Shown here: positions 1 through 64,000 of the stretch, in pieces
Position numbering within the stretch: the first letter of the stretch is position 1
How the letters are laid out: each line of letters starts with the position of its first letter
DNA from: Pseudomonadota bacterium
Lineage (GTDB): Bacteria > Pseudomonadota > Gammaproteobacteria > Xanthomonadales > Xanthomonadaceae
DNA: 64,000 bases
Direction of reading: 5' to 3'
Assembly (NCBI GenBank): GCA_018242425.1
Contig: JAFEBX010000009.1
Coordinates: 186,001 to 250,000, forward strand
Notes under the pieces: model-generated
Seen by the model: only the letters and a program-made list of their open reading frames with translations
The model's database searches: none
Told to the model about the DNA's origin: nothing
Translations under genes and position numbers: made by a program

Positions 1-1064
1 TCGAATACATAACGCGCCGGCACCGCCGCGAGCGAGTAGGCGCCGGTGAATTCGGTCGCCGGGAAAGTGGCCTGCACCGCCGTGACATGGTCGAGCACGG
101 CGCGCGCTTCGGCGTCATGGCCTTCCTGCAGATACGAATACATCAGGTAATCGAGCGCGTGCAGCTCTTCGGTTTCGGTCGCGGTGCGGCCGCGTTGCGC
201 GGCATAGGCGCGCGCCGCTTCGGCCGCGCCGCGGTTGGTCGCCGCCGATTCGTCCCACATGCCCAGGCGCGTGAAGATGTGCGAGGGCATGTGCAGCGCG
301 TGCGGCACCCATGGCGCGATCGCGGCGTAGGCCTGCGCCGCCGGCAACGCCTGCCTGGCCAGCGCGGGGTAGTCGTAGCTGTGGATGATGTAGTGCGCGA
401 CGCCGGGGTGGCGTGGGTTCTGTTTCCACAGGCGCTCGAGCATTGCGCCCGCCTTCTTCTGCCTGGACAGTGTCGTATCGGCGGGCGTGGCGTAACCGGC
501 CGCCAGCACTGCGAAGGCATCGAAGACCCGCACTTCGAAATCGCCCGGGAACTGGCGATAGAGACGATCCATGGCGGCTTCGTACGCCATCACCCGTGCC
601 GGCGCCCCGACCGGGCCGTGGCAGGACTGCCCGACCGGCGCCGTCGCGACCACGTTGTCCGGCGTCGAGTAATACGCGGCGATCGCCTTGATGAAGCCGC
701 GCTCGCGCGGCGTCGCCTTCAGGGCCAGCGCACGGTCGGCCGCCACCTTGCCCGCCGCGAATTCCTCGGGCTGCGGCGGTGTCCAGATCGGATGCCACCA
801 GGTCTGGGCGATCCCCCATTGCGCCATCGCGCACCCGGGGTCGCGCTCCGCCACCGTGGTGAAGATGCGCCGGGACTCCTCGTAGAAGAACGAGTGCAGC
901 AACGCCACCCCGCGCTCGAAATCGGGCTGGACGGCCGCCTTGCAGGAGGTCGGGAACGAAATGGCCCCGGCGGAGCGCAGGTCCCCGGGGGCATGGGCCT
1001 CGACCGCCAGCGCCGGCCACGGGGCGAGGCACAGCAGGCCCGCAAGGAATCTCGACTTGCCCAT
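1..1064 (-). CDS. Exported TPR-like protein, C-terminus beyond window
   Basis: The reading frame is open from an ATG at 1064 to the left edge (354 codons seen), so the C-terminal part is missing. It begins with a signal peptide (hydrophobic [14 protein letters not shown], probable cleavage after ALA at about residue 20), so the product is probably periplasmic. The mature part is alpha-helical with repeated short helices such as [20 protein letters not shown] and [20 protein letters not shown], which resemble degenerate tetratricopeptide repeats. Proteins of this kind in Xanthomonadaceae are annotated only as hypothetical or TPR proteins. It is divergent from rpmB. No catalytic motif is seen, and the specific role is unknown. 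Confidence 0.75.
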
Positions 1065-1318
1065 GGCGCCCTCGGTCCCGGTCAGGTGGGCGCCATATAT
1101 GCCGCGCCCCCGCCGCCGGGGTCACTCATCCCCGCAACTTGCCTGCCGGCCCGGTTTCCCGCATAATTTCCGGCTCGCTGCGTCCGGACTCCGGGCTTGC
1201 GGTCCCGGCAACACGATCCCGGCCGCCTGCAGCACCCCCGCATCGTGTGGCGAAGCAATTCGCCGGGGCCGCCACCTTCCGGGCTACGGAGGGCAATACC
1301 GACACCATGAGGTGCGCA
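1065..1318. promoter_or_regulatory. Divergent intergenic region upstream of rpmB
   Basis: This 254-base gap separates the minus-strand TPR-like gene from rpmB and should hold both promoters. The only element I can place firmly is the rpmB Shine-Dalgarno GAGGTG at 1309-1314, four bases before the ATG. No convincing -35/-10 pair or riboswitch-like fold was recognised by eye. Confidence 0.4.
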
Positions 1319-1555
1319 ATGTCACGAGTCTGCCAAGTCACCGGCAAGCGTACGACGACGGGTAACAACGTCTCGCACGCGATGAACAAAACCCGCCGCC
1401 GTTTCCTCCCCAACCTGCACGAGCGCCGCTTCTGGGTGGCTTCGGAAAACCGTTGGGTGAAGCTGCGTCTTTCCACCAAGGCCCTGCGCACCATCGACAA
1501 GAACGGCATCGACGCCGTGCTCGCCGAAATGCGCGCACGCGGCGAAAAGGTCTGA
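1319..1555 (+). CDS. rpmB: 50S ribosomal protein L28
   Basis: This encodes L28, a component of the large ribosomal subunit. The 78-residue product starts [21 protein letters not shown] and contains the conserved [11 protein letters not shown] and [19 protein letters not shown] segments; full length for the family. The ATG at 1319 is preceded by GAGGTG, whereas longer in-frame extensions upstream lack any L28 similarity. It is followed after 14 bases by rpmG, the usual bacterial pairing, and the two share the terminator at 1764-1789. Confidence 0.98.
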
Positions 1556-1569
1556 GGAGTTAAAACACC

Positions 1570-1734
1570 ATGGCAACCAAGCGCGACAAGATCCGCCTGA
1601 TCTCCTCGGCCAACACCGGCCATTTCTACACCACCGACAAGAACAAGAAGAACACGCCCGGCAAGATGGAGATCAAGAAGTACGATCCCGTCGTCCGCAA
1701 GCACGTGATCTACAAGGAAGGCAAGATCAAGTAA
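1570..1734 (+). CDS. rpmG: 50S ribosomal protein L33
   Basis: This encodes L33 of the large ribosomal subunit, 54 residues, too short for many ORF filters. The protein reads [20 protein letters not shown] at the start and continues with [20 protein letters not shown]. It lacks the four-cysteine zinc ribbon of the Cys-containing L33 form, as in other gammaproteobacteria. A Shine-Dalgarno-like GAGGAG overlaps the end of rpmB at 1554-1559, close to the stop codon, which suggests the pair is cotranscribed and possibly translationally coupled. Confidence 0.97.
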
Positions 1735-1763
1735 GCCTTTCGCTTGTTGGAAGCGATACGAGA

Positions 1764-1789
1764 AACCCCGCCGAGAGGCGGGGTTTTTT
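1764..1789 (+). terminator. Rho-independent terminator of rpmB-rpmG
   Basis: A perfect 9-bp stem AACCCCGCC (1764-1772) and GGCGGGGTT (1777-1785) closes on the stable tetraloop GAGA. The 3' arm runs into six T residues (1784-1789). It lies 29 bases after the rpmG stop and marks the boundary between the ribosomal operon and the less GC-rich segment that follows. Confidence 0.95.
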
Positions 1790-1979
1790 GTTGGGTGCGG
1801 AAGGGGGTTAAGGTGGATGTCGGCCAGAAGCGGCCTTAAGCCGACCCGACCAAGAGCGGTCATTTACGGGGAGAATGGCCTTACTCGCATAGCGGCAAAT
1901 TCGGCCAGCGCACTATCCTTTTTCTCAAATCAAGCGCTATCGTTCTTCGACCAACTTCGCTCTTCCACTCGAGTTCCTG

Positions 1980-2843
1980 ATGGCTGTTCTCAACCAATCG
2001 GACATCGCCGATCCGCAACGAGAAGTACAACGACTCTTGGGTCGATGCCTCTTGCGTTTGCAGCAGTACGAGCGATTGCTGAAAGCCATGATTGGAATAC
2101 AGAAGTTGTCTGGCACGCCCGAGACGCTCCCGCATGCCCTGGCCGCCCGGAAGGCCGAGGCTAGCGACAAGACACTAGGCACGTTGATCGGCCGCCTGAT
2201 GGGCGACTACATCGTGAAAGAGGGTAGTGAATCGCCTGACGACCCGCCCAAGCATCCCAGCTCCCCATTCCATTTCAGCTTCCGGATGCAGTTCAATCTG
2301 CCAGCCGAACGTCACGAGGCCCTCAATGCGGAACTACGCGAGCTGGTGACACTGCGAAATTCACTAGTGCATCACTTCATCGACTTGCATGATCTGTGGA
2401 CTATCGATGGCTGCCTTCAAGCCCAAGATTCGCTGAACCGATCATACGCAGAGATAGACCGGCACGTCGAACAACTAGCCACGCTTGCGGGCTACATGGA
2501 TGATGCAAGGCAGGCGGCAGCCGAACTAATCCAATCCCCCCAGTTCTACGACACGGTAGTCAATGGCATCGGGCCCGACGGCCAGATTTACTGGCCCATC
2601 GCCGGCATTGTCGGGGCGTTGAGGGAAGCTCTCCGGGAACTGTCCATCGATGGCTGGGTGAATCTGGATGCCGCCGTGCTGTGGGTGTCCGAGCATCATC
2701 CGCAACAAACTCCACAGAAGTACGGCTGTTCCCGCTGGCGTCAGGTCATCCACGAATCCGGACAATTCGAGTTGCGTCGCTTCGCGCACAACGGACAATT
2801 CGGGGCGTGGTATCGGGAACGGCCTAACGCGATCGACTGCTAA
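1980..2843 (+). CDS. HEPN-like / OST-HTH (LOTUS) domain protein
   Basis: The 287-residue protein has an N-terminal helical region with the segment ELVTLRNSLVHHFIDLHDLW. Its RNSLVH string fits the RX4-6H motif of HEPN domains, many of which are RNases. The C-terminal about 90 residues (WPIAGIVGALREALREL through KYGCSRWRQVIHESGQFELRR) match the OST-HTH/LOTUS pattern, a winged-helix fold predicted to bind RNA. Similar roughly 290-residue proteins occur scattered in proteobacteria, without a known function to me. The ATG at 1980 is preceded by no strong Shine-Dalgarno. Codon use is less GC-biased than the neighbours, suggesting transfer. RNA binding or cleavage is inference from domains only. Confidence 0.75.
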   Translation: MAVLNQSDIADPQREVQRLLGRCLLRLQQYERLLKAMIGIQKLSGTPETLPHALAARKAEASDKTLGTLIGRLMGDYIVKEGSESPDDPPKHPSSPFHFSFRMQFNLPAERHEALNAELRELVTLRNSLVHHFIDLHDLWTIDGCLQAQDSLNRSYAEIDRHVEQLATLAGYMDDARQAAAELIQSPQFYDTVVNGIGPDGQIYWPIAGIVGALREALRELSIDGWVNLDAAVLWVSEHHPQQTPQKYGCSRWRQVIHESGQFELRRFAHNGQFGAWYRERPNAIDC

Positions 2844-2978
2844 CAAAAGTGGCGGGGCAATTTCCCGGAATGGGCCTTCGGGCTACCGACGTCCGCCTTG
2901 GGGTCGAAGGCAGCCATATAGCGACGACGAGCCACGCCTTCTTGTAGGCTACCGGCGTTGGCAACATTGAGAAATCTC

Positions 2979-4382
2979 ATGGTCAATCGCACTCGTCGAG
3001 CTCTGCTTGGTGCGGCAGCTTGCGCCGCCATTACCTCATATGTAACGCGCAGTGAGGCAGCCACAGCGGACCGGGAATTCGTCGGCACATGGTCGGCTTT
3101 CCTGGATAGCGACGATCCACCGACTCGCCTGAGACTGATTATTGATGCGGATGGCTCAGGGCACCTGGCCGTTATGGGCATCGTCGATGTCATTGATCTT
3201 CCGATTCATCGAATCCTCATTTCCGGAAACACGCTGCGCATCGAGACCGATCAGCCGCCACTGATCTACGACGCGAAGCTTGAGAGCGGCCGTATCAAGG
3301 GAACGTGTAGCCGCGGCGGCCAGAACATTCCGCTGGATTTCGTTCGTGGCGACCTGTACACCGAGCCGCCGCCGATCAACTTTCCACCGGCACCCCTAAG
3401 CGCAAAACGCTTGCACGAATTGCGCGTCATGGCACGCGCACCGGCGATGGGAGTTGGCTGGCAATTCCTAGGCGGCCCGCGGCGCGTGCTCGTGGACGGA
3501 ATCCGTTCGGTAAACGCAAGTGTCGCCGTGACTCGACAGGACAAGTGGCATCTTGGCTCCATCACGAAATCAATGACGGCGACCCTCGCCGCACGCATCG
3601 TCGAATCGGGTCGCTTGAGCTGGGACGCACGCATCGGGGACGTCCTGGGGAGTCGATGCAGCGAGATGCTGCAGGCATATCGCGACGTCACGCTTCTGCA
3701 CATACTCAGCCATCGCGGCGGCCTGCCGCGTGACGTGACAGTAGCGCATGCTGCGGATGGTCGTTCCCTGCAACGTTTGGACTATGTTCGCGCTGCATTG
3801 CGAATGCCTCGGGTCTCGAACCCGGGCGAACAGATGCTCTACAGCAATGTGGACTACGTCGTCGCCGGCTTGATGCTGGAGACGGTGACGGGTCAGCCTT
3901 GGGAATCCCTGATCGCCGATCATGTGTTTTCTCCGCTCGACATCAAGAGCTTCGGATTCGGTCCGCCCGGCCTTGCCGGAAAATTGGATCAGCCCCAGGG
4001 CCATGAACCTGCCCGCATAGGCCTGAAGCCGACCCGCTTCGACGAAGTATCTGAAGCCATGGCACCTGCCGGTCGCGTGCACATGAATTTGGACGATTTG
4101 CTCGTCTATCTGGAAGCCCACCGCGATCGACCGGAAACCTTCCTCAGCGAACCTTCGTGGTACACCCTGCACACCCCTCCGTTCGGCGGCGACTACGCGC
4201 TTGGGTGGTCGGTTTCGCCCAGCGGCGTTCTGAGCCATGGCGGCACCAACCAGAAGTGGAAAGCGGAGGTGGTCGTAGACCCCAAGGCTAGTCTGGTCTG
4301 CTGCAGTGCGGCCAATGTTCTCAACGGCAACACGCAGTCCGCATTACTTCAATTGCTCGGTTCGGCCAGACTGAGCAAGTGA
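2979..4382 (+). CDS. Serine hydrolase, beta-lactamase (class C / PBP4*) fold, Tat-type signal
   Basis: About 467 residues. The N-terminus carries a twin-arginine-like signal (NRTRRALLGAAACAA), implying folded export. A roughly 110-residue beta-rich N-terminal segment precedes the catalytic domain. The active-site motifs of the beta-lactamase-related family are visible: SITK (Ser-x-x-Lys) in WHLGSITKSMTATL, YSN (Tyr-x-Asn) in MLYSNVDYVVAG, and SHGGTN near the C-terminus in place of the KTG box. Such enzymes are esterases, D-aminopeptidases or amidases as often as beta-lactamases; the substrate is unknown. I chose ATG 2979 over an upstream TTG at 2958 because the signal peptide starts there. 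Its codon use is less GC-rich than the flanks, like the preceding gene. Confidence 0.8.
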   Translation: MVNRTRRALLGAAACAAITSYVTRSEAATADREFVGTWSAFLDSDDPPTRLRLIIDADGSGHLAVMGIVDVIDLPIHRILISGNTLRIETDQPPLIYDAKLESGRIKGTCSRGGQNIPLDFVRGDLYTEPPPINFPPAPLSAKRLHELRVMARAPAMGVGWQFLGGPRRVLVDGIRSVNASVAVTRQDKWHLGSITKSMTATLAARIVESGRLSWDARIGDVLGSRCSEMLQAYRDVTLLHILSHRGGLPRDVTVAHAADGRSLQRLDYVRAALRMPRVSNPGEQMLYSNVDYVVAGLMLETVTGQPWESLIADHVFSPLDIKSFGFGPPGLAGKLDQPQGHEPARIGLKPTRFDEVSEAMAPAGRVHMNLDDLLVYLEAHRDRPETFLSEPSWYTLHTPPFGGDYALGWSVSPSGVLSHGGTNQKWKAEVVVDPKASLVCCSAANVLNGNTQSALLQLLGSARLSK

Positions 4383-4518
4383 GGTTTCCGAGTCTTGTTC
4401 CTGTCGAGTTTGCGCGAACTGCGTTCCTCGGAGCTGCCGCTCCTGTTCGTCTCGCAAGGGTCGAAAGCGGCCGCAGCCCTCACCGAGGAACTTGCCAGCC
4501 GCTTTCCCACGGCTACAA

Positions 4519-5019
4519 CTACCACCCCTCCACAAGCAACTCATCCAGCTGCGCAAACTGCTCCGGCAGCCCTTGCGCGGAACCTGCAAGCGCTTCTTCC
4601 AGCGCTTCCGTGGTCGGATAGAGTTCGTGGAAGGTCACCAGCGTCTTGTCGCCCTGCTCCTCGAACGTCACCGTGGTCACGGCACCCTGGTCGCTGCTTT
4701 CCTCATTGGTCCAGACGATGCGCTTGCCGGGCGTGACTTCCTTGTAGGTGCCGAAGAACGCCATCGGCTGGTCGAAGGCCGGATGGCTGAACACGAAGCG
4801 ATAGCTGCCGCCGGTGCGCACGTCCATCTCGCACGACACCAGTGACATGCCCACCGACTTCGGGACCCACCAGCGCTGGAACAGTTCGGGTTTGCTCCAC
4901 GCCTCGAAGACGAGACGCGCCGGCGCATCGAAGGTGCGCGTGACGACGAGCTCGAGGTCGGACTTGCGTTCCACCACGGTGCGATGGGCGTTCTGATTAC
5001 CTGCGTTTCCGTTGGGCAT
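4519..5019 (-). CDS. AHSA1-type SRPBCC family protein
   Basis: A 166-residue protein of the START/Bet v 1-like AHSA1 family, which forms a deep hydrophobic ligand cavity. Family features are the strand-helix start VVTRTFDAPARLVFEAWSKP, the LFQRWWVPKSVGM segment, the GGSYRFVF strand, and FHELYPTTEALEEALAG near the end. Its start codon lies 23 bases inside the 3' end of the ArsR gene, so the two are cotranscribed and probably translationally coupled. ArsR-AHSA1 pairs are common in bacteria; the ligand is not known. Autoregulation through the operator at 5352-5367 would control both genes. Confidence 0.85.
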   Translation of the reverse strand: MPNGNAGNQNAHRTVVERKSDLELVVTRTFDAPARLVFEAWSKPELFQRWWVPKSVGMSLVSCEMDVRTGGSYRFVFSHPAFDQPMAFFGTYKEVTPGKRIVWTNEESSDQGAVTTVTFEEQGDKTLVTFHELYPTTEALEEALAGSAQGLPEQFAQLDELLVEGW

Positions 5020-5359
5020 CTGCCTTCTCCTTGCGTTTCAATTGTTGGACGATTGCGTCCAGTGCGTTGAAGCGTGCATCCCACAGCTCGCGGTGGCGTT
5101 CGATCCACGCCGCTTCTTCCTCCATCCGGCGCGGCCCGAGCCTGCAGGTGCGCACGCGCCCGATCTTTTCGGTCGTCACCAGTCCCGCCTCTTCCAGCAC
5201 GCTGACGTGCTTCTTCATGCCGGTGAGGGTCATGTCGAAGCGTTCGGCAAGGTCGGTGATGGAGGCATCCGACCCCGCGAGCTGTTCCAGCACGCCGCGC
5301 CGGGTGGCATCGGAGATCGCGGCGAAGGTGGCGTCGAGGCGGGCTTGATACTGAACCAT
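4997..5359 (-). CDS. ArsR family winged-helix transcriptional regulator
   Basis: A 120-residue repressor-type regulator starting MVQYQARLDATFAAISDATR. The winged-helix segment TRRGVLEQLAGSDASITDLAERF, followed by MTLTGMKKHVSVLEEAGLV, is the typical ArsR DNA-reading helix-turn-helix and its wing. The metal-binding ELCVC motif of arsenic sensors is absent, so it is more like the SdpR group that is paired with SRPBCC proteins. A longer frame from 5425 exists, but the ATG at 5359 gives the family length and lies within a perfect palindrome that is probably its own operator. It overlaps the downstream AHSA1 gene. Confidence 0.88.
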   Translation of the reverse strand: MVQYQARLDATFAAISDATRRGVLEQLAGSDASITDLAERFDMTLTGMKKHVSVLEEAGLVTTEKIGRVRTCRLGPRRMEEEAAWIERHRELWDARFNALDAIVQQLKRKEKADAQRKRR

Positions 5360-5367
5360 ATGGTTCA
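5352..5367. promoter_or_regulatory. Palindromic operator over the arsR start codon
   Basis: TGAACCATATGGTTCA is a perfect 16-bp palindrome. Its central CAT forms the minus-strand ATG start of the ArsR gene. A regulator bound here would block initiation of its own operon, and could also affect the divergent kinase gene 115 bases away. That ArsR is the binder is inferred from position and symmetry. Confidence 0.65.
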
Positions 5368-5481
5368 CTGTACTCCGACTTTTCGAGGTGCGCAAGTGGG
5401 GGTTCCCGAATGCATGGCGCGCCACGATTTGCCCGCCAACCGCCGCGCCCGCACACTCCCCTGACCGGATCGAGGATTCCC

Positions 5482-8400
5482 ATGCTGCCTGGCTGGATGC
5501 TCCTGTTGGCGTCGATCGGCTATGCCGCGCTGTTGTTCGGCGTGGCCTGGCTGGGCGATCGCCACCCGGTCTATCCGCGGCTGCGCTGGCTTCGGCCGAT
5601 CGTCTACAGCCTCGCGCTGGCGGTGTACTGCTCGTCGTGGACGTTCTACGGCGCGGTCGGCACTGCCGCGCGCCAAGGCATCGGCTACCTGCCGATCTAT
5701 CTCGGGCCGCTGCTGGTGCTGATGTTCGGCTGGCGCATCATCGAGCGGATGGCGCTGATCGCGCAGTCGCAGAACACGGTTTCGATCTCCGACTTCCTGT
5801 CCGCGCGCTACGGCCGTTCGCAGCAGCTCGCGGCATTGGTGACGGTGATCGCGCTGATCGCCGCGGTGCCCTACTTCGCGTTGCAGTTCAAGGCGGTGGC
5901 GATCAGTCTCGACGTGCTGCGCGGCAGCGGCGCACCGATCACGCCGTTCGGAGACCCCGCGCTCTACATCGCCGCATTGATGGCGCTGTTCGCGATCCTG
6001 TTCGGTACCCGCGAGGTCGATGCCACCGAACACCGCCCGGGCATGATGCTGGCGATCGCGCTGGAGTCCCTGGTCAAGATCGTCGCGCTGATCGCGGTCG
6101 GCGTGTTCGCGATCGGCTGGCTCGGCAGGCACGATGCTTCCGTCATCGATGCCACCCGCACGCTGGTGGAGAATTCGCCACCGATCGGCTTCGTCGGACA
6201 GACGCTGCTCGCGTTCGCCGCGATCCTGTGCCTGCCGCGCCAGTTCCACGTCGCCGTGGTCGAATGCGGCGACGTCGCCGACATCCGCCGCGCACGCTGG
6301 CTGTTCGGCGCCTACCTGGTGGTGATCTGCCTGATGGTGCTGCCGATCGCCGCCGCCGGCGTCAGCGCATTCGGGCACGACGGCAAGGCGCTGGCCGACA
6401 GTTTCGTGCTGGCCTTGCCGCTGGCCGGCCACAGCAATGCACTGGCGATGCTGGCCTATGTCGGCGGATTCTCCGCAGCGACCGGTATGGTGATCGTGGC
6501 GAGCGTCGCGTTGGCGACGATGGTGAGCAACGACATCGTGATGCCGCTGCTGTTGCGTTCGCGTCGCGTCGATCACGCCGGTGCCGACGTTGCATCGACG
6601 GTATTGTGGATCCGTCGCGGCGCGATCGTGATGCTGGCGGCGATGGCCTGGGGCTATTACCGTTTCAGCGCCAGCGATACCGCACTCTCCGCCTATGGGT
6701 TGATGGCATTCGCGGCGGTGGCGCAATTCGCGCCGGCGCTGATCGGCGGCTTGTACTGGCGCGGTGCCAGTCGCCGCGGCGCCGAACTCGCGCTGGTGCT
6801 GGGCTTCGGTATCTGGACCTACACCCTGTTGCTGCCTGCGTTGGCGAATTCGGGATGGTTCGGCGATGCATGGATCAACGCCGGACCGTTCGGGATCGGC
6901 TGGCTGCGCCCGCATCAGTTGTTCGGCGTATCCGGCTGGGATCCGCTGACGCACGGCACGATCTGGTCGCTGCTGTTCAACACCGGCGGCCTGTTGCTGG
7001 GTTCGATGCGCTGGCGCCCCAATCTCGACGAGCGCCTGCGCGCATCGCCCTTCCTTGATCCCTATGCCGAACGCACGCTCGCTGCCGGCGAATGGTCGGG
7101 CAATATCCAGATCGCCGACCTGCTGACGCTGTGCGCGCGCGTACTCGGTGAACGCACCGCGCAACGCGCCTTCGAGGAACAAGCCCGCACCAACGGCCAC
7201 GCGTTGCAGCCAGGCGCACGCGCCGGACGCCAGTGGATTCAGTTCAGCGAACGCCTGCTTGCCGCCGCGATCGGCGCGGCATCGGCACGCCTGATGCTGA
7301 CCAGCGCGCTGCGCGGATCCGGCATGGAAGTGGCGGAAGTGGTCGCGGTGCTCGACGAAGCCGGGCAGGAACTGCGCTTCAACCGCGAGATCCTGTCGAA
7401 CACCTTGGAGAACATCGACCAGGGCGTGAGCGTGGTCGATCGCAACATGCGCCTGGTGGCGTGGAATCGCCGCTACCAGCAGTTGTTCGGTTATCCCGAC
7501 GGCATGTTGTACGTCGGCCGCCCGGTCGCCGACCTGATCCGCCACAACATCGAGCGCGGCGAGATCGGCGAAGTCAGCGAAGGCAACATCGAACAGCAGA
7601 TCGGGAAACGCATCGCCCACATGCGCGCGGGCTCGCCGCATGTCGCTGTGCGCATCAGCGGCGATGGCCGCGTGATCGAACTGCACGGACAGGCCCTGCC
7701 GCGCGGCGGCTATGTCACCAGTTACAGCGACATCAGCGAGCACGTGCGCGCCCAGCGCGAATTGCGCGAAATCAACGAAACGCTGGAACAGCGCGTCGAC
7801 GAACGCACCCGCGAGGCCGAAGCCGCGCAGGAATCGCGCTCGCGCTTCCTCACCGCGGTCAGCCACGACGTGTTGCAGCCGTTGAACGCGGCGCGCCTGT
7901 TCGCCTCGGCGTTGCGCGAAAGCGCCGATCCCGCCGAATCGCGCCACCTCGCCGAGCGCGTCGACGTGTCCCTGCGCGCCGCCGAGGAATTGCTGGATGG
8001 CTTGCTCGATGTCTCGCGCCTCGACGCCGGCGCGCTGACGCCGGCGCTGCAGGACGTCGATACGGCGCAACTGCTGCAGGAACTCGCGGCGCAGTACGTG
8101 CCGATGGCCGCCGGGCGCGGCATCGACATCCGCGTGCACGCACCGCGGCTTTTCGTGCGCAGCGATCGCCGCCTGCTGCGCCGGGTGCTGCAGAATTTCC
8201 TCGCCAACGCGCTGCGCTACACCCCGCACGGACGCATCGTGCTGGCGGCGCGCGCACGCGGGTCACAAGTCGAATTGCAGGTCTGGGATACCGGCCCCGG
8301 CATCCCCGAACACCACATGCGCCAGATCTACGACGAGTTCCATCGCTACGAGCAGGCGTTCGATTGGGACGGACGCGGCATGGGCCTCGGCCTGTCGATC

Positions 8401-8934
8401 TGCCAGCGCATCGCCAAGCTGCTCGGCCACGCGCTCGATGCCCGTTCCGCCATCGGCCGCGGCAGCATGTTCTCGATCCGGGCGCCGCGCGTGGCGATCG
8501 ATGCAGCGGTGCCGACGCCGGCGCATGCAGCGCTGGCCACGGTCGATCCGTCACTGGCCGGGTTGCGCGTGCTCTGTGTCGACAACGATCCCGACATCCT
8601 CGCCGGCATGCGCGCATTGCTCGGACGCTGGCAAGTCGAGGTGTCGTGCGCGGCGACCATCGACGAAGCACTGGCGCAGGCCAGGGTGTCGCCGGACGTG
8701 TTGCTGGTCGACTACCACCTGCACGACCGCATGGACGGACTCGATGCCCTGGGCGCCTTGCAGGCGCAATGCCCGCACGCACGCGGGGCACTACTCACCG
8801 CCGATGGCAGCGACGCACTGAAGCGGCGCGCGCAGGAACGCGGCGTGCAGGTGCTGACCAAGCCGGTGAAGCCCGCTTCGCTGCGGGCGTTCCTCGCCGC
8901 GCGACGTACGGTGGGCACGCCCGAAACCGGCTAG
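5482..8934 (+). CDS. crbS: CrbS-like sensor: sodium/solute symporter-PAS-histidine kinase-receiver hybrid
   Basis: This 1150-residue inner-membrane sensor has four modules. Residues about 1-510 form a multi-pass SSS (sodium:solute symporter) domain beginning MLPGWMLLLASIGYAALLFG. A PAS domain follows at about 635-750 (ENIDQGVSVVDRNMRLVAWN). The kinase core has H-box SHDVLQPLNA with the phospho-accepting His at about 795, N-box NFLANALRY near 905 and G-boxes DTGPGIP and GMGLGLS near 960. A C-terminal receiver (about 1028-1145) has Asp in LLVDYHL near 1077. This matches the CbrA/CrbS class; CrbS with CrbR activates acs. GAGGA at 5472-5476 supports the ATG at 5482. Control of the nearby acetate genes is inference from context. 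Confidence 0.87.
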   Translation: MLPGWMLLLASIGYAALLFGVAWLGDRHPVYPRLRWLRPIVYSLALAVYCSSWTFYGAVGTAARQGIGYLPIYLGPLLVLMFGWRIIERMALIAQSQNTVSISDFLSARYGRSQQLAALVTVIALIAAVPYFALQFKAVAISLDVLRGSGAPITPFGDPALYIAALMALFAILFGTREVDATEHRPGMMLAIALESLVKIVALIAVGVFAIGWLGRHDASVIDATRTLVENSPPIGFVGQTLLAFAAILCLPRQFHVAVVECGDVADIRRARWLFGAYLVVICLMVLPIAAAGVSAFGHDGKALADSFVLALPLAGHSNALAMLAYVGGFSAATGMVIVASVALATMVSNDIVMPLLLRSRRVDHAGADVASTVLWIRRGAIVMLAAMAWGYYRFSASDTALSAYGLMAFAAVAQFAPALIGGLYWRGASRRGAELALVLGFGIWTYTLLLPALANSGWFGDAWINAGPFGIGWLRPHQLFGVSGWDPLTHGTIWSLLFNTGGLLLGSMRWRPNLDERLRASPFLDPYAERTLAAGEWSGNIQIADLLTLCARVLGERTAQRAFEEQARTNGHALQPGARAGRQWIQFSERLLAAAIGAASARLMLTSALRGSGMEVAEVVAVLDEAGQELRFNREILSNTLENIDQGVSVVDRNMRLVAWNRRYQQLFGYPDGMLYVGRPVADLIRHNIERGEIGEVSEGNIEQQIGKRIAHMRAGSPHVAVRISGDGRVIELHGQALPRGGYVTSYSDISEHVRAQRELREINETLEQRVDERTREAEAAQESRSRFLTAVSHDVLQPLNAARLFASALRESADPAESRHLAERVDVSLRAAEELLDGLLDVSRLDAGALTPALQDVDTAQLLQELAAQYVPMAAGRGIDIRVHAPRLFVRSDRRLLRRVLQNFLANALRYTPHGRIVLAARARGSQVELQVWDTGPGIPEHHMRQIYDEFHRYEQAFDWDGRGMGLGLSICQRIAKLLGHALDARSAIGRGSMFSIRAPRVAIDAAVPTPAHAALATVDPSLAGLRVLCVDNDPDILAGMRALLGRWQVEVSCAATIDEALAQARVSPDVLLVDYHLHDRMDGLDALGALQAQCPHARGALLTADGSDALKRRAQERGVQVLTKPVKPASLRAFLAARRTVGTPETG

Positions 8935-10649
8935 CGCAAGGTCTTCGCGAGCCCGGCGATCGCACGCGTCATGTCGCGCATGACCACGCCGGTTTTTTCC
9001 GGCGACAGGGTATAGGGGTCCATCAATTCGACCGGACCGCTGCGATTGAACAGACCCAGCAGCGTGGTCCTGTCCAGTGCCTCGGGGTAATCCGCCTGCA
9101 TCTTCTCGAGATGGGAAACGTCCATCACCACGATGCAGTCGGCGTCCGCCACCATGCGCCCGGTGACTTCCCGCGACGACCAATCCGCCAGGTCGACCGC
9201 ATGCACGCGCGCCGCGCGCACCACATGCTCCGGACTCGCGCGACCACTGCGTGGATGGAACCCGGCGCTGGTGATGTCCAGCTCCGGCATGGCCTGTTGC
9301 GCCAGGCGTTCGGCGAACGGACTGCGACAGATATTGCCGTAGCACAGGAACAGCAGGTTCCCGATCGGCCGCACGTGCTCGCCATTCGCGCCGAAACGCT
9401 CGGCATGCGCCTTGACGACGCGCCGGCGCAAGGATCGCCTGCGCAACATGCCTGCCGGACGCGTGAACAACCCGTGCATGACATTCTTCAGTTCGGCGAT
9501 GGCGACCGCGGGATCGCGCAGATGCCAGCCGTCATAGACTTCGCGCCCGCTGAACACGCGCAACCATCCCGCGAGCATGGCCGGCAGCGATTGCGTCAGC
9601 AGCAACGGATCGGAACGATCCGCACGCAGGTTGGACAGCGTCCAGTGCAGGTCTTCGCCGATGTTGCGCGCCGAAACGCGTTCGTTCCAGCGCGTCACCG
9701 CCTGCATCGACCGCCCCAGCGCCATGTCGTGGAGGATTGCCGGGACGTCCACGCCTGCAGCGATCGTCAACGGCAGCGAACCCCACAGCCGCGGGTTGAT
9801 TTCCATCAGGTGGACCGTGCCATCGTCGGCCCGCCGCCATTCCACCATCGCCACGCCCTGCCACTGCAATGCATCGAGCAAGCGCTTCGACAATTCGAGC
9901 AGGCGCTGGTCCGCTTTCGCCGCGCGCCTCAGGGTGCTGCCGCCACCGGTCAATGGCAATTCGTGCAGGCGCTCGTGGACGAATTCGGCGACGACCTTGC
10001 CGTCGGCATACACCAGCTCGACGCCAACGCCGCGCCCGGGCACCCATTGCTGTTCCTGCACGTCGACATGCCGCAACCATTTCTTCAGCAGCGCGGTGCG
10101 CATCGATGCGTCGCGCACCACGACCGGCGCCAGGGTGACCAGTCGCCCGTCGACCTGCACCTTGCTCGCGGCCGGCTTGAGAACGCAGGGAAATCCGCCG
10201 GCTTCGTGATCGCCGGGCAAAGTGCCGCGCGCCAGCAATCGCGATCCCGGCACCGGCAATCCGATGCGTTCGGCCAGCGCGCGCGTGCGCTCCTTGGACA
10301 GCGCGGTGTCGAGCGCATCGTCCGATGGCAACAGCGCCAGCATGCGCAACGGATCCTGCGGCGGCAGCGCGCGCAACCACAGCAGCGACGCTTCCGTCGT
10401 CGGCACGATCAATACGAAACGATGTTGCGCGTGCAGGTCACGCATCCATGCATGCGCCTCGGCGACGGATTCCCCCGCCGGCTGTTGGTGTATCTGCGTG
10501 ACCCAGCGCGAATGTGCGGTCAGGCTGCCGGCTGCGCGCATGCCGGCATGCAGCGGCACGCCGCGCCGACCCAGCGACTGCACGGTGGCCAGTCCGGCCC
10601 TGCTGTCGGCATCAAGGACGAGCACTGCATCTGGCGCAATCGACGACAT
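8931..10649 (-). CDS. ATP-grasp ligase fused to low-molecular-weight tyrosine phosphatase
   Basis: The 572-residue protein combines two enzymes. Residues about 1-400 are an ATP-grasp ligase-like module: a Rossmann-like start (DAVLVLDADSRAGLATVQSL), the nucleotide lysine in FPCVLKPAAS, and the metal-binding MEINPRLWGSLP. The last 148 residues are a low-molecular-weight protein tyrosine phosphatase with the CX5R(S) loop FLCYGNICRSPFAE and the general-acid Asp in ELMDPYTLS. All key residues are present. The substrate is unknown; its partner is the upstream polysaccharide deacetylase, suggesting envelope or exopolysaccharide modification. ATG 10649 is preferred, though a GTG at 10685 would overlap that gene. 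Its stop shares a CTAG with the end of crbS. Confidence 0.85.
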   Translation of the reverse strand: MSSIAPDAVLVLDADSRAGLATVQSLGRRGVPLHAGMRAAGSLTAHSRWVTQIHQQPAGESVAEAHAWMRDLHAQHRFVLIVPTTEASLLWLRALPPQDPLRMLALLPSDDALDTALSKERTRALAERIGLPVPGSRLLARGTLPGDHEAGGFPCVLKPAASKVQVDGRLVTLAPVVVRDASMRTALLKKWLRHVDVQEQQWVPGRGVGVELVYADGKVVAEFVHERLHELPLTGGGSTLRRAAKADQRLLELSKRLLDALQWQGVAMVEWRRADDGTVHLMEINPRLWGSLPLTIAAGVDVPAILHDMALGRSMQAVTRWNERVSARNIGEDLHWTLSNLRADRSDPLLLTQSLPAMLAGWLRVFSGREVYDGWHLRDPAVAIAELKNVMHGLFTRPAGMLRRRSLRRRVVKAHAERFGANGEHVRPIGNLLFLCYGNICRSPFAERLAQQAMPELDITSAGFHPRSGRASPEHVVRAARVHAVDLADWSSREVTGRMVADADCIVVMDVSHLEKMQADYPEALDRTTLLGLFNRSGPVELMDPYTLSPEKTGVVMRDMTRAIAGLAKTLR

Positions 10650-10657
10650 GGCCGCAC

Positions 10658-11653
10658 TCAGGCTTGCGGGCGATGCATGCGCCACGCGAGCAGCGCGACG
10701 GTGTCGGCAACCGGGAAGCGCGGAAGATCGTGCAGGTCCTCGCCGGCGCCGACGAATCCGCTCTCGGTCGTCACCGCGGCGCGGTACACGCTCGCCGTGG
10801 TTTCGCGAACGCGGCGATCCTGCGATCCGTTCGGGTAACAGAACAGATCGACCGGCTTGTCGAGGAATTGCTCAAGGGCATCGCGACTGCCACGCAGCTC
10901 GCTTTCCAGTTCCACCTGGTCGAGCGTGGTGAGGATCGGATGGCTGGAGGTGTGGGAACCGACGGTGAAGAGATCGCTGTCCAGCGTCCTCAGTTGTTCC
11001 CAGCTCACCGGATCGAAACGCGCATGCTGTTCCGGCGTCGGCACGAATCCCGGCGTGCGCACGCGGATCAGCGCTTCCACCTGCTGCCGCGCCGCCACCG
11101 GCAGCGTCTTCATCCATTCCACCCACGGCTCGATGGCCGCACCGGGCGCACCGGTATCCACCGCCAATGCCTGGCGTTGCGCATCATCGAGCAGGTGCAG
11201 GCGCACGCGTGCTTCGTGGTTCCACAACCAGCGGCGTTCGGAGATCAGGCCAGGGCAGACGAAGAACGTCGCCGGCAGGCCGAGGCGCGACAACACCGGC
11301 GCAACCACTTCGGCGTGGCAGCGCAAACCGTCATCGAAGGTCAACGCGACTTCCTGCGCGGCAGGCGCGCCACTGCTCACGCCCGCGATCAGTTCGTCCA
11401 GCGGCACTACGCGGAAACTGCGCGCGAGCCATTCCATCTGCGCGACGAAGGCGGCGACCTCGAGTTCGCCCGGGCCGACGCCATGCAGCATCACGATCCG
11501 GCGTACCGGCATCCGCCGGGCGGCACGATGCGACAGGCCGGCAGCGAGCGCCGCCGACTGGATCGGTTTGACCACGAGGGATTTCAGCGATTCCATGCGC
11601 TTGGCCTTGTGCCGGGAACTGTCCTTGTTGCCCCACTCCACCGGTGCCGTCAT
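10658..11653 (-). CDS. Polysaccharide deacetylase (NodB homology, CE4)
   Basis: A 331-residue carbohydrate esterase 4 protein that would remove acetyl groups from N-acetylated sugars. The NodB motifs are visible: motif 1 ALTFDDGL with Asp107 and Asp108, motif 2 GSHTSSHPI with His234 and His238 as metal ligands, and the later segment DLFCYPNGSQDRRVR. No signal peptide is evident, so the site of action is uncertain. It is transcribed just ahead of the ATP-grasp/phosphatase gene with an 8-base gap. Both lie between the CrbS-like and CrbR-like genes. An internal ATG at 11596 would also keep the whole catalytic domain; the start choice is uncertain. Confidence 0.88.
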   Translation of the reverse strand: MTAPVEWGNKDSSRHKAKRMESLKSLVVKPIQSAALAAGLSHRAARRMPVRRIVMLHGVGPGELEVAAFVAQMEWLARSFRVVPLDELIAGVSSGAPAAQEVALTFDDGLRCHAEVVAPVLSRLGLPATFFVCPGLISERRWLWNHEARVRLHLLDDAQRQALAVDTGAPGAAIEPWVEWMKTLPVAARQQVEALIRVRTPGFVPTPEQHARFDPVSWEQLRTLDSDLFTVGSHTSSHPILTTLDQVELESELRGSRDALEQFLDKPVDLFCYPNGSQDRRVRETTASVYRAAVTTESGFVGAGEDLHDLPRFPVADTVALLAWRMHRPQA

Positions 11654-11737
11654 GGCTCCGGGGCGCTTCTATCCTACGCCATCCCCCTCCCAAGGGGATG
11701 ACAGGCGCGTGGCAGCCCCATTCAGATTCGCGCCCGA

Positions 11738-12406
11738 TCAGTCGAGGTCTTCGGGCGGCGCCTGTACCGCATCGGGATCGACCGCGAGCTTGCCGGCGAT
11801 CAGAATCGCCTGGGTGCGATTGCGCGCGCCGAGCTTGCGCATGATCGCGCTCATGTGCGCCTTCACCGTCGCTTCCGAGACACCGAGCTCGTAGCCGATC
11901 TGCTTGTTGAGCAGGCCGGTGCCAAGCATCTGCAGTACGCGGAATTGCTGCGGCGTCAGCTCGCGCACGCGCGCGGCGACGGCCTGCTCCTCATCGCTGG
12001 TCGGCACCGCTGCAAGCGCGGCTTCCGGCACCCAGCGCTCGCCATCCAGCACCTGTTGCAAGGCATGGGCCAATGTCGCCGCATCGGAAGACTTGGGGAT
12101 GAAACCGACGGCGCCGTGATCGAGCGCGCGACGCATCACCGCCGGTTCCTCGCGCGCCGACACCATCACCACCGGCAATTGCGGGTGGCTTGCACGCAGG
12201 TGCACCAGCGCCGAAAAACCATGCACGCCCGGCATGTTGAGATCCAGCAGCAACAGGTCGGCATCGGGATGCGCATCCACCAGCGCGTACAACGCGCCGG
12301 CGTTCTCCGCTTCGCTGATCTTCGCCTGTGGCAACAGGCGCGCGACCACGCCGCGCAATGCCTCGCGGAACAGCGGGTGGTCGTCCGCGATCAGGAGCGT
12401 GGACAC
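11738..12406 (-). CDS. crbR: CrbR-like LuxR/NarL family response regulator
   Basis: A 222-residue two-component regulator. The N-terminal receiver has the acidic pair DD (residues 8-9), phospho-acceptor Asp55 in LLLLDLNMPG, and Lys in GFIPKSSDA. The C-terminal LuxR helix-turn-helix is ELTPQQFRVLQMLGTGLLNK followed by GYELGVSEATVKAHMS. It starts at a GTG seven bases after the acs stop codon, so it is probably cotranscribed with acs. In Vibrio, Shewanella and Pseudomonas, the orphan-looking regulator CrbR (ErdR-like) works with the SSS-type kinase CrbS to switch on acs. That pairing here with the kinase at 5482 is inferred from family and neighbourhood. Confidence 0.87.
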   Translation of the reverse strand: MSTLLIADDHPLFREALRGVVARLLPQAKISEAENAGALYALVDAHPDADLLLLDLNMPGVHGFSALVHLRASHPQLPVVMVSAREEPAVMRRALDHGAVGFIPKSSDAATLAHALQQVLDGERWVPEAALAAVPTSDEEQAVAARVRELTPQQFRVLQMLGTGLLNKQIGYELGVSEATVKAHMSAIMRKLGARNRTQAILIAGKLAVDPDAVQAPPEDLD

Positions 12407-12413
12407 GCCCTGC

Positions 12414-14369
<1,956 letters not shown>

Positions 14370-14452
14370 GGCGTCCTCCCAATGGATCGTGTCCGGTGAA
14401 GTAGAGAGTGTGCCGCATCCATGCTGACGCGATGCAACATCGCGCTTAGACC

Positions 14453-14482
14453 TTGGTCGTAGTCCGGCCCGCTTTCGACCAA
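14453..14482. promoter_or_regulatory. Inverted repeat between divergent acs and porin genes
   Basis: TTGGTCG (14453-14459) and CGACCAA (14476-14482) form a perfect 7-bp inverted repeat, with 16 bases between the arms, inside the 197-base divergent gap. It is a candidate site for the CrbR-like activator acting on both acs and the acetate-uptake operon. The assignment is inference from location; I know no consensus to compare it with. Confidence 0.45.
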
Positions 14483-14566
14483 AGGCGAATAGTCAGCGCG
14501 CCGATGCGCGGCGCAGGCTGCGGTTGCCGTGGTCCCGCACGGAAACTCCTGCTTGGGGAAACCGAC

Positions 14567-16024
14567 ATGAAACGACCCAGTCTCCGCACCCCGCTGGCGC
14601 TTGCGATCACCCTCGCGCTGGCCACGCCCAACCTCTCGTTCGCCGCCACCAAGAAGGAAAAGGAGCTGGAAGCGCGCGTCGCCCAGCTCGAGGCGCAGGT
14701 GAAGGCGCTGGTGAATGCGCAGCAGCAACAGCAGGCGCAGCTCGACAACACCAAGGCCGAAGCCGCCGATGCCCACGCCCAGGTCGCCGATGCCAGGACC
14801 GAACTCGACAAGATCAAGGCGTCGCAACCGGCGCCGTTGCCGGCCGGCAAGCAGCCGATCCAGGCGACTGCGATCAATACCGGTGCCAATCCCGGCACCA
14901 CGTTCTCGTATGGCGGCTTCATCAAGCTCGATGCGATGGCGACCAAGACCAGCGACGGCAAGATCGATGACGGCAACGCCGGTCGCCTGTTCTACCTGCC
15001 CAGCCAGATCCCGGTCAGTGCACCGCCGGCAAACGGCGGCAATGCCTATACCGACATCTCCGCGCAGTTGTCGCGCTTCTGGTTGAGCGCCGACACGGTG
15101 ACCCAGCGCGGTGACAAGCTGAAGGGTTATGTCGAGATGGATTTCTACGGCGGCGGCAGCAATGCGCTGAACGGCAACGAGACCTCGACCAATACCTATG
15201 GCGTCACCCTGCGCCAGGCCTACGTGCAATGGAACAACTGGCTGGCCGGCCAGACCTGGAGCAACTTCCAGGACGTCGCCGCGCTGCCTGACGCGGTCGA
15301 TTTCGTCGGCCCGACCGAAAGCACCATCTTCGTGCGCCAGGCGCAGATCCGCTACGCCAAGGGCAACTGGTCGTTCTCCGCGGAGAACCCGCAGACCACC
15401 ATCGGCAGCGTCGCCACCGGCGCGCGCCTCGCCAATTCCGGCGCCAACCTGATGCCCGATTTCACCGCGCGCTACGCGACCAAGGGGAATTGGGGCCACT
15501 TCTCGGTGGCGGTGCTGGCACGCCAGTTCGAATACCAGAACAAGCTCACGAACGGCAGTTACCAGTCAGCAAAGACCGCGACCGGTGGTGCGGTCAGCGT
15601 CGCCGGCAACTTCAACATCGGTGCGAAGGACGATCTCCGCTACATGGTCAACGCCGGCAGCGGCATCGGTCGCTACATGGGTTTCGGTCTCGGCAGCGAT
15701 ACCGTGCTCGACGCCAACGGCAACCTGCATCCGCTCGACGGCTACGGCGGCTTCGTGTCCTGGCGCCATGCCTTCTCGCCGAAGCTGCGCGGCAACCTGA
15801 TGTATTCGATGGCGATGTTCGACAACGATCGCAGCCTGCCCGGCTGGGGCCTCGCCAGCTATGGCGTCACCGAACGCGCGAGCTCGATCCACGCCAACCT
15901 GATCTACAGCCCGATTCCCAAGCTCGATCTCGGCGCCGAGATCACCTACGGCAAGCGTGACCTCGAGGACAACCGTTCCGGTGACCTCAAGCGCGTGCAG
16001 GCGACGGTGAAGTACACCTTCTGA
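14567..16024 (+). CDS. DcaP-like trimeric outer-membrane porin
   Basis: A 485-residue outer-membrane protein. It has a signal peptide (LALAITLALATPNLSFA), then a coiled-coil of about 60 residues rich in Glu, Gln, Lys and Ala (KEKELEARVAQLEAQVKAL), then a beta-barrel domain starting near TTFSYGGFIKLDAM and ending in the outer-membrane signature VQATVKYTF with terminal Phe. This layout is that of DcaP-type porins, which pass small organic acids. The ATG at 14567 follows GGGGAAACC. It is 48 bases upstream of the DUF485-actP pair and so probably lets acetate or related acids into the periplasm; substrate is inferred from context. Confidence 0.85.
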   Translation: MKRPSLRTPLALAITLALATPNLSFAATKKEKELEARVAQLEAQVKALVNAQQQQQAQLDNTKAEAADAHAQVADARTELDKIKASQPAPLPAGKQPIQATAINTGANPGTTFSYGGFIKLDAMATKTSDGKIDDGNAGRLFYLPSQIPVSAPPANGGNAYTDISAQLSRFWLSADTVTQRGDKLKGYVEMDFYGGGSNALNGNETSTNTYGVTLRQAYVQWNNWLAGQTWSNFQDVAALPDAVDFVGPTESTIFVRQAQIRYAKGNWSFSAENPQTTIGSVATGARLANSGANLMPDFTARYATKGNWGHFSVAVLARQFEYQNKLTNGSYQSAKTATGGAVSVAGNFNIGAKDDLRYMVNAGSGIGRYMGFGLGSDTVLDANGNLHPLDGYGGFVSWRHAFSPKLRGNLMYSMAMFDNDRSLPGWGLASYGVTERASSIHANLIYSPIPKLDLGAEITYGKRDLEDNRSGDLKRVQATVKYTF

Positions 16025-16072
16025 CCCGACCAGTGCAGTCCCACCATCCATGACAACAAAGGAACCCGCACG

Positions 16073-16387
16073 ATGAATGCCACCGGTGATCCACGCATCG
16101 ATCGCATCGCCGCCAGCCCGGTCTACAAGGAGCTGAAACACAAGCGCAACACGTTGGGATGGACGCTCACCATCCTGATGCTGATCGCCTACTTCGGTTA
16201 CATCGGCCTGATCGCCTTCGACAAGGCCTTCCTCGCCCAGCCGATCGGCGACGGCGTCAGCAGCATCGGCATTCCGATCGCGATCGGGCTGATGGTGTTC
16301 ACCATCGCGCTGACCGGCTTCTACGTGCGTCGCGCCAACAACGAATTCGATCGCCTCGCCGCGCAGGTGCTGGAGGAAAACCCGTGA
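16073..16387 (+). CDS. yjcH: DUF485 membrane protein, ActP partner (YjcH-like)
   Basis: A 104-residue inner-membrane protein with two predicted transmembrane helices ([19 protein letters not shown] and [19 protein letters not shown]) separated by a short polar loop, and the C-terminal [18 protein letters not shown]. This is the DUF485 family, which almost always precedes the acetate permease actP and is thought to assist it. AAAGGA lies upstream of the ATG. Its TGA stop overlaps the GTG start of actP in the string GTGA, which implies translational coupling. Confidence 0.93.
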
Positions 16388-18117
16388 ATCGATTCCTGCA
16401 TATGCGCCGCGCCGCGTTCGCGTCGCTGGCGCTGGTGTCCGGCAACGTCCTCGCCGCTGGTGGCGACATCGGCGAAACCACCAAGCAGCCGACCAACTGG
16501 ATGGCGATCGGCATGTTCGTGGTCTTCGTCGCCCTGACACTGTGGATCACCAAATGGGCGGCGCGTCGCACGCGCTCGGCCGCAGATTTCTACACCGCGG
16601 GCGGCGGCATCACCGGCTTCCAGAACGGTCTCGCCATCGCCGGCGACTACATGTCGGCAGCCTCATTCCTCGGCATCACCGCCGCGGTGATGGCCAACGG
16701 TTACGACGGCCTGATCTATGCGATCGGCTTCCTGGTCGGCTGGCCCATCCTCACCTTCCTGATGGCGGAACGCCTGCGCAACCTCGGCAAGTACACCTTC
16801 GCCGACGTCGCCGGTTATCGCTTCCAGCAAAAGCCCATTCGCATGTTCGCCGCCGCCGGCACGCTGGTCACGGTGGCGTTCTACCTGATCGCGCAGATGG
16901 TTGGCGCCGGCGCGCTGATCAAGTTGCTGTTCGGCCTCGACTACTGGGTCGCGGTGGTGCTAGTCGGTGCGTTGATGATGATCTACGTGCTGTTCGGCGG
17001 CATGACCGCAACCACCTGGGTGCAGATCATCAAGGCCTGCATGCTGTTGTGCGGCGTCACCTTCATGGCGCTGATGATCATGGCGCACTTCGGCTTCAGC
17101 TTCGAACGCCTGTTCGCCGCCGCCGTCGACGTCAAGACGCAGGTCGCCGCCAACGCGGGCAAGACGCCGGAAGAAGCGCACAAGGCGGGATTGGCGATCA
17201 TGGGGCCAGGCGGATTCGTCAAGGATCCGATCTCGGCGATCTCGTTCGGCATGGCGCTGATGTTCGGCACCGCCGGCCTGCCGCACATCCTGATGCGCTT
17301 CTTCACCGTTCCCGATGCCAAGCAGGCGCGCAAATCGGTGCTGTGGGCAACGACGTGGATCGGTTACTTCTACATCCTGATCTTCATCATTGGCTTTGGC
17401 GCGATCGCGCTGGTGTTGACCAACCCCGAGTTCTCCGATGTCGCCAAGGGCGTGATCAAGGGCGGCGCCGGTGCCACCAACATGGCGGCAGTGCTGGTCG
17501 GCAACGCGGTCGGCGGCAACGTCTTCATGGGCTTCATTTCCGCGGTGGCGTTCGCCACGATCCTCGCGGTGGTGGCGGGCCTGACGTTGTCGGGCGCCTC
17601 GGCGGTCTCGCACGATCTCTACGCAACGATGATCAAGCAGGGCAATCCGGCACCGGGTTCGGAACTGAGGGTGTCGCGCATCACCACCGTCATTCTCGGG
17701 ATCGTCGCTGTTCTCCTCGGCATCGCCTTCGAGAAGCAGAACGTCGCCTTCATGGTGTCGCTGGCCTTCGCGATCGCGGCTTCGGCCAACTTCCCGGTGC
17801 TGATCCTGTCGTTGCTGTGGAAGAACTGCACCACGCGCGGCGCGGTGATCGGCGGCACGCTCGGCCTGATCACCTCGCTGGTGCTGACGCTGCTGTCGCC
17901 GTCGGTGTGGGAAGCGACGCTTGGCTACCCCAAGGGTTCGGCGCCGTTCCCCTACACCTCGCCGGCGCTGTTCTCGATGACGATCGCATTCGTCGGCATC
18001 TGGCTGTTCTCGATCACCGACAAGAGCGCGAACGCCCGCCGCGAACGCGCCGATTACGAAGCACAGGAAGTCCGCGCGGAAACCGGACTGGGCGCCACGA
18101 AGGCCTCCAGCCACTGA
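16384..18117 (+). CDS. actP: Cation/acetate symporter
   Basis: A 577-residue sodium:solute symporter of the inner membrane that takes up acetate and other short monocarboxylates. A cleavable-looking N-terminal signal ([17 protein letters not shown]) precedes about 13 transmembrane segments, as in E. coli ActP (549 residues). Typical segments are [36 protein letters not shown], and [20 protein letters not shown]. The GTG start at 16384 overlaps the DUF485 stop; an ATG at 16402 is an alternative. It is the last gene of the porin-DUF485-actP operon, followed by a terminator. Expected control is by the CrbS/CrbR-like system. Confidence 0.96.
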
Positions 18118-18180
18118 TCCACCGCTTGGGGCGCCGCGACCATCGCGCGCCCACCGCCCGTCTCCCCCGGGCATTGCAGG

Positions 18181-18206
18181 CGCCGGCGCAAGCCGGCGTC
18201 TTTTTT
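18181..18206 (+). terminator. Rho-independent terminator after actP
   Basis: The stem CGCCGGC (18181-18187) pairs with GCCGGCG (18192-18198) around the tetraloop GCAA. It is followed by TC and six T residues (18201-18206). It lies about 65 bases beyond the actP stop and ends the acetate-uptake operon before the M13 peptidase gene. Confidence 0.9.
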
Positions 18207-18290
18207 GGGCGACGGCTGCAGTGACTTCCTGCACATGCCCCGAAGGGTGGACGGCGCACACTCGCCGGGTCCCTCCCCAAAGGCAGTTGC

Positions 18291-20399
18291 ATGAATACGC
18301 CCCCACTTCGCCTCACCGTTCTCGCGCTCGCCGTGCTTGGCGCGCTGGCCGCCTGCAAGCCCAATGCCTCGGCACCCGCCGCCGACGCCAACGCGCCCGC
18401 CAAGGCCGCGGCGCCCGCCGCCCCCACCATCGGCATCGACCTCGCCGGCATCGACAAGACGGTGAAGCCGGGCGACGACTTCAACAATTACGCCAATGGC
18501 GCCTGGGCCAAGACCGCGGAGATCCCCGCCGACCGCTCCGCCACCGGCGTCTTCCTCGATGTCTTCAACAAAGCCGAACAACGCGAGAAGGAACTGATCC
18601 AGGGCATCGCCGCCTCCAAGCCGGCCGCCGGCAGCGACGAAGCGCGCATCGCCAACGCCTACAACGCCTACATGGACACCGCCGGCATCGAACAGCGCGG
18701 ACTCGCGCCGCTGAAGCCGGAACTGACCGCGATCGACGGCATCAAGGACAAGGCCGCGCTCTCGCAATATCTCGGCAGCAACCTGCGCGCCGACGTCGAT
18801 CCGCTCAACGCCACCAACTATCACACCGACAATCTGTTCGGCCTGTTCGTTTCGCAGGGACTGACCGATCCGTCGAAGAACATCGGCTACCTGCTGCAGG
18901 GCGGCCTCGGCCTGCCCGATCGCGATTACTACCTGTCCAGCGACAAGGCCATGGCCGAGATCCGCGGCAAGTACGAAACCTATATCGGCGCATTGCTGAA
19001 GGAGGCCGGCATCGCCGATTCCGATGCCAAGGCCAAGCAGGTCATGGCGCTGGAAATGCAGATCGCCAAGGCGCACACCGCGCTCGCCGACAGCGAGAAC
19101 ATCCACAAGGCCAACAACCTGTGGGCCACTGCGGATTTCGCGAAGAAGGCGCCCGGACTCGACTGGGGCGCGTATTTCAAGGCCGCCGGACTCGATGGCC
19201 AGCAATCGATCGACGCCTGGCAGCCCGCCGCGATCACCAAGCTCTCGGCGCTGGTCGGCAGCCAGCCGATCGATGCCTGGAAAGCCTGGCTGACCTTCCA
19301 CGCCATCGACCGCAACACCGCCTTCCTGCCCAAGGCCATCGACGATCTCGCCTTCGCCTTCCACGGCACCGCGCTCAACGGCATTCCGCAACAGCGCGAA
19401 CGCTGGAAGCGCGGCATCACGGTGACCGACGGCATGCTCGGCGACGCCATCGGCAAGCGCTATGCGGAGAAATATTTCCCGGCGTCCTCGAAGGAGCAGA
19501 TCACCAAACTCGTCAACAACCTGCTCGCGGTGTTCCCGGAACGCATCGACAAGCTCGACTGGATGAGCGCCGATACCAAGGCCAAGGCGAAAGCCAAGGT
19601 TGCGACGATCAAGGTCGGCGTCGGCTATCCGGACACCTGGCGTGATTACTCGCAACTGGAGATCAAGGCCGACGATCCGCTGGGGAACGCCGAGCGCGCA
19701 AGCCTCGCCGAGTACAAGCACCAGATCGCCAAGCTCGGCAAGGCGCCCGACCGCAGCGAGTGGTGGATGACGCCGCAGACGGTGAATGCCGTGAACCTGC
19801 CGCTGCAGAATGCACTGAACTTCCCGGCGGCGATCCTCGAGGCGCCGTTCTTCGATCCCAAGGCCGATGCCGCCGCCAACTACGGTTCGATCGGCGCAGT
19901 GATCGGCCACGAGATCAGCCACAGCTTCGACAACCTCGGTGCCGAATTCGATGCCGATGGCCGCATGGCCAACTGGTGGACGCCAGCCGACGCCGCGCAC
20001 TTTGCGGACGCCGGCAAGAAGCTCGCCGCGCAGTACGACGCCTATGAAGCACTGCCGGGCCTGCACGTGAAGGGCGAACAGACGCTGGGCGAAAACATCG
20101 CCGACCTCGCCGGCCTGGCGGTGGCATACGATGCCTATCGCAAGTCGCTCAACGGCAAGGAGGCGCCGGTGATCGACGGCCTGACCGGCGACCAGCGCTT
20201 CTTCCTCGCCTTCGCCCAGAGCTGGCGCACCAAGATGCGCGACGCGACGATGCGCAACCGCATCGCCACCGACGTCCACGCACCCGCAAACTTCCGCGTG
20301 ATGACGGTGCGCAACATCGATGCCTGGTACGGCCCGTTCAACGTCACCGCTGGCCAGAAGATGTACCTCGACCCGAAGGATCGCGTGCGGGTCTGGTGA
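18291..20399 (+). CDS. M13 family metallopeptidase lipoprotein (PepO/neprilysin type)
   Basis: A 702-residue zinc endopeptidase. The lipoprotein signal LAVLGALAACKPN places a lipidated Cys at residue 21, followed by an Ala/Pro-rich linker. The mature protein begins with the family segment VKPGDDFNNYANGAW. Zinc ligands are His540 and His544 of GHEISHSFD, with catalytic Glu541, and Glu601 of GENIADLAGL. The C-terminal RNIDAWYGPFNV...RVW pattern is typical of M13. It is probably anchored in the periplasm and degrades peptides. It stands alone and converges on the M16 pair across a long inverted repeat. Confidence 0.95.
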   Translation: MNTPPLRLTVLALAVLGALAACKPNASAPAADANAPAKAAAPAAPTIGIDLAGIDKTVKPGDDFNNYANGAWAKTAEIPADRSATGVFLDVFNKAEQREKELIQGIAASKPAAGSDEARIANAYNAYMDTAGIEQRGLAPLKPELTAIDGIKDKAALSQYLGSNLRADVDPLNATNYHTDNLFGLFVSQGLTDPSKNIGYLLQGGLGLPDRDYYLSSDKAMAEIRGKYETYIGALLKEAGIADSDAKAKQVMALEMQIAKAHTALADSENIHKANNLWATADFAKKAPGLDWGAYFKAAGLDGQQSIDAWQPAAITKLSALVGSQPIDAWKAWLTFHAIDRNTAFLPKAIDDLAFAFHGTALNGIPQQRERWKRGITVTDGMLGDAIGKRYAEKYFPASSKEQITKLVNNLLAVFPERIDKLDWMSADTKAKAKAKVATIKVGVGYPDTWRDYSQLEIKADDPLGNAERASLAEYKHQIAKLGKAPDRSEWWMTPQTVNAVNLPLQNALNFPAAILEAPFFDPKADAAANYGSIGAVIGHEISHSFDNLGAEFDADGRMANWWTPADAAHFADAGKKLAAQYDAYEALPGLHVKGEQTLGENIADLAGLAVAYDAYRKSLNGKEAPVIDGLTGDQRFFLAFAQSWRTKMRDATMRNRIATDVHAPANFRVMTVRNIDAWYGPFNVTAGQKMYLDPKDRVRVW

Positions 20400-20517
20400 C
20401 GATCCTGCTGCGCTCGTCCTGCGGTCCGCGTGCGGTGCTCGCAATGCTCACGTACTTGTGTACGCTGCGCTTGCTGCGCTCCGCCACGAACCGCAGGCCT
20501 TCGCTCGCGACGGATCG
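20400..20517. repeat. Long imperfect inverted repeat between convergent genes
   Basis: The gap between the M13 gene and the minus-strand M16 gene is almost entirely one imperfect palindrome. The outer ends are CGATCC (20400) and GGATCG (to 20517). Inner matching blocks are CCTGCGGT (20418 on) against ACCGCAGG (to 20497), and CGTAC (20451-20455) against GTACG (20460-20464). The dyad centre is in TTGT at 20456-20459. It has no T-run, so it is not a standard intrinsic terminator. It may be an intergenic repeat or a bidirectional transcription block. Confidence 0.6.
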
Positions 20518-20529
20518 CAAGCGGGTTTC

Positions 20530-21999
20530 TTATTTACCGCGCAAGTCACCGCTGTCGAGATCGACCTTGTCGAGCGGAATCGTCACCGCTTCCGGATGCG
20601 CCTTGCGCAAGGCATCGCCGAACTGGCTGGCATCGCCCACCACCACCATGGCGGCGTGCGCGGGATCGATGTTCGCCTTCGCGTAGCCCTGGATCTGCGC
20701 CGGCGTCACCGCCTGCACGCGATCGATATAGCGACCGACTTCGGCAAGATCGATGCCATAGACCGCGAGCGAGCCGACGGTACCGGCGAGGCCTTGCGTC
20801 GTCTGCAGGCCACGACCGTATTCACCAGCCAGCGTCGCCTTGCGCGCGGCCAGTTCGTCGTCCGCCACCGGCGTGGTACCGAGGCGCGCGGCTTCGCCAC
20901 GCATCAGGTCGACCACCTGCGGCGCCGACGGATTCTTGGTCTGTGCGCCGGCGCTCCACAATCCCGAACTGCGACGCGGATCGAAGCGACTCGATGCGCC
21001 GTATGACAGCCCGCGCTTGATGCGGATTTCCTGGTTCAGGCGCGCCGAATACGAACCACCGAGCACCGCGTTTGCGACTTCGCCGATGAAGTAGCCGGGA
21101 TCGGCGCGATCGGGCGCGGGACTCGCCAGCGCGACACCCGCCTGTCCGGCACCGTGCTGGTCGATCACCAGCAGCATCGGCAGCTTGGTTGCAGCGCGAC
21201 CTGCCGGCGCATTCGCCATCGCCTGTGCGGGTTTCGCCCAGCCCGCGAATGCGGCCTGCGCCAATTGCAGCGCCTGCTGCGGGGTGATGTCGCCGGCCAG
21301 CACCAGGATGGTGTTGTCGGGACGATAGACCTGCGCGTGCATCGCGACGACATCGTCGCGGGTGATGCGCGCCAGCGATGCCGGCGTGCCCGTGCGCGAA
21401 TGCCCGTAGGCGCCACTGCCGAACACCAGTCGCGCACCGGCGAGGCTGGCCATCGAGCTCGGGCGGCTCAGGCGCTGGCGCAGGTCATCGAGTGCCTGCG
21501 CGCGCGCGCGATCGAGCTCGTCCTGCGCGAGTGTCGGCTTTTCCACCACGTCGGCGAGCAGCGACAGCGCCGCCGGCAGTTTCGGTGTCGTCACCGTCAT
21601 GCCGACGCCGCCCATGTCCCAACCGGCGCTGCTGCCGAGCGAGCCGCCCAACGCATCGGCAGCTTCGGCGAGATCGCTGGCACTGCGGCCGGCCGCCCCC
21701 TTCGTCAACAGCGTCGCGGTGAGGTCGGCGAGCCCGGCCTTGTCGGCGGGATCCATTTCGCCACCACGACGCAACAGCAATTGCGCGGTGACCAGCGGCA
21801 GCCCCGGGCGCGCGACGGAAATCACTTCCATGCCGTTCGGCAGCACCTGGCGTACCGGCGTCGGGATCTGCAGCTTCGGTGCCGGACCGGGTGCGGGCGG
21901 TGTCGACGGGAAATCGGCGGCGTTCACGACAGTCGTGGCCGCGAACAACGCGCAGGCGAGCGCGGAAATTCTGATTGATTTCAGAGCATGGACAGTCAT
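20530..21999 (-). CDS. M16 peptidase-like subunit lacking the zinc site
   Basis: A 489-residue exported protein (signal SALACALFAATTVVNAA) of the M16 pitrilysin-like fold. The N-terminal domain keeps the family pattern VLPNGMEVISVARPGLPLVT but has no HXXEH zinc motif at the place where the partner carries it (it reads AGLADLTATLL). It ends with the R/Y-containing C-terminal domain (NQEIRIKRGLSYGASSRFD). It overlaps the upstream M16 gene by ATGA. This arrangement is typical of heterodimeric M16B proteases, in which one subunit is catalytic and the other supplies substrate-binding Arg-Tyr residues. Confidence 0.9.
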   Translation of the reverse strand: MTVHALKSIRISALACALFAATTVVNAADFPSTPPAPGPAPKLQIPTPVRQVLPNGMEVISVARPGLPLVTAQLLLRRGGEMDPADKAGLADLTATLLTKGAAGRSASDLAEAADALGGSLGSSAGWDMGGVGMTVTTPKLPAALSLLADVVEKPTLAQDELDRARAQALDDLRQRLSRPSSMASLAGARLVFGSGAYGHSRTGTPASLARITRDDVVAMHAQVYRPDNTILVLAGDITPQQALQLAQAAFAGWAKPAQAMANAPAGRAATKLPMLLVIDQHGAGQAGVALASPAPDRADPGYFIGEVANAVLGGSYSARLNQEIRIKRGLSYGASSRFDPRRSSGLWSAGAQTKNPSAPQVVDLMRGEAARLGTTPVADDELAARKATLAGEYGRGLQTTQGLAGTVGSLAVYGIDLAEVGRYIDRVQAVTPAQIQGYAKANIDPAHAAMVVVGDASQFGDALRKAHPEAVTIPLDKVDLDSGDLRGK

Positions 22000-23348
22000 G
22001 GCGTGGCTCCCTTGCCCGCGGCCTTGGCCGGCTGGTAATCGATGGTGACGCGATGGGCGTCGAGGACGTAACGCTTCAGCACGCGCTGGACGTCGTCGGT
22101 GGTGACCGCCTGCAACGCAGCGAGATCGCTGTTCGCGCGCGCGGCGTCGCCTTCCTGCAGCACCGCGTTGCCGAGCGCGAAGGCCTTGCCTTCCGCGGTC
22201 TGGCGCGACACCAACTGGCTGGTGAGCAATTGCGTCTTCACCTTGTCGAGTTCCGCGGCGGGAATCGGCTCGCCGGCGAGCTTGCGCACTTCATCCAGCA
22301 ACATCTTCTCGGCTTCGGCGGTCTGGTGGCCGCTGGCCATCACCGCGACCAAGGTGAACAATCCCGGCCCGACGCGCGAATCGACCTGTGCATCCGCGCT
22401 TTGCGCGATCTGCGAGCGATACACCAACGACTGGTTGAGGCGCGAGGATTCGCCTTGCGACAGCAGCGCCGCGGCGACCTGCAACGGCACGATGTCGGCA
22501 TCCGCGGCAGGCGGGATCAACCACGTCATCGCGACTGCGGGTAGCGGCGCGGTTTCGCTGGTGAGCGTCTCGCGCCTGTCGGCGGTGCGCGCCGGCTCGA
22601 CCGCGGTGACTTTCGGAATCGCGGCGGATGGCTTGGCGATCCCGCTGAAATACTCGTTGACCCAGCCATCCAGCTGCTTCTGGTCGAAATCGCCGGCGAC
22701 GATCAGCGTCACGTTGTCGGGACGGTAGAACGTGTCGTGGAACGCAACGACATCGGCCAGCGTCGCCGCCTGCAGTTCCTCGATGTTGCCGATGGTCGGG
22801 CGCTTGTACGGATGCACCTTGTAGGACGCCGGATCGAGCGCGTTGTAGAGGCGGCCATAGGGATTGGCGAGCACGCTCTGGCGATATTCCTCCTGCACCA
22901 CCGCGCGTTCCGACTTGAAATTGGCGTCGTCGACCTTGAGGTTGGACAGGCGCTCCGCTTCCGCCCACAGCAGGCGTTGCAGGTGGTTCGACGGCACCAT
23001 CTCGTAATAGTTGGTGATGTCGCTGCCGGTGCTGGCATTGTTGTAACCGCCGACGTCCTCGGTCATGCGATCCATCTGTTCCGGCTTCATGTTCTTGGTG
23101 CTCTTGAACATGATGTGTTCGAACAGGTGCGCAAATCCGGAGCGGCTCTGCGGATCATCCTTCGAGCCGACGTGGTACCACATCTGCACGGTCACGGTCG
23201 GGCTGGAATGATCCTCGACCGACAACACCTGCAACCCGTTGGGCAAGGTGCGTTGCTGGTACTGGATCGGCGGGACGTTCAGGGTTTGCGCCGCCAGCGC
23301 CGTCGGCAGCAGGCAGGCAAGCAGGGTGAGTCGGGTTCGGATGCGCAT
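21996..23348 (-). CDS. M16 family zinc peptidase, catalytic subunit
   Basis: A 450-residue exported peptidase (signal LTLLACLLPTALAAQ). The inverted zinc motif HLFEH is present with His74, Glu77 and His78, inside the characteristic RSGFAHLFEHIMFKST. The downstream zinc-ligand Glu is probably in RAVVQEEYRQS. It is the first gene of a two-gene operon with a non-catalytic M16 partner, which it overlaps by four bases. The pair probably forms a periplasmic heterodimer that degrades or processes peptides; substrates are unknown. Confidence 0.93.
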   Translation of the reverse strand: MRIRTRLTLLACLLPTALAAQTLNVPPIQYQQRTLPNGLQVLSVEDHSSPTVTVQMWYHVGSKDDPQSRSGFAHLFEHIMFKSTKNMKPEQMDRMTEDVGGYNNASTGSDITNYYEMVPSNHLQRLLWAEAERLSNLKVDDANFKSERAVVQEEYRQSVLANPYGRLYNALDPASYKVHPYKRPTIGNIEELQAATLADVVAFHDTFYRPDNVTLIVAGDFDQKQLDGWVNEYFSGIAKPSAAIPKVTAVEPARTADRRETLTSETAPLPAVAMTWLIPPAADADIVPLQVAAALLSQGESSRLNQSLVYRSQIAQSADAQVDSRVGPGLFTLVAVMASGHQTAEAEKMLLDEVRKLAGEPIPAAELDKVKTQLLTSQLVSRQTAEGKAFALGNAVLQEGDAARANSDLAALQAVTTDDVQRVLKRYVLDAHRVTIDYQPAKAAGKGATP

Positions 23349-23429
23349 CAGGGTCCCGCTGGGGTCGGAGTCGTCCCCGAACCTAATCCGCCCACGTCGC
23401 GAAGTCCACTGCCGGAAGTCAGAACGGCG

Positions 23430-24335
23430 TCAGCGCGATGGCAGTCCGTCGAGGAAGGCGTCGACCGCATCGGTATAGGCGCCAGGCAGGCCGAGATCGG
23501 CATTGATCTCCCCGTGCGACCGCGCCTGCGGCAGCACTTCCGCGCGTACACGCACATGCCGCGCCGCATCCGCGAATGCACGCGCGGCCGGGCAGGAATC
23601 ACGGCGCTCGCTGGAACACACCAGCAACATCGGCGGCGCCTTGGCGGTCAATTGCTGCAACGGCGACAGCGCGCGCCAATTGGCAGGATCGCGACCGAAG
23701 GCATCGTCGTACAGCGGCAAGTGGCGACCCTGCATGATCGTCGGCACGTCGAGCGCGGCGGAATCCAGCGACACCGTCGCCCGCCATGGCCGCGCGCCCG
23801 GTGCAAGCGACGGATCGGCGGACAGCAATGCAACCAGGTGTGCGCCAGCGGAATGTCCCATCAGCACGAGGTTGGCGGGATCACCGCCCCACTCGCGCGC
23901 ATGCCGTTGCACGTACACCACTGCCGCGGCGACATCCCTTGCCTGCTGCGCGACATCGGCCTGCGGAAGCATGCGGTAATCGACCGACACGAAGATGTCT
24001 CCGCGCACGCTCCAGTGCGCGAGCTTGTTGTCGACGACATTGCCCATCGCCTTGTCGCCGTTGCGCCAGCCACCGCCATGCACCATCACGATGACGCGTC
24101 CGCTGGCATGCGTCGGCAGATAGGCATCGAGGTGCTGCGCGGGATCGCTGCCATAGGCGAGATCGGGCAGGCGACGCACGCCCGCAGGCAGCACGACATG
24201 TTGGCGCGCGGCGACGCCGGATTGCATGCGCCGCCCGATGCGATCGCGAAAACCGTCGCTTTGTGCTGCAACCGCGATAGTTGCCCCCGACAGTACCAAT
24301 GCAACGATCATGGGAAGTGGACGGAACTGGCGCAT
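23430..24335 (-). CDS. Exported alpha/beta hydrolase, carboxylesterase (BD-FAE-like)
   Basis: A 301-residue protein with an N-terminal signal (PMIVALVLSGATIAVAAQ). It has the oxyanion-hole motif HGGGWRNGD typical of hormone-sensitive-lipase and feruloyl-esterase-like hydrolases, the nucleophile elbow GHSAGAH (Ser162), and a C-terminal His in ARSHGEINADLG. It probably hydrolyses carboxylic esters in the periplasm. A GTG one codon upstream is equally spaced from GGAG and could also be the start. It lies between the M16 pair and the EF-hand gene, all on the minus strand; spacing of 58 bases leaves operon membership open. Confidence 0.87.
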   Translation of the reverse strand: MRQFRPLPMIVALVLSGATIAVAAQSDGFRDRIGRRMQSGVAARQHVVLPAGVRRLPDLAYGSDPAQHLDAYLPTHASGRVIVMVHGGGWRNGDKAMGNVVDNKLAHWSVRGDIFVSVDYRMLPQADVAQQARDVAAAVVYVQRHAREWGGDPANLVLMGHSAGAHLVALLSADPSLAPGARPWRATVSLDSAALDVPTIMQGRHLPLYDDAFGRDPANWRALSPLQQLTAKAPPMLLVCSSERRDSCPAARAFADAARHVRVRAEVLPQARSHGEINADLGLPGAYTDAVDAFLDGLPSR

Positions 24336-24393
24336 CACGCGATCTCCGGAACGACTGTCCTCCCGGGAACGCGCCGTTCAGGCACGCGTTGAC

Positions 24394-24726
24394 TCAGCGC
24401 GGCGGTGAAGCCAGTTCCCTGGCATCCAGCGTTCCGTCCCGGTTGCGGTCGAGCTTGCGGAATTGGTCGGCGAGCTGGGCGCGATAGGCGTCGCGGGTAA
24501 TCGTCTTGCCGCGACCGCCCGGTTGTTCGTCCGGCGTCAGCACGCCGTCGTGGTTGCGATCCATCTGGTCGAAGCCGTAGCACAGCCAGTCCTGGTATTC
24601 GGACAGCTGCACCTTGCCGTCGTGGTTGGCATCCATCAATCGCAGGTAGGCGCCGGTATCACGCACCTGCGCCAGCGCGGACAGCGGCAGCAATGCCACC
24701 GCGATCCACGCCCTGCGTCGCATCAT
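24394..24726 (-). CDS. Small exported EF-hand calcium-binding protein
   Basis: About 110 residues with a short signal peptide (RAWIAVALLPLSALAQ) and three canonical EF-hand loops: DANHDGKVQLSE, DRNHDGVLTPDE and DRNRDGTLDARE, each with Asp/Asn at positions 1, 3 and 5, Gly at 6 and Glu at 12. It should bind calcium in the periplasm or outside the cell. The start codes overlap the desaturase stop (GTGATGATG), so a GTG at 24729 or either ATG could be used. The coupling to a desaturase is unusual, and no functional link is evident. Confidence 0.88.
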   Translation of the reverse strand: MMRRRAWIAVALLPLSALAQVRDTGAYLRLMDANHDGKVQLSEYQDWLCYGFDQMDRNHDGVLTPDEQPGGRGKTITRDAYRAQLADQFRKLDRNRDGTLDARELASPPR

Positions 24727-25934
24727 CACACCACCATCGCCGCCGGCGAACCACGCAGCGCGTAACCGCGCAGGCGTCCGGCGAATGTCTGCAGCGAACG
24801 CACACCGCTGGCCTCGGCTTCATTGCACCACGCCTGCAGTCGCGCCAGCGTTTCCGCCGCGTTCTGCCCGCGCGCTTCCAGCACCGCGGCGAGTTGCGCG
24901 CGCTTCTCGATCAGCGCACGGATGCGCGGCGATTCCGCCACCCACTGTTCCAGCTGCGCGCGTGCATCCGGCGTCAGCCAGCGCCCTTCGTCAGCCAGCC
25001 CGTGGCGCAGCTTGCGCGGCAACAGGCGGCTCAGCTTGGTGCCGCGCGCGGCGGCTTCCTCTTCCAGCGCCGGGTTCACCACGTGGCGATGGAAATCGGT
25101 CATCGCCTGGAAACGATGCGCGAGCAGCGCCTTCAGCGTGTCCATGTCGGGCACGCGGATGTTCGGGCGGATATTCAGCGAGGGGGCGACACGCAGCACT
25201 TTCGCCAGGCGCACCGACTGGAACATGCGGATCGCCGCCCAGCCGATGTCGAATTCCCATTTACGCAAGGCGAACTTGGCCGAGCTGGGGAAAGCGTGGT
25301 GGTTGTTGTGCAGTTCCTCGCCGCCGATCCACACGCCCCACGGCGACAGGTTGGTCGCGGTGTCGTTGGTGTGGAAATTGCGATAGCCCCACCAGTGGCC
25401 GAGGCCATTGACCACGCCCGCAGCCCAGAACGGAATCCACGCCATCTGCAGCGCCCACACCGCCACGCCCTTGGCGCCGAACAGGAAGGCCAGCATGAAC
25501 AGCAGGATCACCACGCCACTGGTGGGAAAGCGCGTGTAGAGATTGCGTTCGATCCAGTCGTCCGGGCAGCCCTTGCCGTACTGGTCGATCGATGCACGAT
25601 CCGCGCGCGCTTCGCGGTAGAGTTCGACGCCGTTCCAGAACACCTTGCCGATGCCCTTGAACATCGGGCTGTGCGGGTCTTCCTCGGTCTCGCACTTGGC
25701 GTGGTGCTTGCGATGGATCGCCGCCCATTCGCGCGCGATCATCGCCGTGGTCAGCCACGACCAGAACCGGAAGACATGCGCGATGGCGGGATGGAAATCC
25801 ACGCCGCGGTGCGCCAGCGAACGGTGCAGGTAGAGCGTCACCGAGAAGATGGTGAGCTGGGTGGCAAGCAACATGTACAGGGCGATGGCGCCCCAGCCGG
25901 CTCCGATGAAGCCGCTGGCAATGAAATCGAGCAT
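24726..25934 (-). CDS. Acyl-CoA / fatty acid desaturase (delta-9 type)
   Basis: An integral membrane di-iron desaturase of about 402 residues. The three histidine boxes are present: HRSLAH, HRKHH and HNNHH, between hydrophobic helices (WGAIALYMLLATQLTIFSVT and VVILLFMLAFLFGAKGVAVW). The segment after the third box is a long alpha-helical C-terminal extension of about 150 residues. It would put a cis double bond into saturated acyl chains to adjust membrane fluidity. I chose ATG 25934, where the membrane domain begins; an upstream GTG at 25997 adds 21 low-complexity residues. It overlaps the EF-hand gene by a few bases. Confidence 0.92.
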   Translation of the reverse strand: MLDFIASGFIGAGWGAIALYMLLATQLTIFSVTLYLHRSLAHRGVDFHPAIAHVFRFWSWLTTAMIAREWAAIHRKHHAKCETEEDPHSPMFKGIGKVFWNGVELYREARADRASIDQYGKGCPDDWIERNLYTRFPTSGVVILLFMLAFLFGAKGVAVWALQMAWIPFWAAGVVNGLGHWWGYRNFHTNDTATNLSPWGVWIGGEELHNNHHAFPSSAKFALRKWEFDIGWAAIRMFQSVRLAKVLRVAPSLNIRPNIRVPDMDTLKALLAHRFQAMTDFHRHVVNPALEEEAAARGTKLSRLLPRKLRHGLADEGRWLTPDARAQLEQWVAESPRIRALIEKRAQLAAVLEARGQNAAETLARLQAWCNEAEASGVRSLQTFAGRLRGYALRGSPAAMVV

Positions 25935-26048
25935 CGAGGGGGAAGCACAGGGGGATGGATCCCCAATGGTGACGCTTCCGGGGCCCGGCGTCACCACCGT
26001 ACGCCGGCGTATTCAGACTGATCGGAGGCAGACCGCACAATATCGGCC

Positions 26049-26861
26049 ATGCCTGAACTGCCCGAAGTCGAAACCACCCGGCGCGGCCTGCTGCCGCACG
26101 TCTCCGGGCGCCTGGTGCGCAAGGTGGTGCTGCGTCGCCCCGACCTGCGCCTGCCGATTCCGCCGGAACTGCCGAAGCTGCTGCGCGGGCAGGAAATCCA
26201 CGGCATCACACGGCGGGCCAAATACCTGCTGATGGACAGCGATCGCGGCAGCGCGCTGTGGCACCTCGGCATGTCGGGCAGCCTGCGCGTGCTGCCCGCC
26301 GGCACGCCCCTGCGCGCACACGACCATGTCGATGTCGAACTCGATTCCGGGCACGTCCTGCGCTTCAACGATCCGCGTCGCTTCGGCCTGCTGCTGTGGC
26401 AACCGGCGGGGACCGTGCATCCGTTGCTGCAGTCGCTGGGGCCGGAACCGCTGTCCGACGATTTCGATGGCGACCATCTGTTTCAGATGAGTCGTGGTCG
26501 CAGCGCGCCAGTCAAGGCCTTCCTGATGGACCAGTCGGTGGTGGTCGGCGTCGGCAACATCTACGCCGCCGAAGCGCTGTTCGCCGCCGGCATCGCGCCG
26601 ACGCGCGATGCGGGCAAGGTTTCGCTCGATCGCTATCGCAAGCTGGCCGATGCAGTGCGCGTGATCCTCGCCCACGCGATCGAGCGTGGCGGCACCACGC
26701 TGCGCGATTTCATCAGCCCCGATGGCCTGCCCGGCTATTTCGAGCAGGAATTGCAGGTCTACGGTCGCGGCGGCGAACCCTGCCGGACATGCGGTCGCCG
26801 CCTGCGCGAGGAACGCATCGGCCAGCGCGCCAGCGTGTGGTGCTCGCGCTGCCAGACCTGA
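26049..26861 (+). CDS. mutM: Formamidopyrimidine-DNA glycosylase
   Basis: A 270-residue base-excision repair enzyme that removes 8-oxoguanine and formamidopyrimidines and nicks the abasic site. It starts [14 protein letters not shown], with the catalytic Pro and Glu directly after the initiator Met. The helix-two-turn-helix region includes [19 protein letters not shown]. The C-terminal zinc finger is CRTC...CSRC, ending at residue 270. It is full length. It is divergent from the desaturase gene across a gap of about 115 bases and followed 64 bases later by the sigma factor gene. Confidence 0.98.
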
Positions 26862-26925
26862 CCGGCGGCGCGCGGTTCATCCCGCCCCGCTATGCTGGAG
26901 GCCTGCAACCTGCGCACCGATTCGC

Positions 26926-27504
26926 ATGCCCGACCCCAACGCCCACGACGGCATCACCCGCTGGCTGGATGAAGCCCGCGGCGGCGACCGTGCGGCGCTC
27001 GACCGCGTGCTGCAGGCGCTTTATGCGGAACTGCACGCCATGGCGCAACGACAACTGCGCCAACCCGCCGACGACGAAACGCTGGATCCCACCGCGCTGG
27101 TGCACGAGGCCTACCTCAAGCTGGTCGGGCAACAGGCCGATTTCGCCGATCGTGCCGGCTTCTTCGCCTATGCCGCCTCGGCCATGCGCAGCGTGGTGGT
27201 CGATCACGCGCGCAGCCGGCTCGCGCTGAAACGCGGCGGCGGCGACGCCGTGCAGCGCGTCGCCGAACTTCCGGAAATCGCCGACGATGGCCTGCGTCTC
27301 GACGAGGACCTGCTGTCGCTCGATGCCGCGCTGACGCAACTCGCCGCGCTAGACGAACACCTCGCACAGGTGGTGGAACTGCGCTACTTCGCCGGATTGT
27401 CGGAAACGCAGATCGCCGAACTCACCGAACGTTCGGAACGGAGCGTGCGTCGCGACTGGCAGAAGGCCCGAATGTTCCTGCTCGACGCCTTGCAGGGCCG
27501 CTGA
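26926..27504 (+). CDS. ECF sigma factor, kinase-linked (TIGR02999/ECF43-like)
   Basis: A 192-residue extracytoplasmic-function sigma factor. Region 2 includes the helix LDPTALVHEAYLKLVGQQ and the segment FFAYAASAMRSVVVDHARSR, the latter characteristic of the TIGR02999 branch; region 4 is ELRYFAGLSETQIAELTERS followed by VRRDWQKARMFLL. The Ser/Thr kinase gene begins seven bases after its stop. In Xanthomonas a sigma factor of this type (EcfK) is activated by its neighbouring kinase PknS and turns on type VI secretion genes. No T6SS gene lies in this window, so the regulon here is unknown. Confidence 0.9.
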   Translation: MPDPNAHDGITRWLDEARGGDRAALDRVLQALYAELHAMAQRQLRQPADDETLDPTALVHEAYLKLVGQQADFADRAGFFAYAASAMRSVVVDHARSRLALKRGGGDAVQRVAELPEIADDGLRLDEDLLSLDAALTQLAALDEHLAQVVELRYFAGLSETQIAELTERSERSVRRDWQKARMFLLDALQGR

Positions 27505-27511
27505 CATCCAT

Positions 27512-30361
<2,850 letters not shown>

Positions 30362-31046
30362 GCGGGATCGATCCGCCCTTCCCCGCGCATGATCTTCTTG
30401 AACTCGACGCGGCTCACCGAGACGTAACGCTCGTTGCCGCCGATCTCCACCTGCGGGCCGTCCTGCACCGCGCGGCCGGCGTTGTCGACGCGCACGGTCA
30501 TGGTCGCCTTGGCGCCGCTGTGGCAGATCGTCTTGATTTCCTGCATCTCGTCGGCCCAGGCCAGCAAGGCCGCGCTGCCTTCGAACAATTCGCCGCGGAA
30601 ATCGGTGCGCAGGCCGTAGCACAGCACCGGCACCCGCAATTCGTCGACGACGTCGCTCAGCTGCCACGCCTGCGCGCGCGACAGGAATTGCGCTTCGTCC
30701 ACCAGCACGCAATTGAGCTTGCCGTGGGCGTCGATGTCGTCGCGCACGCGCCGCAACAGATCATCGTCGCGCCCGAACGGGATCGCGGCGTCGCTCAGGC
30801 CGATCCGTGACGACACCACGCCGCGCCCGGCGCGATCGTCCAGCGCAGGCGTGAGGATCATCACCCGCATGCCGCGTTCGCGATAGTTGTGCGCGGACTG
30901 CAGCAACGTGGTGGTCTTGCCCGCGTTCATCGCGGAATAGTAGAAATACAGCTTGGCCATTCCCGCCATGATACCGGCGCGGCCCGCTTCAATGAGACCC
31001 GGACTCAATGAGACAATAGGCGGCCGTTCCATTTCCATGTCGCCCA

Positions 31047-33041
31047 ATGCAAGGTCTCAACCCGCCACAACGCCAGGCCGTCCTCCACAGCGAGGGCCCG
31101 TTACTGGTGCTGGCCGGCGCGGGTAGCGGCAAGACCCGGGTGATCGTCGAGAAGATCGCCCACCTGGTTGACACCGGGCGTTATCCGGCTCGGCGCATCG
31201 CCGCCATCACCTTCACCAACAAGTCCGCGCGCGAAATGCGCGAACGCGTGGCCAAGCGCCTGAAGGGTGACCGCGGCGAAGGGCTGACCATCTGCACCTT
31301 CCACGCCCTCGGTTTGCGCATCCTGCAGATCGAACACGCGCGCGTCGGCCTGAAGCGCGGTTTCTCGGTGTTCGATGCCGATGACGCCAGCGCCCAGGTC
31401 AAGGACCTGATGGCCGGCGCCAAGCCCGATGCGGTCCAGGCGATGCAGTCGCTGATTTCGCGCGCCAAGAACGCCGGCCTGTCGCCGGAACAGGCGCTGG
31501 AATCCGCGCGCAGCACCCGCGAGCGCGAGGCGGCGGCGCTCTACGCACGCTACCAGGCGCGACTGACCTCGTTCAACGCGGTCGATTTCGACGACCTGAT
31601 CCGCATTCCCGTGCAATTGCTGGAAACCGACGAAGACGCGCGCATGGGCTGGCGCGAACGCATCGGCTACCTGCTGGTGGACGAATGCCAGGACAGCAAC
31701 GACGCGCAATATCGCCTGCTGAAGGCGATCGCCGGTGAAGCCGGGCAATTCACCTGCGTGGGCGACGACGACCAGAGCATCTACGCCTGGCGCGGCGCCA
31801 ATCCGGAAAATCTCGACCTGATGGGCCGCGATTACCCGAAGCTGGAAATCATCAAGCTCGAACAGAACTACCGCTGCAGCAACCGCGTGCTGCGCACCGC
31901 GAACAAGCTGATCGCCAACAATCCGCACGCGCACCTGAAGACGTTGTGGAGCGATTCCGCCGACGGCGAACGCATCCGCGTCTGGGAATGCCGCGATTCC
32001 GGCCACGAAGCCGAGAAGGTCGCCGCCGAGATTCGCTTCATCGCGCAGAAACACGGCGCGCCATGGAGCGATTTCTGCATCCTGTTCCGCGGCAACCACC
32101 AGTCGCGCGCACTGGAAAAGGCGATGCAGTTGCTGCGCATCCCGTACCACCTCAGCGGCGGCACCGCCTTCCTCGAGCGCGCCGAAGTGAAGGACGCGCT
32201 GTCGTGGCTGCGCGTCCTGGTGAATCCGGAGGATGACAGCGCCTTCCTGCGCGCGGTGCAATCGCCCAAGCGTGAAGTCGGCGCGGCGACACTCGCGCGC
32301 CTCGCCGAACTGGCGCAACACGCCGGGATCCCGCTGGCGCGCGCCGCCGATTCCAACGCCATCCTGCAGCAACTGCCGGCGCGCGCATCGTCGTCGCTGC
32401 ATGGCTTCATCGAAATCGTGCAGCGCCTGCGCGCGGAAGCGTCATCGCTATCGCCCGCCGACCTCGTGCGCAGCCTCAACGAGAAATCCGGGCTGCTGGA
32501 AGCCTTGAAGGCGCAATGCCGCACCGAGCAGCTGTTCACGATCCGCCGCGGCAATCTCGACGAACTCGCGGAATGGTTCGAAGGCGCGGGCTCCAGAAAC
32601 GGCGGGGGCAGTGGCCTCGCCGATCTCGGCGCGCAACTCGCGCTGATCACCCGCAATGATCGCGACGACGGCGGCAACCAGGTGCGATTGATGTCGCTGC
32701 ACGCGGCCAAGGGCCTGGAATTCCGCTACGTCTTCATCGTCGGCATGGAAGACGGCACCCTGCCGCACGAAGCCAGCATCGATGAAGGTCGCCTGGAAGA
32801 GGAGCGCCGCCTGCTCTACGTCGGCATCACCCGCGCCAAGGAACAGCTGTGGCTGTCGCATTCGCGCGAAGCGAGCAAATGGGGCAAGCGCGTCACGCTG
32901 GCGCCGTCGCGCTTCATCGACGAATTGCCGGCCACCGAACTGCAACGCGATGGCGCCGATCCGGAAGCCGATGCCGAGCGCAAGCAGGAGCGCGCGCGCA
33001 GCGCGATGGCCGACCTGCGCGCGATGCTCGGCGGCGGCTGA
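31047..33041 (+). CDS. rep: ATP-dependent DNA helicase Rep
   Basis: A 664-residue superfamily 1A 3'-5' helicase that helps replication forks past obstacles. Motifs in order: Q-motif NPPQRQAVL, Walker A AGAGSGKT, Ia [41 protein letters not shown] region [17 protein letters not shown], and [14 protein letters not shown]. Length and the opening [12 protein letters not shown] fit Rep rather than UvrD. The ATG at 31047 is 86 bases from the divergent tdk start. The following gene begins 51 bases after the stop and is unrelated in function. Confidence 0.97.
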
Positions 33042-33092
33042 CTGTCACCTCGCTCGGCTAGACTCCGTCCACTCCATGCCCGAACACGCCCC

Positions 33093-33977
33093 ATGCGCCT
33101 CCAGCCTGCCCTGACCCTGCTCGCCTGTTCCCTCGCCATGACGGCGTGCAAGACGATGGCACCATCGGCAATCGCCACGCCCGTGGCCACGACGCAGCAG
33201 GTGCCGGCGAACGACAATCTCAACGCGGTCGACTGGATGCAGCGCTCCACCGAATATCGCGCCAGCGCCGAAACGATCTACCGCGCCGCGACGGCCCGGC
33301 TCGATGTCCTGCTCGCAAACAAGGACGAGGACGCGCTGGTGCCGGAGGAACGCGGCAATTCCGCACGCGGGTTGCCGCCGGCGGTGGTGCTCGACATCGA
33401 CGAGACCGTGCTCGACAACTCGCCGTACCAGGCACGCCTGATCGACGGCGACAAGGAATACGCCGACGCCACCTGGGACCAGTGGGTCGAGGAGAAAAAG
33501 GCGCGGGCCGTTCCCGGCGCGCTCGCCTTCACCCAGGCCGCCGCCCGGAAAGGCATTACCGTGTTCTACGTTTCCAACCGCGCGGTGCACCTGAAGGACG
33601 CGACCATCGCCAACCTCGCGGCGCTGGGCTTCCCGCTCAAGGACGACAGCGTCTTCCTCGGGCTCGGCACGTTCGTGCAGGATTGCGAACAGAACGGCAG
33701 CGAGAAGCTGTGCCGGCGCAAACTGGTCGGCCAGAAGTATCGCGTGCTGATGCAGTTCGGCGACCAGCTTGGCGATTTCGTGCAAGTGCTGTCCAACACG
33801 CCGGTGGATCGCCAGGCGTTGGCCGACAAGTACGCGGGCTGGTGGGGCGAACGCTGGTTCATGCTGCCCAACCCGAGCTACGGCAGCTGGGAGCCGGCGC
33901 TGTTCAACAACAACTGGCGGCAGTCGCGCGATGCGCGCCGCAAGGCCAAGCGCGACGCGCTGGATCTCGCGCACTGA
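33093..33977 (+). CDS. HAD class acid phosphatase / 5'-nucleotidase lipoprotein e(P4) type
   Basis: A 294-residue lipoprotein with lipobox SLAMTAC (Cys19). The HAD phosphatase motif is DIDETVLDNS with nucleophile Asp101 and Asp103; motif II is in VFYVSNR, and the later acidic motif is FGDQLGDF. These match the class C acid phosphatases, such as Haemophilus e(P4), which sit in the outer membrane and hydrolyse nucleoside monophosphates or other phosphomonoesters. It is monocistronic or cotranscribed with the next lipoprotein gene (29-base gap). Confidence 0.93.
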   Translation: MRLQPALTLLACSLAMTACKTMAPSAIATPVATTQQVPANDNLNAVDWMQRSTEYRASAETIYRAATARLDVLLANKDEDALVPEERGNSARGLPPAVVLDIDETVLDNSPYQARLIDGDKEYADATWDQWVEEKKARAVPGALAFTQAAARKGITVFYVSNRAVHLKDATIANLAALGFPLKDDSVFLGLGTFVQDCEQNGSEKLCRRKLVGQKYRVLMQFGDQLGDFVQVLSNTPVDRQALADKYAGWWGERWFMLPNPSYGSWEPALFNNNWRQSRDARRKAKRDALDLAH

Positions 33978-34006
33978 CCTCCGCCACATCGCGTAAGGTG
34001 GTCGCG

Positions 34007-34951
34007 ATGACACCGGGGACGCGCATGGATCACCGATCGCTCATGCCGGGGCTGGCGCTGGCCGCCATGCTCGCCGCGGCAATCGCGGGCTGCGGGAAAT
34101 CGCCGGTGACATCGCAGGCCGCGGCGAATGCCGACTGCTTGCAGGCAGGCACGCCGGAAGCCGCAGTGACACTGGTGATCGATGCCCTGCGCAATGACGC
34201 ACTGGAAACGATTCCCTGCCGCGCGGTGCCACCGGCGATGCAGGACAAGCTCGAACTTGCCTGGCGCGAGGATCGTTCGCGCTGGCCGCTCGCGGAACTG
34301 CCACTGTCGTCGAAATTGCCGGCGGTGCTCGCGGCCCTCAACGGTCCTGCCGCCGAAACGAAATTGCGCCTCGCGTTCGACCACCAGTTCGCCGGCCAGA
34401 CGACGGAACTGCAAAGCGCCGCGCGCGGGCTCGGCCTGTTCGCGGTGCGCTACATCCAGAAGGAAAGCACCTACCAGCCCGACCAGCGCGCGCACTACGC
34501 CAACCTGATCGTCGCCCTCAGCGACTGGAGCAGCCACGCGCCATTGGGCGACCGCACCCTCGGGCACCAGGCGGTGTCGCTGCTGGTCGCGGGCGCGAAT
34601 GCATCTTCCATCCATGATGATGCCGGCCTGCGCGCCGCCGGCATGCGCGGTTCGCTGCGCGGGCTCACGCCGCTCTATCGCAACGCCAAACAGGCGCTGG
34701 CACTCTATGGACTGTCGCTGGACGATGTGCTCTCCAGCGTGCAGGTCAGCCCGAAAGACCGCAGTGGCGACCACGCCCGCGTCCATGTCCATTACCTGGT
34801 CCACGACGAGCCGGTGGACAGCGACGTCGCGGTCGAACGCCGCGACGGCCACTGGTACCTCAGCGGAATGCTGGCCGATGCCGAGCAGGCACTGGCATCG
34901 CCCCCACCCCAGCCGGAACCCGCGGCAGCGGCTCAGGACACGAAGAAGTAA
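34007..34951 (+). CDS. Lipoprotein of unknown function
   Basis: A 314-residue protein with a lipoprotein signal (ALAAMLAAAIAGCGKSP, Cys29). The mature part is mostly helical and has no motif I recognise; it ends in a Pro/Ala/Gln-rich tail (SPPPQPEPAAAAQ). One segment, HVHYLVHDEPVDSDVAVERR followed by HWYLSGML, looks like a beta-rich unit resembling the NTF2/DUF4878-like folds of small lipoproteins. The ATG at 34007 is six bases after AAGGTG; an ATG at 34025 is possible. It lies between the acid phosphatase gene and plsB; no function is proposed. Confidence 0.75.
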   Translation: MTPGTRMDHRSLMPGLALAAMLAAAIAGCGKSPVTSQAAANADCLQAGTPEAAVTLVIDALRNDALETIPCRAVPPAMQDKLELAWREDRSRWPLAELPLSSKLPAVLAALNGPAAETKLRLAFDHQFAGQTTELQSAARGLGLFAVRYIQKESTYQPDQRAHYANLIVALSDWSSHAPLGDRTLGHQAVSLLVAGANASSIHDDAGLRAAGMRGSLRGLTPLYRNAKQALALYGLSLDDVLSSVQVSPKDRSGDHARVHVHYLVHDEPVDSDVAVERRDGHWYLSGMLADAEQALASPPPQPEPAAAAQDTKK

Positions 34952-34993
34952 CCCAACGGACGGCAGCGTCCGGTGCTTCGCTAGAATGCCCCG

Positions 34994-37627
34994 ATGCCGG
35001 ACCAGAATTCCCTCCCGTTCCCGGACTCCACGCCCAGCCCGCCGCCCGCCGCTCCCGCGGATCCGGGCCCGCAGCCGCCCGTCGAGCCCAATCCCCGTCG
35101 CCCCCGTGAAACCGCCGGCAAGCGGCCGCTATGGGCGCGCCTGTTGGGCGGGATCCTCAATCCCTGGCTGCAGCTGCGCCTGGAACCGCCGGACGCCGCC
35201 GACCACCTCGACGGCCACGCCATCTGCTACGTCCTCGAGGACTACGGCCTCACCAACGCCCTGATCCTCGAGCGCGCCTGCCGCGAGGCCGGCCTGCCCT
35301 CGCCGATGCAGCCGCTGGCCGGCGACCCCCTCGGCCGCAAGCGCGCCTATGTCGCGCTGTCGCGCCGCCACGCCACCACGCTCAAGCAGCTCGGCCTCGG
35401 CCACGGCCCCGAACAACGCACGCATTCCGGTTCGCTGGCGCGCCTGCTGCAGGCCCATCGCGACAACGACTGGCTGGACGTGCAACTGGTACCGGTGTCG
35501 ATCTTCATCGGTCGCGCGCCGGACAAGCAGAGCGGCTGGTTCTCGGTGCTGTTCTCGGAAAACTGGGCGATCGTCGGCCGCTTCCGCCGCCTGTTGTCCG
35601 TGCTCCTCAACGGCCGCGATACCGTGGTGCGCTTCGCGACGCCGATTTCGTTGCGCGAGATCGTCGACGAAGGCCTGCCGCCGGAACGCACGGTGCGCAA
35701 ACTCTCGCGCGTCCTGCGCACGCATTTCCATCGCATCCGCGCCGCGGTGATCGGGCCGGACCTTTCCACCCGCCGCCTGCTGATCGACAAGGTGCTCGCT
35801 GCGCCGGAAGTGCAGGCCGCGATCGCCGATACCGCGCGCCGCGACGGCAGCAGCACCGGCGAGGCGTGGAAGAAGGCGCACGCCTTCGCCTGGGAGCTCG
35901 CCGCCGACTATTCGCATCCGGTGGTGCGTTCGGCCAGCTTCCTGCTGCAACCGATCTGGAACCGCATCTACCGCGGCATCCTCGTCCACCACCTCGATGC
36001 CTTCAAGGCTGTCGCGCCCGGCAACGAAGTGATCTATGTGCCGAGCCACCGCAGCCACATGGATTACCTGCTGCTGAGCTACCTGCTCTATACCGAGGGC
36101 GTGGTGCCGCCGCACATCGTCGCCGGCATCAACCTCAACATGCCGGTGATCGGCACCCTGCTGCGCAAGGGTGGCGCATTCTTCATCCGCCGCAGCATCC
36201 GCGGCAGCGCGCTGTACTCGGTGGTGTTGAGCGAATACGTGGCGCAGCTGGTGGCCGGCGGCTATTCGATCGAATATTTCATCGAAGGCGGACGCTCGCG
36301 CACGGGCCGCCTGCTGCAACCCAAGGGCGGCATGATCTCGATGACGGTGCGCGCCTACCTGCGCCAGCCGGCGCGCCCGGTGCTGTTCCAGCCGATCTAC
36401 ATCGGGTACGAAAAACTGATGGAAGGCAACAGCTACATCGACGAACTCTCGGGCAAGCCCAAGCAGAAGGAATCGATCTGGCAGCTGCTGATGGGCATCC
36501 CCAAGGTGCTGCGCTCCAACTACGGCCAGGTCGTGGTGAACTACGGCGAGCCGATCCGCCTCGACGAAATGCTGGCCGAGCACGCCCACGACTGGGACGG
36601 CAAGCCGCTGGGCGAAGACGATCGCCCGCAGTGGCTGTCCGACACCGTCGATGCATTGGCGACGCGCATCCAGGTCAACGTCAATCGCGCCGCCGACGTC
36701 AATCCGATCAACCTGCTGGCGATGGCGATGCTGTCCACGCCCAAGCATTCGATGAGCGAGTCCGACCTCATCGACCAGATCGCGCTGTCGCAGACGCTGC
36801 TGAAGGAACTGCCGTACTCCGACCTGGTCACGGTGACGCCGCACACGCCGGAACAGATCATCGCCCACGGCGAGGAAATCAACGTGCTCGAGCGCATCCG
36901 CCATCCGCTGGGTGACGTGCTCAAGGTCGAGGACGACGACAAGGCGATCCTGCTCACCTATTTCCGCAACAACGTGCTGCACCTGTTCACCGCGCTGGCC
37001 TGGGTCGCGACCTGCTTCCAGCAGAACCGCCGCCTTGCCCGCACCTCGGTGGTGAACCTCGGTCGCCGCGTCTATCCCTTCCTGCAGGCGGAACTGTTCC
37101 TGCCGTGGAGCGAGGACCAGTTCGCGGAGCGCCTGGATCGCACCATCGACCTGTTCGTGCGCGAGGGGTTGCTGGCGGAAACGCAGGAAAACGATGCCAG
37201 CGTGCTGACCCGCGGCCTCGGCGAAACCGACGAGGTGTTCCGCCTGCGCGCGCTCGGCCATCCGTTGCGGCAGGCGTTCGAGCGCTATTACATCGCCATC
37301 TCGGTGCTGGCCAAGAACGGCCCGGGCACGCTCTCGGCCGGCGAACTGGAAAGCCTGTGCCATCTCGCCGCGCAACGGTTGTCGCTGCTGTACGCGCCGG
37401 CGGCGCCGGAGTTCTTCGACAAGTCGCTGTTCCGCGGCTTCATCAAGGAACTGCGTGCCCTGCGCCTGGTCTGGGCCGATGCCAACGGCAAGCTGGTCTT
37501 CGATGAGCGCCTCGATGCCTGGGCACGCGACGCCAAGACGATCCTGGGCCGCGAACTGCGCCACACCATCGAGCGCATCAGCCCCGACGCGGTGGAAACG
37601 GCCAAGCCGGCACCCGCGGGCGAGTAA
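34994..37627 (+). CDS. plsB: Glycerol-3-phosphate 1-O-acyltransferase
   Basis: An 877-residue inner-membrane-associated enzyme that acylates position 1 of glycerol-3-phosphate, the first step of phospholipid synthesis. The catalytic HX4D motif is PSHRSHMDYLLLS (His352, Asp357). Acceptor-binding motifs follow: GGAFFIRR, FIEGGRSRTGRLL, and the later VLFQPIYIGYEK. There is an N-terminal Pro-rich extension of about 45 residues before the conserved domain. It is full length for the family (E. coli 807). Confidence 0.97.
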   Translation: MPDQNSLPFPDSTPSPPPAAPADPGPQPPVEPNPRRPRETAGKRPLWARLLGGILNPWLQLRLEPPDAADHLDGHAICYVLEDYGLTNALILERACREAGLPSPMQPLAGDPLGRKRAYVALSRRHATTLKQLGLGHGPEQRTHSGSLARLLQAHRDNDWLDVQLVPVSIFIGRAPDKQSGWFSVLFSENWAIVGRFRRLLSVLLNGRDTVVRFATPISLREIVDEGLPPERTVRKLSRVLRTHFHRIRAAVIGPDLSTRRLLIDKVLAAPEVQAAIADTARRDGSSTGEAWKKAHAFAWELAADYSHPVVRSASFLLQPIWNRIYRGILVHHLDAFKAVAPGNEVIYVPSHRSHMDYLLLSYLLYTEGVVPPHIVAGINLNMPVIGTLLRKGGAFFIRRSIRGSALYSVVLSEYVAQLVAGGYSIEYFIEGGRSRTGRLLQPKGGMISMTVRAYLRQPARPVLFQPIYIGYEKLMEGNSYIDELSGKPKQKESIWQLLMGIPKVLRSNYGQVVVNYGEPIRLDEMLAEHAHDWDGKPLGEDDRPQWLSDTVDALATRIQVNVNRAADVNPINLLAMAMLSTPKHSMSESDLIDQIALSQTLLKELPYSDLVTVTPHTPEQIIAHGEEINVLERIRHPLGDVLKVEDDDKAILLTYFRNNVLHLFTALAWVATCFQQNRRLARTSVVNLGRRVYPFLQAELFLPWSEDQFAERLDRTIDLFVREGLLAETQENDASVLTRGLGETDEVFRLRALGHPLRQAFERYYIAISVLAKNGPGTLSAGELESLCHLAAQRLSLLYAPAAPEFFDKSLFRGFIKELRALRLVWADANGKLVFDERLDAWARDAKTILGRELRHTIERISPDAVETAKPAPAGE

Positions 37628-37633
37628 CAGCCG

Positions 37634-37649
37634 CCCGCAAAGTTGCGGG
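37634..37649. other. Short perfect hairpin after plsB
   Basis: CCCGCAA (37634-37640) and TTGCGGG (37643-37649) form a 7-bp perfect stem with a two-base loop six bases after the plsB stop. No T-run follows. It may help end transcription or stabilise the mRNA. The rest of the 278-base gap to 37905 shows a Shine-Dalgarno (AAGGAC) before the next gene and nothing else I can identify. Confidence 0.4.
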
Positions 37650-37905
37650 TGCACGCACGAAATTCGCATCAGAACGAAGACGACGCCGGCGGTACGACCC
37701 CTCCCTTGGTCCCCGCGCGGCGTCTAGCGAATTCGGTGCGGCGAACCATTGCCAAGCGCATCGTCGCCCTCCCTGGTCGACGTTTTGCGGCCCCCTGTCC
37801 CTATGAGCCTCCGTATCGCGCCGCACACGATCGCATTTCGTGGCAGCATAGGCGACTTGGGAACACCAGTTGACACGGACTTCAACACTCAAGTAAGGAC
37901 ACACA

Positions 37906-39018
37906 GTGATCACTGCACTGGATTGCCTCTATGGCAGCCTGCTGGATGCGGGCCTCTTCGATACCTTCCTCAAGCAATTCGCCGAAGCCGCGGACGCCGA
38001 TTCCGCCGCAGTATTCGACTTCGACCTCGCGCGCGCCGATGCCATGCGCTTCACCAGCACGGCCGCCGACGCGGCGGCCAACGCGCGCTTCATGGCGATC
38101 TTCCCCACCATCAATGACCGCCTGTGGTGGGAGCGCAGCGAACGCGACATGACGCCCGGTGCGGTGATCAACGGCATCGATTACGCCAGCCCGAGCGAAA
38201 TCAAGGCGACGCGTTATTACCGCGAATTGCTGCAACCGCTGGACATCCTGCATTCGGCCGCGGTGTGCGCGGTGATGCGCCCCGACGCGCAATGCCTGCT
38301 GACCATCAACCGCAGCGAAAGCCGTGGCGCATTCGGTGCGGACAGCATCGCCGTGCTGCGCGAATTCGCCCCGCACTGGGTCCGCTACAAGCAACTGGAG
38401 CAGCGGATGTCCGTCCAACAACGCGACCATCGCGGCCACCCCAGCCTTGCCGTGTTCGAACTCGGGCCGACCTTCGACGTGCGCCGGATGAACCTGCCGG
38501 CGGAACACTGCATCGCCTCCGGCTGGTTGCAGCGCGGCCCCGATGCCACCTTGCGCATGCACGACGCGCGCAGCCAGGCACTCTGGATCAGCTGCCAGCG
38601 CCAGGCCACGTCGGCGGCCGTGCCGCCTCCCGCCGTTCCCGTCTATGGCCACCACGCCGAAGTCGTCGCCTATGCCGCCCTGCGGCCCCAGGTCGACGGC
38701 AGCCTGACGCCGCGCCGCCTGTTGTTCGTGCGCCCGCTGCAGCCGATCGGCGTGCATGCCGACCTCACCGCGACGCTGCGCGCATCCTGCGGACTCACCG
38801 CGTCGGAAGCCGCGTTCGCCATCGCCCTGCGCCGCAGCGAAACCCTGGCGGATGCCGCGCGATCACTCGGCATCACCGTCGGCACCGCGCGCCAGCGCCT
38901 GCAGGAAATCTTCGAGAAGATGGACCTGCACCGCCAGGCCGAACTGTTCCAGGCGCTCGACTCGCTGGCCGAGCTCAACGACCACCTCTACCACCGGGCC
39001 GAACCGCAGCTGGCGTGA
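37906..39018 (+). CDS. LuxR-type helix-turn-helix regulator
   Basis: A 370-residue protein with a C-terminal LuxR-like DNA-binding domain: LTASEAAFAIALRRSETLAD, followed by ARSLGITVGTARQRLQEIFE. The N-terminal about 290 residues form an alpha/beta sensor-like region (AGLFDTFLKQFAEAADADSA) similar to the PAS/GAF-like part of other orphan LuxR proteins in this order, with no phosphorylation site visible. The start is GTG at 37906, seven bases after AAGGAC. Its stop abuts that of ydcH in a shared TGATCA. Ligand and targets are unknown. Confidence 0.8.
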   Translation: MITALDCLYGSLLDAGLFDTFLKQFAEAADADSAAVFDFDLARADAMRFTSTAADAAANARFMAIFPTINDRLWWERSERDMTPGAVINGIDYASPSEIKATRYYRELLQPLDILHSAAVCAVMRPDAQCLLTINRSESRGAFGADSIAVLREFAPHWVRYKQLEQRMSVQQRDHRGHPSLAVFELGPTFDVRRMNLPAEHCIASGWLQRGPDATLRMHDARSQALWISCQRQATSAAVPPPAVPVYGHHAEVVAYAALRPQVDGSLTPRRLLFVRPLQPIGVHADLTATLRASCGLTASEAAFAIALRRSETLADAARSLGITVGTARQRLQEIFEKMDLHRQAELFQALDSLAELNDHLYHRAEPQLA

Positions 39019-39222
39019 TCAGGCCGGGGTATCGGGAATCAGCATCGATTCCAGCTTGGCGATCCAGTCCTTGAGCATCAGCTTGCGCTTCTTGAGCCGG
39101 CGCAAGGCCAGGTCGTCCACTTCGGATGCCGCCTGCATCCGGCCGATGGCGAGGTCGAGGTCGCGGTGCTCGATCCGGAGTTCGGCCAGCCGGCTGGCGA
39201 TGTCGGCGCTGTCGATGGGCAT
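39019..39222 (-). CDS. ydcH: YdcH/DUF465 family small protein
   Basis: A 67-residue helical protein (ASRLAELRIEHRDLDLAIGR, then LALRRLKKRKLMLKDWIAKL) of the DUF465/YdcH family, a two-helix hairpin often found in proteobacteria and of unknown function. The conserved LKKRKLMLKD segment is clearly present. It is transcribed alone, convergent with the LuxR-type gene (stop codons directly adjacent) and divergent from ttcA with a 61-base gap. Confidence 0.9.
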   Translation of the reverse strand: MPIDSADIASRLAELRIEHRDLDLAIGRMQAASEVDDLALRRLKKRKLMLKDWIAKLESMLIPDTPA

Positions 39223-39283
39223 GCCACGAGCTTAGCCGGTCGCCGTGGCGGCATCCAGCGCGCCGACCGGTAAAATGGCCCCG

Positions 39284-40189
39284 ATGAACAGCACGCTGAA
39301 CGCAATCCCGTTGACCCTTGCCGAGCCATTGCCAGTCGCGCAGCGCCGGAAGCGCGAAGCCGACAAGCTGGCCAAGCGCCTGCGCCACCAGGTCGGGCGC
39401 GCCATCGCCGACTTCGGGATGATCGAGGACGGCGACAAGGTGATGGTCTGCCTGTCCGGCGGCAAGGACAGCTACACGATGCTCGACGTCCTCCTGCAAT
39501 TGCAGAAGAAGGCGCCGGTGTCGTTCTCGATCACCGCGGTCAACCTCGACCAGAAGCAGCCCGGCTTCCCGGAACACGTGCTGCCGGATTACCTGCGTTC
39601 GATCGACGCCGATTTCCACATCATCGAGCAGGACACCTATTCCGTCGTCAGCCGGGTGATCCCGGAAGGCAAGACGATGTGCTCGCTGTGCTCGCGCCTG
39701 CGCCGCGGTGCGCTCTACACGTATGCCGAGCAACACGGATTCACCAAGATCGCGCTGGGCCACCACCGCGACGACATGGTCAATACCTTCTTCCTCAACC
39801 TGTTCTTCCACGCCAAGCTCAGCGGCATGCCGCCGAAGCTGCTCAGCGACGACGGCAAGCACGTGGTGATCCGCCCGCTGGCCTACGTGCGCGAAAGCGA
39901 CATCGAGGCCTACGCCGACGCGAAGCAGTTCCCGATCATTCCCTGCAATCTCTGCGGCAGCCAGGAAAACCTGCAGCGCAAGCAGGTCAAGAAGATGCTG
40001 GAACAGTGGGAGAAGGAATCGCCCGGCCGCGTCGAAACCATGTCGCGCGCGCTCGGCGACATCCGTCCGTCGCAGCTCGCCGATCCCAAGCTGTTCGACT
40101 TCCTCTCGCTCGGCAAGAGCGGCGCTGCGCCCTCCCCCGACGCCCATGCGTGGCTCTCGGGCAGTGAGACGCCGCACGACGACGATTGA
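39284..40189 (+). CDS. ttcA: tRNA 2-thiocytidine(32) synthetase
   Basis: A 301-residue iron-sulfur tRNA-thiolating enzyme that makes s2C at position 32. The ATP-pyrophosphatase P-loop is [13 protein letters not shown]; the CxxC pair [14 protein letters not shown] and the single [12 protein letters not shown] supply the iron-sulfur cluster ligands. The region [19 protein letters not shown] is typical. An ATG three codons upstream (39275) and a longer frame from 39245 are alternatives; none has a strong Shine-Dalgarno. It is 68 bases upstream of rdgC. Confidence 0.96.
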
Positions 40190-40257
40190 TCGCATAGCCG
40201 CTTCCGTACCACCCGCCATTTCGTCGATTTCCCCCATTCTTTCCCGTCCGAGTCCCG

Positions 40258-41181
40258 ATGTTCTTTCGCAATCTCACGCTGTTCCGCTTTCCCGCTTCCG
40301 TTTCCTTCGCCGACATCGACGAACGCCTGCACGAAACCGCGCTCAAGCCGGTCGGCCCGCTCGAGCTGTCGTCGCGCGGCTTCATCCCGCCGTTCGGCAA
40401 TGCCGCCGAAAACGGCAATAGCGACGATGTCGCCTACCTGCACCAGATCGAACGCTCGATCTGGCTGGCGGTGGGCGGCGAGGATCGTTTGTTGCCGTCG
40501 GCGGTGGTCAATGACCAGCTGCAGAAGAAGATCGCCGAATTCGAGGCGCGCAACGGCCGCAAGCCGGGCGGCAAGATGCGTCGCCAGCTGAAGGACGAGC
40601 TCGTGACCGACCTGTTGCCGCGCGCCTTCGTGCGCCCGGTGCGCACCGATGCGCTGGTCGACCTCAAGCACCACGTCATCGCCATCGACACGTCGTCGAA
40701 GAAATCCGCGGAAGCCGTGGTCTCGCAGGTCCGCGAAGCGCTCGGCAGTTTCCCGGCATTGCCGTTGAACGCCGAAGTCGCGACCGGCACCCTGCTCACC
40801 GGCTGGCTGGCCGGTGACGCCTTGCCTGCCGGATTGTCGCTGGGCGAGGAATGCGAACTGCGCGATCCGGGCGATTCGGGCGCAGTGGTGAAGCTGCAGG
40901 GCATGGAACTGGCCGGCGAGGAAATCGAAACGCACCTCGAATCCGGCAAGCAGGTGACGCGCCTGGCGCTGAAGCTGGACGACCATGTCAGCTTCGTGCT
41001 CGGCGACGACCTGGTGATCCGCAAGTTCAAATTGCTCGATGGCGCGGTTGAACAGCTGGAATCCAGCGATCGCGACGACATCCGCGCCGAACTCGACGCC
41101 CGCTTCGCATTGATGGCCGCCGAATTCGATCGCCTGTTCTCGGTGCTGGAACCGGTGCTCAAGCTGAGCAAGGCGGGATAG
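40258..41181 (+). CDS. rdgC: Recombination-associated protein RdgC
   Basis: A 307-residue ring-forming DNA-binding protein that binds double-stranded DNA without sequence preference and restrains RecA. Family segments seen are MFFRNLTLFRFPASV at the start, FIPPFGNAA, KPGGKMRRQLKDELVTDLLP, and LKLDDHVSFVLGDDLVIRKF. Full length (E. coli 303). Its TAG stop shares one base with the GTG start of the next gene. Confidence 0.97.
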   Translation: MFFRNLTLFRFPASVSFADIDERLHETALKPVGPLELSSRGFIPPFGNAAENGNSDDVAYLHQIERSIWLAVGGEDRLLPSAVVNDQLQKKIAEFEARNGRKPGGKMRRQLKDELVTDLLPRAFVRPVRTDALVDLKHHVIAIDTSSKKSAEAVVSQVREALGSFPALPLNAEVATGTLLTGWLAGDALPAGLSLGEECELRDPGDSGAVVKLQGMELAGEEIETHLESGKQVTRLALKLDDHVSFVLGDDLVIRKFKLLDGAVEQLESSDRDDIRAELDARFALMAAEFDRLFSVLEPVLKLSKAG

Positions 41182-41933
41182 TGGCCGAGCGGGCAGCGCA
41201 CGACGACGATCTGCCCGACATCGCGTTGCGCCTCGGCGACGGGCGCACGCTGCAACTGCCCTGCAAGCGCCATCCGCGTGCGCGTCGCATCAAGCTGTCG
41301 GTGGACGAACGCGGCCCGCGCCTGACGTTGCCGTTGCGCGCCAGCCTGCGCACGGCCGAGCGTTTCGCGCAGGACCACGTGGCTTGGCTGGAGACGCAGA
41401 TCGCCCACCTCGCCGTCGATGCACGGGAGCCATTGCGCGCCGGCGTCACCACGACCTTGCCGCTGCGCGGTGAATGGCTGCCGGTGCGCTGGGTCGCCGG
41501 ACGCGTCAATCGCGTGACATTGGCGGATGGCGAATTGCTGTTCGAGCAGCGCGGGAATTCCGACAGCGCTGTGCGGCGTGCCTTGCGTGATTTCTACGAG
41601 GCGCAGGCGCGCGCCGATCTCGCAGCATGGCTGCCGAAATACGTGGGCGCACTGCCGCGCCAGCCCTCACGCATCGTGTTGCGCAAGATGAGTTCGCAAT
41701 GGGGATCGCTGGCGCCCTCGGGCGTGGTCTCGCTCGATCTGTCGCTGGTGCTGGCACGGCCATCGGCGTTCGAGTACGTGCTGGTGCACGAACTCTGCCA
41801 TCTGATTCGCGCCGATCATTCGCCGGCGTTCTGGCGCGAGGTGCAGGCGCGTTGTCCGCACTGGCGACGCGAGCGCACGTATTTCCATGCCGAGGGTCGC
41901 GCATTGAAGGCGCGCTTGCGGGTGCTTACTTGA
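41181..41933 (+). CDS. YgjP-like (DUF45) M48-type metallopeptidase domain protein
   Basis: A 250-residue protein of the YgjP/DUF45 family. The zinc site HELCHL has His203, Glu204 and His207, and a third ligand is likely in the following HSPAFWREV. The N-terminal half holds the family pattern HPRARRIKLSVDERGPRLTL, which binds the type I restriction-associated/YgjP fold. It starts at GTG 41181, overlapping the rdgC stop by one base. Members cleave peptides in vitro in some cases; the physiological substrate is unknown. It is followed immediately by the 297-bp repeat element. Confidence 0.9.
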   Translation: MAERAAHDDDLPDIALRLGDGRTLQLPCKRHPRARRIKLSVDERGPRLTLPLRASLRTAERFAQDHVAWLETQIAHLAVDAREPLRAGVTTTLPLRGEWLPVRWVAGRVNRVTLADGELLFEQRGNSDSAVRRALRDFYEAQARADLAAWLPKYVGALPRQPSRIVLRKMSSQWGSLAPSGVVSLDLSLVLARPSAFEYVLVHELCHLIRADHSPAFWREVQARCPHWRRERTYFHAEGRALKARLRVLT

Positions 41934-41936
41934 ACG

Positions 41937-42233
41937 ATCGCCCGGCTGTGCGCCTATCGCGGTTGTCTGCAGCCGCCGACACGCCGTGAATACATCCATG
42001 TAGGCTCATACGCAGCATCCATGCTGCGTATGGTCGGCGCTACAGACGAACCGCATAGGCGCCGCCGGTGGATGCTTTCAAGCCTCTAGAGAAGCAACAC
42101 CACGCGCGCGGCGGCGGGTGCACCAGTCCGGAGCGCGGGCGTTGCGCGTCATGGATGACGCGCACGAGCCTACATGGACGTACTTGCGGCGTCCCGTGCG
42201 CCGGAGCTGGTCACCCGCCAAGCCAGCGCGTGC
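41937..42233 (-). repeat. Composite multi-hairpin intergenic repeat, copy A
   Basis: This element fills nearly the whole 318-base gap between the convergent ygjP-like and hydrolase genes. It is built of two roughly 60-base units in inverted orientation around a spacer of about 90 bases. The first unit holds TACATCCATGTA (41991-42002) and a perfect hairpin of 12-bp arms, CATACGCAGCAT (42007-42018) and ATGCTGCGTATG (42021-42032), with a CC loop. The second has TGCGCGTCAT (42143-42152) and ATGACGCGCA (42155-42164). The reverse complement aligns over its whole length with copy B at 60341-60632. Short frames reading MDVFTACRR or MDVLAASRAP come from it and are not genes. Confidence 0.85.
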
Positions 42234-42251
42234 CTTGAGCGCTGCAGGCAC

Positions 42252-43115
42252 TCAGTCAGCATGTGCCAGGAATGGCCCGATCCATTCCGCGACCGGCTGC
42301 GGCGTTTCCATGTGCAGGTGATGCGTGCCCGCCATCGCCAGCAGTTCACCGTGCGGCAATGCGTCGACGTAGCGACGGCGCACATCCGCCGGCAGGTAGG
42401 GCTGCGCCGGATCGGCGAACACCACTCGCGTCGGGCACTCGATGCCCGCACATACCCTCACCACTTGCGCATCGACCGGGCGCAGCCACGTCGGCACCAT
42501 CAGGCGCGGATCACTGCTCCACTGCCAGCCACCGGGCACCTCGCGCATGCCACGCTCGACGATCAGTCGCGCCACCGGCTCGCTCATCGCGTTGGCGCGC
42601 ATCCGCGCATGGATCGCCACGCCCGGCTCCGGGAACACCCGCAGCGATTTGCCATCGATCGCACGCATCGCCGCCACCGACTCGCGCATCCGCAGCGCGG
42701 TATTTTCGGCTTCGTCCGCAAGGCCGCCCAGCGCCTCGATGCACACCAGTCGCTCGATGCGGTCCGGGCATGCGGCGGCGACCAGACTGGCGATGCCCGC
42801 GCCCATCGAGTGTCCAAGCAGGGTGAAACGCTGCCAGCCCAGCGCATCGGCGATGTCGAGGACGTGGTGCACTGCCATTTCGAAGGTGTAGATCGCGCCC
42901 GGCGGCAGGTGCACGCTGCGGCCGTGGCCAGGCAGGTCGACCGCGACCAGTTCGATGCCGGACAGGTGCTTCGCCAGCGGGACGAAACTCGCGGCATTGT
43001 CGAGCCAGCCATGCAGCGCCAACACGCGCGGGGCATTTTCCGCCGCCGCGGATCGCAATCCCGTGATCCTGCCCAGCGGGATATCGACGAACGTTTCGTT
43101 CAATTCGAGGCTCAT
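42252..43115 (-). CDS. Alpha/beta fold hydrolase
   Basis: A 287-residue cytoplasmic hydrolase. The oxyanion region is LALHGWLDNAASF, the nucleophile elbow is GHSMGAGIAS with Ser103, an acid is likely around VVFADPAQPY, and the catalytic His lies in AGTHHLHMETP. The start overlaps the hemH stop by ATGA, so the pair is translationally coupled. Serine hydrolases like this accompany ferrochelatase in related genomes; the substrate (ester or epoxide) cannot be told from the sequence. Confidence 0.88.
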   Translation of the reverse strand: MSLELNETFVDIPLGRITGLRSAAAENAPRVLALHGWLDNAASFVPLAKHLSGIELVAVDLPGHGRSVHLPPGAIYTFEMAVHHVLDIADALGWQRFTLLGHSMGAGIASLVAAACPDRIERLVCIEALGGLADEAENTALRMRESVAAMRAIDGKSLRVFPEPGVAIHARMRANAMSEPVARLIVERGMREVPGGWQWSSDPRLMVPTWLRPVDAQVVRVCAGIECPTRVVFADPAQPYLPADVRRRYVDALPHGELLAMAGTHHLHMETPQPVAEWIGPFLAHAD

Positions 43116-44080
43116 GCAACCGACTCCGCGATCGCCACCAGCGCCTGCACGTGCGCGGCGCCGTCATTGAGGCAGGGGATGTAACGCAGGGAACGGCCGC
43201 CCGCCGCGACGAAGGCTTCGGCGTTGAACATGGCGATTTCTTCCAGTGTTTCCAGGCAGTCCACCGCGAACCCGGGGCAGGCGATGTCGATCTCGCGCAC
43301 GCCCTCGCTTGCGAGTTGCTGCAACGTCGGCAAGGTGTAGGGCTGAAGCCAGCGCTCGCGGCCGAAACGCGACTGGTAGGTCAGCACGATCTCGTCGCGG
43401 GCGATGCCCAGCGCCGACGCGATCGCCTGCGTGCCCGCCTCGCATTGCGCGGCATAGGGATCGCCGTTGCGCACCAGTCGTTCCGGAATGCCATGGAACG
43501 AAAACAGCAGCTTCTGCGCGCGTCCATTGCGCGCCCAGTGCTCGCGGATCGATGCCGCCATTGCCTCGACCCAATGCGGGTCGCGGTGGTAATCGTGCAC
43601 GGTCCTGAACGCGACCTGCGGATGCAGCGCGCGCGACTTCGCCACCACATCCTCCACCGATGCGGTGGTCGTGGTCGAATATTGCGGATACAGCGGCAGA
43701 ACCACGATCTCGTTCACGCCATCGGCGACCCACGCATCGATCGTCTTCGCCAATGCCGGTTCGCCATAGCGCATCGCCATCGCCACGCGCCATTCCGGCA
43801 ATGCCGCCTGCACGCCATTCGCCAGGCGCTGCGTATATGCGGCCAACGGCGATCCCTCCCCGGTCCAGATCGCCGCGTATTTGTGCGCGACGACCGGACT
43901 GCGCCGGGGCAGGATCACCCAATTGAGCAGCGGCCACCACAACAGGCGCGGAATCTGCACCACGCGCGGATCCATCAGGAATTCGGAGAGATAGCGACGC
44001 ACGGCTGCGGCCGTGGGCGCGCTCGGCGTGCCCAGATTGACCAGCACCAGGGCGCGCGGGGACGGGTTCTGCATCCGCAT
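43112..44080 (-). CDS. hemH: Ferrochelatase
   Basis: A 322-residue enzyme that inserts Fe2+ into protoporphyrin IX, the last step of protoheme synthesis. Conserved segments are ALVLVNLGTPSAPT, LLWWPLLNWVILPRRSP, the metal/porphyrin His in LFSFHGIPER, and the acidic cluster GFAVDCLETLEEI. Full length for the proteobacterial enzyme. It is first in a two-gene operon with a hydrolase (ATGA overlap) and is divergent from the SYLF gene. Confidence 0.97.
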   Translation of the reverse strand: MRMQNPSPRALVLVNLGTPSAPTAAAVRRYLSEFLMDPRVVQIPRLLWWPLLNWVILPRRSPVVAHKYAAIWTGEGSPLAAYTQRLANGVQAALPEWRVAMAMRYGEPALAKTIDAWVADGVNEIVVLPLYPQYSTTTTASVEDVVAKSRALHPQVAFRTVHDYHRDPHWVEAMAASIREHWARNGRAQKLLFSFHGIPERLVRNGDPYAAQCEAGTQAIASALGIARDEIVLTYQSRFGRERWLQPYTLPTLQQLASEGVREIDIACPGFAVDCLETLEEIAMFNAEAFVAAGGRSLRYIPCLNDGAAHVQALVAIAESVA

Positions 44081-44169
44081 AGCTTAATCGCCCCTGCCCC
44101 GCGGATGCCTTGCGGGTTGCGGCTGCGTGCGCTCGCGGCCTAGCATCGGGCATCCCCTGCGTCCCCTGA

Positions 44170-45105
44170 ATGCCCATGTCTCGACTGTTTGCGCGCCTCG
44201 TCCTGCTGCTGGCACTGTTCGCCACCCTGCCCGCGTGGGCGGCCGACGACCCGACCGATGCCGAGCGCACGCAGATGGCGCTGAAGGTCTTGCGCGACAT
44301 CCAGTCCATGCCGGAACAGGCGATCCCCGACCGACTGTTCGACGAGGCCCAGGGCATCCTGGTGGTGCCGGACACGCTCAAGATCGGCTTCATCTTCGGC
44401 GGACGCCGCGGCCATGGCCTGTTGTCGATCCGCAATCCCGACGGCACCTGGTCCAACCCGGTGTACGTGCGCCTGACCGGTGGCAGCGTCGGTTTCCAGA
44501 TCGGCGTCTCGAAGTCCGACGTGGTGATGGTGTTCCGCACGCGCCAGGGCCTCAACGACATCACAGCCGGCAAGTTGACCCTGGGCGCGGGCGCCAGCGT
44601 GGCGACCGGTCCGGTGGGACGCGACGCATCCGCCAACACCGACCAGCAGTTCAAGGCCGATATCTGGTCGTGGTCGCGTGCGCGCGGCCTGTACGCCGGC
44701 GTGGCCTTCGACGGCGCGGTGATCGCCATCGACGACGAAGCCAACCAGCGCATGTACGGTCCCGGCTCGACCCCGCGGATGATCTTCGAACACCGCACGC
44801 CGAATCGTCCGCCCAACGTGATCGTCGATTTCCGTGACGCGCTCGAAGAAGCCGGCGCCACTGCGCACAACCGCCGCATGGTGCAGCGTGAAAAGGGCGC
44901 GGACATCGATCGCGCGGTCGAAGCCGCCGAACGTGGCGCCCCGGCAGCTTCGACGCCGGCGCCGGCCGCAGCCCCCGACGCCTCGGGCACGGCCCCGGCT
45001 TCGGCTGAACAGGCGAACAGTCAACCCGAACAGGAATCCGGCGTTACCACGGAAGAGCTGCCCGCACCGGCGGCGCCCGCCAAAAAGAAGTCCGGCAAGC
45101 CCTGA
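44170..45105 (+). CDS. SYLF domain (Ysc84-like) exported lipid-binding protein
   Basis: A 311-residue exported protein (signal LVLLLALFATLPAWAADD). The SYLF domain spans about residues 45-225, with KIGFIFGGRRGHGLLSIR, GGSVGFQIGVSKSDVVMVF, and GAGASVATGPVGRDASANTD. SYLF proteins bind phosphoinositides or lipids in eukaryotes; the bacterial role is unknown. The C-terminal 70 residues are a low-complexity Ala/Pro/Glu tail ending in KKKSGKP. ATG 44176 is an alternative start. It lies 49 bases before tatA and may share its promoter. Confidence 0.92.
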   Translation: MPMSRLFARLVLLLALFATLPAWAADDPTDAERTQMALKVLRDIQSMPEQAIPDRLFDEAQGILVVPDTLKIGFIFGGRRGHGLLSIRNPDGTWSNPVYVRLTGGSVGFQIGVSKSDVVMVFRTRQGLNDITAGKLTLGAGASVATGPVGRDASANTDQQFKADIWSWSRARGLYAGVAFDGAVIAIDDEANQRMYGPGSTPRMIFEHRTPNRPPNVIVDFRDALEEAGATAHNRRMVQREKGADIDRAVEAAERGAPAASTPAPAAAPDASGTAPASAEQANSQPEQESGVTTEELPAPAAPAKKKSGKP

Positions 45106-45154
45106 GGCGCTGCGGTATCCTCTCAGCCTGCATTGAACCGTTGGAAGTGTTGTC

Positions 45155-45391
45155 ATGTTCGAGCTCAGCTTCGGCAAATTGCTGATTCTTCTGGTCATCA
45201 TCCTGTTGGTGTTCGGCACCAAGCGCCTGACCAGCGGCGCCCGCGACATCGGCAAGGCCGTCAACGAGTTCAAGAAAGGCATGCACGGCAACGAAGAAGA
45301 AGAGAAGAAGCCCCAGAGCCTGGCCGACGAATCGCAGCGCAATGGCGATACTCAATCGCAACAGCGCCAGGATGACCAGGCGGCGCGCTGA
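45155..45391 (+). CDS. tatA: Sec-independent translocase subunit TatA
   Basis: A 78-residue pore-forming subunit of the twin-arginine translocase. It has the short N-terminal transmembrane helix [20 protein letters not shown], the Phe-Gly hinge, and an amphipathic helix ([19 protein letters not shown]), then an acidic/polar tail. It is first of tatA-tatB-tatC-RDD, all closely spaced. The beta-lactamase-fold protein at 2979 has a Tat-like signal and could be a client. Confidence 0.96.
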
Positions 45392-45418
45392 TCGCGCGCC
45401 GCAACCACGGGCCGTGCC

Positions 45419-45727
45419 ATGTTCGAACTCGGCTTCGGCAAACTCCTGCTGATCGGCATCGTCGCGCTCATCGTGCTGGGCCCGGAGCGCTTGCCCAAGG
45501 CCGCGCGATTGACGGGGTTGTGGATCCGCCGCGTGCGCGCCTACTGGTTCAACATGCGCGCCGAACTGGAGCGCGAACTCGCCGCCGAAGACATGCGCAA
45601 GCAGCTGGATGGCGCGAAGCAGGCCGTGCACGACGCCGGCGCCGAAGTGCGCCAGCTCTCGCAGGCGCCCCTCGCGGATGAAACGAAAACCGGCACGGGC
45701 GACTCGCATGGCGACCACGCGCAATGA
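45419..45727 (+). CDS. tatB: Sec-independent translocase subunit TatB
   Basis: A 102-residue substrate-receptor subunit of the Tat system. The transmembrane helix FELGFGKLLLIGIVALIVLG contains the characteristic Glu at position 3 and the ending GPERLPKAAR, followed by a long charged helix (NMRAELERELAAEDMRKQLD). It overlaps tatC by ATGA at 45724-45727 and is 27 bases after tatA. Confidence 0.95.
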   Translation: MFELGFGKLLLIGIVALIVLGPERLPKAARLTGLWIRRVRAYWFNMRAELERELAAEDMRKQLDGAKQAVHDAGAEVRQLSQAPLADETKTGTGDSHGDHAQ

Positions 45728-46470
45728 GTTTTGCTGACGATCCGGACTCGCTGGTCGGCGGCCTGATTCCCCATCTCCTCGAACTACGCTTGCGACTGCT
45801 GCGTGCGCTCGCCGGCGTCGGCGTGGTGCTGGCGCTGACCTTGCCGTTCTCCAATCGCCTCTATGCGTGGTTGGCGCAACCACTGCTGCGATCGATGCCG
45901 CGCGGTGGCCAGCTGATCGCCACCGGCGTCCTCACTCCGTTCGTCACCCCGATCAAGCTGGCCGTCTGCGTCGCATTGCTGGTGGCGATGCCGTGGGTGC
46001 TCTACCAGGCCTGGGCCTTCGTCGCGCCGGGCCTGTACCAGCGCGAACGCCGCATCGCCCTGCCATTGCTGGCCTCGGCGGTTGTCCTGTTCTACATCGG
46101 TTGCGCCTTCGCCTATTTCGGCGTGCTGCCGGCGGCGTTTTTGTTCCTCGCCCACACCACGCCCGCAGGCGTGGCGCGCATGACCGACATCAACGCCTAC
46201 CTCGACTTCGTGCTGATGATCTTCTTCGCCTTCGGCCTCAGCTTCGAGTTGCCGGTGGCGCTGGTGATCGCGGTACTGGTAGGCGTCGTCACCCCGCAGC
46301 AATTGCGCGAATGGCGCGGCTATGCCGTCGTCGCGATCTTCATCCTCGCCGCGATCATCACTCCGCCCGACATCGTCTCGCAGCTGATGCTGGCGATTCC
46401 GATGTGCCTGCTGTACGAAGCCGGCATTCTTGCCGCCCGCCTGATCAAGTCGAATACCGCTTCGGCATGA
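45724..46470 (+). CDS. tatC: Sec-independent translocase subunit TatC
   Basis: A 248-residue inner-membrane protein with six predicted transmembrane helices that binds twin-arginine signals. Conserved parts are the N-terminal HLLELRLRLLRALAGV, the periplasmic FVTPIKLAVCVALLVAMPWV, WAFVAPGLYQRERR with the essential basic region, and the later FGLSFELPVALVI. It overlaps tatB at its start and the RDD gene at its end (both ATGA), forming one coupled operon. Confidence 0.97.
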   Translation: MSFADDPDSLVGGLIPHLLELRLRLLRALAGVGVVLALTLPFSNRLYAWLAQPLLRSMPRGGQLIATGVLTPFVTPIKLAVCVALLVAMPWVLYQAWAFVAPGLYQRERRIALPLLASAVVLFYIGCAFAYFGVLPAAFLFLAHTTPAGVARMTDINAYLDFVLMIFFAFGLSFELPVALVIAVLVGVVTPQQLREWRGYAVVAIFILAAIITPPDIVSQLMLAIPMCLLYEAGILAARLIKSNTASA

Positions 46471-47147
46471 ACCCGCGGTCGCCGCGCAATCCGCACTGGC
46501 AGCGCCGCTGCGCCGCATTCCTGATCGATTTCCTCGTCCTCGCGACGGTAGCGCTGCTGCTCACGGCAACCTGGTGGCGAGTCGACCTGAGCGAAGCCGA
46601 TACCGCCATCGACAGCCTTCGCTCCACCATGGATGCAACGATGGTGCGCGCACTCGATACCAACGCCGATGCCACCGGCTTCTACGCCAGTCTGTTTTCC
46701 GATCCATCCCTGCACGCCGCAATGACGGCGTTCGCCAATCACGTCAGCAGCGCCATCGTGATCGTGGCATTTGCGTACGCGCTGTTGTCGGCCGTATGGA
46801 ACCTCGGCGGCGAACTGTCGTCGTGGCAGGGATCGCCCGGCAAGCACCTGCTCGACCTGCGCGTGGTCGACATATCGGGGAAGCGCGCCACGTTCGCGCA
46901 ACTGTTCGTGCGCCAACTTGCGGCAGGATTGTCGTGGCTCACGCTCAACATGGGCCATTTGCTGGCGTGGTGGCCGCCATTCCGCAGCCTGCACGACCGC
47001 ATCGCCGATACCAGCGTCGTGGCGGCGCCAGGCGCCGGCCCGTTGCCGGCGTGGGGACGGACAACACTTTCGGTCGTGTCGCTTCTCGCGATCCTGTTGC
47101 CGATTTTGTTCGCGACGTGGCTGGCGATGCGCCTGACCACGCCTTGA
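46467..47147 (+). CDS. RDD family membrane protein
   Basis: A 226-residue membrane protein with three to four hydrophobic segments (FLIDFLVLATVALLLTATWW, SAIVIVAFAYALLSAVWNLG, TLSVVSLLAILLPILFATWL). The family Arg-Asp-Asp-like pattern is seen in QRRCAAFLIDFLVL and the LHDRIADTSVV segment, and SPGKHLLDLRVVD is typical of RDD proteins. Its function is unknown; some RDD members are thought to be transporters. Its ATG overlaps the tatC stop. It converges with the DUF1428 gene with three bases between stops. Confidence 0.88.
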   Translation: MNPRSPRNPHWQRRCAAFLIDFLVLATVALLLTATWWRVDLSEADTAIDSLRSTMDATMVRALDTNADATGFYASLFSDPSLHAAMTAFANHVSSAIVIVAFAYALLSAVWNLGGELSSWQGSPGKHLLDLRVVDISGKRATFAQLFVRQLAAGLSWLTLNMGHLLAWWPPFRSLHDRIADTSVVAAPGAGPLPAWGRTTLSVVSLLAILLPILFATWLAMRLTTP

Positions 47148-47150
47148 GCG

Positions 47151-47519
47151 TCACTCGGTTTTCGCTTGCCGGGTCAGGAACGGCTTGAAGCCACCCCAGA
47201 ACATCCGCTTGCCATCGAAGGGCATGTCTCCCGGCGCCATCGCCGCCAGCACGGGATCGGCCATGATCTTTTCCATCGCCTTGTCGCGGGCCTTGCGCGA
47301 TGCGAATGTCACGAGACCGACCACCACCGTTTCGCCTGGCTCGAGCTTCACTGCCTGGGGAAACGAGGTGACCTTGCCGGGCTGGACGTCATCTCCCGCG
47401 GTCTCGGTATAAGTCAGTGCGCCATGCTTGATCCACACCGGCGCGCATTTGCGGGAAAACTTCTTGTACTCGTCCAGTTTCGCTTCGGGAACCGGGATCA
47501 CGAACACATCGACGTACAT
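47151..47519 (-). CDS. DUF1428 family protein
   Basis: A 122-residue protein of the DUF1428 family, a dimeric alpha/beta barrel-like fold of unknown function. Family segments are MYVDVFVIPVPEAKLDEYKK, FSRKCAPVWIKHGAL, and GKRMFWGGFKPFL near the end. It is the second gene of a minus-strand pair after the VOC protein (24-base gap) and probably shares the TetR-controlled promoter in the 47925-48007 gap. Confidence 0.93.
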   Translation of the reverse strand: MYVDVFVIPVPEAKLDEYKKFSRKCAPVWIKHGALTYTETAGDDVQPGKVTSFPQAVKLEPGETVVVGLVTFASRKARDKAMEKIMADPVLAAMAPGDMPFDGKRMFWGGFKPFLTRQAKTE

Positions 47520-47543
47520 CGCACCCTCCTTCGTGTGGACAAC

Positions 47544-47924
47544 TCACTTCATCGAATGCAGTCCGAACAGGTTGCCTTCGCTGTCGTGGCACAGCGCGCA
47601 GTTGCCGTATTCACCGATCGAAAACTTGGGCTTGAAGATCTTGCCACCCGCGGCTTCGACGCGGCCCGACTCGACGGCGCAATCGTCGCAGACGAAATAG
47701 GCCAGGGTGCCACCCATGCCGGAGGGCACGCCTTCCATCTTCACCAGCGCGCCGCCACTGCCGGGCAATTCCATCTGCGCGGGAAAGAACAGCATTTCCA
47801 TCTTCATGGCGGGCGGCACCGCATGTTCCTCCAGCCTGGTCGCCAGCACCGCCTCGTAGAACTTGCGGGCGCGGGCCATGTCCTGCACGTAGATCTCGGT
47901 CCAGCCAATGGGATTGTGTTGCAT
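47544..47924 (-). CDS. VOC family (glyoxalase-like) protein
   Basis: A 126-residue vicinal-oxygen-chelate protein: two beta-alpha-beta-beta-beta units, with the start PIGWTEIYVQDMARARKFYE and the second repeat around GGTLAYFVCDDCAVESGRVE and GNLFGLHSMK. Such proteins bind metals or small molecules; Cys pairs (CDDC and CALC) are unusual and may matter. The neighbour is DUF1428, and a divergent TetR regulator faces it. Substrate unknown; a small-molecule detoxification role is only a guess. Confidence 0.9.
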   Translation of the reverse strand: MQHNPIGWTEIYVQDMARARKFYEAVLATRLEEHAVPPAMKMEMLFFPAQMELPGSGGALVKMEGVPSGMGGTLAYFVCDDCAVESGRVEAAGGKIFKPKFSIGEYGNCALCHDSEGNLFGLHSMK

Positions 47925-47957
47925 CAGTCAATCTCCGGTTGCGGGGGAGGAAGCATG

Positions 47958-47976
47958 ATGTTTACTTCGTAAACAT
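47958..47976. promoter_or_regulatory. Putative TetR operator
   Basis: ATGTTTAC (47958-47965), TTC, then GTAAACAT (47969-47976) is a perfect 8-bp inverted repeat in the 83-base divergent gap between the VOC gene and tetR. The gap is notably AT-rich for this genome. TATTAT (47994-47999) nine bases before the tetR ATG could be a -10 box for a nearly leaderless tetR transcript. TetR binding is inferred from position. Confidence 0.6.
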
Positions 47977-48007
47977 GACGTTATGACGAGATGTTATTAT
48001 TGTCAAC

Positions 48008-48631
48008 ATGAAGCGGCGCTTTTGTCCCATTCCCCGCCCCCAGGGCTATCACCACGGCGATTTGCGCCGCGCCCTGCTGCTGGCCGCGCGCCAGCTGGTG
48101 GATCGTGGCGGCACCTCGGCACTGACCCTGCGCGCCGCGGCGCAACAGGCCGGCGTCAGCCCGGCCGCGCCGTATCGCCACTTCGCGGATCGCGACGCCC
48201 TGCTTGCCGCGGTGCTCGCGGAAGGGTTCCGTGAACTGGCCGCGACCACCGAAGCCGCGCGCATTTCCACTTCGGCGCCGATCGACAGCTATCTCGCGGT
48301 GGGGAGTGCCTACCTGCAGTTCGCCAACGAGCATCCGCACCTCTATCGACTGATGTTCGGCCCGGAGTGCAACAAGCTGCAGCACCCCGACCTGCTCGAA
48401 GCGGGGCAGGAAGCCTTCGGCGTGGTCTTGCACGCCGCCCACGAATGCGTGGCCGCGGGAATGGCCGGAGCGCGCACGCCCGAAGACGTTGCCATCGCCG
48501 GCTGGTCGGTGGTCCACGGACTGGCGTCATTGCAGGCCGACGGCGTGCTCGAACGCGTCACCCAGCGACCGTTGCCGGATGTCGCGCAGGCACTGTTCTC
48601 GATCCTGGTCGAGGGTGTGTCCCCGCGCTAG
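48008..48631 (+). CDS. TetR family transcriptional regulator
   Basis: A 207-residue repressor. The N-terminal helix-turn-helix is LRRALLLAARQLVDRGGTSA, then LTLRAAAQQAGVSPAAPYRH, typical of TetR. The C-terminal ligand-binding region includes FANEHPHLYRLMFGPE and a WSVVHGLASL segment, like the WHG-type C-terminal domain found in many such regulators. It is divergent from the VOC-DUF1428 pair and should repress them through the operator at 47958-47976. Its stop codon shares CTAG with the stop of the acyltransferase on the other strand. Confidence 0.92.
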   Translation: MKRRFCPIPRPQGYHHGDLRRALLLAARQLVDRGGTSALTLRAAAQQAGVSPAAPYRHFADRDALLAAVLAEGFRELAATTEAARISTSAPIDSYLAVGSAYLQFANEHPHLYRLMFGPECNKLQHPDLLEAGQEAFGVVLHAAHECVAAGMAGARTPEDVAIAGWSVVHGLASLQADGVLERVTQRPLPDVAQALFSILVEGVSPR

Positions 48632-49260
48632 ACGGTGCCGCGGTTCTTGCCCAGCCAGGGCCGGTACCACTCGCGGATGCGCGCCATGTCGGCAACGGGA
48701 TCATCGCTGGTCCAGAACAGCGGGCCGATGCCGATCACCTTGTCCGGATAGTGGAAATACTCCAGAAGGATCGGAATTTCGGCGGCATGCGCGATCTTCC
48801 AGAATCCGCTCTTCCATTCCTTCACCTGCTTGCGCGTGCCTTCCGGCGCGATGCCCAGCCAGAACTGGTCGGCAGCGCGGATCGTCGCCACGGTCTGCTC
48901 GACGAAACCGCCTGGCGCCTTGCGGTCGATCGCGATCACGCCGAAGCGGCGCAGGATCGGGCCCATCGGCCACCAGAACAATTCCTTCTTGCCGAGGATG
49001 CGGATGTCGAGGCCGAGCGCCATCTTCGCCGCGAACCCCCACACGCCATCCCAGTTGGACGAATGCGGCGCGCCGATCAGCACCAGCTTCGGCACGTCCG
49101 GGAATTCGCCGACCATGCGCCACCCACCCAGCTTCAGCAGGGCGCGACCGAACCAGCGCGAGAACCGGCCGTTGCGCACGCGCGGCGCGCGCGGCGGCAG
49201 CGGCAGGATCGGTCCGTCGGTGGCCGGTGTCGGTGGATGCGGTGCAGTGATTTCAGTCAT
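48628..49260 (-). CDS. Lysophospholipid acyltransferase-type (PlsC-like) protein
   Basis: A 210-residue acyltransferase-family protein. The HX4D catalytic motif is APHSSNWDGVW (His66, Asp71), the later EGTRK matches the phosphate-acceptor EGTR box, and AIDRKAPGGFVEQTV separates them. It would acylate a lysophospholipid or a related acceptor; substrate is not fixed by sequence. The ATG at 49260 lies four bases after the arfB stop, so it ends the ole-ubi-arfB run. A longer frame from 49392 has no family similarity. Confidence 0.88.
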   Translation of the reverse strand: MTEITAPHPPTPATDGPILPLPPRAPRVRNGRFSRWFGRALLKLGGWRMVGEFPDVPKLVLIGAPHSSNWDGVWGFAAKMALGLDIRILGKKELFWWPMGPILRRFGVIAIDRKAPGGFVEQTVATIRAADQFWLGIAPEGTRKQVKEWKSGFWKIAHAAEIPILLEYFHYPDKVIGIGPLFWTSDDPVADMARIREWYRPWLGKNRGTV

Positions 49261-49264
49261 GCAT

Positions 49265-49669
49265 TCAATCCCAATCCTTGCGGGTGCGGCCACGCTTGAT
49301 TTCGCTGCGCCCGCGCTTCGATTCCAGCCGCCGCTCCTTCGATGCCCGCGTCGGTCGCGTCGCCTTGCGCGGCTTGGCCACTTCGCTGCCATGCGCGATG
49401 AAGGCCATCAGGCGTTCGCGCGCATCATCGCGGTTGCGGTCCTGGGTGCGGAAGCGCTGGGCATGGATGACGATGACGCCATCACCAGTCACGCGGCGAT
49501 CGCGGCGGGCCAGCAGGCGTTCGCGCACGACCTCGTCCAACGAGGGTGAACCGGCGATATCGAAACGCAACTCGACCGCAGTTGAGACCTTGTTGATGTT
49601 CTGCCCGCCCGCGCCCGATGCGCGCACGAAGCGCTCCACCAATTCGGATTCGGGAATGGCAATGTCCAT
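49265..49669 (-). CDS. arfB: Alternative ribosome-rescue factor ArfB
   Basis: A 134-residue peptidyl-tRNA hydrolase that frees stalled ribosomes. The catalytic GGQ (residues 21-23) is in VRASGAGGQNINKVST, and the C-terminal tail is rich in Arg and Lys (KPRKATRPTRASKERRLE), as is needed for insertion into the mRNA tunnel. Typical length for YaeJ/ArfB. It lies 38 bases after the pseudouridine synthase stop and four before the acyltransferase start. Confidence 0.95.
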   Translation of the reverse strand: MDIAIPESELVERFVRASGAGGQNINKVSTAVELRFDIAGSPSLDEVVRERLLARRDRRVTGDGVIVIHAQRFRTQDRNRDDARERLMAFIAHGSEVAKPRKATRPTRASKERRLESKRGRSEIKRGRTRKDWD

Positions 49670-49707
49670 GGCCGCAGTCTAAATGGCCCGCGGGATTGCT
49701 GCCGTCG

Positions 49708-50397
49708 TCATGGCGTCCAGCCGAACAACGCCAGCGCCCTGGAGAACTCGGCGTCGGGCGGCGCGACGACCGACAGTCGCTCGCCGCTCCACGGATGCGT
49801 GAACGCCAAGCGTTCGGCGTGCAACAGCATGCGATGGATGCCCAGCATGCGGAAGTTGCGGTTGTGGCGACCATCGCCATGGCTGGTATCACCGATCAGG
49901 TGATGCGACAGATGCTTGAGGTGGCGGCGGATCTGGCGGAAACGACCGGTCTCGGGACTGGCCCGCAGCAATGCATAGCGCGAAGTCGGGAACCCCGTGG
50001 ACGGCAGTTCCAATTCACCGGTCGCGAGCCTGCGGAAGCGCGTGCGCGCGGGTTTTTTCTCGGGCTTGCCGGGGCCGCCATCGAGCGGATGATCGACGAT
50101 GAAATCATCTTCCGCCGGCCAGCCGCGGCAGATCGCCAGATAGTCCTTGTCGGCATCGCCCGCCATCCACGCCTTGCCCAGCGTCGACGCGGTATCGCGA
50201 TCGAAGGCCAGCAGCAGGCAGCCGCTGGTGGCGCGGTCGAGTCGATGGATCAGGAAAATGTCGCGTTCGAACTGCTCGCGCAGGCGATCGGCGAGGAAAT
50301 CGGTTTCACCGCGGGCCAGCGCGCTGTCGTGCAGCATCAGGCCCGCCGGCTTGGCGATCACGGCGAAGCGTTCGTCGATGTGGAGGACGGGGATCAA
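49708..50397 (-). CDS. RluA/TruC family pseudouridine synthase
   Basis: A 229-residue pseudouridine synthase. The catalytic Asp is in [16 protein letters not shown], with [20 protein letters not shown] further on and [11 protein letters not shown] near the end. It resembles TruC-type enzymes acting on tRNA position 65 more than the large-subunit RluA/C/D, but the target is uncertain. The frame is open far upstream into ubiB, where the sequence is unrelated; the family domain begins directly after a TTG at 50397 that overlaps the ubiB TGA stop (TTGA). No ATG or GTG is nearer, so the TTG start is likely. Confidence 0.88.
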
Positions 50398-52064
50398 CCG
50401 CGGCTGCGCGGCCACGCCGCCAGCAACGCCCACAGCCCACCTAGTCCGGCGATCCACGCCGACACCGGGATGCCGAGCAGGCGCGGGCCGCCTGCCGGCT
50501 CCAGCGCGTACAGCACCGCCGCGACGATCAGCAGGCCGGTGCCGAGGATCGCCGACACCACGCGCCGCTGCATGCCGTGGAGATCGTTGGAAAGCCGGCG
50601 CAGGTCTTCGGATTGCATGTGCAATTCGTGGCGGCCTTCGACCTGCTGCTTCAGCCACGCGTGCGCGAGCTCCGGCATTTCCGGTGCACGCGTCGCCAGC
50701 TCCGGCAACTGCCGGGCGAAGTTCTTGAGCAGGCGCTTCGGGCTGTAGCGTTCGCGCAGGATGCGTTCCAGCACCGGCCTGGCCACCGCCCAGATGTCGA
50801 TGTCGGGATCGAGCTGGCGGCCGACGCCTTCGATGTTGAGCAGCGTCTTCTGCAGCAGGATCAGCTGTGGTTGCAGCGTGAGTTCGTAGCGCTGGGCGAC
50901 GCGGAACAGTTTCGCCAGCACTTCGGCCAGCGAGATCTGCGACAGCGGGCGGGTGAAGTACGGTTCGCACACCGAACGCGCGGCGGCTTCCAGTTCGTCG
51001 ATGCGCAGGTGGCCGGGCATCCAGCCGGCGTCGACGTGCAATTCGGCGATGCGGCGATAATCGCGGTTGAAGATCGCCATGAAGTTTTCGGCGAGGTAAT
51101 ACTGATCCTCGCGCGAAAGCTGGCCCATGATGCCGAAGTCGAGCGCGATGAAGCGCGGATCGGCGCGACGCGCCGGATCAACGTCGACCCAGATGTTGCC
51201 GGCGTGGGCATCGGCATGGAAGAAGTTGTCGCGGAACACCTGCTGGTAGAACACGCGCACGCCTTTCGCCGCCAGCGCCTTGCGATCGATGCCGGCTGCG
51301 TCGAGCGCGGCGATGTCGTCGGACGGAATGCCGGTGACGCGCTCCATCGTCATCGCACGCGGACCGGTATGGCTCCAGATCGGTTCCGGCACGTAGAGAT
51401 CGTCGGAATCGAGCCAGTTGCGGCGCAGGACCGAGGCATTCGCGGCTTCGCGCTGCAGGTCGAGTTCGGCGGTGAGGGTGTTCTCGATCTCGGCGACGAT
51501 TTCGCGCGGACGGATCTTGTCGGCGCTCGGGTGCGTGCGCTCGACCACGCCGGCCAGCGATTTCAGCAGGGCGATGTCGTCACGGATTTCCGCATCGATA
51601 TCGGGACGCAATACTTTCACCACCACCTGGCGACCGTCATGCAGGGTGGCGGCGTGCACCTGGGCGATGCTCGCCGATGCCAGCGGCGCGACGTCGAAAT
51701 CGGCGAACAACGCGTCGATCGGCTGACCCAGCGACTGCTCGACGATCACGCGCGCGCGCTGGCCATCGAACGGCTTGACGCGATCCTGCAGCAGCGTGAG
51801 TTCTTCGGCGATGTCGATCGGGATCAGGTCGCGCCGGGTCGAGAGGATCTGGCCGAACTTGACGAAAATCGGCCCGAGCTCCTGCAAGGCGAGGCGCAGG
51901 CGCGCACCCCGCGGCAACGCCGCGATTTCCGCGGATGCGCCGGGCACGAAGGGGCGCGCCAGTTTCAGCCAACGCTCGGCCGCGGTGTCATCCAGCAGTG
52001 AATCGAGGCGATAGCGCAGCAGCACGCGCCCGATCCGCCATGCGCGTCCGATGCCGAAATTCAT
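50394..52064 (-). CDS. ubiB: Ubiquinone biosynthesis regulatory protein kinase-like UbiB
   Basis: A 556-residue atypical (ADCK) kinase/ATPase-like protein needed for ubiquinone hydroxylation steps. The N-terminal KxGQ motif is KFGQ (Lys69-Gln72) in [13 protein letters not shown]; the core has the Ala-rich nucleotide loop [19 protein letters not shown], and [14 protein letters not shown] with the metal-binding Asp in [10 protein letters not shown]. Two C-terminal transmembrane segments ([33 protein letters not shown]) anchor it. Overlaps ubiJ (ATGA) upstream and the pseudouridine synthase downstream. Confidence 0.96.
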
Positions 52065-52714
52065 CGCGGCGCTCCGGAACCGGCACTCTGCAACCGACTG
52101 ACGCGCGCGGCGAGGCGTTCGCCGGCATCGCGCAATTTGTCGACATCGTCGTGGAAAGCTTCGAGCTCGGCCTGCCCGACCACGTCGCGCGACTCCTCGG
52201 TCACGTATTCGGCCGCCGATTTCGCCACATCCTGCGCGACGATGCGCGCACGCTTCAACGCGAAGGCGACACCATTGGCGATCTGGGTGCCGAATACGTC
52301 ACCAAACACCGCGGCGAACGGACGCCCCCAGTCGGGATCGAAACGCTCGGCCATCCGCTGCAGGCGACGCGCGACGTCGGCATCGCCTTCGATCCGCATC
52401 GCCCCCACCGGCGGCGCGGCATCGCGCTGGAACATCGGCAGGCGACCAAGCAATCCCGCCAGCGTGCTGCGCACCGAGAGGTCGGCGCGATCGGCGTCAG
52501 GCACCGGGCCGACACGCAGGCGATCTCCCTCCACCTTCAATTGCAGTGCCAGCGGTGGCGACTCCAGCGTCAACGCGACGGTGCGACCATCCAGCGCCGG
52601 CAACGCCGAGCGCGTGTCCTCGTCGAGCAACAGCGCGCGATTGAGCGCAGCCTCCAGCGCCTTGCCGGCGGGTACTTTCCAGTTGAACGGCAGATTGAAG
52701 GGCGCGTCGCTCAT
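52061..52714 (-). CDS. ubiJ: Ubiquinone biosynthesis accessory factor UbiJ
   Basis: A 217-residue lipid-carrier-like protein that helps the ubiquinone-hydroxylating complex. The N-terminal 100 or so residues look like the SCP2 fold ([20 protein letters not shown], then [18 protein letters not shown], with strands [15 protein letters not shown]); the C-terminus is a long charged helix. It overlaps ubiB by ATGA. In most proteobacteria the order is ubiE-ubiJ-ubiB; here ubiE is absent and oleD lies 34 bases upstream. Confidence 0.9.
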
Positions 52715-52748
52715 GCCTGCATTGTAGTGGTGGCGCGGCGACCTCGCG

Positions 52749-53747
52749 TCACGCGGCGTGGCGCCAGTACGCCGCGACCCGTTCCAGTCCCTCGTCCATG
52801 CTGACGCGGGGCGTGTAGCCGAAATCACGAAAAGCCGGGATCATGCTGTACCAGTGCGGCGTGACCAGCTGTTCGGCGAGGAAGCGCGTCATCGGCGGCT
52901 CCCCGCGAAGACGCAACAAGGGCCACAACGCTTCCATCGTCGCGCCGACGCCATAGGCCAACGGGAACGGAACATGGCGATGCACTTCCGGCGCGCCGGC
53001 GGCACGCAACAGGTCGTTGACGATGCGCTCCATCGCGCGCGGCTCGCCGTTGCTGATGAAGTAGGCCTTTCCGGCACAAACCGCACCCGGTTGCAGGTGT
53101 TGGAACGCATCGAAATGCGCCTGCGCCGCGTTGTCGACATAGGTGGTGTCGACGAGATTGAGCCCGTTGCCGACCAGCGCGAGGCGTCCCGCGCGGGCGC
53201 GCTCGACCAGGCGAGGCAGCAGCTGGTTGTCGCCGACGCCCCAGATCAGGCGCGGGCGCAGGGCGACCGTCGCCAGGGTGACGCTGTTCGCCGCCAGCAC
53301 TTCGCGCTCGGCGATCAGCTTGGTGGCCGCGTAGGGCGCCTTCAGGTGTTCACCATAGGGCACGTCTTCCGCCGTTCCACCTTCCACCGGATGCGTGGCG
53401 CGATGGGTGACGCTCGGCGTCGAGGTGTAGACGAGCCGCGTGATGCCATGCGCACGACAGGCGGCGATCACGTTGCGCGTGCCGATCACGTTCGGTTGGA
53501 AATAGCTGTCGTAGCTGCCCCAGGCGCCGGCCTTGGCGGCGTTGTGGAAGATCGCTTCGCAGCCTTCCGCCGCCGTGAGCATCGCATCGGGATCGGCGAG
53601 ATCGCCACGCACCTGCTCGACCCCGAGCACGTCGAGTTCCGGATAGCGTCCGCGATTGAAACTGCGTACGCGATGGCCGCGCTCGACCAAGCCGCGGCAC
53701 AGTGCCTGTCCGAGGAAACCGCCGCCGCCGGTGACGAGGATATTCAT
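52749..53747 (-). CDS. oleD: 2-alkyl-3-oxoalkanoate reductase OleD
   Basis: A 332-residue NAD(P)-dependent short-chain reductase of the 3-beta-HSD group. The Rossmann motif TGGGGFLGQ and the catalytic pair Tyr139/Lys143 in [11 protein letters not shown] are present; the segment [20 protein letters not shown] is typical of OleD. It reduces the 2-alkyl-3-ketoacid made by OleA to a 2-alkyl-3-hydroxyacid. The ATG overlaps the oleC stop by ATGA (53744-53747), strongly linking the two genes. Confidence 0.93.
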
Positions 53748-55399
53748 TGCGATCTGCTTCCTTCTGGCTTGCGCTGTGCGGCCCAGCGCGCCAGCGCTTC
53801 GCGACCGATCTTGGCGTTGTGGCGAATATCGACCGGGAACATCTGTGGATAGTGCAGGAAGCCATCGACCTTGGCGGTATGCACGCTGCCATCGGCGAGA
53901 TGGCGCAATTCCCCCGCGATGCGCGGCCACTGGTCGGCGGCGATGCCCTGCTTCAGCTCAACGCACAGCACCGGCTGCTGCCTTCCGGGTTCGCCGACAC
54001 CGACCAGCGCCGTGCGCGCAACATCCGGGTGGCGATTGAATACCGGCTCGATCTGTTCGGTGCACAGCGTGGTGAGTTCATCGACGACCACCCGCTGCGA
54101 CTTGCGTCCACAGAACCACAGCCGTCCTTCGCGATCGAAATAACCGAGATCGCCCATGCGGTGGACGACACGTTCGCTGCCATCGGCAAGGCATTCGCGG
54201 ATCTTCGCCAGCCGCGTCTGTGCGTCGCGGTTGTAATAACTGTCGGTCGCGCTCGGGCCGGCCACGGTGATCTCGCCGACGATGCCCTGCGCCACTTCGC
54301 GCACGTCGCTCCACTGCGCGATTTCACCATCGCTGATCGCGATGATGCGCACTTCGTTCGGCGCCACCGGACGACCGACGCAAGTACCGCTGCCGGCTTC
54401 GGTGCGCGCGCGCAACGTCAGCAATTCGCGGCCTTCGATGACGGCAACGGGCAGGCATTCGGTCGCGCCGTAGGGCGTCCAGAATTTCGCGCCATCGGGC
54501 AACAGTTCCAGCAATTTCGCCACCACATCCGGCGGCACCGGCGCGCCGGCACTGGTGGCGATGCGGATGCCCGGCAACGGCTCGCCATGTTCGGCCAGCA
54601 CGCGCATCAGCGCCGGAGAACCGAACAATTGCGTCACGCCGAAGCGCTGCATCGCGGCGTGCAACTTGCGCGGATTGGCACGCGCCGGGCGCGTCGGATC
54701 CATGTCGGGAATGATCGAGGTGAGACCGAGCGCGGGATCGAACAATGCGAACGGCGGGAAGGTCGGCAGGTCGACGCCGCCCGCCTCCATCCCGAACGCG
54801 CTGCGCAGCAATTCGATCTGCGCGCCGAAATGACGGCCGCGATAGACCACGCCCTTCGGGACTCCGGTCGATCCACTGGTGAACAGGATCGCCGCCATCG
54901 CTTCGGGATCGTTTTCGCCGAAAGTTTGCGGATGCGCGACGCCATCGCGTTCGACTTCTGCCAGCGTCGCGTTCGCGAGCAGCGCGCGCGACCCGGTCGT
55001 GATCGCAACCTGCGCCGATCGCGCCCAGCCCAGCAACTTGCGCGCGAACATCGCCAGCGGAATGCCGATGAAGGCCTGCGGCCGCGCTTCATCCAGGCAT
55101 TGCCGCAATGCTTTCTTCGAGATGCCGGGATCGACCAGCACCGGCACCGCACCGGAACGGAACAGCGCGAACATCAGCAGGAAGAATTCCGGCGTCGGCC
55201 GCACCATCACCACCGTGCGCGATCCGGCGACGATCCCGCGGCGCGCCAATCCCGAGGCGATCGCGCGACTGCGCGCATCGAGTTCGCCATAGGTCAACGC
55301 GATGGCGTAATCGCCACGCGGACCGGGGCAGCGCATCGCCACCGTATCCGGGCGTTCGCGGGCCATGCGTTCGAGCGTGGAAGTCAGCGCGGCGGTCAT
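53744..55399 (-). CDS. oleC: Olefin beta-lactone synthetase OleC
   Basis: A 551-residue ANL-superfamily enzyme. It activates the 2-alkyl-3-hydroxyacid with ATP and closes it into a beta-lactone. The P-loop [17 protein letters not shown], the [13 protein letters not shown] acyl-binding motif, [20 protein letters not shown], and the C-terminal [12 protein letters not shown] are seen. The start ATG at 55399 is the family start ([20 protein letters not shown]); a longer frame from 55651 runs over the plus-strand cysteine-cluster gene. It overlaps oleD. Confidence 0.94.
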
Positions 55400-55463
55400 T
55401 TCGCTATTGTCGCCGGTTTCCACCGAACATTTCTGCCGCACAATCCTGTCGCACAATGACAAC

Positions 55464-55826
55464 ATGCCGTCCCGCGATTCCATCCATCCCTGCATGAGTT
55501 GCGGCGCCTGCTGCGCAGCGTTCCGCGTCGCCTTCCACTGGAGCGAGGCCGACGATGCCCCTGGCGGCACCGTCCCGGTCGGACTCACGCAATCCCTGCG
55601 CAGCCACGAACGTGCGATGCGCGGCACCGACAGCACCCAGCCACACTGCATCGCCCTGCGCGGAACGGTCGGCGAAGCCTGCGCATGCTCGATCTACGCG
55701 CTGCGGCCAAGTCCGTGTCGTGCGGTGCAGGCCTCGTGGGAGCACGGCGCTGCCGATCCGCATTGCGATCGCGCACGGACGCGTTACGGACTGCCCTTGC
55801 TGACGCCGGCGGACTGGAACGCCTAA
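55464..55826 (+). CDS. YkgJ-type cysteine-cluster protein
   Basis: A 120-residue protein with the N-terminal cysteine cluster HPCMSCGACCAAFRV, then a segment CALRG-like run with further Cys (ACACSIYALRPSPCR), typical of the YkgJ/UPF0153 family, which is thought to bind zinc or an iron-sulfur cluster. It is the only plus-strand gene inside the ole run, placed between oleC and oleB. Its stop overlaps the oleB stop by four bases (CTAA). Function unknown; the association with olefin synthesis may be accidental. Confidence 0.87.
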   Translation: MPSRDSIHPCMSCGACCAAFRVAFHWSEADDAPGGTVPVGLTQSLRSHERAMRGTDSTQPHCIALRGTVGEACACSIYALRPSPCRAVQASWEHGAADPHCDRARTRYGLPLLTPADWNA

Positions 55827-56758
55827 AGCGGATTTGCGTCCAGGAACGTGCGGATCATCGGCACCAGCTGCTCGTGCAGGTCCTCCAGCACGTAATGACC
55901 GGCATCCCGGTACGGATGCACTTCGGCAGCGGGCAGCGCCGCACGGAACCCGTCAAGGAAGTGGCGATCGAACACGAAGTCGCGCAACCCCCAGGCGATG
56001 AAGACCGGACGATCGGCATACGCCGGCAACTGCGCCGCCGCCGCCTGCAGCAGCGGCCACGCACGATCGCCTTCGCCGAGCGGGATGTCCTGCATGAAGC
56101 GCAGCGTCGAGATCGCGCTGGTCCAGCCGTCGTACACGCCGGAATATGCCTGTATGACGTCCTGCGGCAGGGTGCGCACCGTGCCGTACAGCGCCGCGCC
56201 GCGCGCGAACAGGTTGAAGCGCCGAATCGCCCAACCGCCGATTTTCGAATCGCGACCGAGCGCCAATCGCTTCGGGAAACGCTTTGCCGCCGGCAACGGG
56301 AAGGCCGCGGTATTGGTGATGACGAGGCGGCGCACCCGCGACGGATCGCGCAGCGCCCAGCCGAAACCGATCATGCCGCCCCAGTCGTGCACGGCCAGCG
56401 TCACCGGCCCGGTGATGCCGAGGTGCGCCAGCAACGCATCGAGGTCGTCGACGCGCGACTGCAGCGTGTAGTCATAGCGCGGCGATGCATTCGTCGCATC
56501 GTCCGGCTTGTCGGACAGGCCCATGCCGACGTGGTCGGGCACGATGCAGCGATAGCGGTCGCGCAGCCCCGCCACCAGGTGGCGCCAGTAATAACTCCAC
56601 GACGGATTGCCGTGCAGCATCACGATCACTTCGCCGTCGCGCGGACCTTCGTCGAGATACGACATCGCGATGCCCGGCCGCACATCGAAGCGCTGCGGGG
56701 CGAAGGGATAATCGGGAAAGGTCTGCTGCATGGCGACCAAAGTTGCCGCGCGGCTCAT
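55823..56758 (-). CDS. oleB: OleB: beta-lactone decarboxylase, haloalkane-dehalogenase fold
   Basis: A 311-residue alpha/beta hydrolase. The nucleophile is Asp125 in [12 protein letters not shown], as in haloalkane dehalogenases, not Ser; the oxyanion segment is [15 protein letters not shown] and the catalytic His is in [11 protein letters not shown]. OleB opens and decarboxylates the beta-lactone made by OleC to give a cis-olefin. An internal ATG nine codons later is possible, but the ATG at 56758 overlaps the YjdM stop and is preferred. Its stop overlaps the converging cysteine-cluster gene. Confidence 0.92.
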
Positions 56759-57102
56759 GCCTTCTTCACGAACTCCGACTTCAGGCGCATCGCGCCGAAG
56801 CCGTCGATCCTGCAGTCGATGTTGTGGCCGTCGGCGCCATCGACCAGGCGGATGCCCTTGATGCGGGTGCCGACCTTCAGCGAATTCGACGCGCCCTTGA
56901 CCTTGAGGTCCTTGACCACGGTGACGCTGTCGCCATCGGCCAGCAGGTTGCCGACCGCGTCGCGCACTTCGAGCGTCTCTTCAGCGACAGCCTCGCCCTG
57001 CCTCCACTCGTGGCCGCATTCGGGGCAGATCAACATCTCGCCATCTGCGTAGGTGTATGCCGAGGCGCATTGCGGGCACGCCGGCAGGGCGGAATCGCTC
57101 AT
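56755..57102 (-). CDS. yjdM: Zinc-ribbon protein YjdM (PhnA family)
   Basis: A 115-residue protein with an N-terminal zinc ribbon ([20 protein letters not shown], then PECGHEW) and an SH3-like C-terminal domain ([20 protein letters not shown] and [20 protein letters not shown]). It is of the YjdM/PhnA family, long mis-called a phosphonate protein; function unknown. It sits between oleA and oleB, eight bases after oleA's stop and overlapping oleB by four bases, so it is cotranscribed with the olefin genes. A role in the pathway is not known. Confidence 0.94.
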
Positions 57103-57109
57103 CGCGAAC

Positions 57110-58126
57110 TCACCACTCCACTTCGGCCATGGTGCAGTTCAGGCCGGAACCGATGCCGAGCAGCGCGATGCGATCGCCCTTCTTCAAGCGGCCGAGTTCC
57201 TTGAGCTTGCTCAGCACGATCGGCACCGACGCCGGGCCGATGTTGCCGTGGTCATTGAAGATCGTCATGACCTTCTGCGGGTCGATGCCGAAGGCCTTGA
57301 TGAAGGCCTGCGTGTGCGGGCGGCTGACCTGGTGGATCACGAACTGATCGAGCTCGTCCACGGCCCAGCCCAGCGCGATCTTGGCAGCGCTGAAGGTCTT
57401 GTTGGCCAGCTTCATGCCCTCGATCAGCAGCATGCGGGTATCGGTGACCATGCGGTCGAGGTTGCCGCGGCACAACTTGTTCCACTCGGTCGCGGAACGG
57501 GTGACGCCGCCCTTGTAACGCGGCGCATCCGGTGCCAGCGCGCTGCGCGCCATCACCATCGCCACCGCACCGCAGCCCAGGGTGAGCGCGGCGAGTTCAT
57601 CGCGGAACTGTTCCTGGGTGATGTCGGGCGCGTTCATGCGCTCGATGGTCTTTTCATAGACGAGGTTGGCGGTTTCGCCATCCACCACCAGCGCGTAGTC
57701 GATCTCGTCACGCTCGATCATGCGCGCGGCGATGTCCATGCCGTTGATGAAGGCGAGGCAGGCGTTGGCGACGTCGAAGGTCTGGCAATTCTCGGACACG
57801 CCGAGGTTGCCGCAGACGATGCTCGCGGTCGACGGTTCCAGGTAATCGCGGCTGACCGAAGTGTTGACCAGCAGCCCGACCTGATCGGCGGAGATTCCGG
57901 CATCGATCAATGCCTTGCGTGCGGCCAGGGTCGCAGCGTCGGAAGCCTGCATGTCGGCGTCCCACAGACGGCGCGAATTCACGCCGGCGATGTCGTTGAG
58001 GACGTCGGTCTTGATGCCCAGGCGATCCAGCACCGGCTGAAGGCGGCTGTTGATCTCGTCGGACGTCAGTGTGTGCGGCGCATCGATGTGGGCAAGCCCG
58101 GCGATGGCGACATTCTTGAACAGCAT
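57110..58126 (-). CDS. oleA: OleA: acyl-CoA head-to-head condensing thiolase
   Basis: A 338-residue thiolase-superfamily enzyme that joins two fatty acyl-CoAs to a 2-alkyl-3-ketoacid, the first step of long-chain olefin synthesis. The catalytic Cys123 is in [13 protein letters not shown]; His is in [12 protein letters not shown]; Asn in [12 protein letters not shown]. Glu97 of [11 protein letters not shown] sits 26 residues before the Cys, as the base Glu117 does before Cys143 in the numbering of the Xanthomonas enzyme's structure. The first gene of the ole run; the upstream gap of 91 bases presumably holds its promoter. Confidence 0.96.
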
Positions 58127-58217
58127 GGGAGCGAAACCTGAACAGGACCAAGCCGAATAGAATACCGCGTTTTCAGGCCTTCCCGGGCGAATGGCCCCTG
58201 CCGTTCAGCGCCGATCC

Positions 58218-58535
58218 TCAGCGGGCGCAGCGCCAGGCTTCGAAACTCTGGCGACCATCGGCGCTGGGCGCCTCCCGCGGACTGACGGTATTGGCGCCGA
58301 TCTTGGCGGCCTCCTGCCGGGCCAGGGTCTCCAGCTCATCCTTCACCCGCAACTGGTTGCGCTTGACCATGGCGAAGCCACTGGTCGCCGAAACCTCCAC
58401 CCGGCCAGCCGGAGTACAGCCGCTGGGCGGGGTCGCAACCACCTGGACGCGCTCGGCTTCCGGCGTCATCGGGGCGAGTGAACAGCCGGCCAGGACCAGG
58501 GCGGCGGCGATCGAAGTCAGGACGTATCGAAGCAT
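58218..58535 (-). CDS. DUF4156 lipoprotein
   Basis: A 105-residue lipoprotein with lipobox LVLAGC (Cys18) and the DUF4156 pattern VSATSGFAMVKRNQLRVKDE followed by LARQEAAKIGANTVSP. The family is of unknown function and occurs mainly in gammaproteobacteria. It is flanked by oleA downstream and by the Lrp-type regulator gene upstream (52-base gap), and does not show a link to either. Confidence 0.88.
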   Translation of the reverse strand: MLRYVLTSIAAALVLAGCSLAPMTPEAERVQVVATPPSGCTPAGRVEVSATSGFAMVKRNQLRVKDELETLARQEAAKIGANTVSPREAPSADGRQSFEAWRCAR

Positions 58536-58587
58536 GGCTCGAGTCTAGCCCACGGGCGACGACACCAGCCCAACCGTTGCACAACGC

Positions 58588-59061
58588 CTACAGCGGCAAC
58601 GCCGTGGTCTTCTTCACCGTGCGCAACGTCAGCGTGGATTGCACGCGCACCACCCCGGGCAGCTGGGTGAGGATCTCGGTGTGGATGCGCTCGAAATCGG
58701 CCGAATCCGCATACGCCACCCGCACCATGTAGTCGGCGGTGCCGGCGAGCAGGCAGCACTCGGTGACCTCCGGATGCCGGTGGATCGCCGCCTCGAAGGC
58801 ATCGAGCGCGGCGCGCCCCTGTTGGTCCAGCGTGACCAGCACGAAGGCCGTGCCGGGCAAGCCCGCCGCCTTCTCGTCCAGCAGCATGACGTAGCGCGCG
58901 ATCAACCCGGATTCCTCCAGCAACTTGACCCTGCGCAGGCAGGCCGAAGGCGACAGGTTGATCTTCTGGGCGAGCTCGAGATTGGTCAGGCGCCCATCCT
59001 CCTGCAGCAGGCGCAGAATGGCGCGATCGCGGTCGTCGATGGCGGGCTCGATTATTCGCAT
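58588..59061 (-). CDS. Lrp/AsnC family regulator (ald-linked)
   Basis: A 157-residue regulator. The N-terminal helix-turn-helix is DRAILRLLQEDGRLTNLELA, then KINLSPSACLRRVKLLEES, and the C-terminal RAM (ligand-binding) domain includes GTADYMVRVAYADSADFERI. It is divergent from alanine dehydrogenase, the standard arrangement for Lrp-type activators of ald that respond to alanine. It is likely to bind the AT-rich divergent gap. Confidence 0.94.
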   Translation of the reverse strand: MRIIEPAIDDRDRAILRLLQEDGRLTNLELAQKINLSPSACLRRVKLLEESGLIARYVMLLDEKAAGLPGTAFVLVTLDQQGRAALDAFEAAIHRHPEVTECCLLAGTADYMVRVAYADSADFERIHTEILTQLPGVVRVQSTLTLRTVKKTTALPL

Positions 59062-59211
59062 CTCGTGCGACCAACTGTCTAATTAATGGCGAACAATGCG
59101 ACAAACCCGCCGCCTGATCAACAATTTTCGCGCCAAAATGCGTATTCCTTCACCCATACTGCCCCTCCTTACCCGTCGGCGCGCCGACATCCACCATGGA
59201 GCAACCCAGTC
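59062..59211. promoter_or_regulatory. Divergent control region of lrp and ald
   Basis: This 150-base gap holds an AT-rich stretch (about 59074-59145, including CTAATTAATG and CAACAATTTT) that contrasts with the GC-rich surroundings, as expected for Lrp sites and promoters. The only firm element is the ald Shine-Dalgarno GGAG around 59198-59201. Individual Lrp boxes cannot be fixed by eye. Confidence 0.45.
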
Positions 59212-60330
59212 ATGCGTATCGGCGTCCCCAAGGAAATCAAGGTCCACGAATACCGCGTCGGCCTCATTCCGTCCTCCGTGCACGAACTGGTGCACCACGG
59301 CCATGAAGTGCTGGTGGAGAAGGGCGCGGGCCTCGGCGCCGGCCTGACCGACGCCGACTACATCGCCGCCGGCGGCAAGATCATCGACACCGCCGACGAA
59401 ATCTTCGCCAACGCCGACATGATCGTGAAGGTGAAGGAACCGCAGGCCGTGGAGCGCAAGAAGCTGCGCCCGGGCCAGATCCTCTTCACCTACCTGCACC
59501 TGGCCCCCGACGCACCGCAGACCCAGGACTTGATCGATTCGGGCGCGGTCTGCATCGCCTATGAAACCGTCACTGCAAACAATGGTTCGCTGCCGCTGCT
59601 GACGCCGATGTCGGAAGTCGCCGGTCGCCTCGCCCCGCAGGTGGGCGCGCATTCGCTGGAGAAGGCCCAGGGTGGCCGCGGCGTGCTGCTCGGCGGCGTG
59701 CCGGGCGTTCCGGCTGCGGAAGTCGTGATCCTCGGTGGCGGCGTCTCGGGCACGCATGCCGCGACGATCGCGGTCGGCATGGGCGCCAAGGTCACCGTGG
59801 TCGATCGTTCGGCCGATGCCCTCAAGCGCTTGGCCGCGCAGTTCGGAACGTCGATCTCCACCGTGTTCTCGACCCGCGCCGCGATCGAGGAGCTGGTGCG
59901 TCGCGCCGACCTGCTGATCGGCACCGTGCTGGTCCCGGGTGCTGCCGCACCGAAGCTGGTCACCAAGGAAATGGTCAAGACGATGAAGCCGGGCGCGGTG
60001 ATCGTCGACGTCGCCATCGACCAGGGCGGCTGCGTGGAAACCTCGCACGCCACCACCCACGCCGACCCCACCTATGTCGTCGATGGCGTCGTGCACTACT
60101 GCGTGGCCAACATGCCCGGCGCAGTCGCGCGCACCTCGACCTTCGCGCTCAACAGCGTCACCCTGCCCTTCACCCTGGCGCTGGCCAACAACGGCTGGAA
60201 GAAGGCGCTGACCCAGGACGTGCACCTGCGCAACGGCCTGAACGTGTGCGAAGGCAAGATCACCTGCGAACCGGTGGCCGAAGCGCACAACCTGCCGTAC
60301 GTGCCGGCGGAACAGCTGATCGGCGCCTGA
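59212..60330 (+). CDS. ald: Alanine dehydrogenase
   Basis: A 372-residue NAD-dependent enzyme interconverting L-alanine and pyruvate plus ammonia. It starts MRIGVPKEIKVHEYRVGLIP; the catalytic Lys is in VKVKEPQ and the His in LFTYLHLAPD; the NAD-binding motif is LGGGVSGTHAA. Full length. The frame is open upstream to 59086, but the conserved protein starts at ATG 59212, which has GGAG upstream. It converges with the large M16 gene across repeat copy B. Confidence 0.97.
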   Translation: MRIGVPKEIKVHEYRVGLIPSSVHELVHHGHEVLVEKGAGLGAGLTDADYIAAGGKIIDTADEIFANADMIVKVKEPQAVERKKLRPGQILFTYLHLAPDAPQTQDLIDSGAVCIAYETVTANNGSLPLLTPMSEVAGRLAPQVGAHSLEKAQGGRGVLLGGVPGVPAAEVVILGGGVSGTHAATIAVGMGAKVTVVDRSADALKRLAAQFGTSISTVFSTRAAIEELVRRADLLIGTVLVPGAAAPKLVTKEMVKTMKPGAVIVDVAIDQGGCVETSHATTHADPTYVVDGVVHYCVANMPGAVARTSTFALNSVTLPFTLALANNGWKKALTQDVHLRNGLNVCEGKITCEPVAEAHNLPYVPAEQLIGA

Positions 60331-60340
60331 GGGCGCCATC

Positions 60341-60632
60341 GCACGCGCTGTCTCAGCAGGTGGCCAGTCCGGCGCGCGGGACGCCGTGAATACATCCATG
60401 TAGGCTCGTGCGCGTCATCCATGACGCGCAACGCCCGGTTACCGGACCGGCCACCCACTGAGCGCGCGTGTTGTGGCTTTGCGGAGACTTGAAAGCCACC
60501 ACCGGCGGCGCCGTGCGGTTCGTCCGCTGTGGCCGACCATGCGAGGCATGGATGCCGAGCCGAGCCTCCATGGACGGATTCACGGCGTGTCGGCCGTAGC
60601 GGATAACCGCTAGAGGCGCAAAGCCGGGCGAT
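60341..60632 (+). repeat. Composite multi-hairpin intergenic repeat, copy B
   Basis: This fills most of the 333-base gap between convergent ald and M16 genes. It aligns along its length with the reverse complement of copy A at 41937-42233, from GCACGCGCTG at the start to GCCGGGCGAT at the end. The first unit has TACATCCATGTA (60391-60402) and the hairpin TGCGCGTCAT (60409-60418), CC, ATGACGCGCA (60421-60430). The inverted second unit has GGCAT-GG-ATGCC (60545-60556). The spacer includes CTTGAAAGC and CCGGCGGCGCC in common with copy A. Frames such as MDVFTASRAP come from it and are not genes. Confidence 0.85.
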
Positions 60633-60663
60633 GCTTTTCCAGGCCCGCCCGGCCAACGCGCGC

Positions 60664-63501
60664 TTACTTCACCGGCTTGCCGTTGGCATCGACCACCGTG
60701 ACTTCGCCGAGATTGAGCGCGCGCACCGGCGCCTCGATCTTCTTGAGATCGCCGACCACCACCCAGGTCAACGCGTCCGGCTTGATCGCCTTGATCGCGT
60801 CGGCGACTTGCGCCGGCGTCAGGTTGGCGATCTGTTCGTTGCGCACCTGGATCCAGTTGTCGGGGCGGCCGTAGCGCACGATCCCGGTCATGGTGCCGAG
60901 CACTGCGCCCGCGGTTTCATACGCGCCCGGCTGGCCACGCAGTTCGTTGTTGACCACCTTGGTCACTTCGTCCTGCGTCGCCGGCTTCTTGCCAGTGGAG
61001 TAATCGCTGATCTCGCGACGCGCCTCGGCGATCGACTCCGCTGTCTTGTCGATCTGAACCGGCGCCAGCGCCAGCCACGGCCGCTGCCCCTGCGCATCCA
61101 CCGCGGTGGTGTAGGCCCCATAGGACCAGTGCTTGTCTTCGCGCAGGTTCATGTTGAGGCGCGAGGAGAACACGCCGCCGAGGATGTCGTTGGCCATCGA
61201 CAGCTTCACCGCGCCCGGATCGCGCGTCGAAGGCACCAGCTCCGCGGCCATGATGTTGGCCTGCACCGCGCCCGGCTGGTCGATCAGGAACACGCGCGTC
61301 TTCGACGGCAGCGCCACCTGCGGCAGGCTCATGGACTTGGATGCGGCGCCTTCTCCCTTCCAGTCGCCGAGGTGGCGATTGAGCACCGGCAGCAACTTGT
61401 CCATCGTGGTATCGCCAACCACGACCAGCGTGGCGTTTTCCGGGCGCAACCATGCGCGGCGGTAAGCATCGAGATCGTCGCGCGAAATCGTCGCCACCGA
61501 TGCCTCGGTGCCGGAGCCGGTCAATGGCATCGCGTAAGGATGGCCTTCGCCGTACAGGAGCGGCGGCAGCACGCGCAGCGCAGCGCTGTTCGGCCGCGCC
61601 TTCTCCTGGCGGATGCCGGCGATGCGCATCGCCTTGACGCGATCGATATCGCCCTGGCTGAAAGCCGGCTTGCGCAACATGTCGGCGAACAGCCCGACCG
61701 AAGCATCGAGCTTGCTGGTCAGCGCCGACAGGGTGGCGGACGAACCATCGATGCCCGCGCTGGAACCCAGTTGCGCGCCCAGCGCTTCGGCATCCGACTT
61801 GAAGGTCAGCGCATCGCGGCCGCCGGCGCCTTCGCGCAACATGCCCATCGCGAACGACGCGGTGCCGAGCTTGCCGCCGAAATCGCTGGAATAACCGCCG
61901 TCGAACAGGTAGTTCATCTGCACCACGGGAATTTCGTGGCGCTCGGCGAGGATCACGGTGGTGCCGTTGTCGAGCTTGCCGCGCTGCATCGCCGGGAAGG
62001 TCAGCGTCGGGTAACGATCAACCTTGGGCACGCCGGCCTTGCGGTCGACATCGCTGGCGATGGTCTTGTACTTGGGATCGACCTTCGGCATCACGAACGG
62101 CGCCGGCTTCACGCTCGGGTCTTCCGCCAGCGGCTTGCGCTCGCCCGGCTCGACCACGAAGACATGGCTCGGCTTCTTCAGCCACGCGTTGCCGATCTTG
62201 GTGACATCGGCAGCGGTCGCGGCCTGGACATTGGCGATGCTGGTGCGGAAGCAGCCGGGATTGCCGGTGTAGATCGCGCACGACGCCAGCGCGTCAGCCT
62301 TGCCGCCGAAACCGCCGATGCGTTCGACGCCGCGGATGAAATTGGCTTCGAAGGTGGTGCGCGCGCGCGACAGTTCATCGGCGCTCGGGCCTTCGCGCAA
62401 CAACTTCTGCAGTTCCTCGTCGATCACCGCCTCGACCTTCTTCGGATCGACGCCCTGCTTGACCATCGCGGTGACGATGAAATTGCCGCCGAGCTGCGAG
62501 GCATCGTTCGACACGCTGACCGAATCGACCAGCTTGTCCTGGTAGACGAGGCGGCGGTCGAGGCGCGAGCTGGCGCTACCGCCGAGCACCTGCGCGAACA
62601 GGTCGAGCATGTCGGAATCGCGCGTCCCCACCTGCGCGACGTTCCACGCCCGCATCATCCGCACCTGCGGGACCTTGTCCTGCAGCACGGTGCGGCCGCT
62701 TGCCTTCAGCGGCGCGGGATCGGCCTTCACCGCCGCCATGGTCGGCGTCGCCGGGATGTCGCCGAAATAACGCGCGACCTTCTGCTTGGCGGTGGCGAGA
62801 TCGATGTCGCCAGCCAGCACCAGCACCGCGTTGTTCGGTCCGTACCAGGTGCGGAACCACGTCTTGACGTCATTGAGGCTGGCGCCGTTGAGATCGCTCA
62901 TCGAGCCGATCGTGGTGTGGTGGTAGGGATGCCCCTTCGGATACATCGTCTTGGCCACCACCTGCCACAGCTGGCCATAGGGCTGGTTCTCGCCCTGGCG
63001 CTTTTCGTTCTGCACCACGCCGCGCTGTTCGTCGAGCACGCCCTGGTCGATCGCGCCAAGCAGGTGGCCCATGCGATCGGATTCCATCCACAGCGCCATG
63101 TCGAGCGCGGTGGTCGGCACGTTTTCGAAATAATTTGTGCGATCGGTATTCGTGGTGCCGTTCTGCCCGGTCGCGCCGGCCTGTTCGAACGGCGGGAAGT
63201 AGTCACCCGGATGGTTTTCGGAACCGTTGAACATCAGGTGCTCGAACAGATGCGCGAAACCGCTGCGACCCGCCGGCTCGTTGAGGCTGCCGACGTGATA
63301 CCAGATGTTGACCGCCACGATCGGCGCCTTGTGGTCCTCGTGCACGATCACCCGCAAGCCGTTGGGCAAGGTGAACTGCTGGTAGGCGATGTCCACCGTG
63401 GGCGCGTTGCCCTTGGCGAATACGGTGGTCGGCGCGATGGCGCCGCAGGCACTGGCAGCGATTGCGAGTGCGAGGGCGGCGTGGCGGGTCTTCAAACGCA
63501 T
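60664..63501 (-). CDS. Large two-domain M16 zinc peptidase
   Basis: A 945-residue exported peptidase (signal AALALAIAASACGAIA) holding the catalytic and non-catalytic M16 halves in one chain. HLFEH in RSGFAHLFEHLMFNG gives His84, Glu87 and His88; the third ligand is likely the Glu in RGVVQNEKRQGENQP. The second half repeats the fold from LTFPAMQRGKLDNGTTVILA. The ATG at 63501 follows AAGGGGAG. It is probably periplasmic and degrades peptides; it is the fused equivalent of the two-gene pair at 20530-23348. Confidence 0.95.
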   Translation of the reverse strand: MRLKTRHAALALAIAASACGAIAPTTVFAKGNAPTVDIAYQQFTLPNGLRVIVHEDHKAPIVAVNIWYHVGSLNEPAGRSGFAHLFEHLMFNGSENHPGDYFPPFEQAGATGQNGTTNTDRTNYFENVPTTALDMALWMESDRMGHLLGAIDQGVLDEQRGVVQNEKRQGENQPYGQLWQVVAKTMYPKGHPYHHTTIGSMSDLNGASLNDVKTWFRTWYGPNNAVLVLAGDIDLATAKQKVARYFGDIPATPTMAAVKADPAPLKASGRTVLQDKVPQVRMMRAWNVAQVGTRDSDMLDLFAQVLGGSASSRLDRRLVYQDKLVDSVSVSNDASQLGGNFIVTAMVKQGVDPKKVEAVIDEELQKLLREGPSADELSRARTTFEANFIRGVERIGGFGGKADALASCAIYTGNPGCFRTSIANVQAATAADVTKIGNAWLKKPSHVFVVEPGERKPLAEDPSVKPAPFVMPKVDPKYKTIASDVDRKAGVPKVDRYPTLTFPAMQRGKLDNGTTVILAERHEIPVVQMNYLFDGGYSSDFGGKLGTASFAMGMLREGAGGRDALTFKSDAEALGAQLGSSAGIDGSSATLSALTSKLDASVGLFADMLRKPAFSQGDIDRVKAMRIAGIRQEKARPNSAALRVLPPLLYGEGHPYAMPLTGSGTEASVATISRDDLDAYRRAWLRPENATLVVVGDTTMDKLLPVLNRHLGDWKGEGAASKSMSLPQVALPSKTRVFLIDQPGAVQANIMAAELVPSTRDPGAVKLSMANDILGGVFSSRLNMNLREDKHWSYGAYTTAVDAQGQRPWLALAPVQIDKTAESIAEARREISDYSTGKKPATQDEVTKVVNNELRGQPGAYETAGAVLGTMTGIVRYGRPDNWIQVRNEQIANLTPAQVADAIKAIKPDALTWVVVGDLKKIEAPVRALNLGEVTVVDANGKPVK

Positions 63502-63609
63502 GGGGTCTCCCCTTGGACACGGAACCTTGAAGCGTACTGGTTCGCGCCGGCCGATACACTGGCTGAAGGTCATTCCCCCGCGTCATCCAACTGAACCGCT
63601 GAACACATC

Positions 63610-64000
63610 GTGCTCCACGTCATCCTCCACCAGCCCGAAATCCCGCCCAACACCGGCAACGTGATCCGCCTGTGTGCCAATTCCGGCGCACGCCTGCACC
63701 TGGTGGAGCCCCTGGGCTTTTCGATCGACGATCGCCAACTCAAGCGCGCCGGCCTCGACTACCACGAGTACGCCGAGATGCGCGTGCATCCGTCGCTGGA
63801 TGCGGCCCTTGCGGCGATCGGCCCGACCCGGGTCTTCGCGCTGAGCACCCGCGGCCAGCTCCGCCACGACCAGGTCGACTGGCGCGGCGATGACACCCTG
63901 CTGTTCGGCAGCGAGACCGCCGGCCTGCCCCAGGAGGTTATGAATACGATTTCAGACGAACGGCGCATTCGCCTGCCGATGCAGCCGCGAAATCGCAGCT
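63610..64000 (+). CDS. trmL: tRNA (cytidine/uridine-2'-O-)-methyltransferase TrmL, partial
   Basis: The frame runs off the right edge (130 codons seen). It starts at GTG with LHVILHQPEIPPNTGNVIRL and continues LCANSGARLHLVEPLGF and LLFGSETAGLP, the knot-forming motifs of SPOUT methyltransferases. TrmL methylates the wobble ribose at position 34 in certain leucine tRNAs. The start codon lies 108 bases after the divergent M16 start; no clear Shine-Dalgarno is seen upstream. Confidence 0.95.
   Translation, partial: MLHVILHQPEIPPNTGNVIRLCANSGARLHLVEPLGFSIDDRQLKRAGLDYHEYAEMRVHPSLDAALAAIGPTRVFALSTRGQLRHDQVDWRGDDTLLFGSETAGLPQEVMNTISDERRIRLPMQPRNRS

What the first reader, a model, noticed from the sequence alone, without database searches (positions are those of the whole stretch)
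41937..42233. Composite repeat of about 295 bp, two copies, always between convergent genes
Copy A (41937-42233), when reverse-complemented, aligns with copy B (60341-60632) end to end, with scattered substitutions and small gaps. Each copy contains two inverted roughly 60-base units around a spacer of about 90 bases, and each sits exactly in the gap between two convergent genes. The two units within a copy, and the two copies, differ in their hairpin arms but keep pairing. This points to conserved structure and hence a function such as bidirectional transcription termination, RNA processing or chromosome organisation, or to mobility as a non-autonomous element.
Basis: seen in the sequence. 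Interest (0 to 1): 0.62.

Follow-up and report, generated by a model that had tools for sequence, protein, structure and literature searches.

The report
Dispersed 3'-end repeat with CsrA-like sites
The two repeats are members of a scattered hairpin element known from Yersinia as YPAL; it turns out to be spread across many gammaproteobacteria, sits right behind genes and mostly between genes that face each other, and carries a conserved double hairpin that looks like a docking site for the global RNA-binding regulator CsrA.

Summary
Copy A and copy B are 80.9% identical over 298 bp. Each is an inverted pair of two ~130-nt units (not 60-nt units), type 1 and type 2. Each unit is a long stem ending in a three-way junction with two small hairpins that covary strongly. 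The genome (a Solilutibacter relative) holds 79 units at 54 sites. Pairs always face inward; 16 of 19 pairs and 29 of 46 sites lie between convergent genes (background 14% of gene pairs), median 10 bp after a stop codon. Sites are present or absent between close relatives. The core is that of the Yersinia element YPAL/RU-2 (Rfam Ysr224, below threshold here) and occurs in about 35 gammaproteobacterial genera sampled. New proposal: on the complementary strand both hairpins show the CsrA/RsmA signature CANGGANG, 23 nt apart, and stem mismatches favour G-U pairs on that same strand in 28 of 31 informative genus-level groups. So the conserved head is probably a CsrA-dimer docking site carried at gene 3' ends, helping to close off or protect transcripts. 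Structure, motif, strand bias and placement are shown; CsrA binding and the effect on transcripts are inferred.

The parts
41937..42233 (.). Copy A, whole composite (type-1 unit + inverted type-2 unit)
41937..42069 (+). Copy A, type-1 unit (TCCA strand is +)
41983..42005 (-). Copy A type-1 hairpin 1; on the - strand reads GCCUACAUGGAUGUAUUCACGGC, CANGGANG motif
42007..42032 (-). Copy A type-1 hairpin 2; on the - strand loop CAUGGAUG
42070..42101 (.). Copy A spacer between the units
42102..42233 (-). Copy A, type-2 unit (TCCA strand is -)
42143..42164 (+). Copy A type-2 hairpin 2; + strand loop CATGGATG
42168..42190 (+). Copy A type-2 hairpin 1; + strand CATGGACG
60341..60632 (.). Copy B, whole composite (type-2 unit + inverted type-1 unit)
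60341..60470 (+). Copy B, type-2 unit (TCCA strand is +)
60383..60405 (-). Copy B type-2 hairpin 1, CANGGANG on the - strand
60409..60430 (-). Copy B type-2 hairpin 2, CANGGANG on the - strand
60500..60632 (-). Copy B, type-1 unit (TCCA strand is -)
60541..60559 (+). Copy B type-1 hairpin 2, CATGGATG on the + strand
60564..60586 (+). Copy B type-1 hairpin 1, CATGGACG on the + strand
41181..41933 (+). Flanking gene of copy A (metallopeptidase-like, HELCH motif); stop 3 bp before the element
42252..43115 (-). Flanking gene of copy A (alpha/beta-hydrolase-like by sequence reading); stop 18 bp after the element
59212..60330 (+). Flanking gene of copy B (alanine-dehydrogenase-like by sequence reading); stop 10 bp before the element
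60664..63501 (-). Flanking gene of copy B (M16-peptidase-like by sequence reading); stop 31 bp after the element

Best explanation
Both copies are inward-facing pairs of a YPAL-type dispersed element that has spread to gene 3' ends and is kept mainly between convergent genes. The part conserved across Gammaproteobacteria is a head of two small hairpins on a variable long stem. Read on the strand complementary to the TCCA strand, this head presents two GGA loops with the CsrA/RsmA consensus CANGGANG at a fixed distance of 23 nt, suited to one CsrA dimer. I propose that a transcript running past either gene meets first the TCCA-strand unit and then, just before the opposing gene, the TGGA-strand unit. 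That unit folds and binds CsrA, helping to set or protect the 3' end and keep transcription out of the neighbour. Shown: anatomy, covariation, motif, spacing, strand bias of wobble pairs, placement, presence/absence. Inferred: CsrA binding, termination or stabilisation, mode of spread.
For: Same core as the printed Y. pestis RU-2/YPAL sequence and Ysr224 hits with E 9e-4 and 3e-3, below gathering. 79 units in the genome. Convergent enrichment: own 29/46 sites and 16/19 pairs against 45/325 background gene pairs; Solilutibacter silvestris 18/20 against 2/45. Stop-to-element distance median 10 bp. At copy B the close relative G005 has a classical bidirectional intrinsic terminator in the same gap. 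Covariation across about 35 genera. Hairpin 2, found without using its loop sequence, has GGA in 87 of 92 and CANGGANG in 66 of 92, chance about 0.01. GGA-GGA spacing 23 nt, 5-95% range 22-24. Stem wobbles favour the TGGA strand in 28 of 31 genus-level groups, p 5e-6. CsrA consensus and bridging distance 10-63 nt, optimum above 18 nt: PMC6692469, PMC6849547, PMC7652899. 39 of 40 element-bearing genomes encode CsrA.
Against: No binding or expression data. Rfam Ysr224 is drawn on the TCCA strand. The nearest gene reads the TCCA strand, so the CsrA-like strand is transcribed only by read-through from the opposing gene or by antisense transcription. The lowest-energy fold of the TGGA strand leaves both GGAs open in 48 of 89 foreign units but only 12 of 64 own units. 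CsrA is nearly universal in the class (205 of 232), so co-occurrence is weak evidence (p 0.03). Elements are absent from many relatives, so they are dispensable. Hairpin 1 of the foreign set was chosen with its loop in the search pattern, so only hairpin 2 counts as unconditioned.
Confidence: 0.52

Rival explanations
1. A YPAL-type 3'-end structure that works by its fold alone, as a two-way terminator or barrier to 3' exonucleases, with the conserved head needed for folding or an unknown factor, not for CsrA.
For: Placement right behind stop codons and at convergent ends; terminator in the same gap of G005; literature: YPAL sits just after stop codons and YPAL-bearing transcripts accumulate more (De Gregorio 2006, abstract from memory; summarised in PMC2229807); A/T flanks at the foot of many type-1 units.
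Against: Does not explain why exactly C, A, GGA and G of both loops are fixed while the two N positions vary, nor the fixed 23-nt spacing, nor the wobble bias toward the strand that the nearest gene does not transcribe. Terminator scans weak.
Confidence: 0.25
2. A selfish miniature element whose two hairpins are recognised as folded single-stranded DNA by an unknown mobilising enzyme; the strand bias reflects the mobilised strand, and convergent placement is left by purifying selection against insertions elsewhere.
For: Presence/absence at orthologous sites; inward-facing pairs recur in other genera, as in REPINs; near-identical recent copies in Methylotuvimicrobium with TATACC...GGTATA ends and no convergent preference.
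Against: Ends and outer stems differ completely between lineages while the head is constant, odd if one enzyme moves them all; no target duplication excess in the own genome; no RAYT correlation; the motif match to CsrA would be a coincidence.
Confidence: 0.2
3. A REP/BIME of the GTAG class moved by a RAYT.
For: Inverted pairing, intergenic, high copy.
Against: No conserved foot tetranucleotide; RAYT absent where copies abound; core matches YPAL instead.
Confidence: 0.03

Closest known systems
YPAL / RU-2 of Yersinia (De Gregorio 2006; Delihas 2007, PMC2759123, PMC2229807)
   Same: Same core: stem, GACGCCGTAAATACATCCATGTAGGCTCG hairpin, second TCC-loop hairpin; intergenic, hairpin-forming, just after stop codons, filled/empty sites.
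   Different: YPAL is a single ~167-bp element; here two types of ~130-nt unit form an inward-facing 297-bp pair, outer stems unrelated; target duplications (3-26 bp in YPAL) not detectable; convergent preference and CsrA-like loops not reported in what I could read.
Rfam RF02770 Ysr224
   Same: Matches both units of copy A over the whole model with E 9e-4 and 3e-3.
   Different: Scores 25.5 and 23.9 bits against a gathering score of 70; annotated as an sRNA on the TCCA strand.
CsrA-binding RNAs (CsrB, RsmY, RsmX/Z)
   Same: Hairpins with GGA in the loop, more than one per RNA, bridging distance.
   Different: Not a single-copy sRNA gene with a promoter (none found); two sites per unit; dispersed in up to about 80 copies at 3' ends.
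REPIN/BIME and SMAG (GTAG REPs)
   Same: Inverted doublets of palindromic units, dispersed intergenically.
   Different: Units several times longer, no GTAG/GGAG foot, no RAYT.

Membership tests
YPAL/RU-2 | Core sequence and two-hairpin structure of the Y. pestis element | tested here: met
   RU-2 core from PMC2759123 aligns column by column with the units (A2) and keeps the pairs
YPAL/RU-2 | Lies closely downstream of stop codons | tested here: met
   Median 10 bp, 33 gene ends
YPAL/RU-2 | Filled and empty sites between close relatives | tested here: met
   Of 9 comparable sites on C24, 7 lack the element in G005
YPAL/RU-2 | Target site duplication of 3-26 bp | tested here: inconclusive
   CTTGAACG/CTTGAGCG at copy A, but no excess over shuffled flanks (156 of 500)
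YPAL/RU-2 | About 167 bp single palindrome | tested here: not met
   ~130-nt units in 297-bp inverted pairs; hence filed as YPAL-type, not as YPAL proper
YPAL/RU-2 | Raises the level of the upstream mRNA | not testable with these tools
   needs RNA measurements
Rfam RF02770 Ysr224 | Score at or above gathering (70 bits) | tested here: not met
   25.5 and 23.9 bits
CsrA/RsmA-binding RNA | ANGGA in a hairpin loop | tested here: met
   GGA in 87/92, CANGGANG in 66/92 second hairpins
CsrA/RsmA-binding RNA | Two sites 10-63 nt apart for dimer bridging | tested here: met
   23 nt start to start (range from PMC7652899)
CsrA/RsmA-binding RNA | Binds CsrA | not testable with these tools
   needs gel shift or CLIP
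CsrB/RsmY-type sRNA gene | Own promoter | tested here: not met
   No sigma-70-like promoter in either element region; simple scan only
REPIN / RAYT element | RAYT in the genome | tested here: not met
   No PF01797 in G000, G002, G005, G014
MITE | Terminal inverted repeats and target duplication | tested here: inconclusive
   Clear TATACC ends in Methylotuvimicrobium, not in this genome

The most novel reading that the evidence does not exclude
YPAL-type repeats are mobile CsrA-dimer docking sites. One conserved RNA head rides on unrelated miniature elements across Gammaproteobacteria and plugs gene 3' ends, up to about 160 sites per genome, into the Csr/Rsm network as distributed sponge and 3'-end control.
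Probability: 0.42. Interest if true: 0.82.

Novelty: new variant of a known kind. Interest (0 to 1): 0.62.

Why it matters
YPAL has been treated as a Yersinia repeat and its relative Ysr224 as a prevalent sRNA. Here the same head is found in about 35 sampled gammaproteobacterial genera, with a motif that names a partner protein. If CsrA binds, these repeats would tie transposition to a global regulator, explain why the head is conserved while stems and ends are not, and add 3' ends to a network studied mostly at 5' ends. The prediction can be tested with one gel shift.

Tried and rejected
Rfam at gathering threshold: nothing in the window. Plasmid collection: no match. Paper search by raw sequence: none. 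RAYT as mobiliser: contradicted. Target duplications: no excess. First idea that RNA of the TCCA strand is what folds: rejected, since G-U pairs prefer the other strand. Structure strings of wrong length. The De Gregorio 2006 paper itself is not held.

Full report
WHAT IS THERE. Copy A (41937-42233) and copy B (60341-60632) match in opposite orientation at 80.9% over 298 bp. Fourteen other complete copies in the genome align with them and show the plan. A composite is a type-1 unit (starts ATCGCCCGGCT) and a type-2 unit (starts GCACGCGCTG) facing each other, about 130 nt each, with a spacer of about 30 nt. Each unit is a long imperfect stem that opens into a three-way junction with two hairpins. 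Hairpin 1 is GCC-GTGAA-NNCR-TCCA-TGNN-GGC, hairpin 2 is a longer stem with the same loop. All four units of the window fold much better than shuffles. On 22 distinct units of this genome 96.5% of hairpin cells pair, with 38 double changes and none of 500 shuffles as high.

COPIES. A covariance model finds 79 units in the 2.7-Mb genome, at 54 sites. The two- and three-unit sites are all inward-facing or extended from that ('><' at 21 sites, plus one '><<' and one '>><'), never a lone outward pair. Many single units are composites whose partner has lost its head, e.g. C24:267528 and C24:137692. The genus is patchy: 0 to about 75 units per genome. One relative, G007, has a contig of the same length as one of Solilutibacter (Lysobacter) silvestris AM20-91, so the window comes from that genus or close to it (inference).

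PLACEMENT. With a codon-usage gene caller of my own, 29 of 46 sites with both neighbours lie between convergent genes, 15 between tandem and 2 between divergent genes; 16 of 19 pairs are convergent. Background: 45 of 325 gene pairs are convergent, and 8-10% of gaps or intergenic bases. Fisher p is 4e-12 for sites and 1e-10 for pairs. In S. silvestris 18 of 20 sites are convergent against 2 of 45 background pairs. A genome of another family (G040) shows 9 of 19 against 5 of 42. The element begins a median 10 bp from the stop codon. Single units in convergent gaps lie nearer to the gene that reads the TCCA strand in 41 of 46 cases; in tandem gaps the orientation bias is 39 to 25, not significant (the 41:5 and 39:25 totals were added up by hand from those calls).

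ORTHOLOGOUS SITES. The close relative G005 lacks copy A (the two genes overlap by 4 bp at their stops) and G002 has a decayed copy. At copy B, G005 has a classical two-way intrinsic terminator, AAAAAAGGGACGGATCGCAGGATCCGTCCCTTTTT, in a 72-bp gap, while G002 has one type-2 unit and a remnant of type 1. Over nine comparable sites of contig C24, two are filled in both and seven are empty in G005. So the element comes and goes. In one of the seven empty sites a terminator stands where the element is. I found no excess of target duplications.

FAMILY. Rfam at gathering threshold is silent, but Ysr224, a Yersinia sRNA, matches both units of copy A weakly. The printed Y. pestis RU-2/YPAL sequence (PMC2759123) contains, reverse-complemented, GACGCCGTAAATACATCCATGTAGGCTCGAGCCGCGCCATCCTTGGCGCGGACGC, the same head. 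An exact pattern for hairpin 1 hits more than 119 contigs of Stenotrophomonas, Xanthomonas, Arenimonas, Marinobacter, Microbulbifer, Rheinheimera, Methylotuvimicrobium, Saccharospirillum and others, and around it the junction and second hairpin are the same while the long stem differs from species to species. A model of 37 diverse heads finds it in 40 of 232 genomes of the class, 35 of 197 genera. In a phylum-wide sample 20 of 22 positive genomes are of the class and the other two have one marginal hit each. YPAL is described as sitting after stop codons, mobile, and with target duplications of 3-26 bp (stop codons: De Gregorio 2006 abstract, from memory; the rest PMC2229807); it is counted in most Yersinia genomes (PMC2847712). 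Ysr224 is listed among the most prevalent 'sRNAs' of bacteria (PMC9029176), which a dispersed repeat would explain.

THE CsrA READING. On the strand opposite to TCCA both loops read CANGGANG. The CsrA SELEX consensus is RUACARGGAUGU and the RsmE consensus (A/U)CANGGANG(U/A), in hairpin loops (PMC6692469, PMC6849547). Hairpin 1 here reads UACAUGGAUGUA. In the 37-sequence alignment the loop letters corresponding to C, A, GGA and G are fixed or nearly so, and the columns corresponding to the two Ns are the variable ones. Because hairpin 1 was in the search pattern, hairpin 2 is the fair test: located without its loop sequence, it carries GGA in 87 of 92 foreign units and the full CANGGANG in 66; chance for the octamer in such a stretch is about 0.01. 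The two GGAs start 23 nt apart with a 5-95% range of 22 to 24; a CsrA dimer bridges sites 10-63 nt apart, best above 18 (PMC7652899). Independent of the loops, mismatches in the long stems are A-C on the TCCA strand about three times as often as G-T (174 to 61 in foreign units), spread along the stem. By genus-level groups 28 lean that way, 3 the other (p 5e-6). Such mismatches are G-U pairs on the CsrA-like strand, so that strand is the one whose RNA fold is kept. 39 of 40 element-bearing genomes of the class sample have CsrA, against 166 of 192 without elements (p 0.03; the exception, G215, is a 270-contig draft). No held paper mentions CsrA together with YPAL.

MECHANISM. In an inward-facing pair each gene's transcript would meet first the near unit as TCCA RNA and then the far unit as TGGA RNA, right before the opposing stop codon. 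I infer that the far unit folds, binds CsrA and limits read-through or protects the 3' end. For single units only the opposing gene reaches the CsrA-like strand. That geometry is the weak point: it needs read-through past the near unit, and own units do not always keep both GGAs open in the lowest-energy fold (12 of 64, against 48 of 89 foreign units). A selfish element with a DNA-hairpin-specific enzyme would also give strand bias and presence/absence, and the recent Methylotuvimicrobium copies with TATACC ends and no convergent preference suggest that placement is partly sorted by selection after insertion.

VERDICT. A real, dispersed, YPAL-type element, new as an inward-facing two-type pair and as a class-wide family, with a testable and apparently unreported link to CsrA.

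Noticed in passing
L336 (G428:C1:92500-97500), 1947-3110: Six YPAL-type heads in direct tandem every ~227 bp, each alternating with a GTAG-type REP (TTTTTTGTAGGAGCGGCTTCAGCCGCGATAAG); a possible natural CsrA sponge array or a repeat-on-repeat mosaic.
   Followed up: partly
   Followed up: partly
G000 contigs C2, C3, C12, C16, C18, C21, C24: Several assembly contigs end inside or at these elements, so the true copy number is probably slightly different.
   Followed up: no
window 59212-60330: The alanine-dehydrogenase-like protein is 96-97% identical in G002 and G005 but has only ~46% matches in other genomes of the same genus, while some genomes of other families match at 60-66%; replacement or loss of the gene in most of the genus.
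   Followed up: no
L002, L016 ends (C18:403648, C24:294657): Two composites carry an extra piece of type-2 end outside the pair, as if a second insertion had landed on the first.
   Followed up: no
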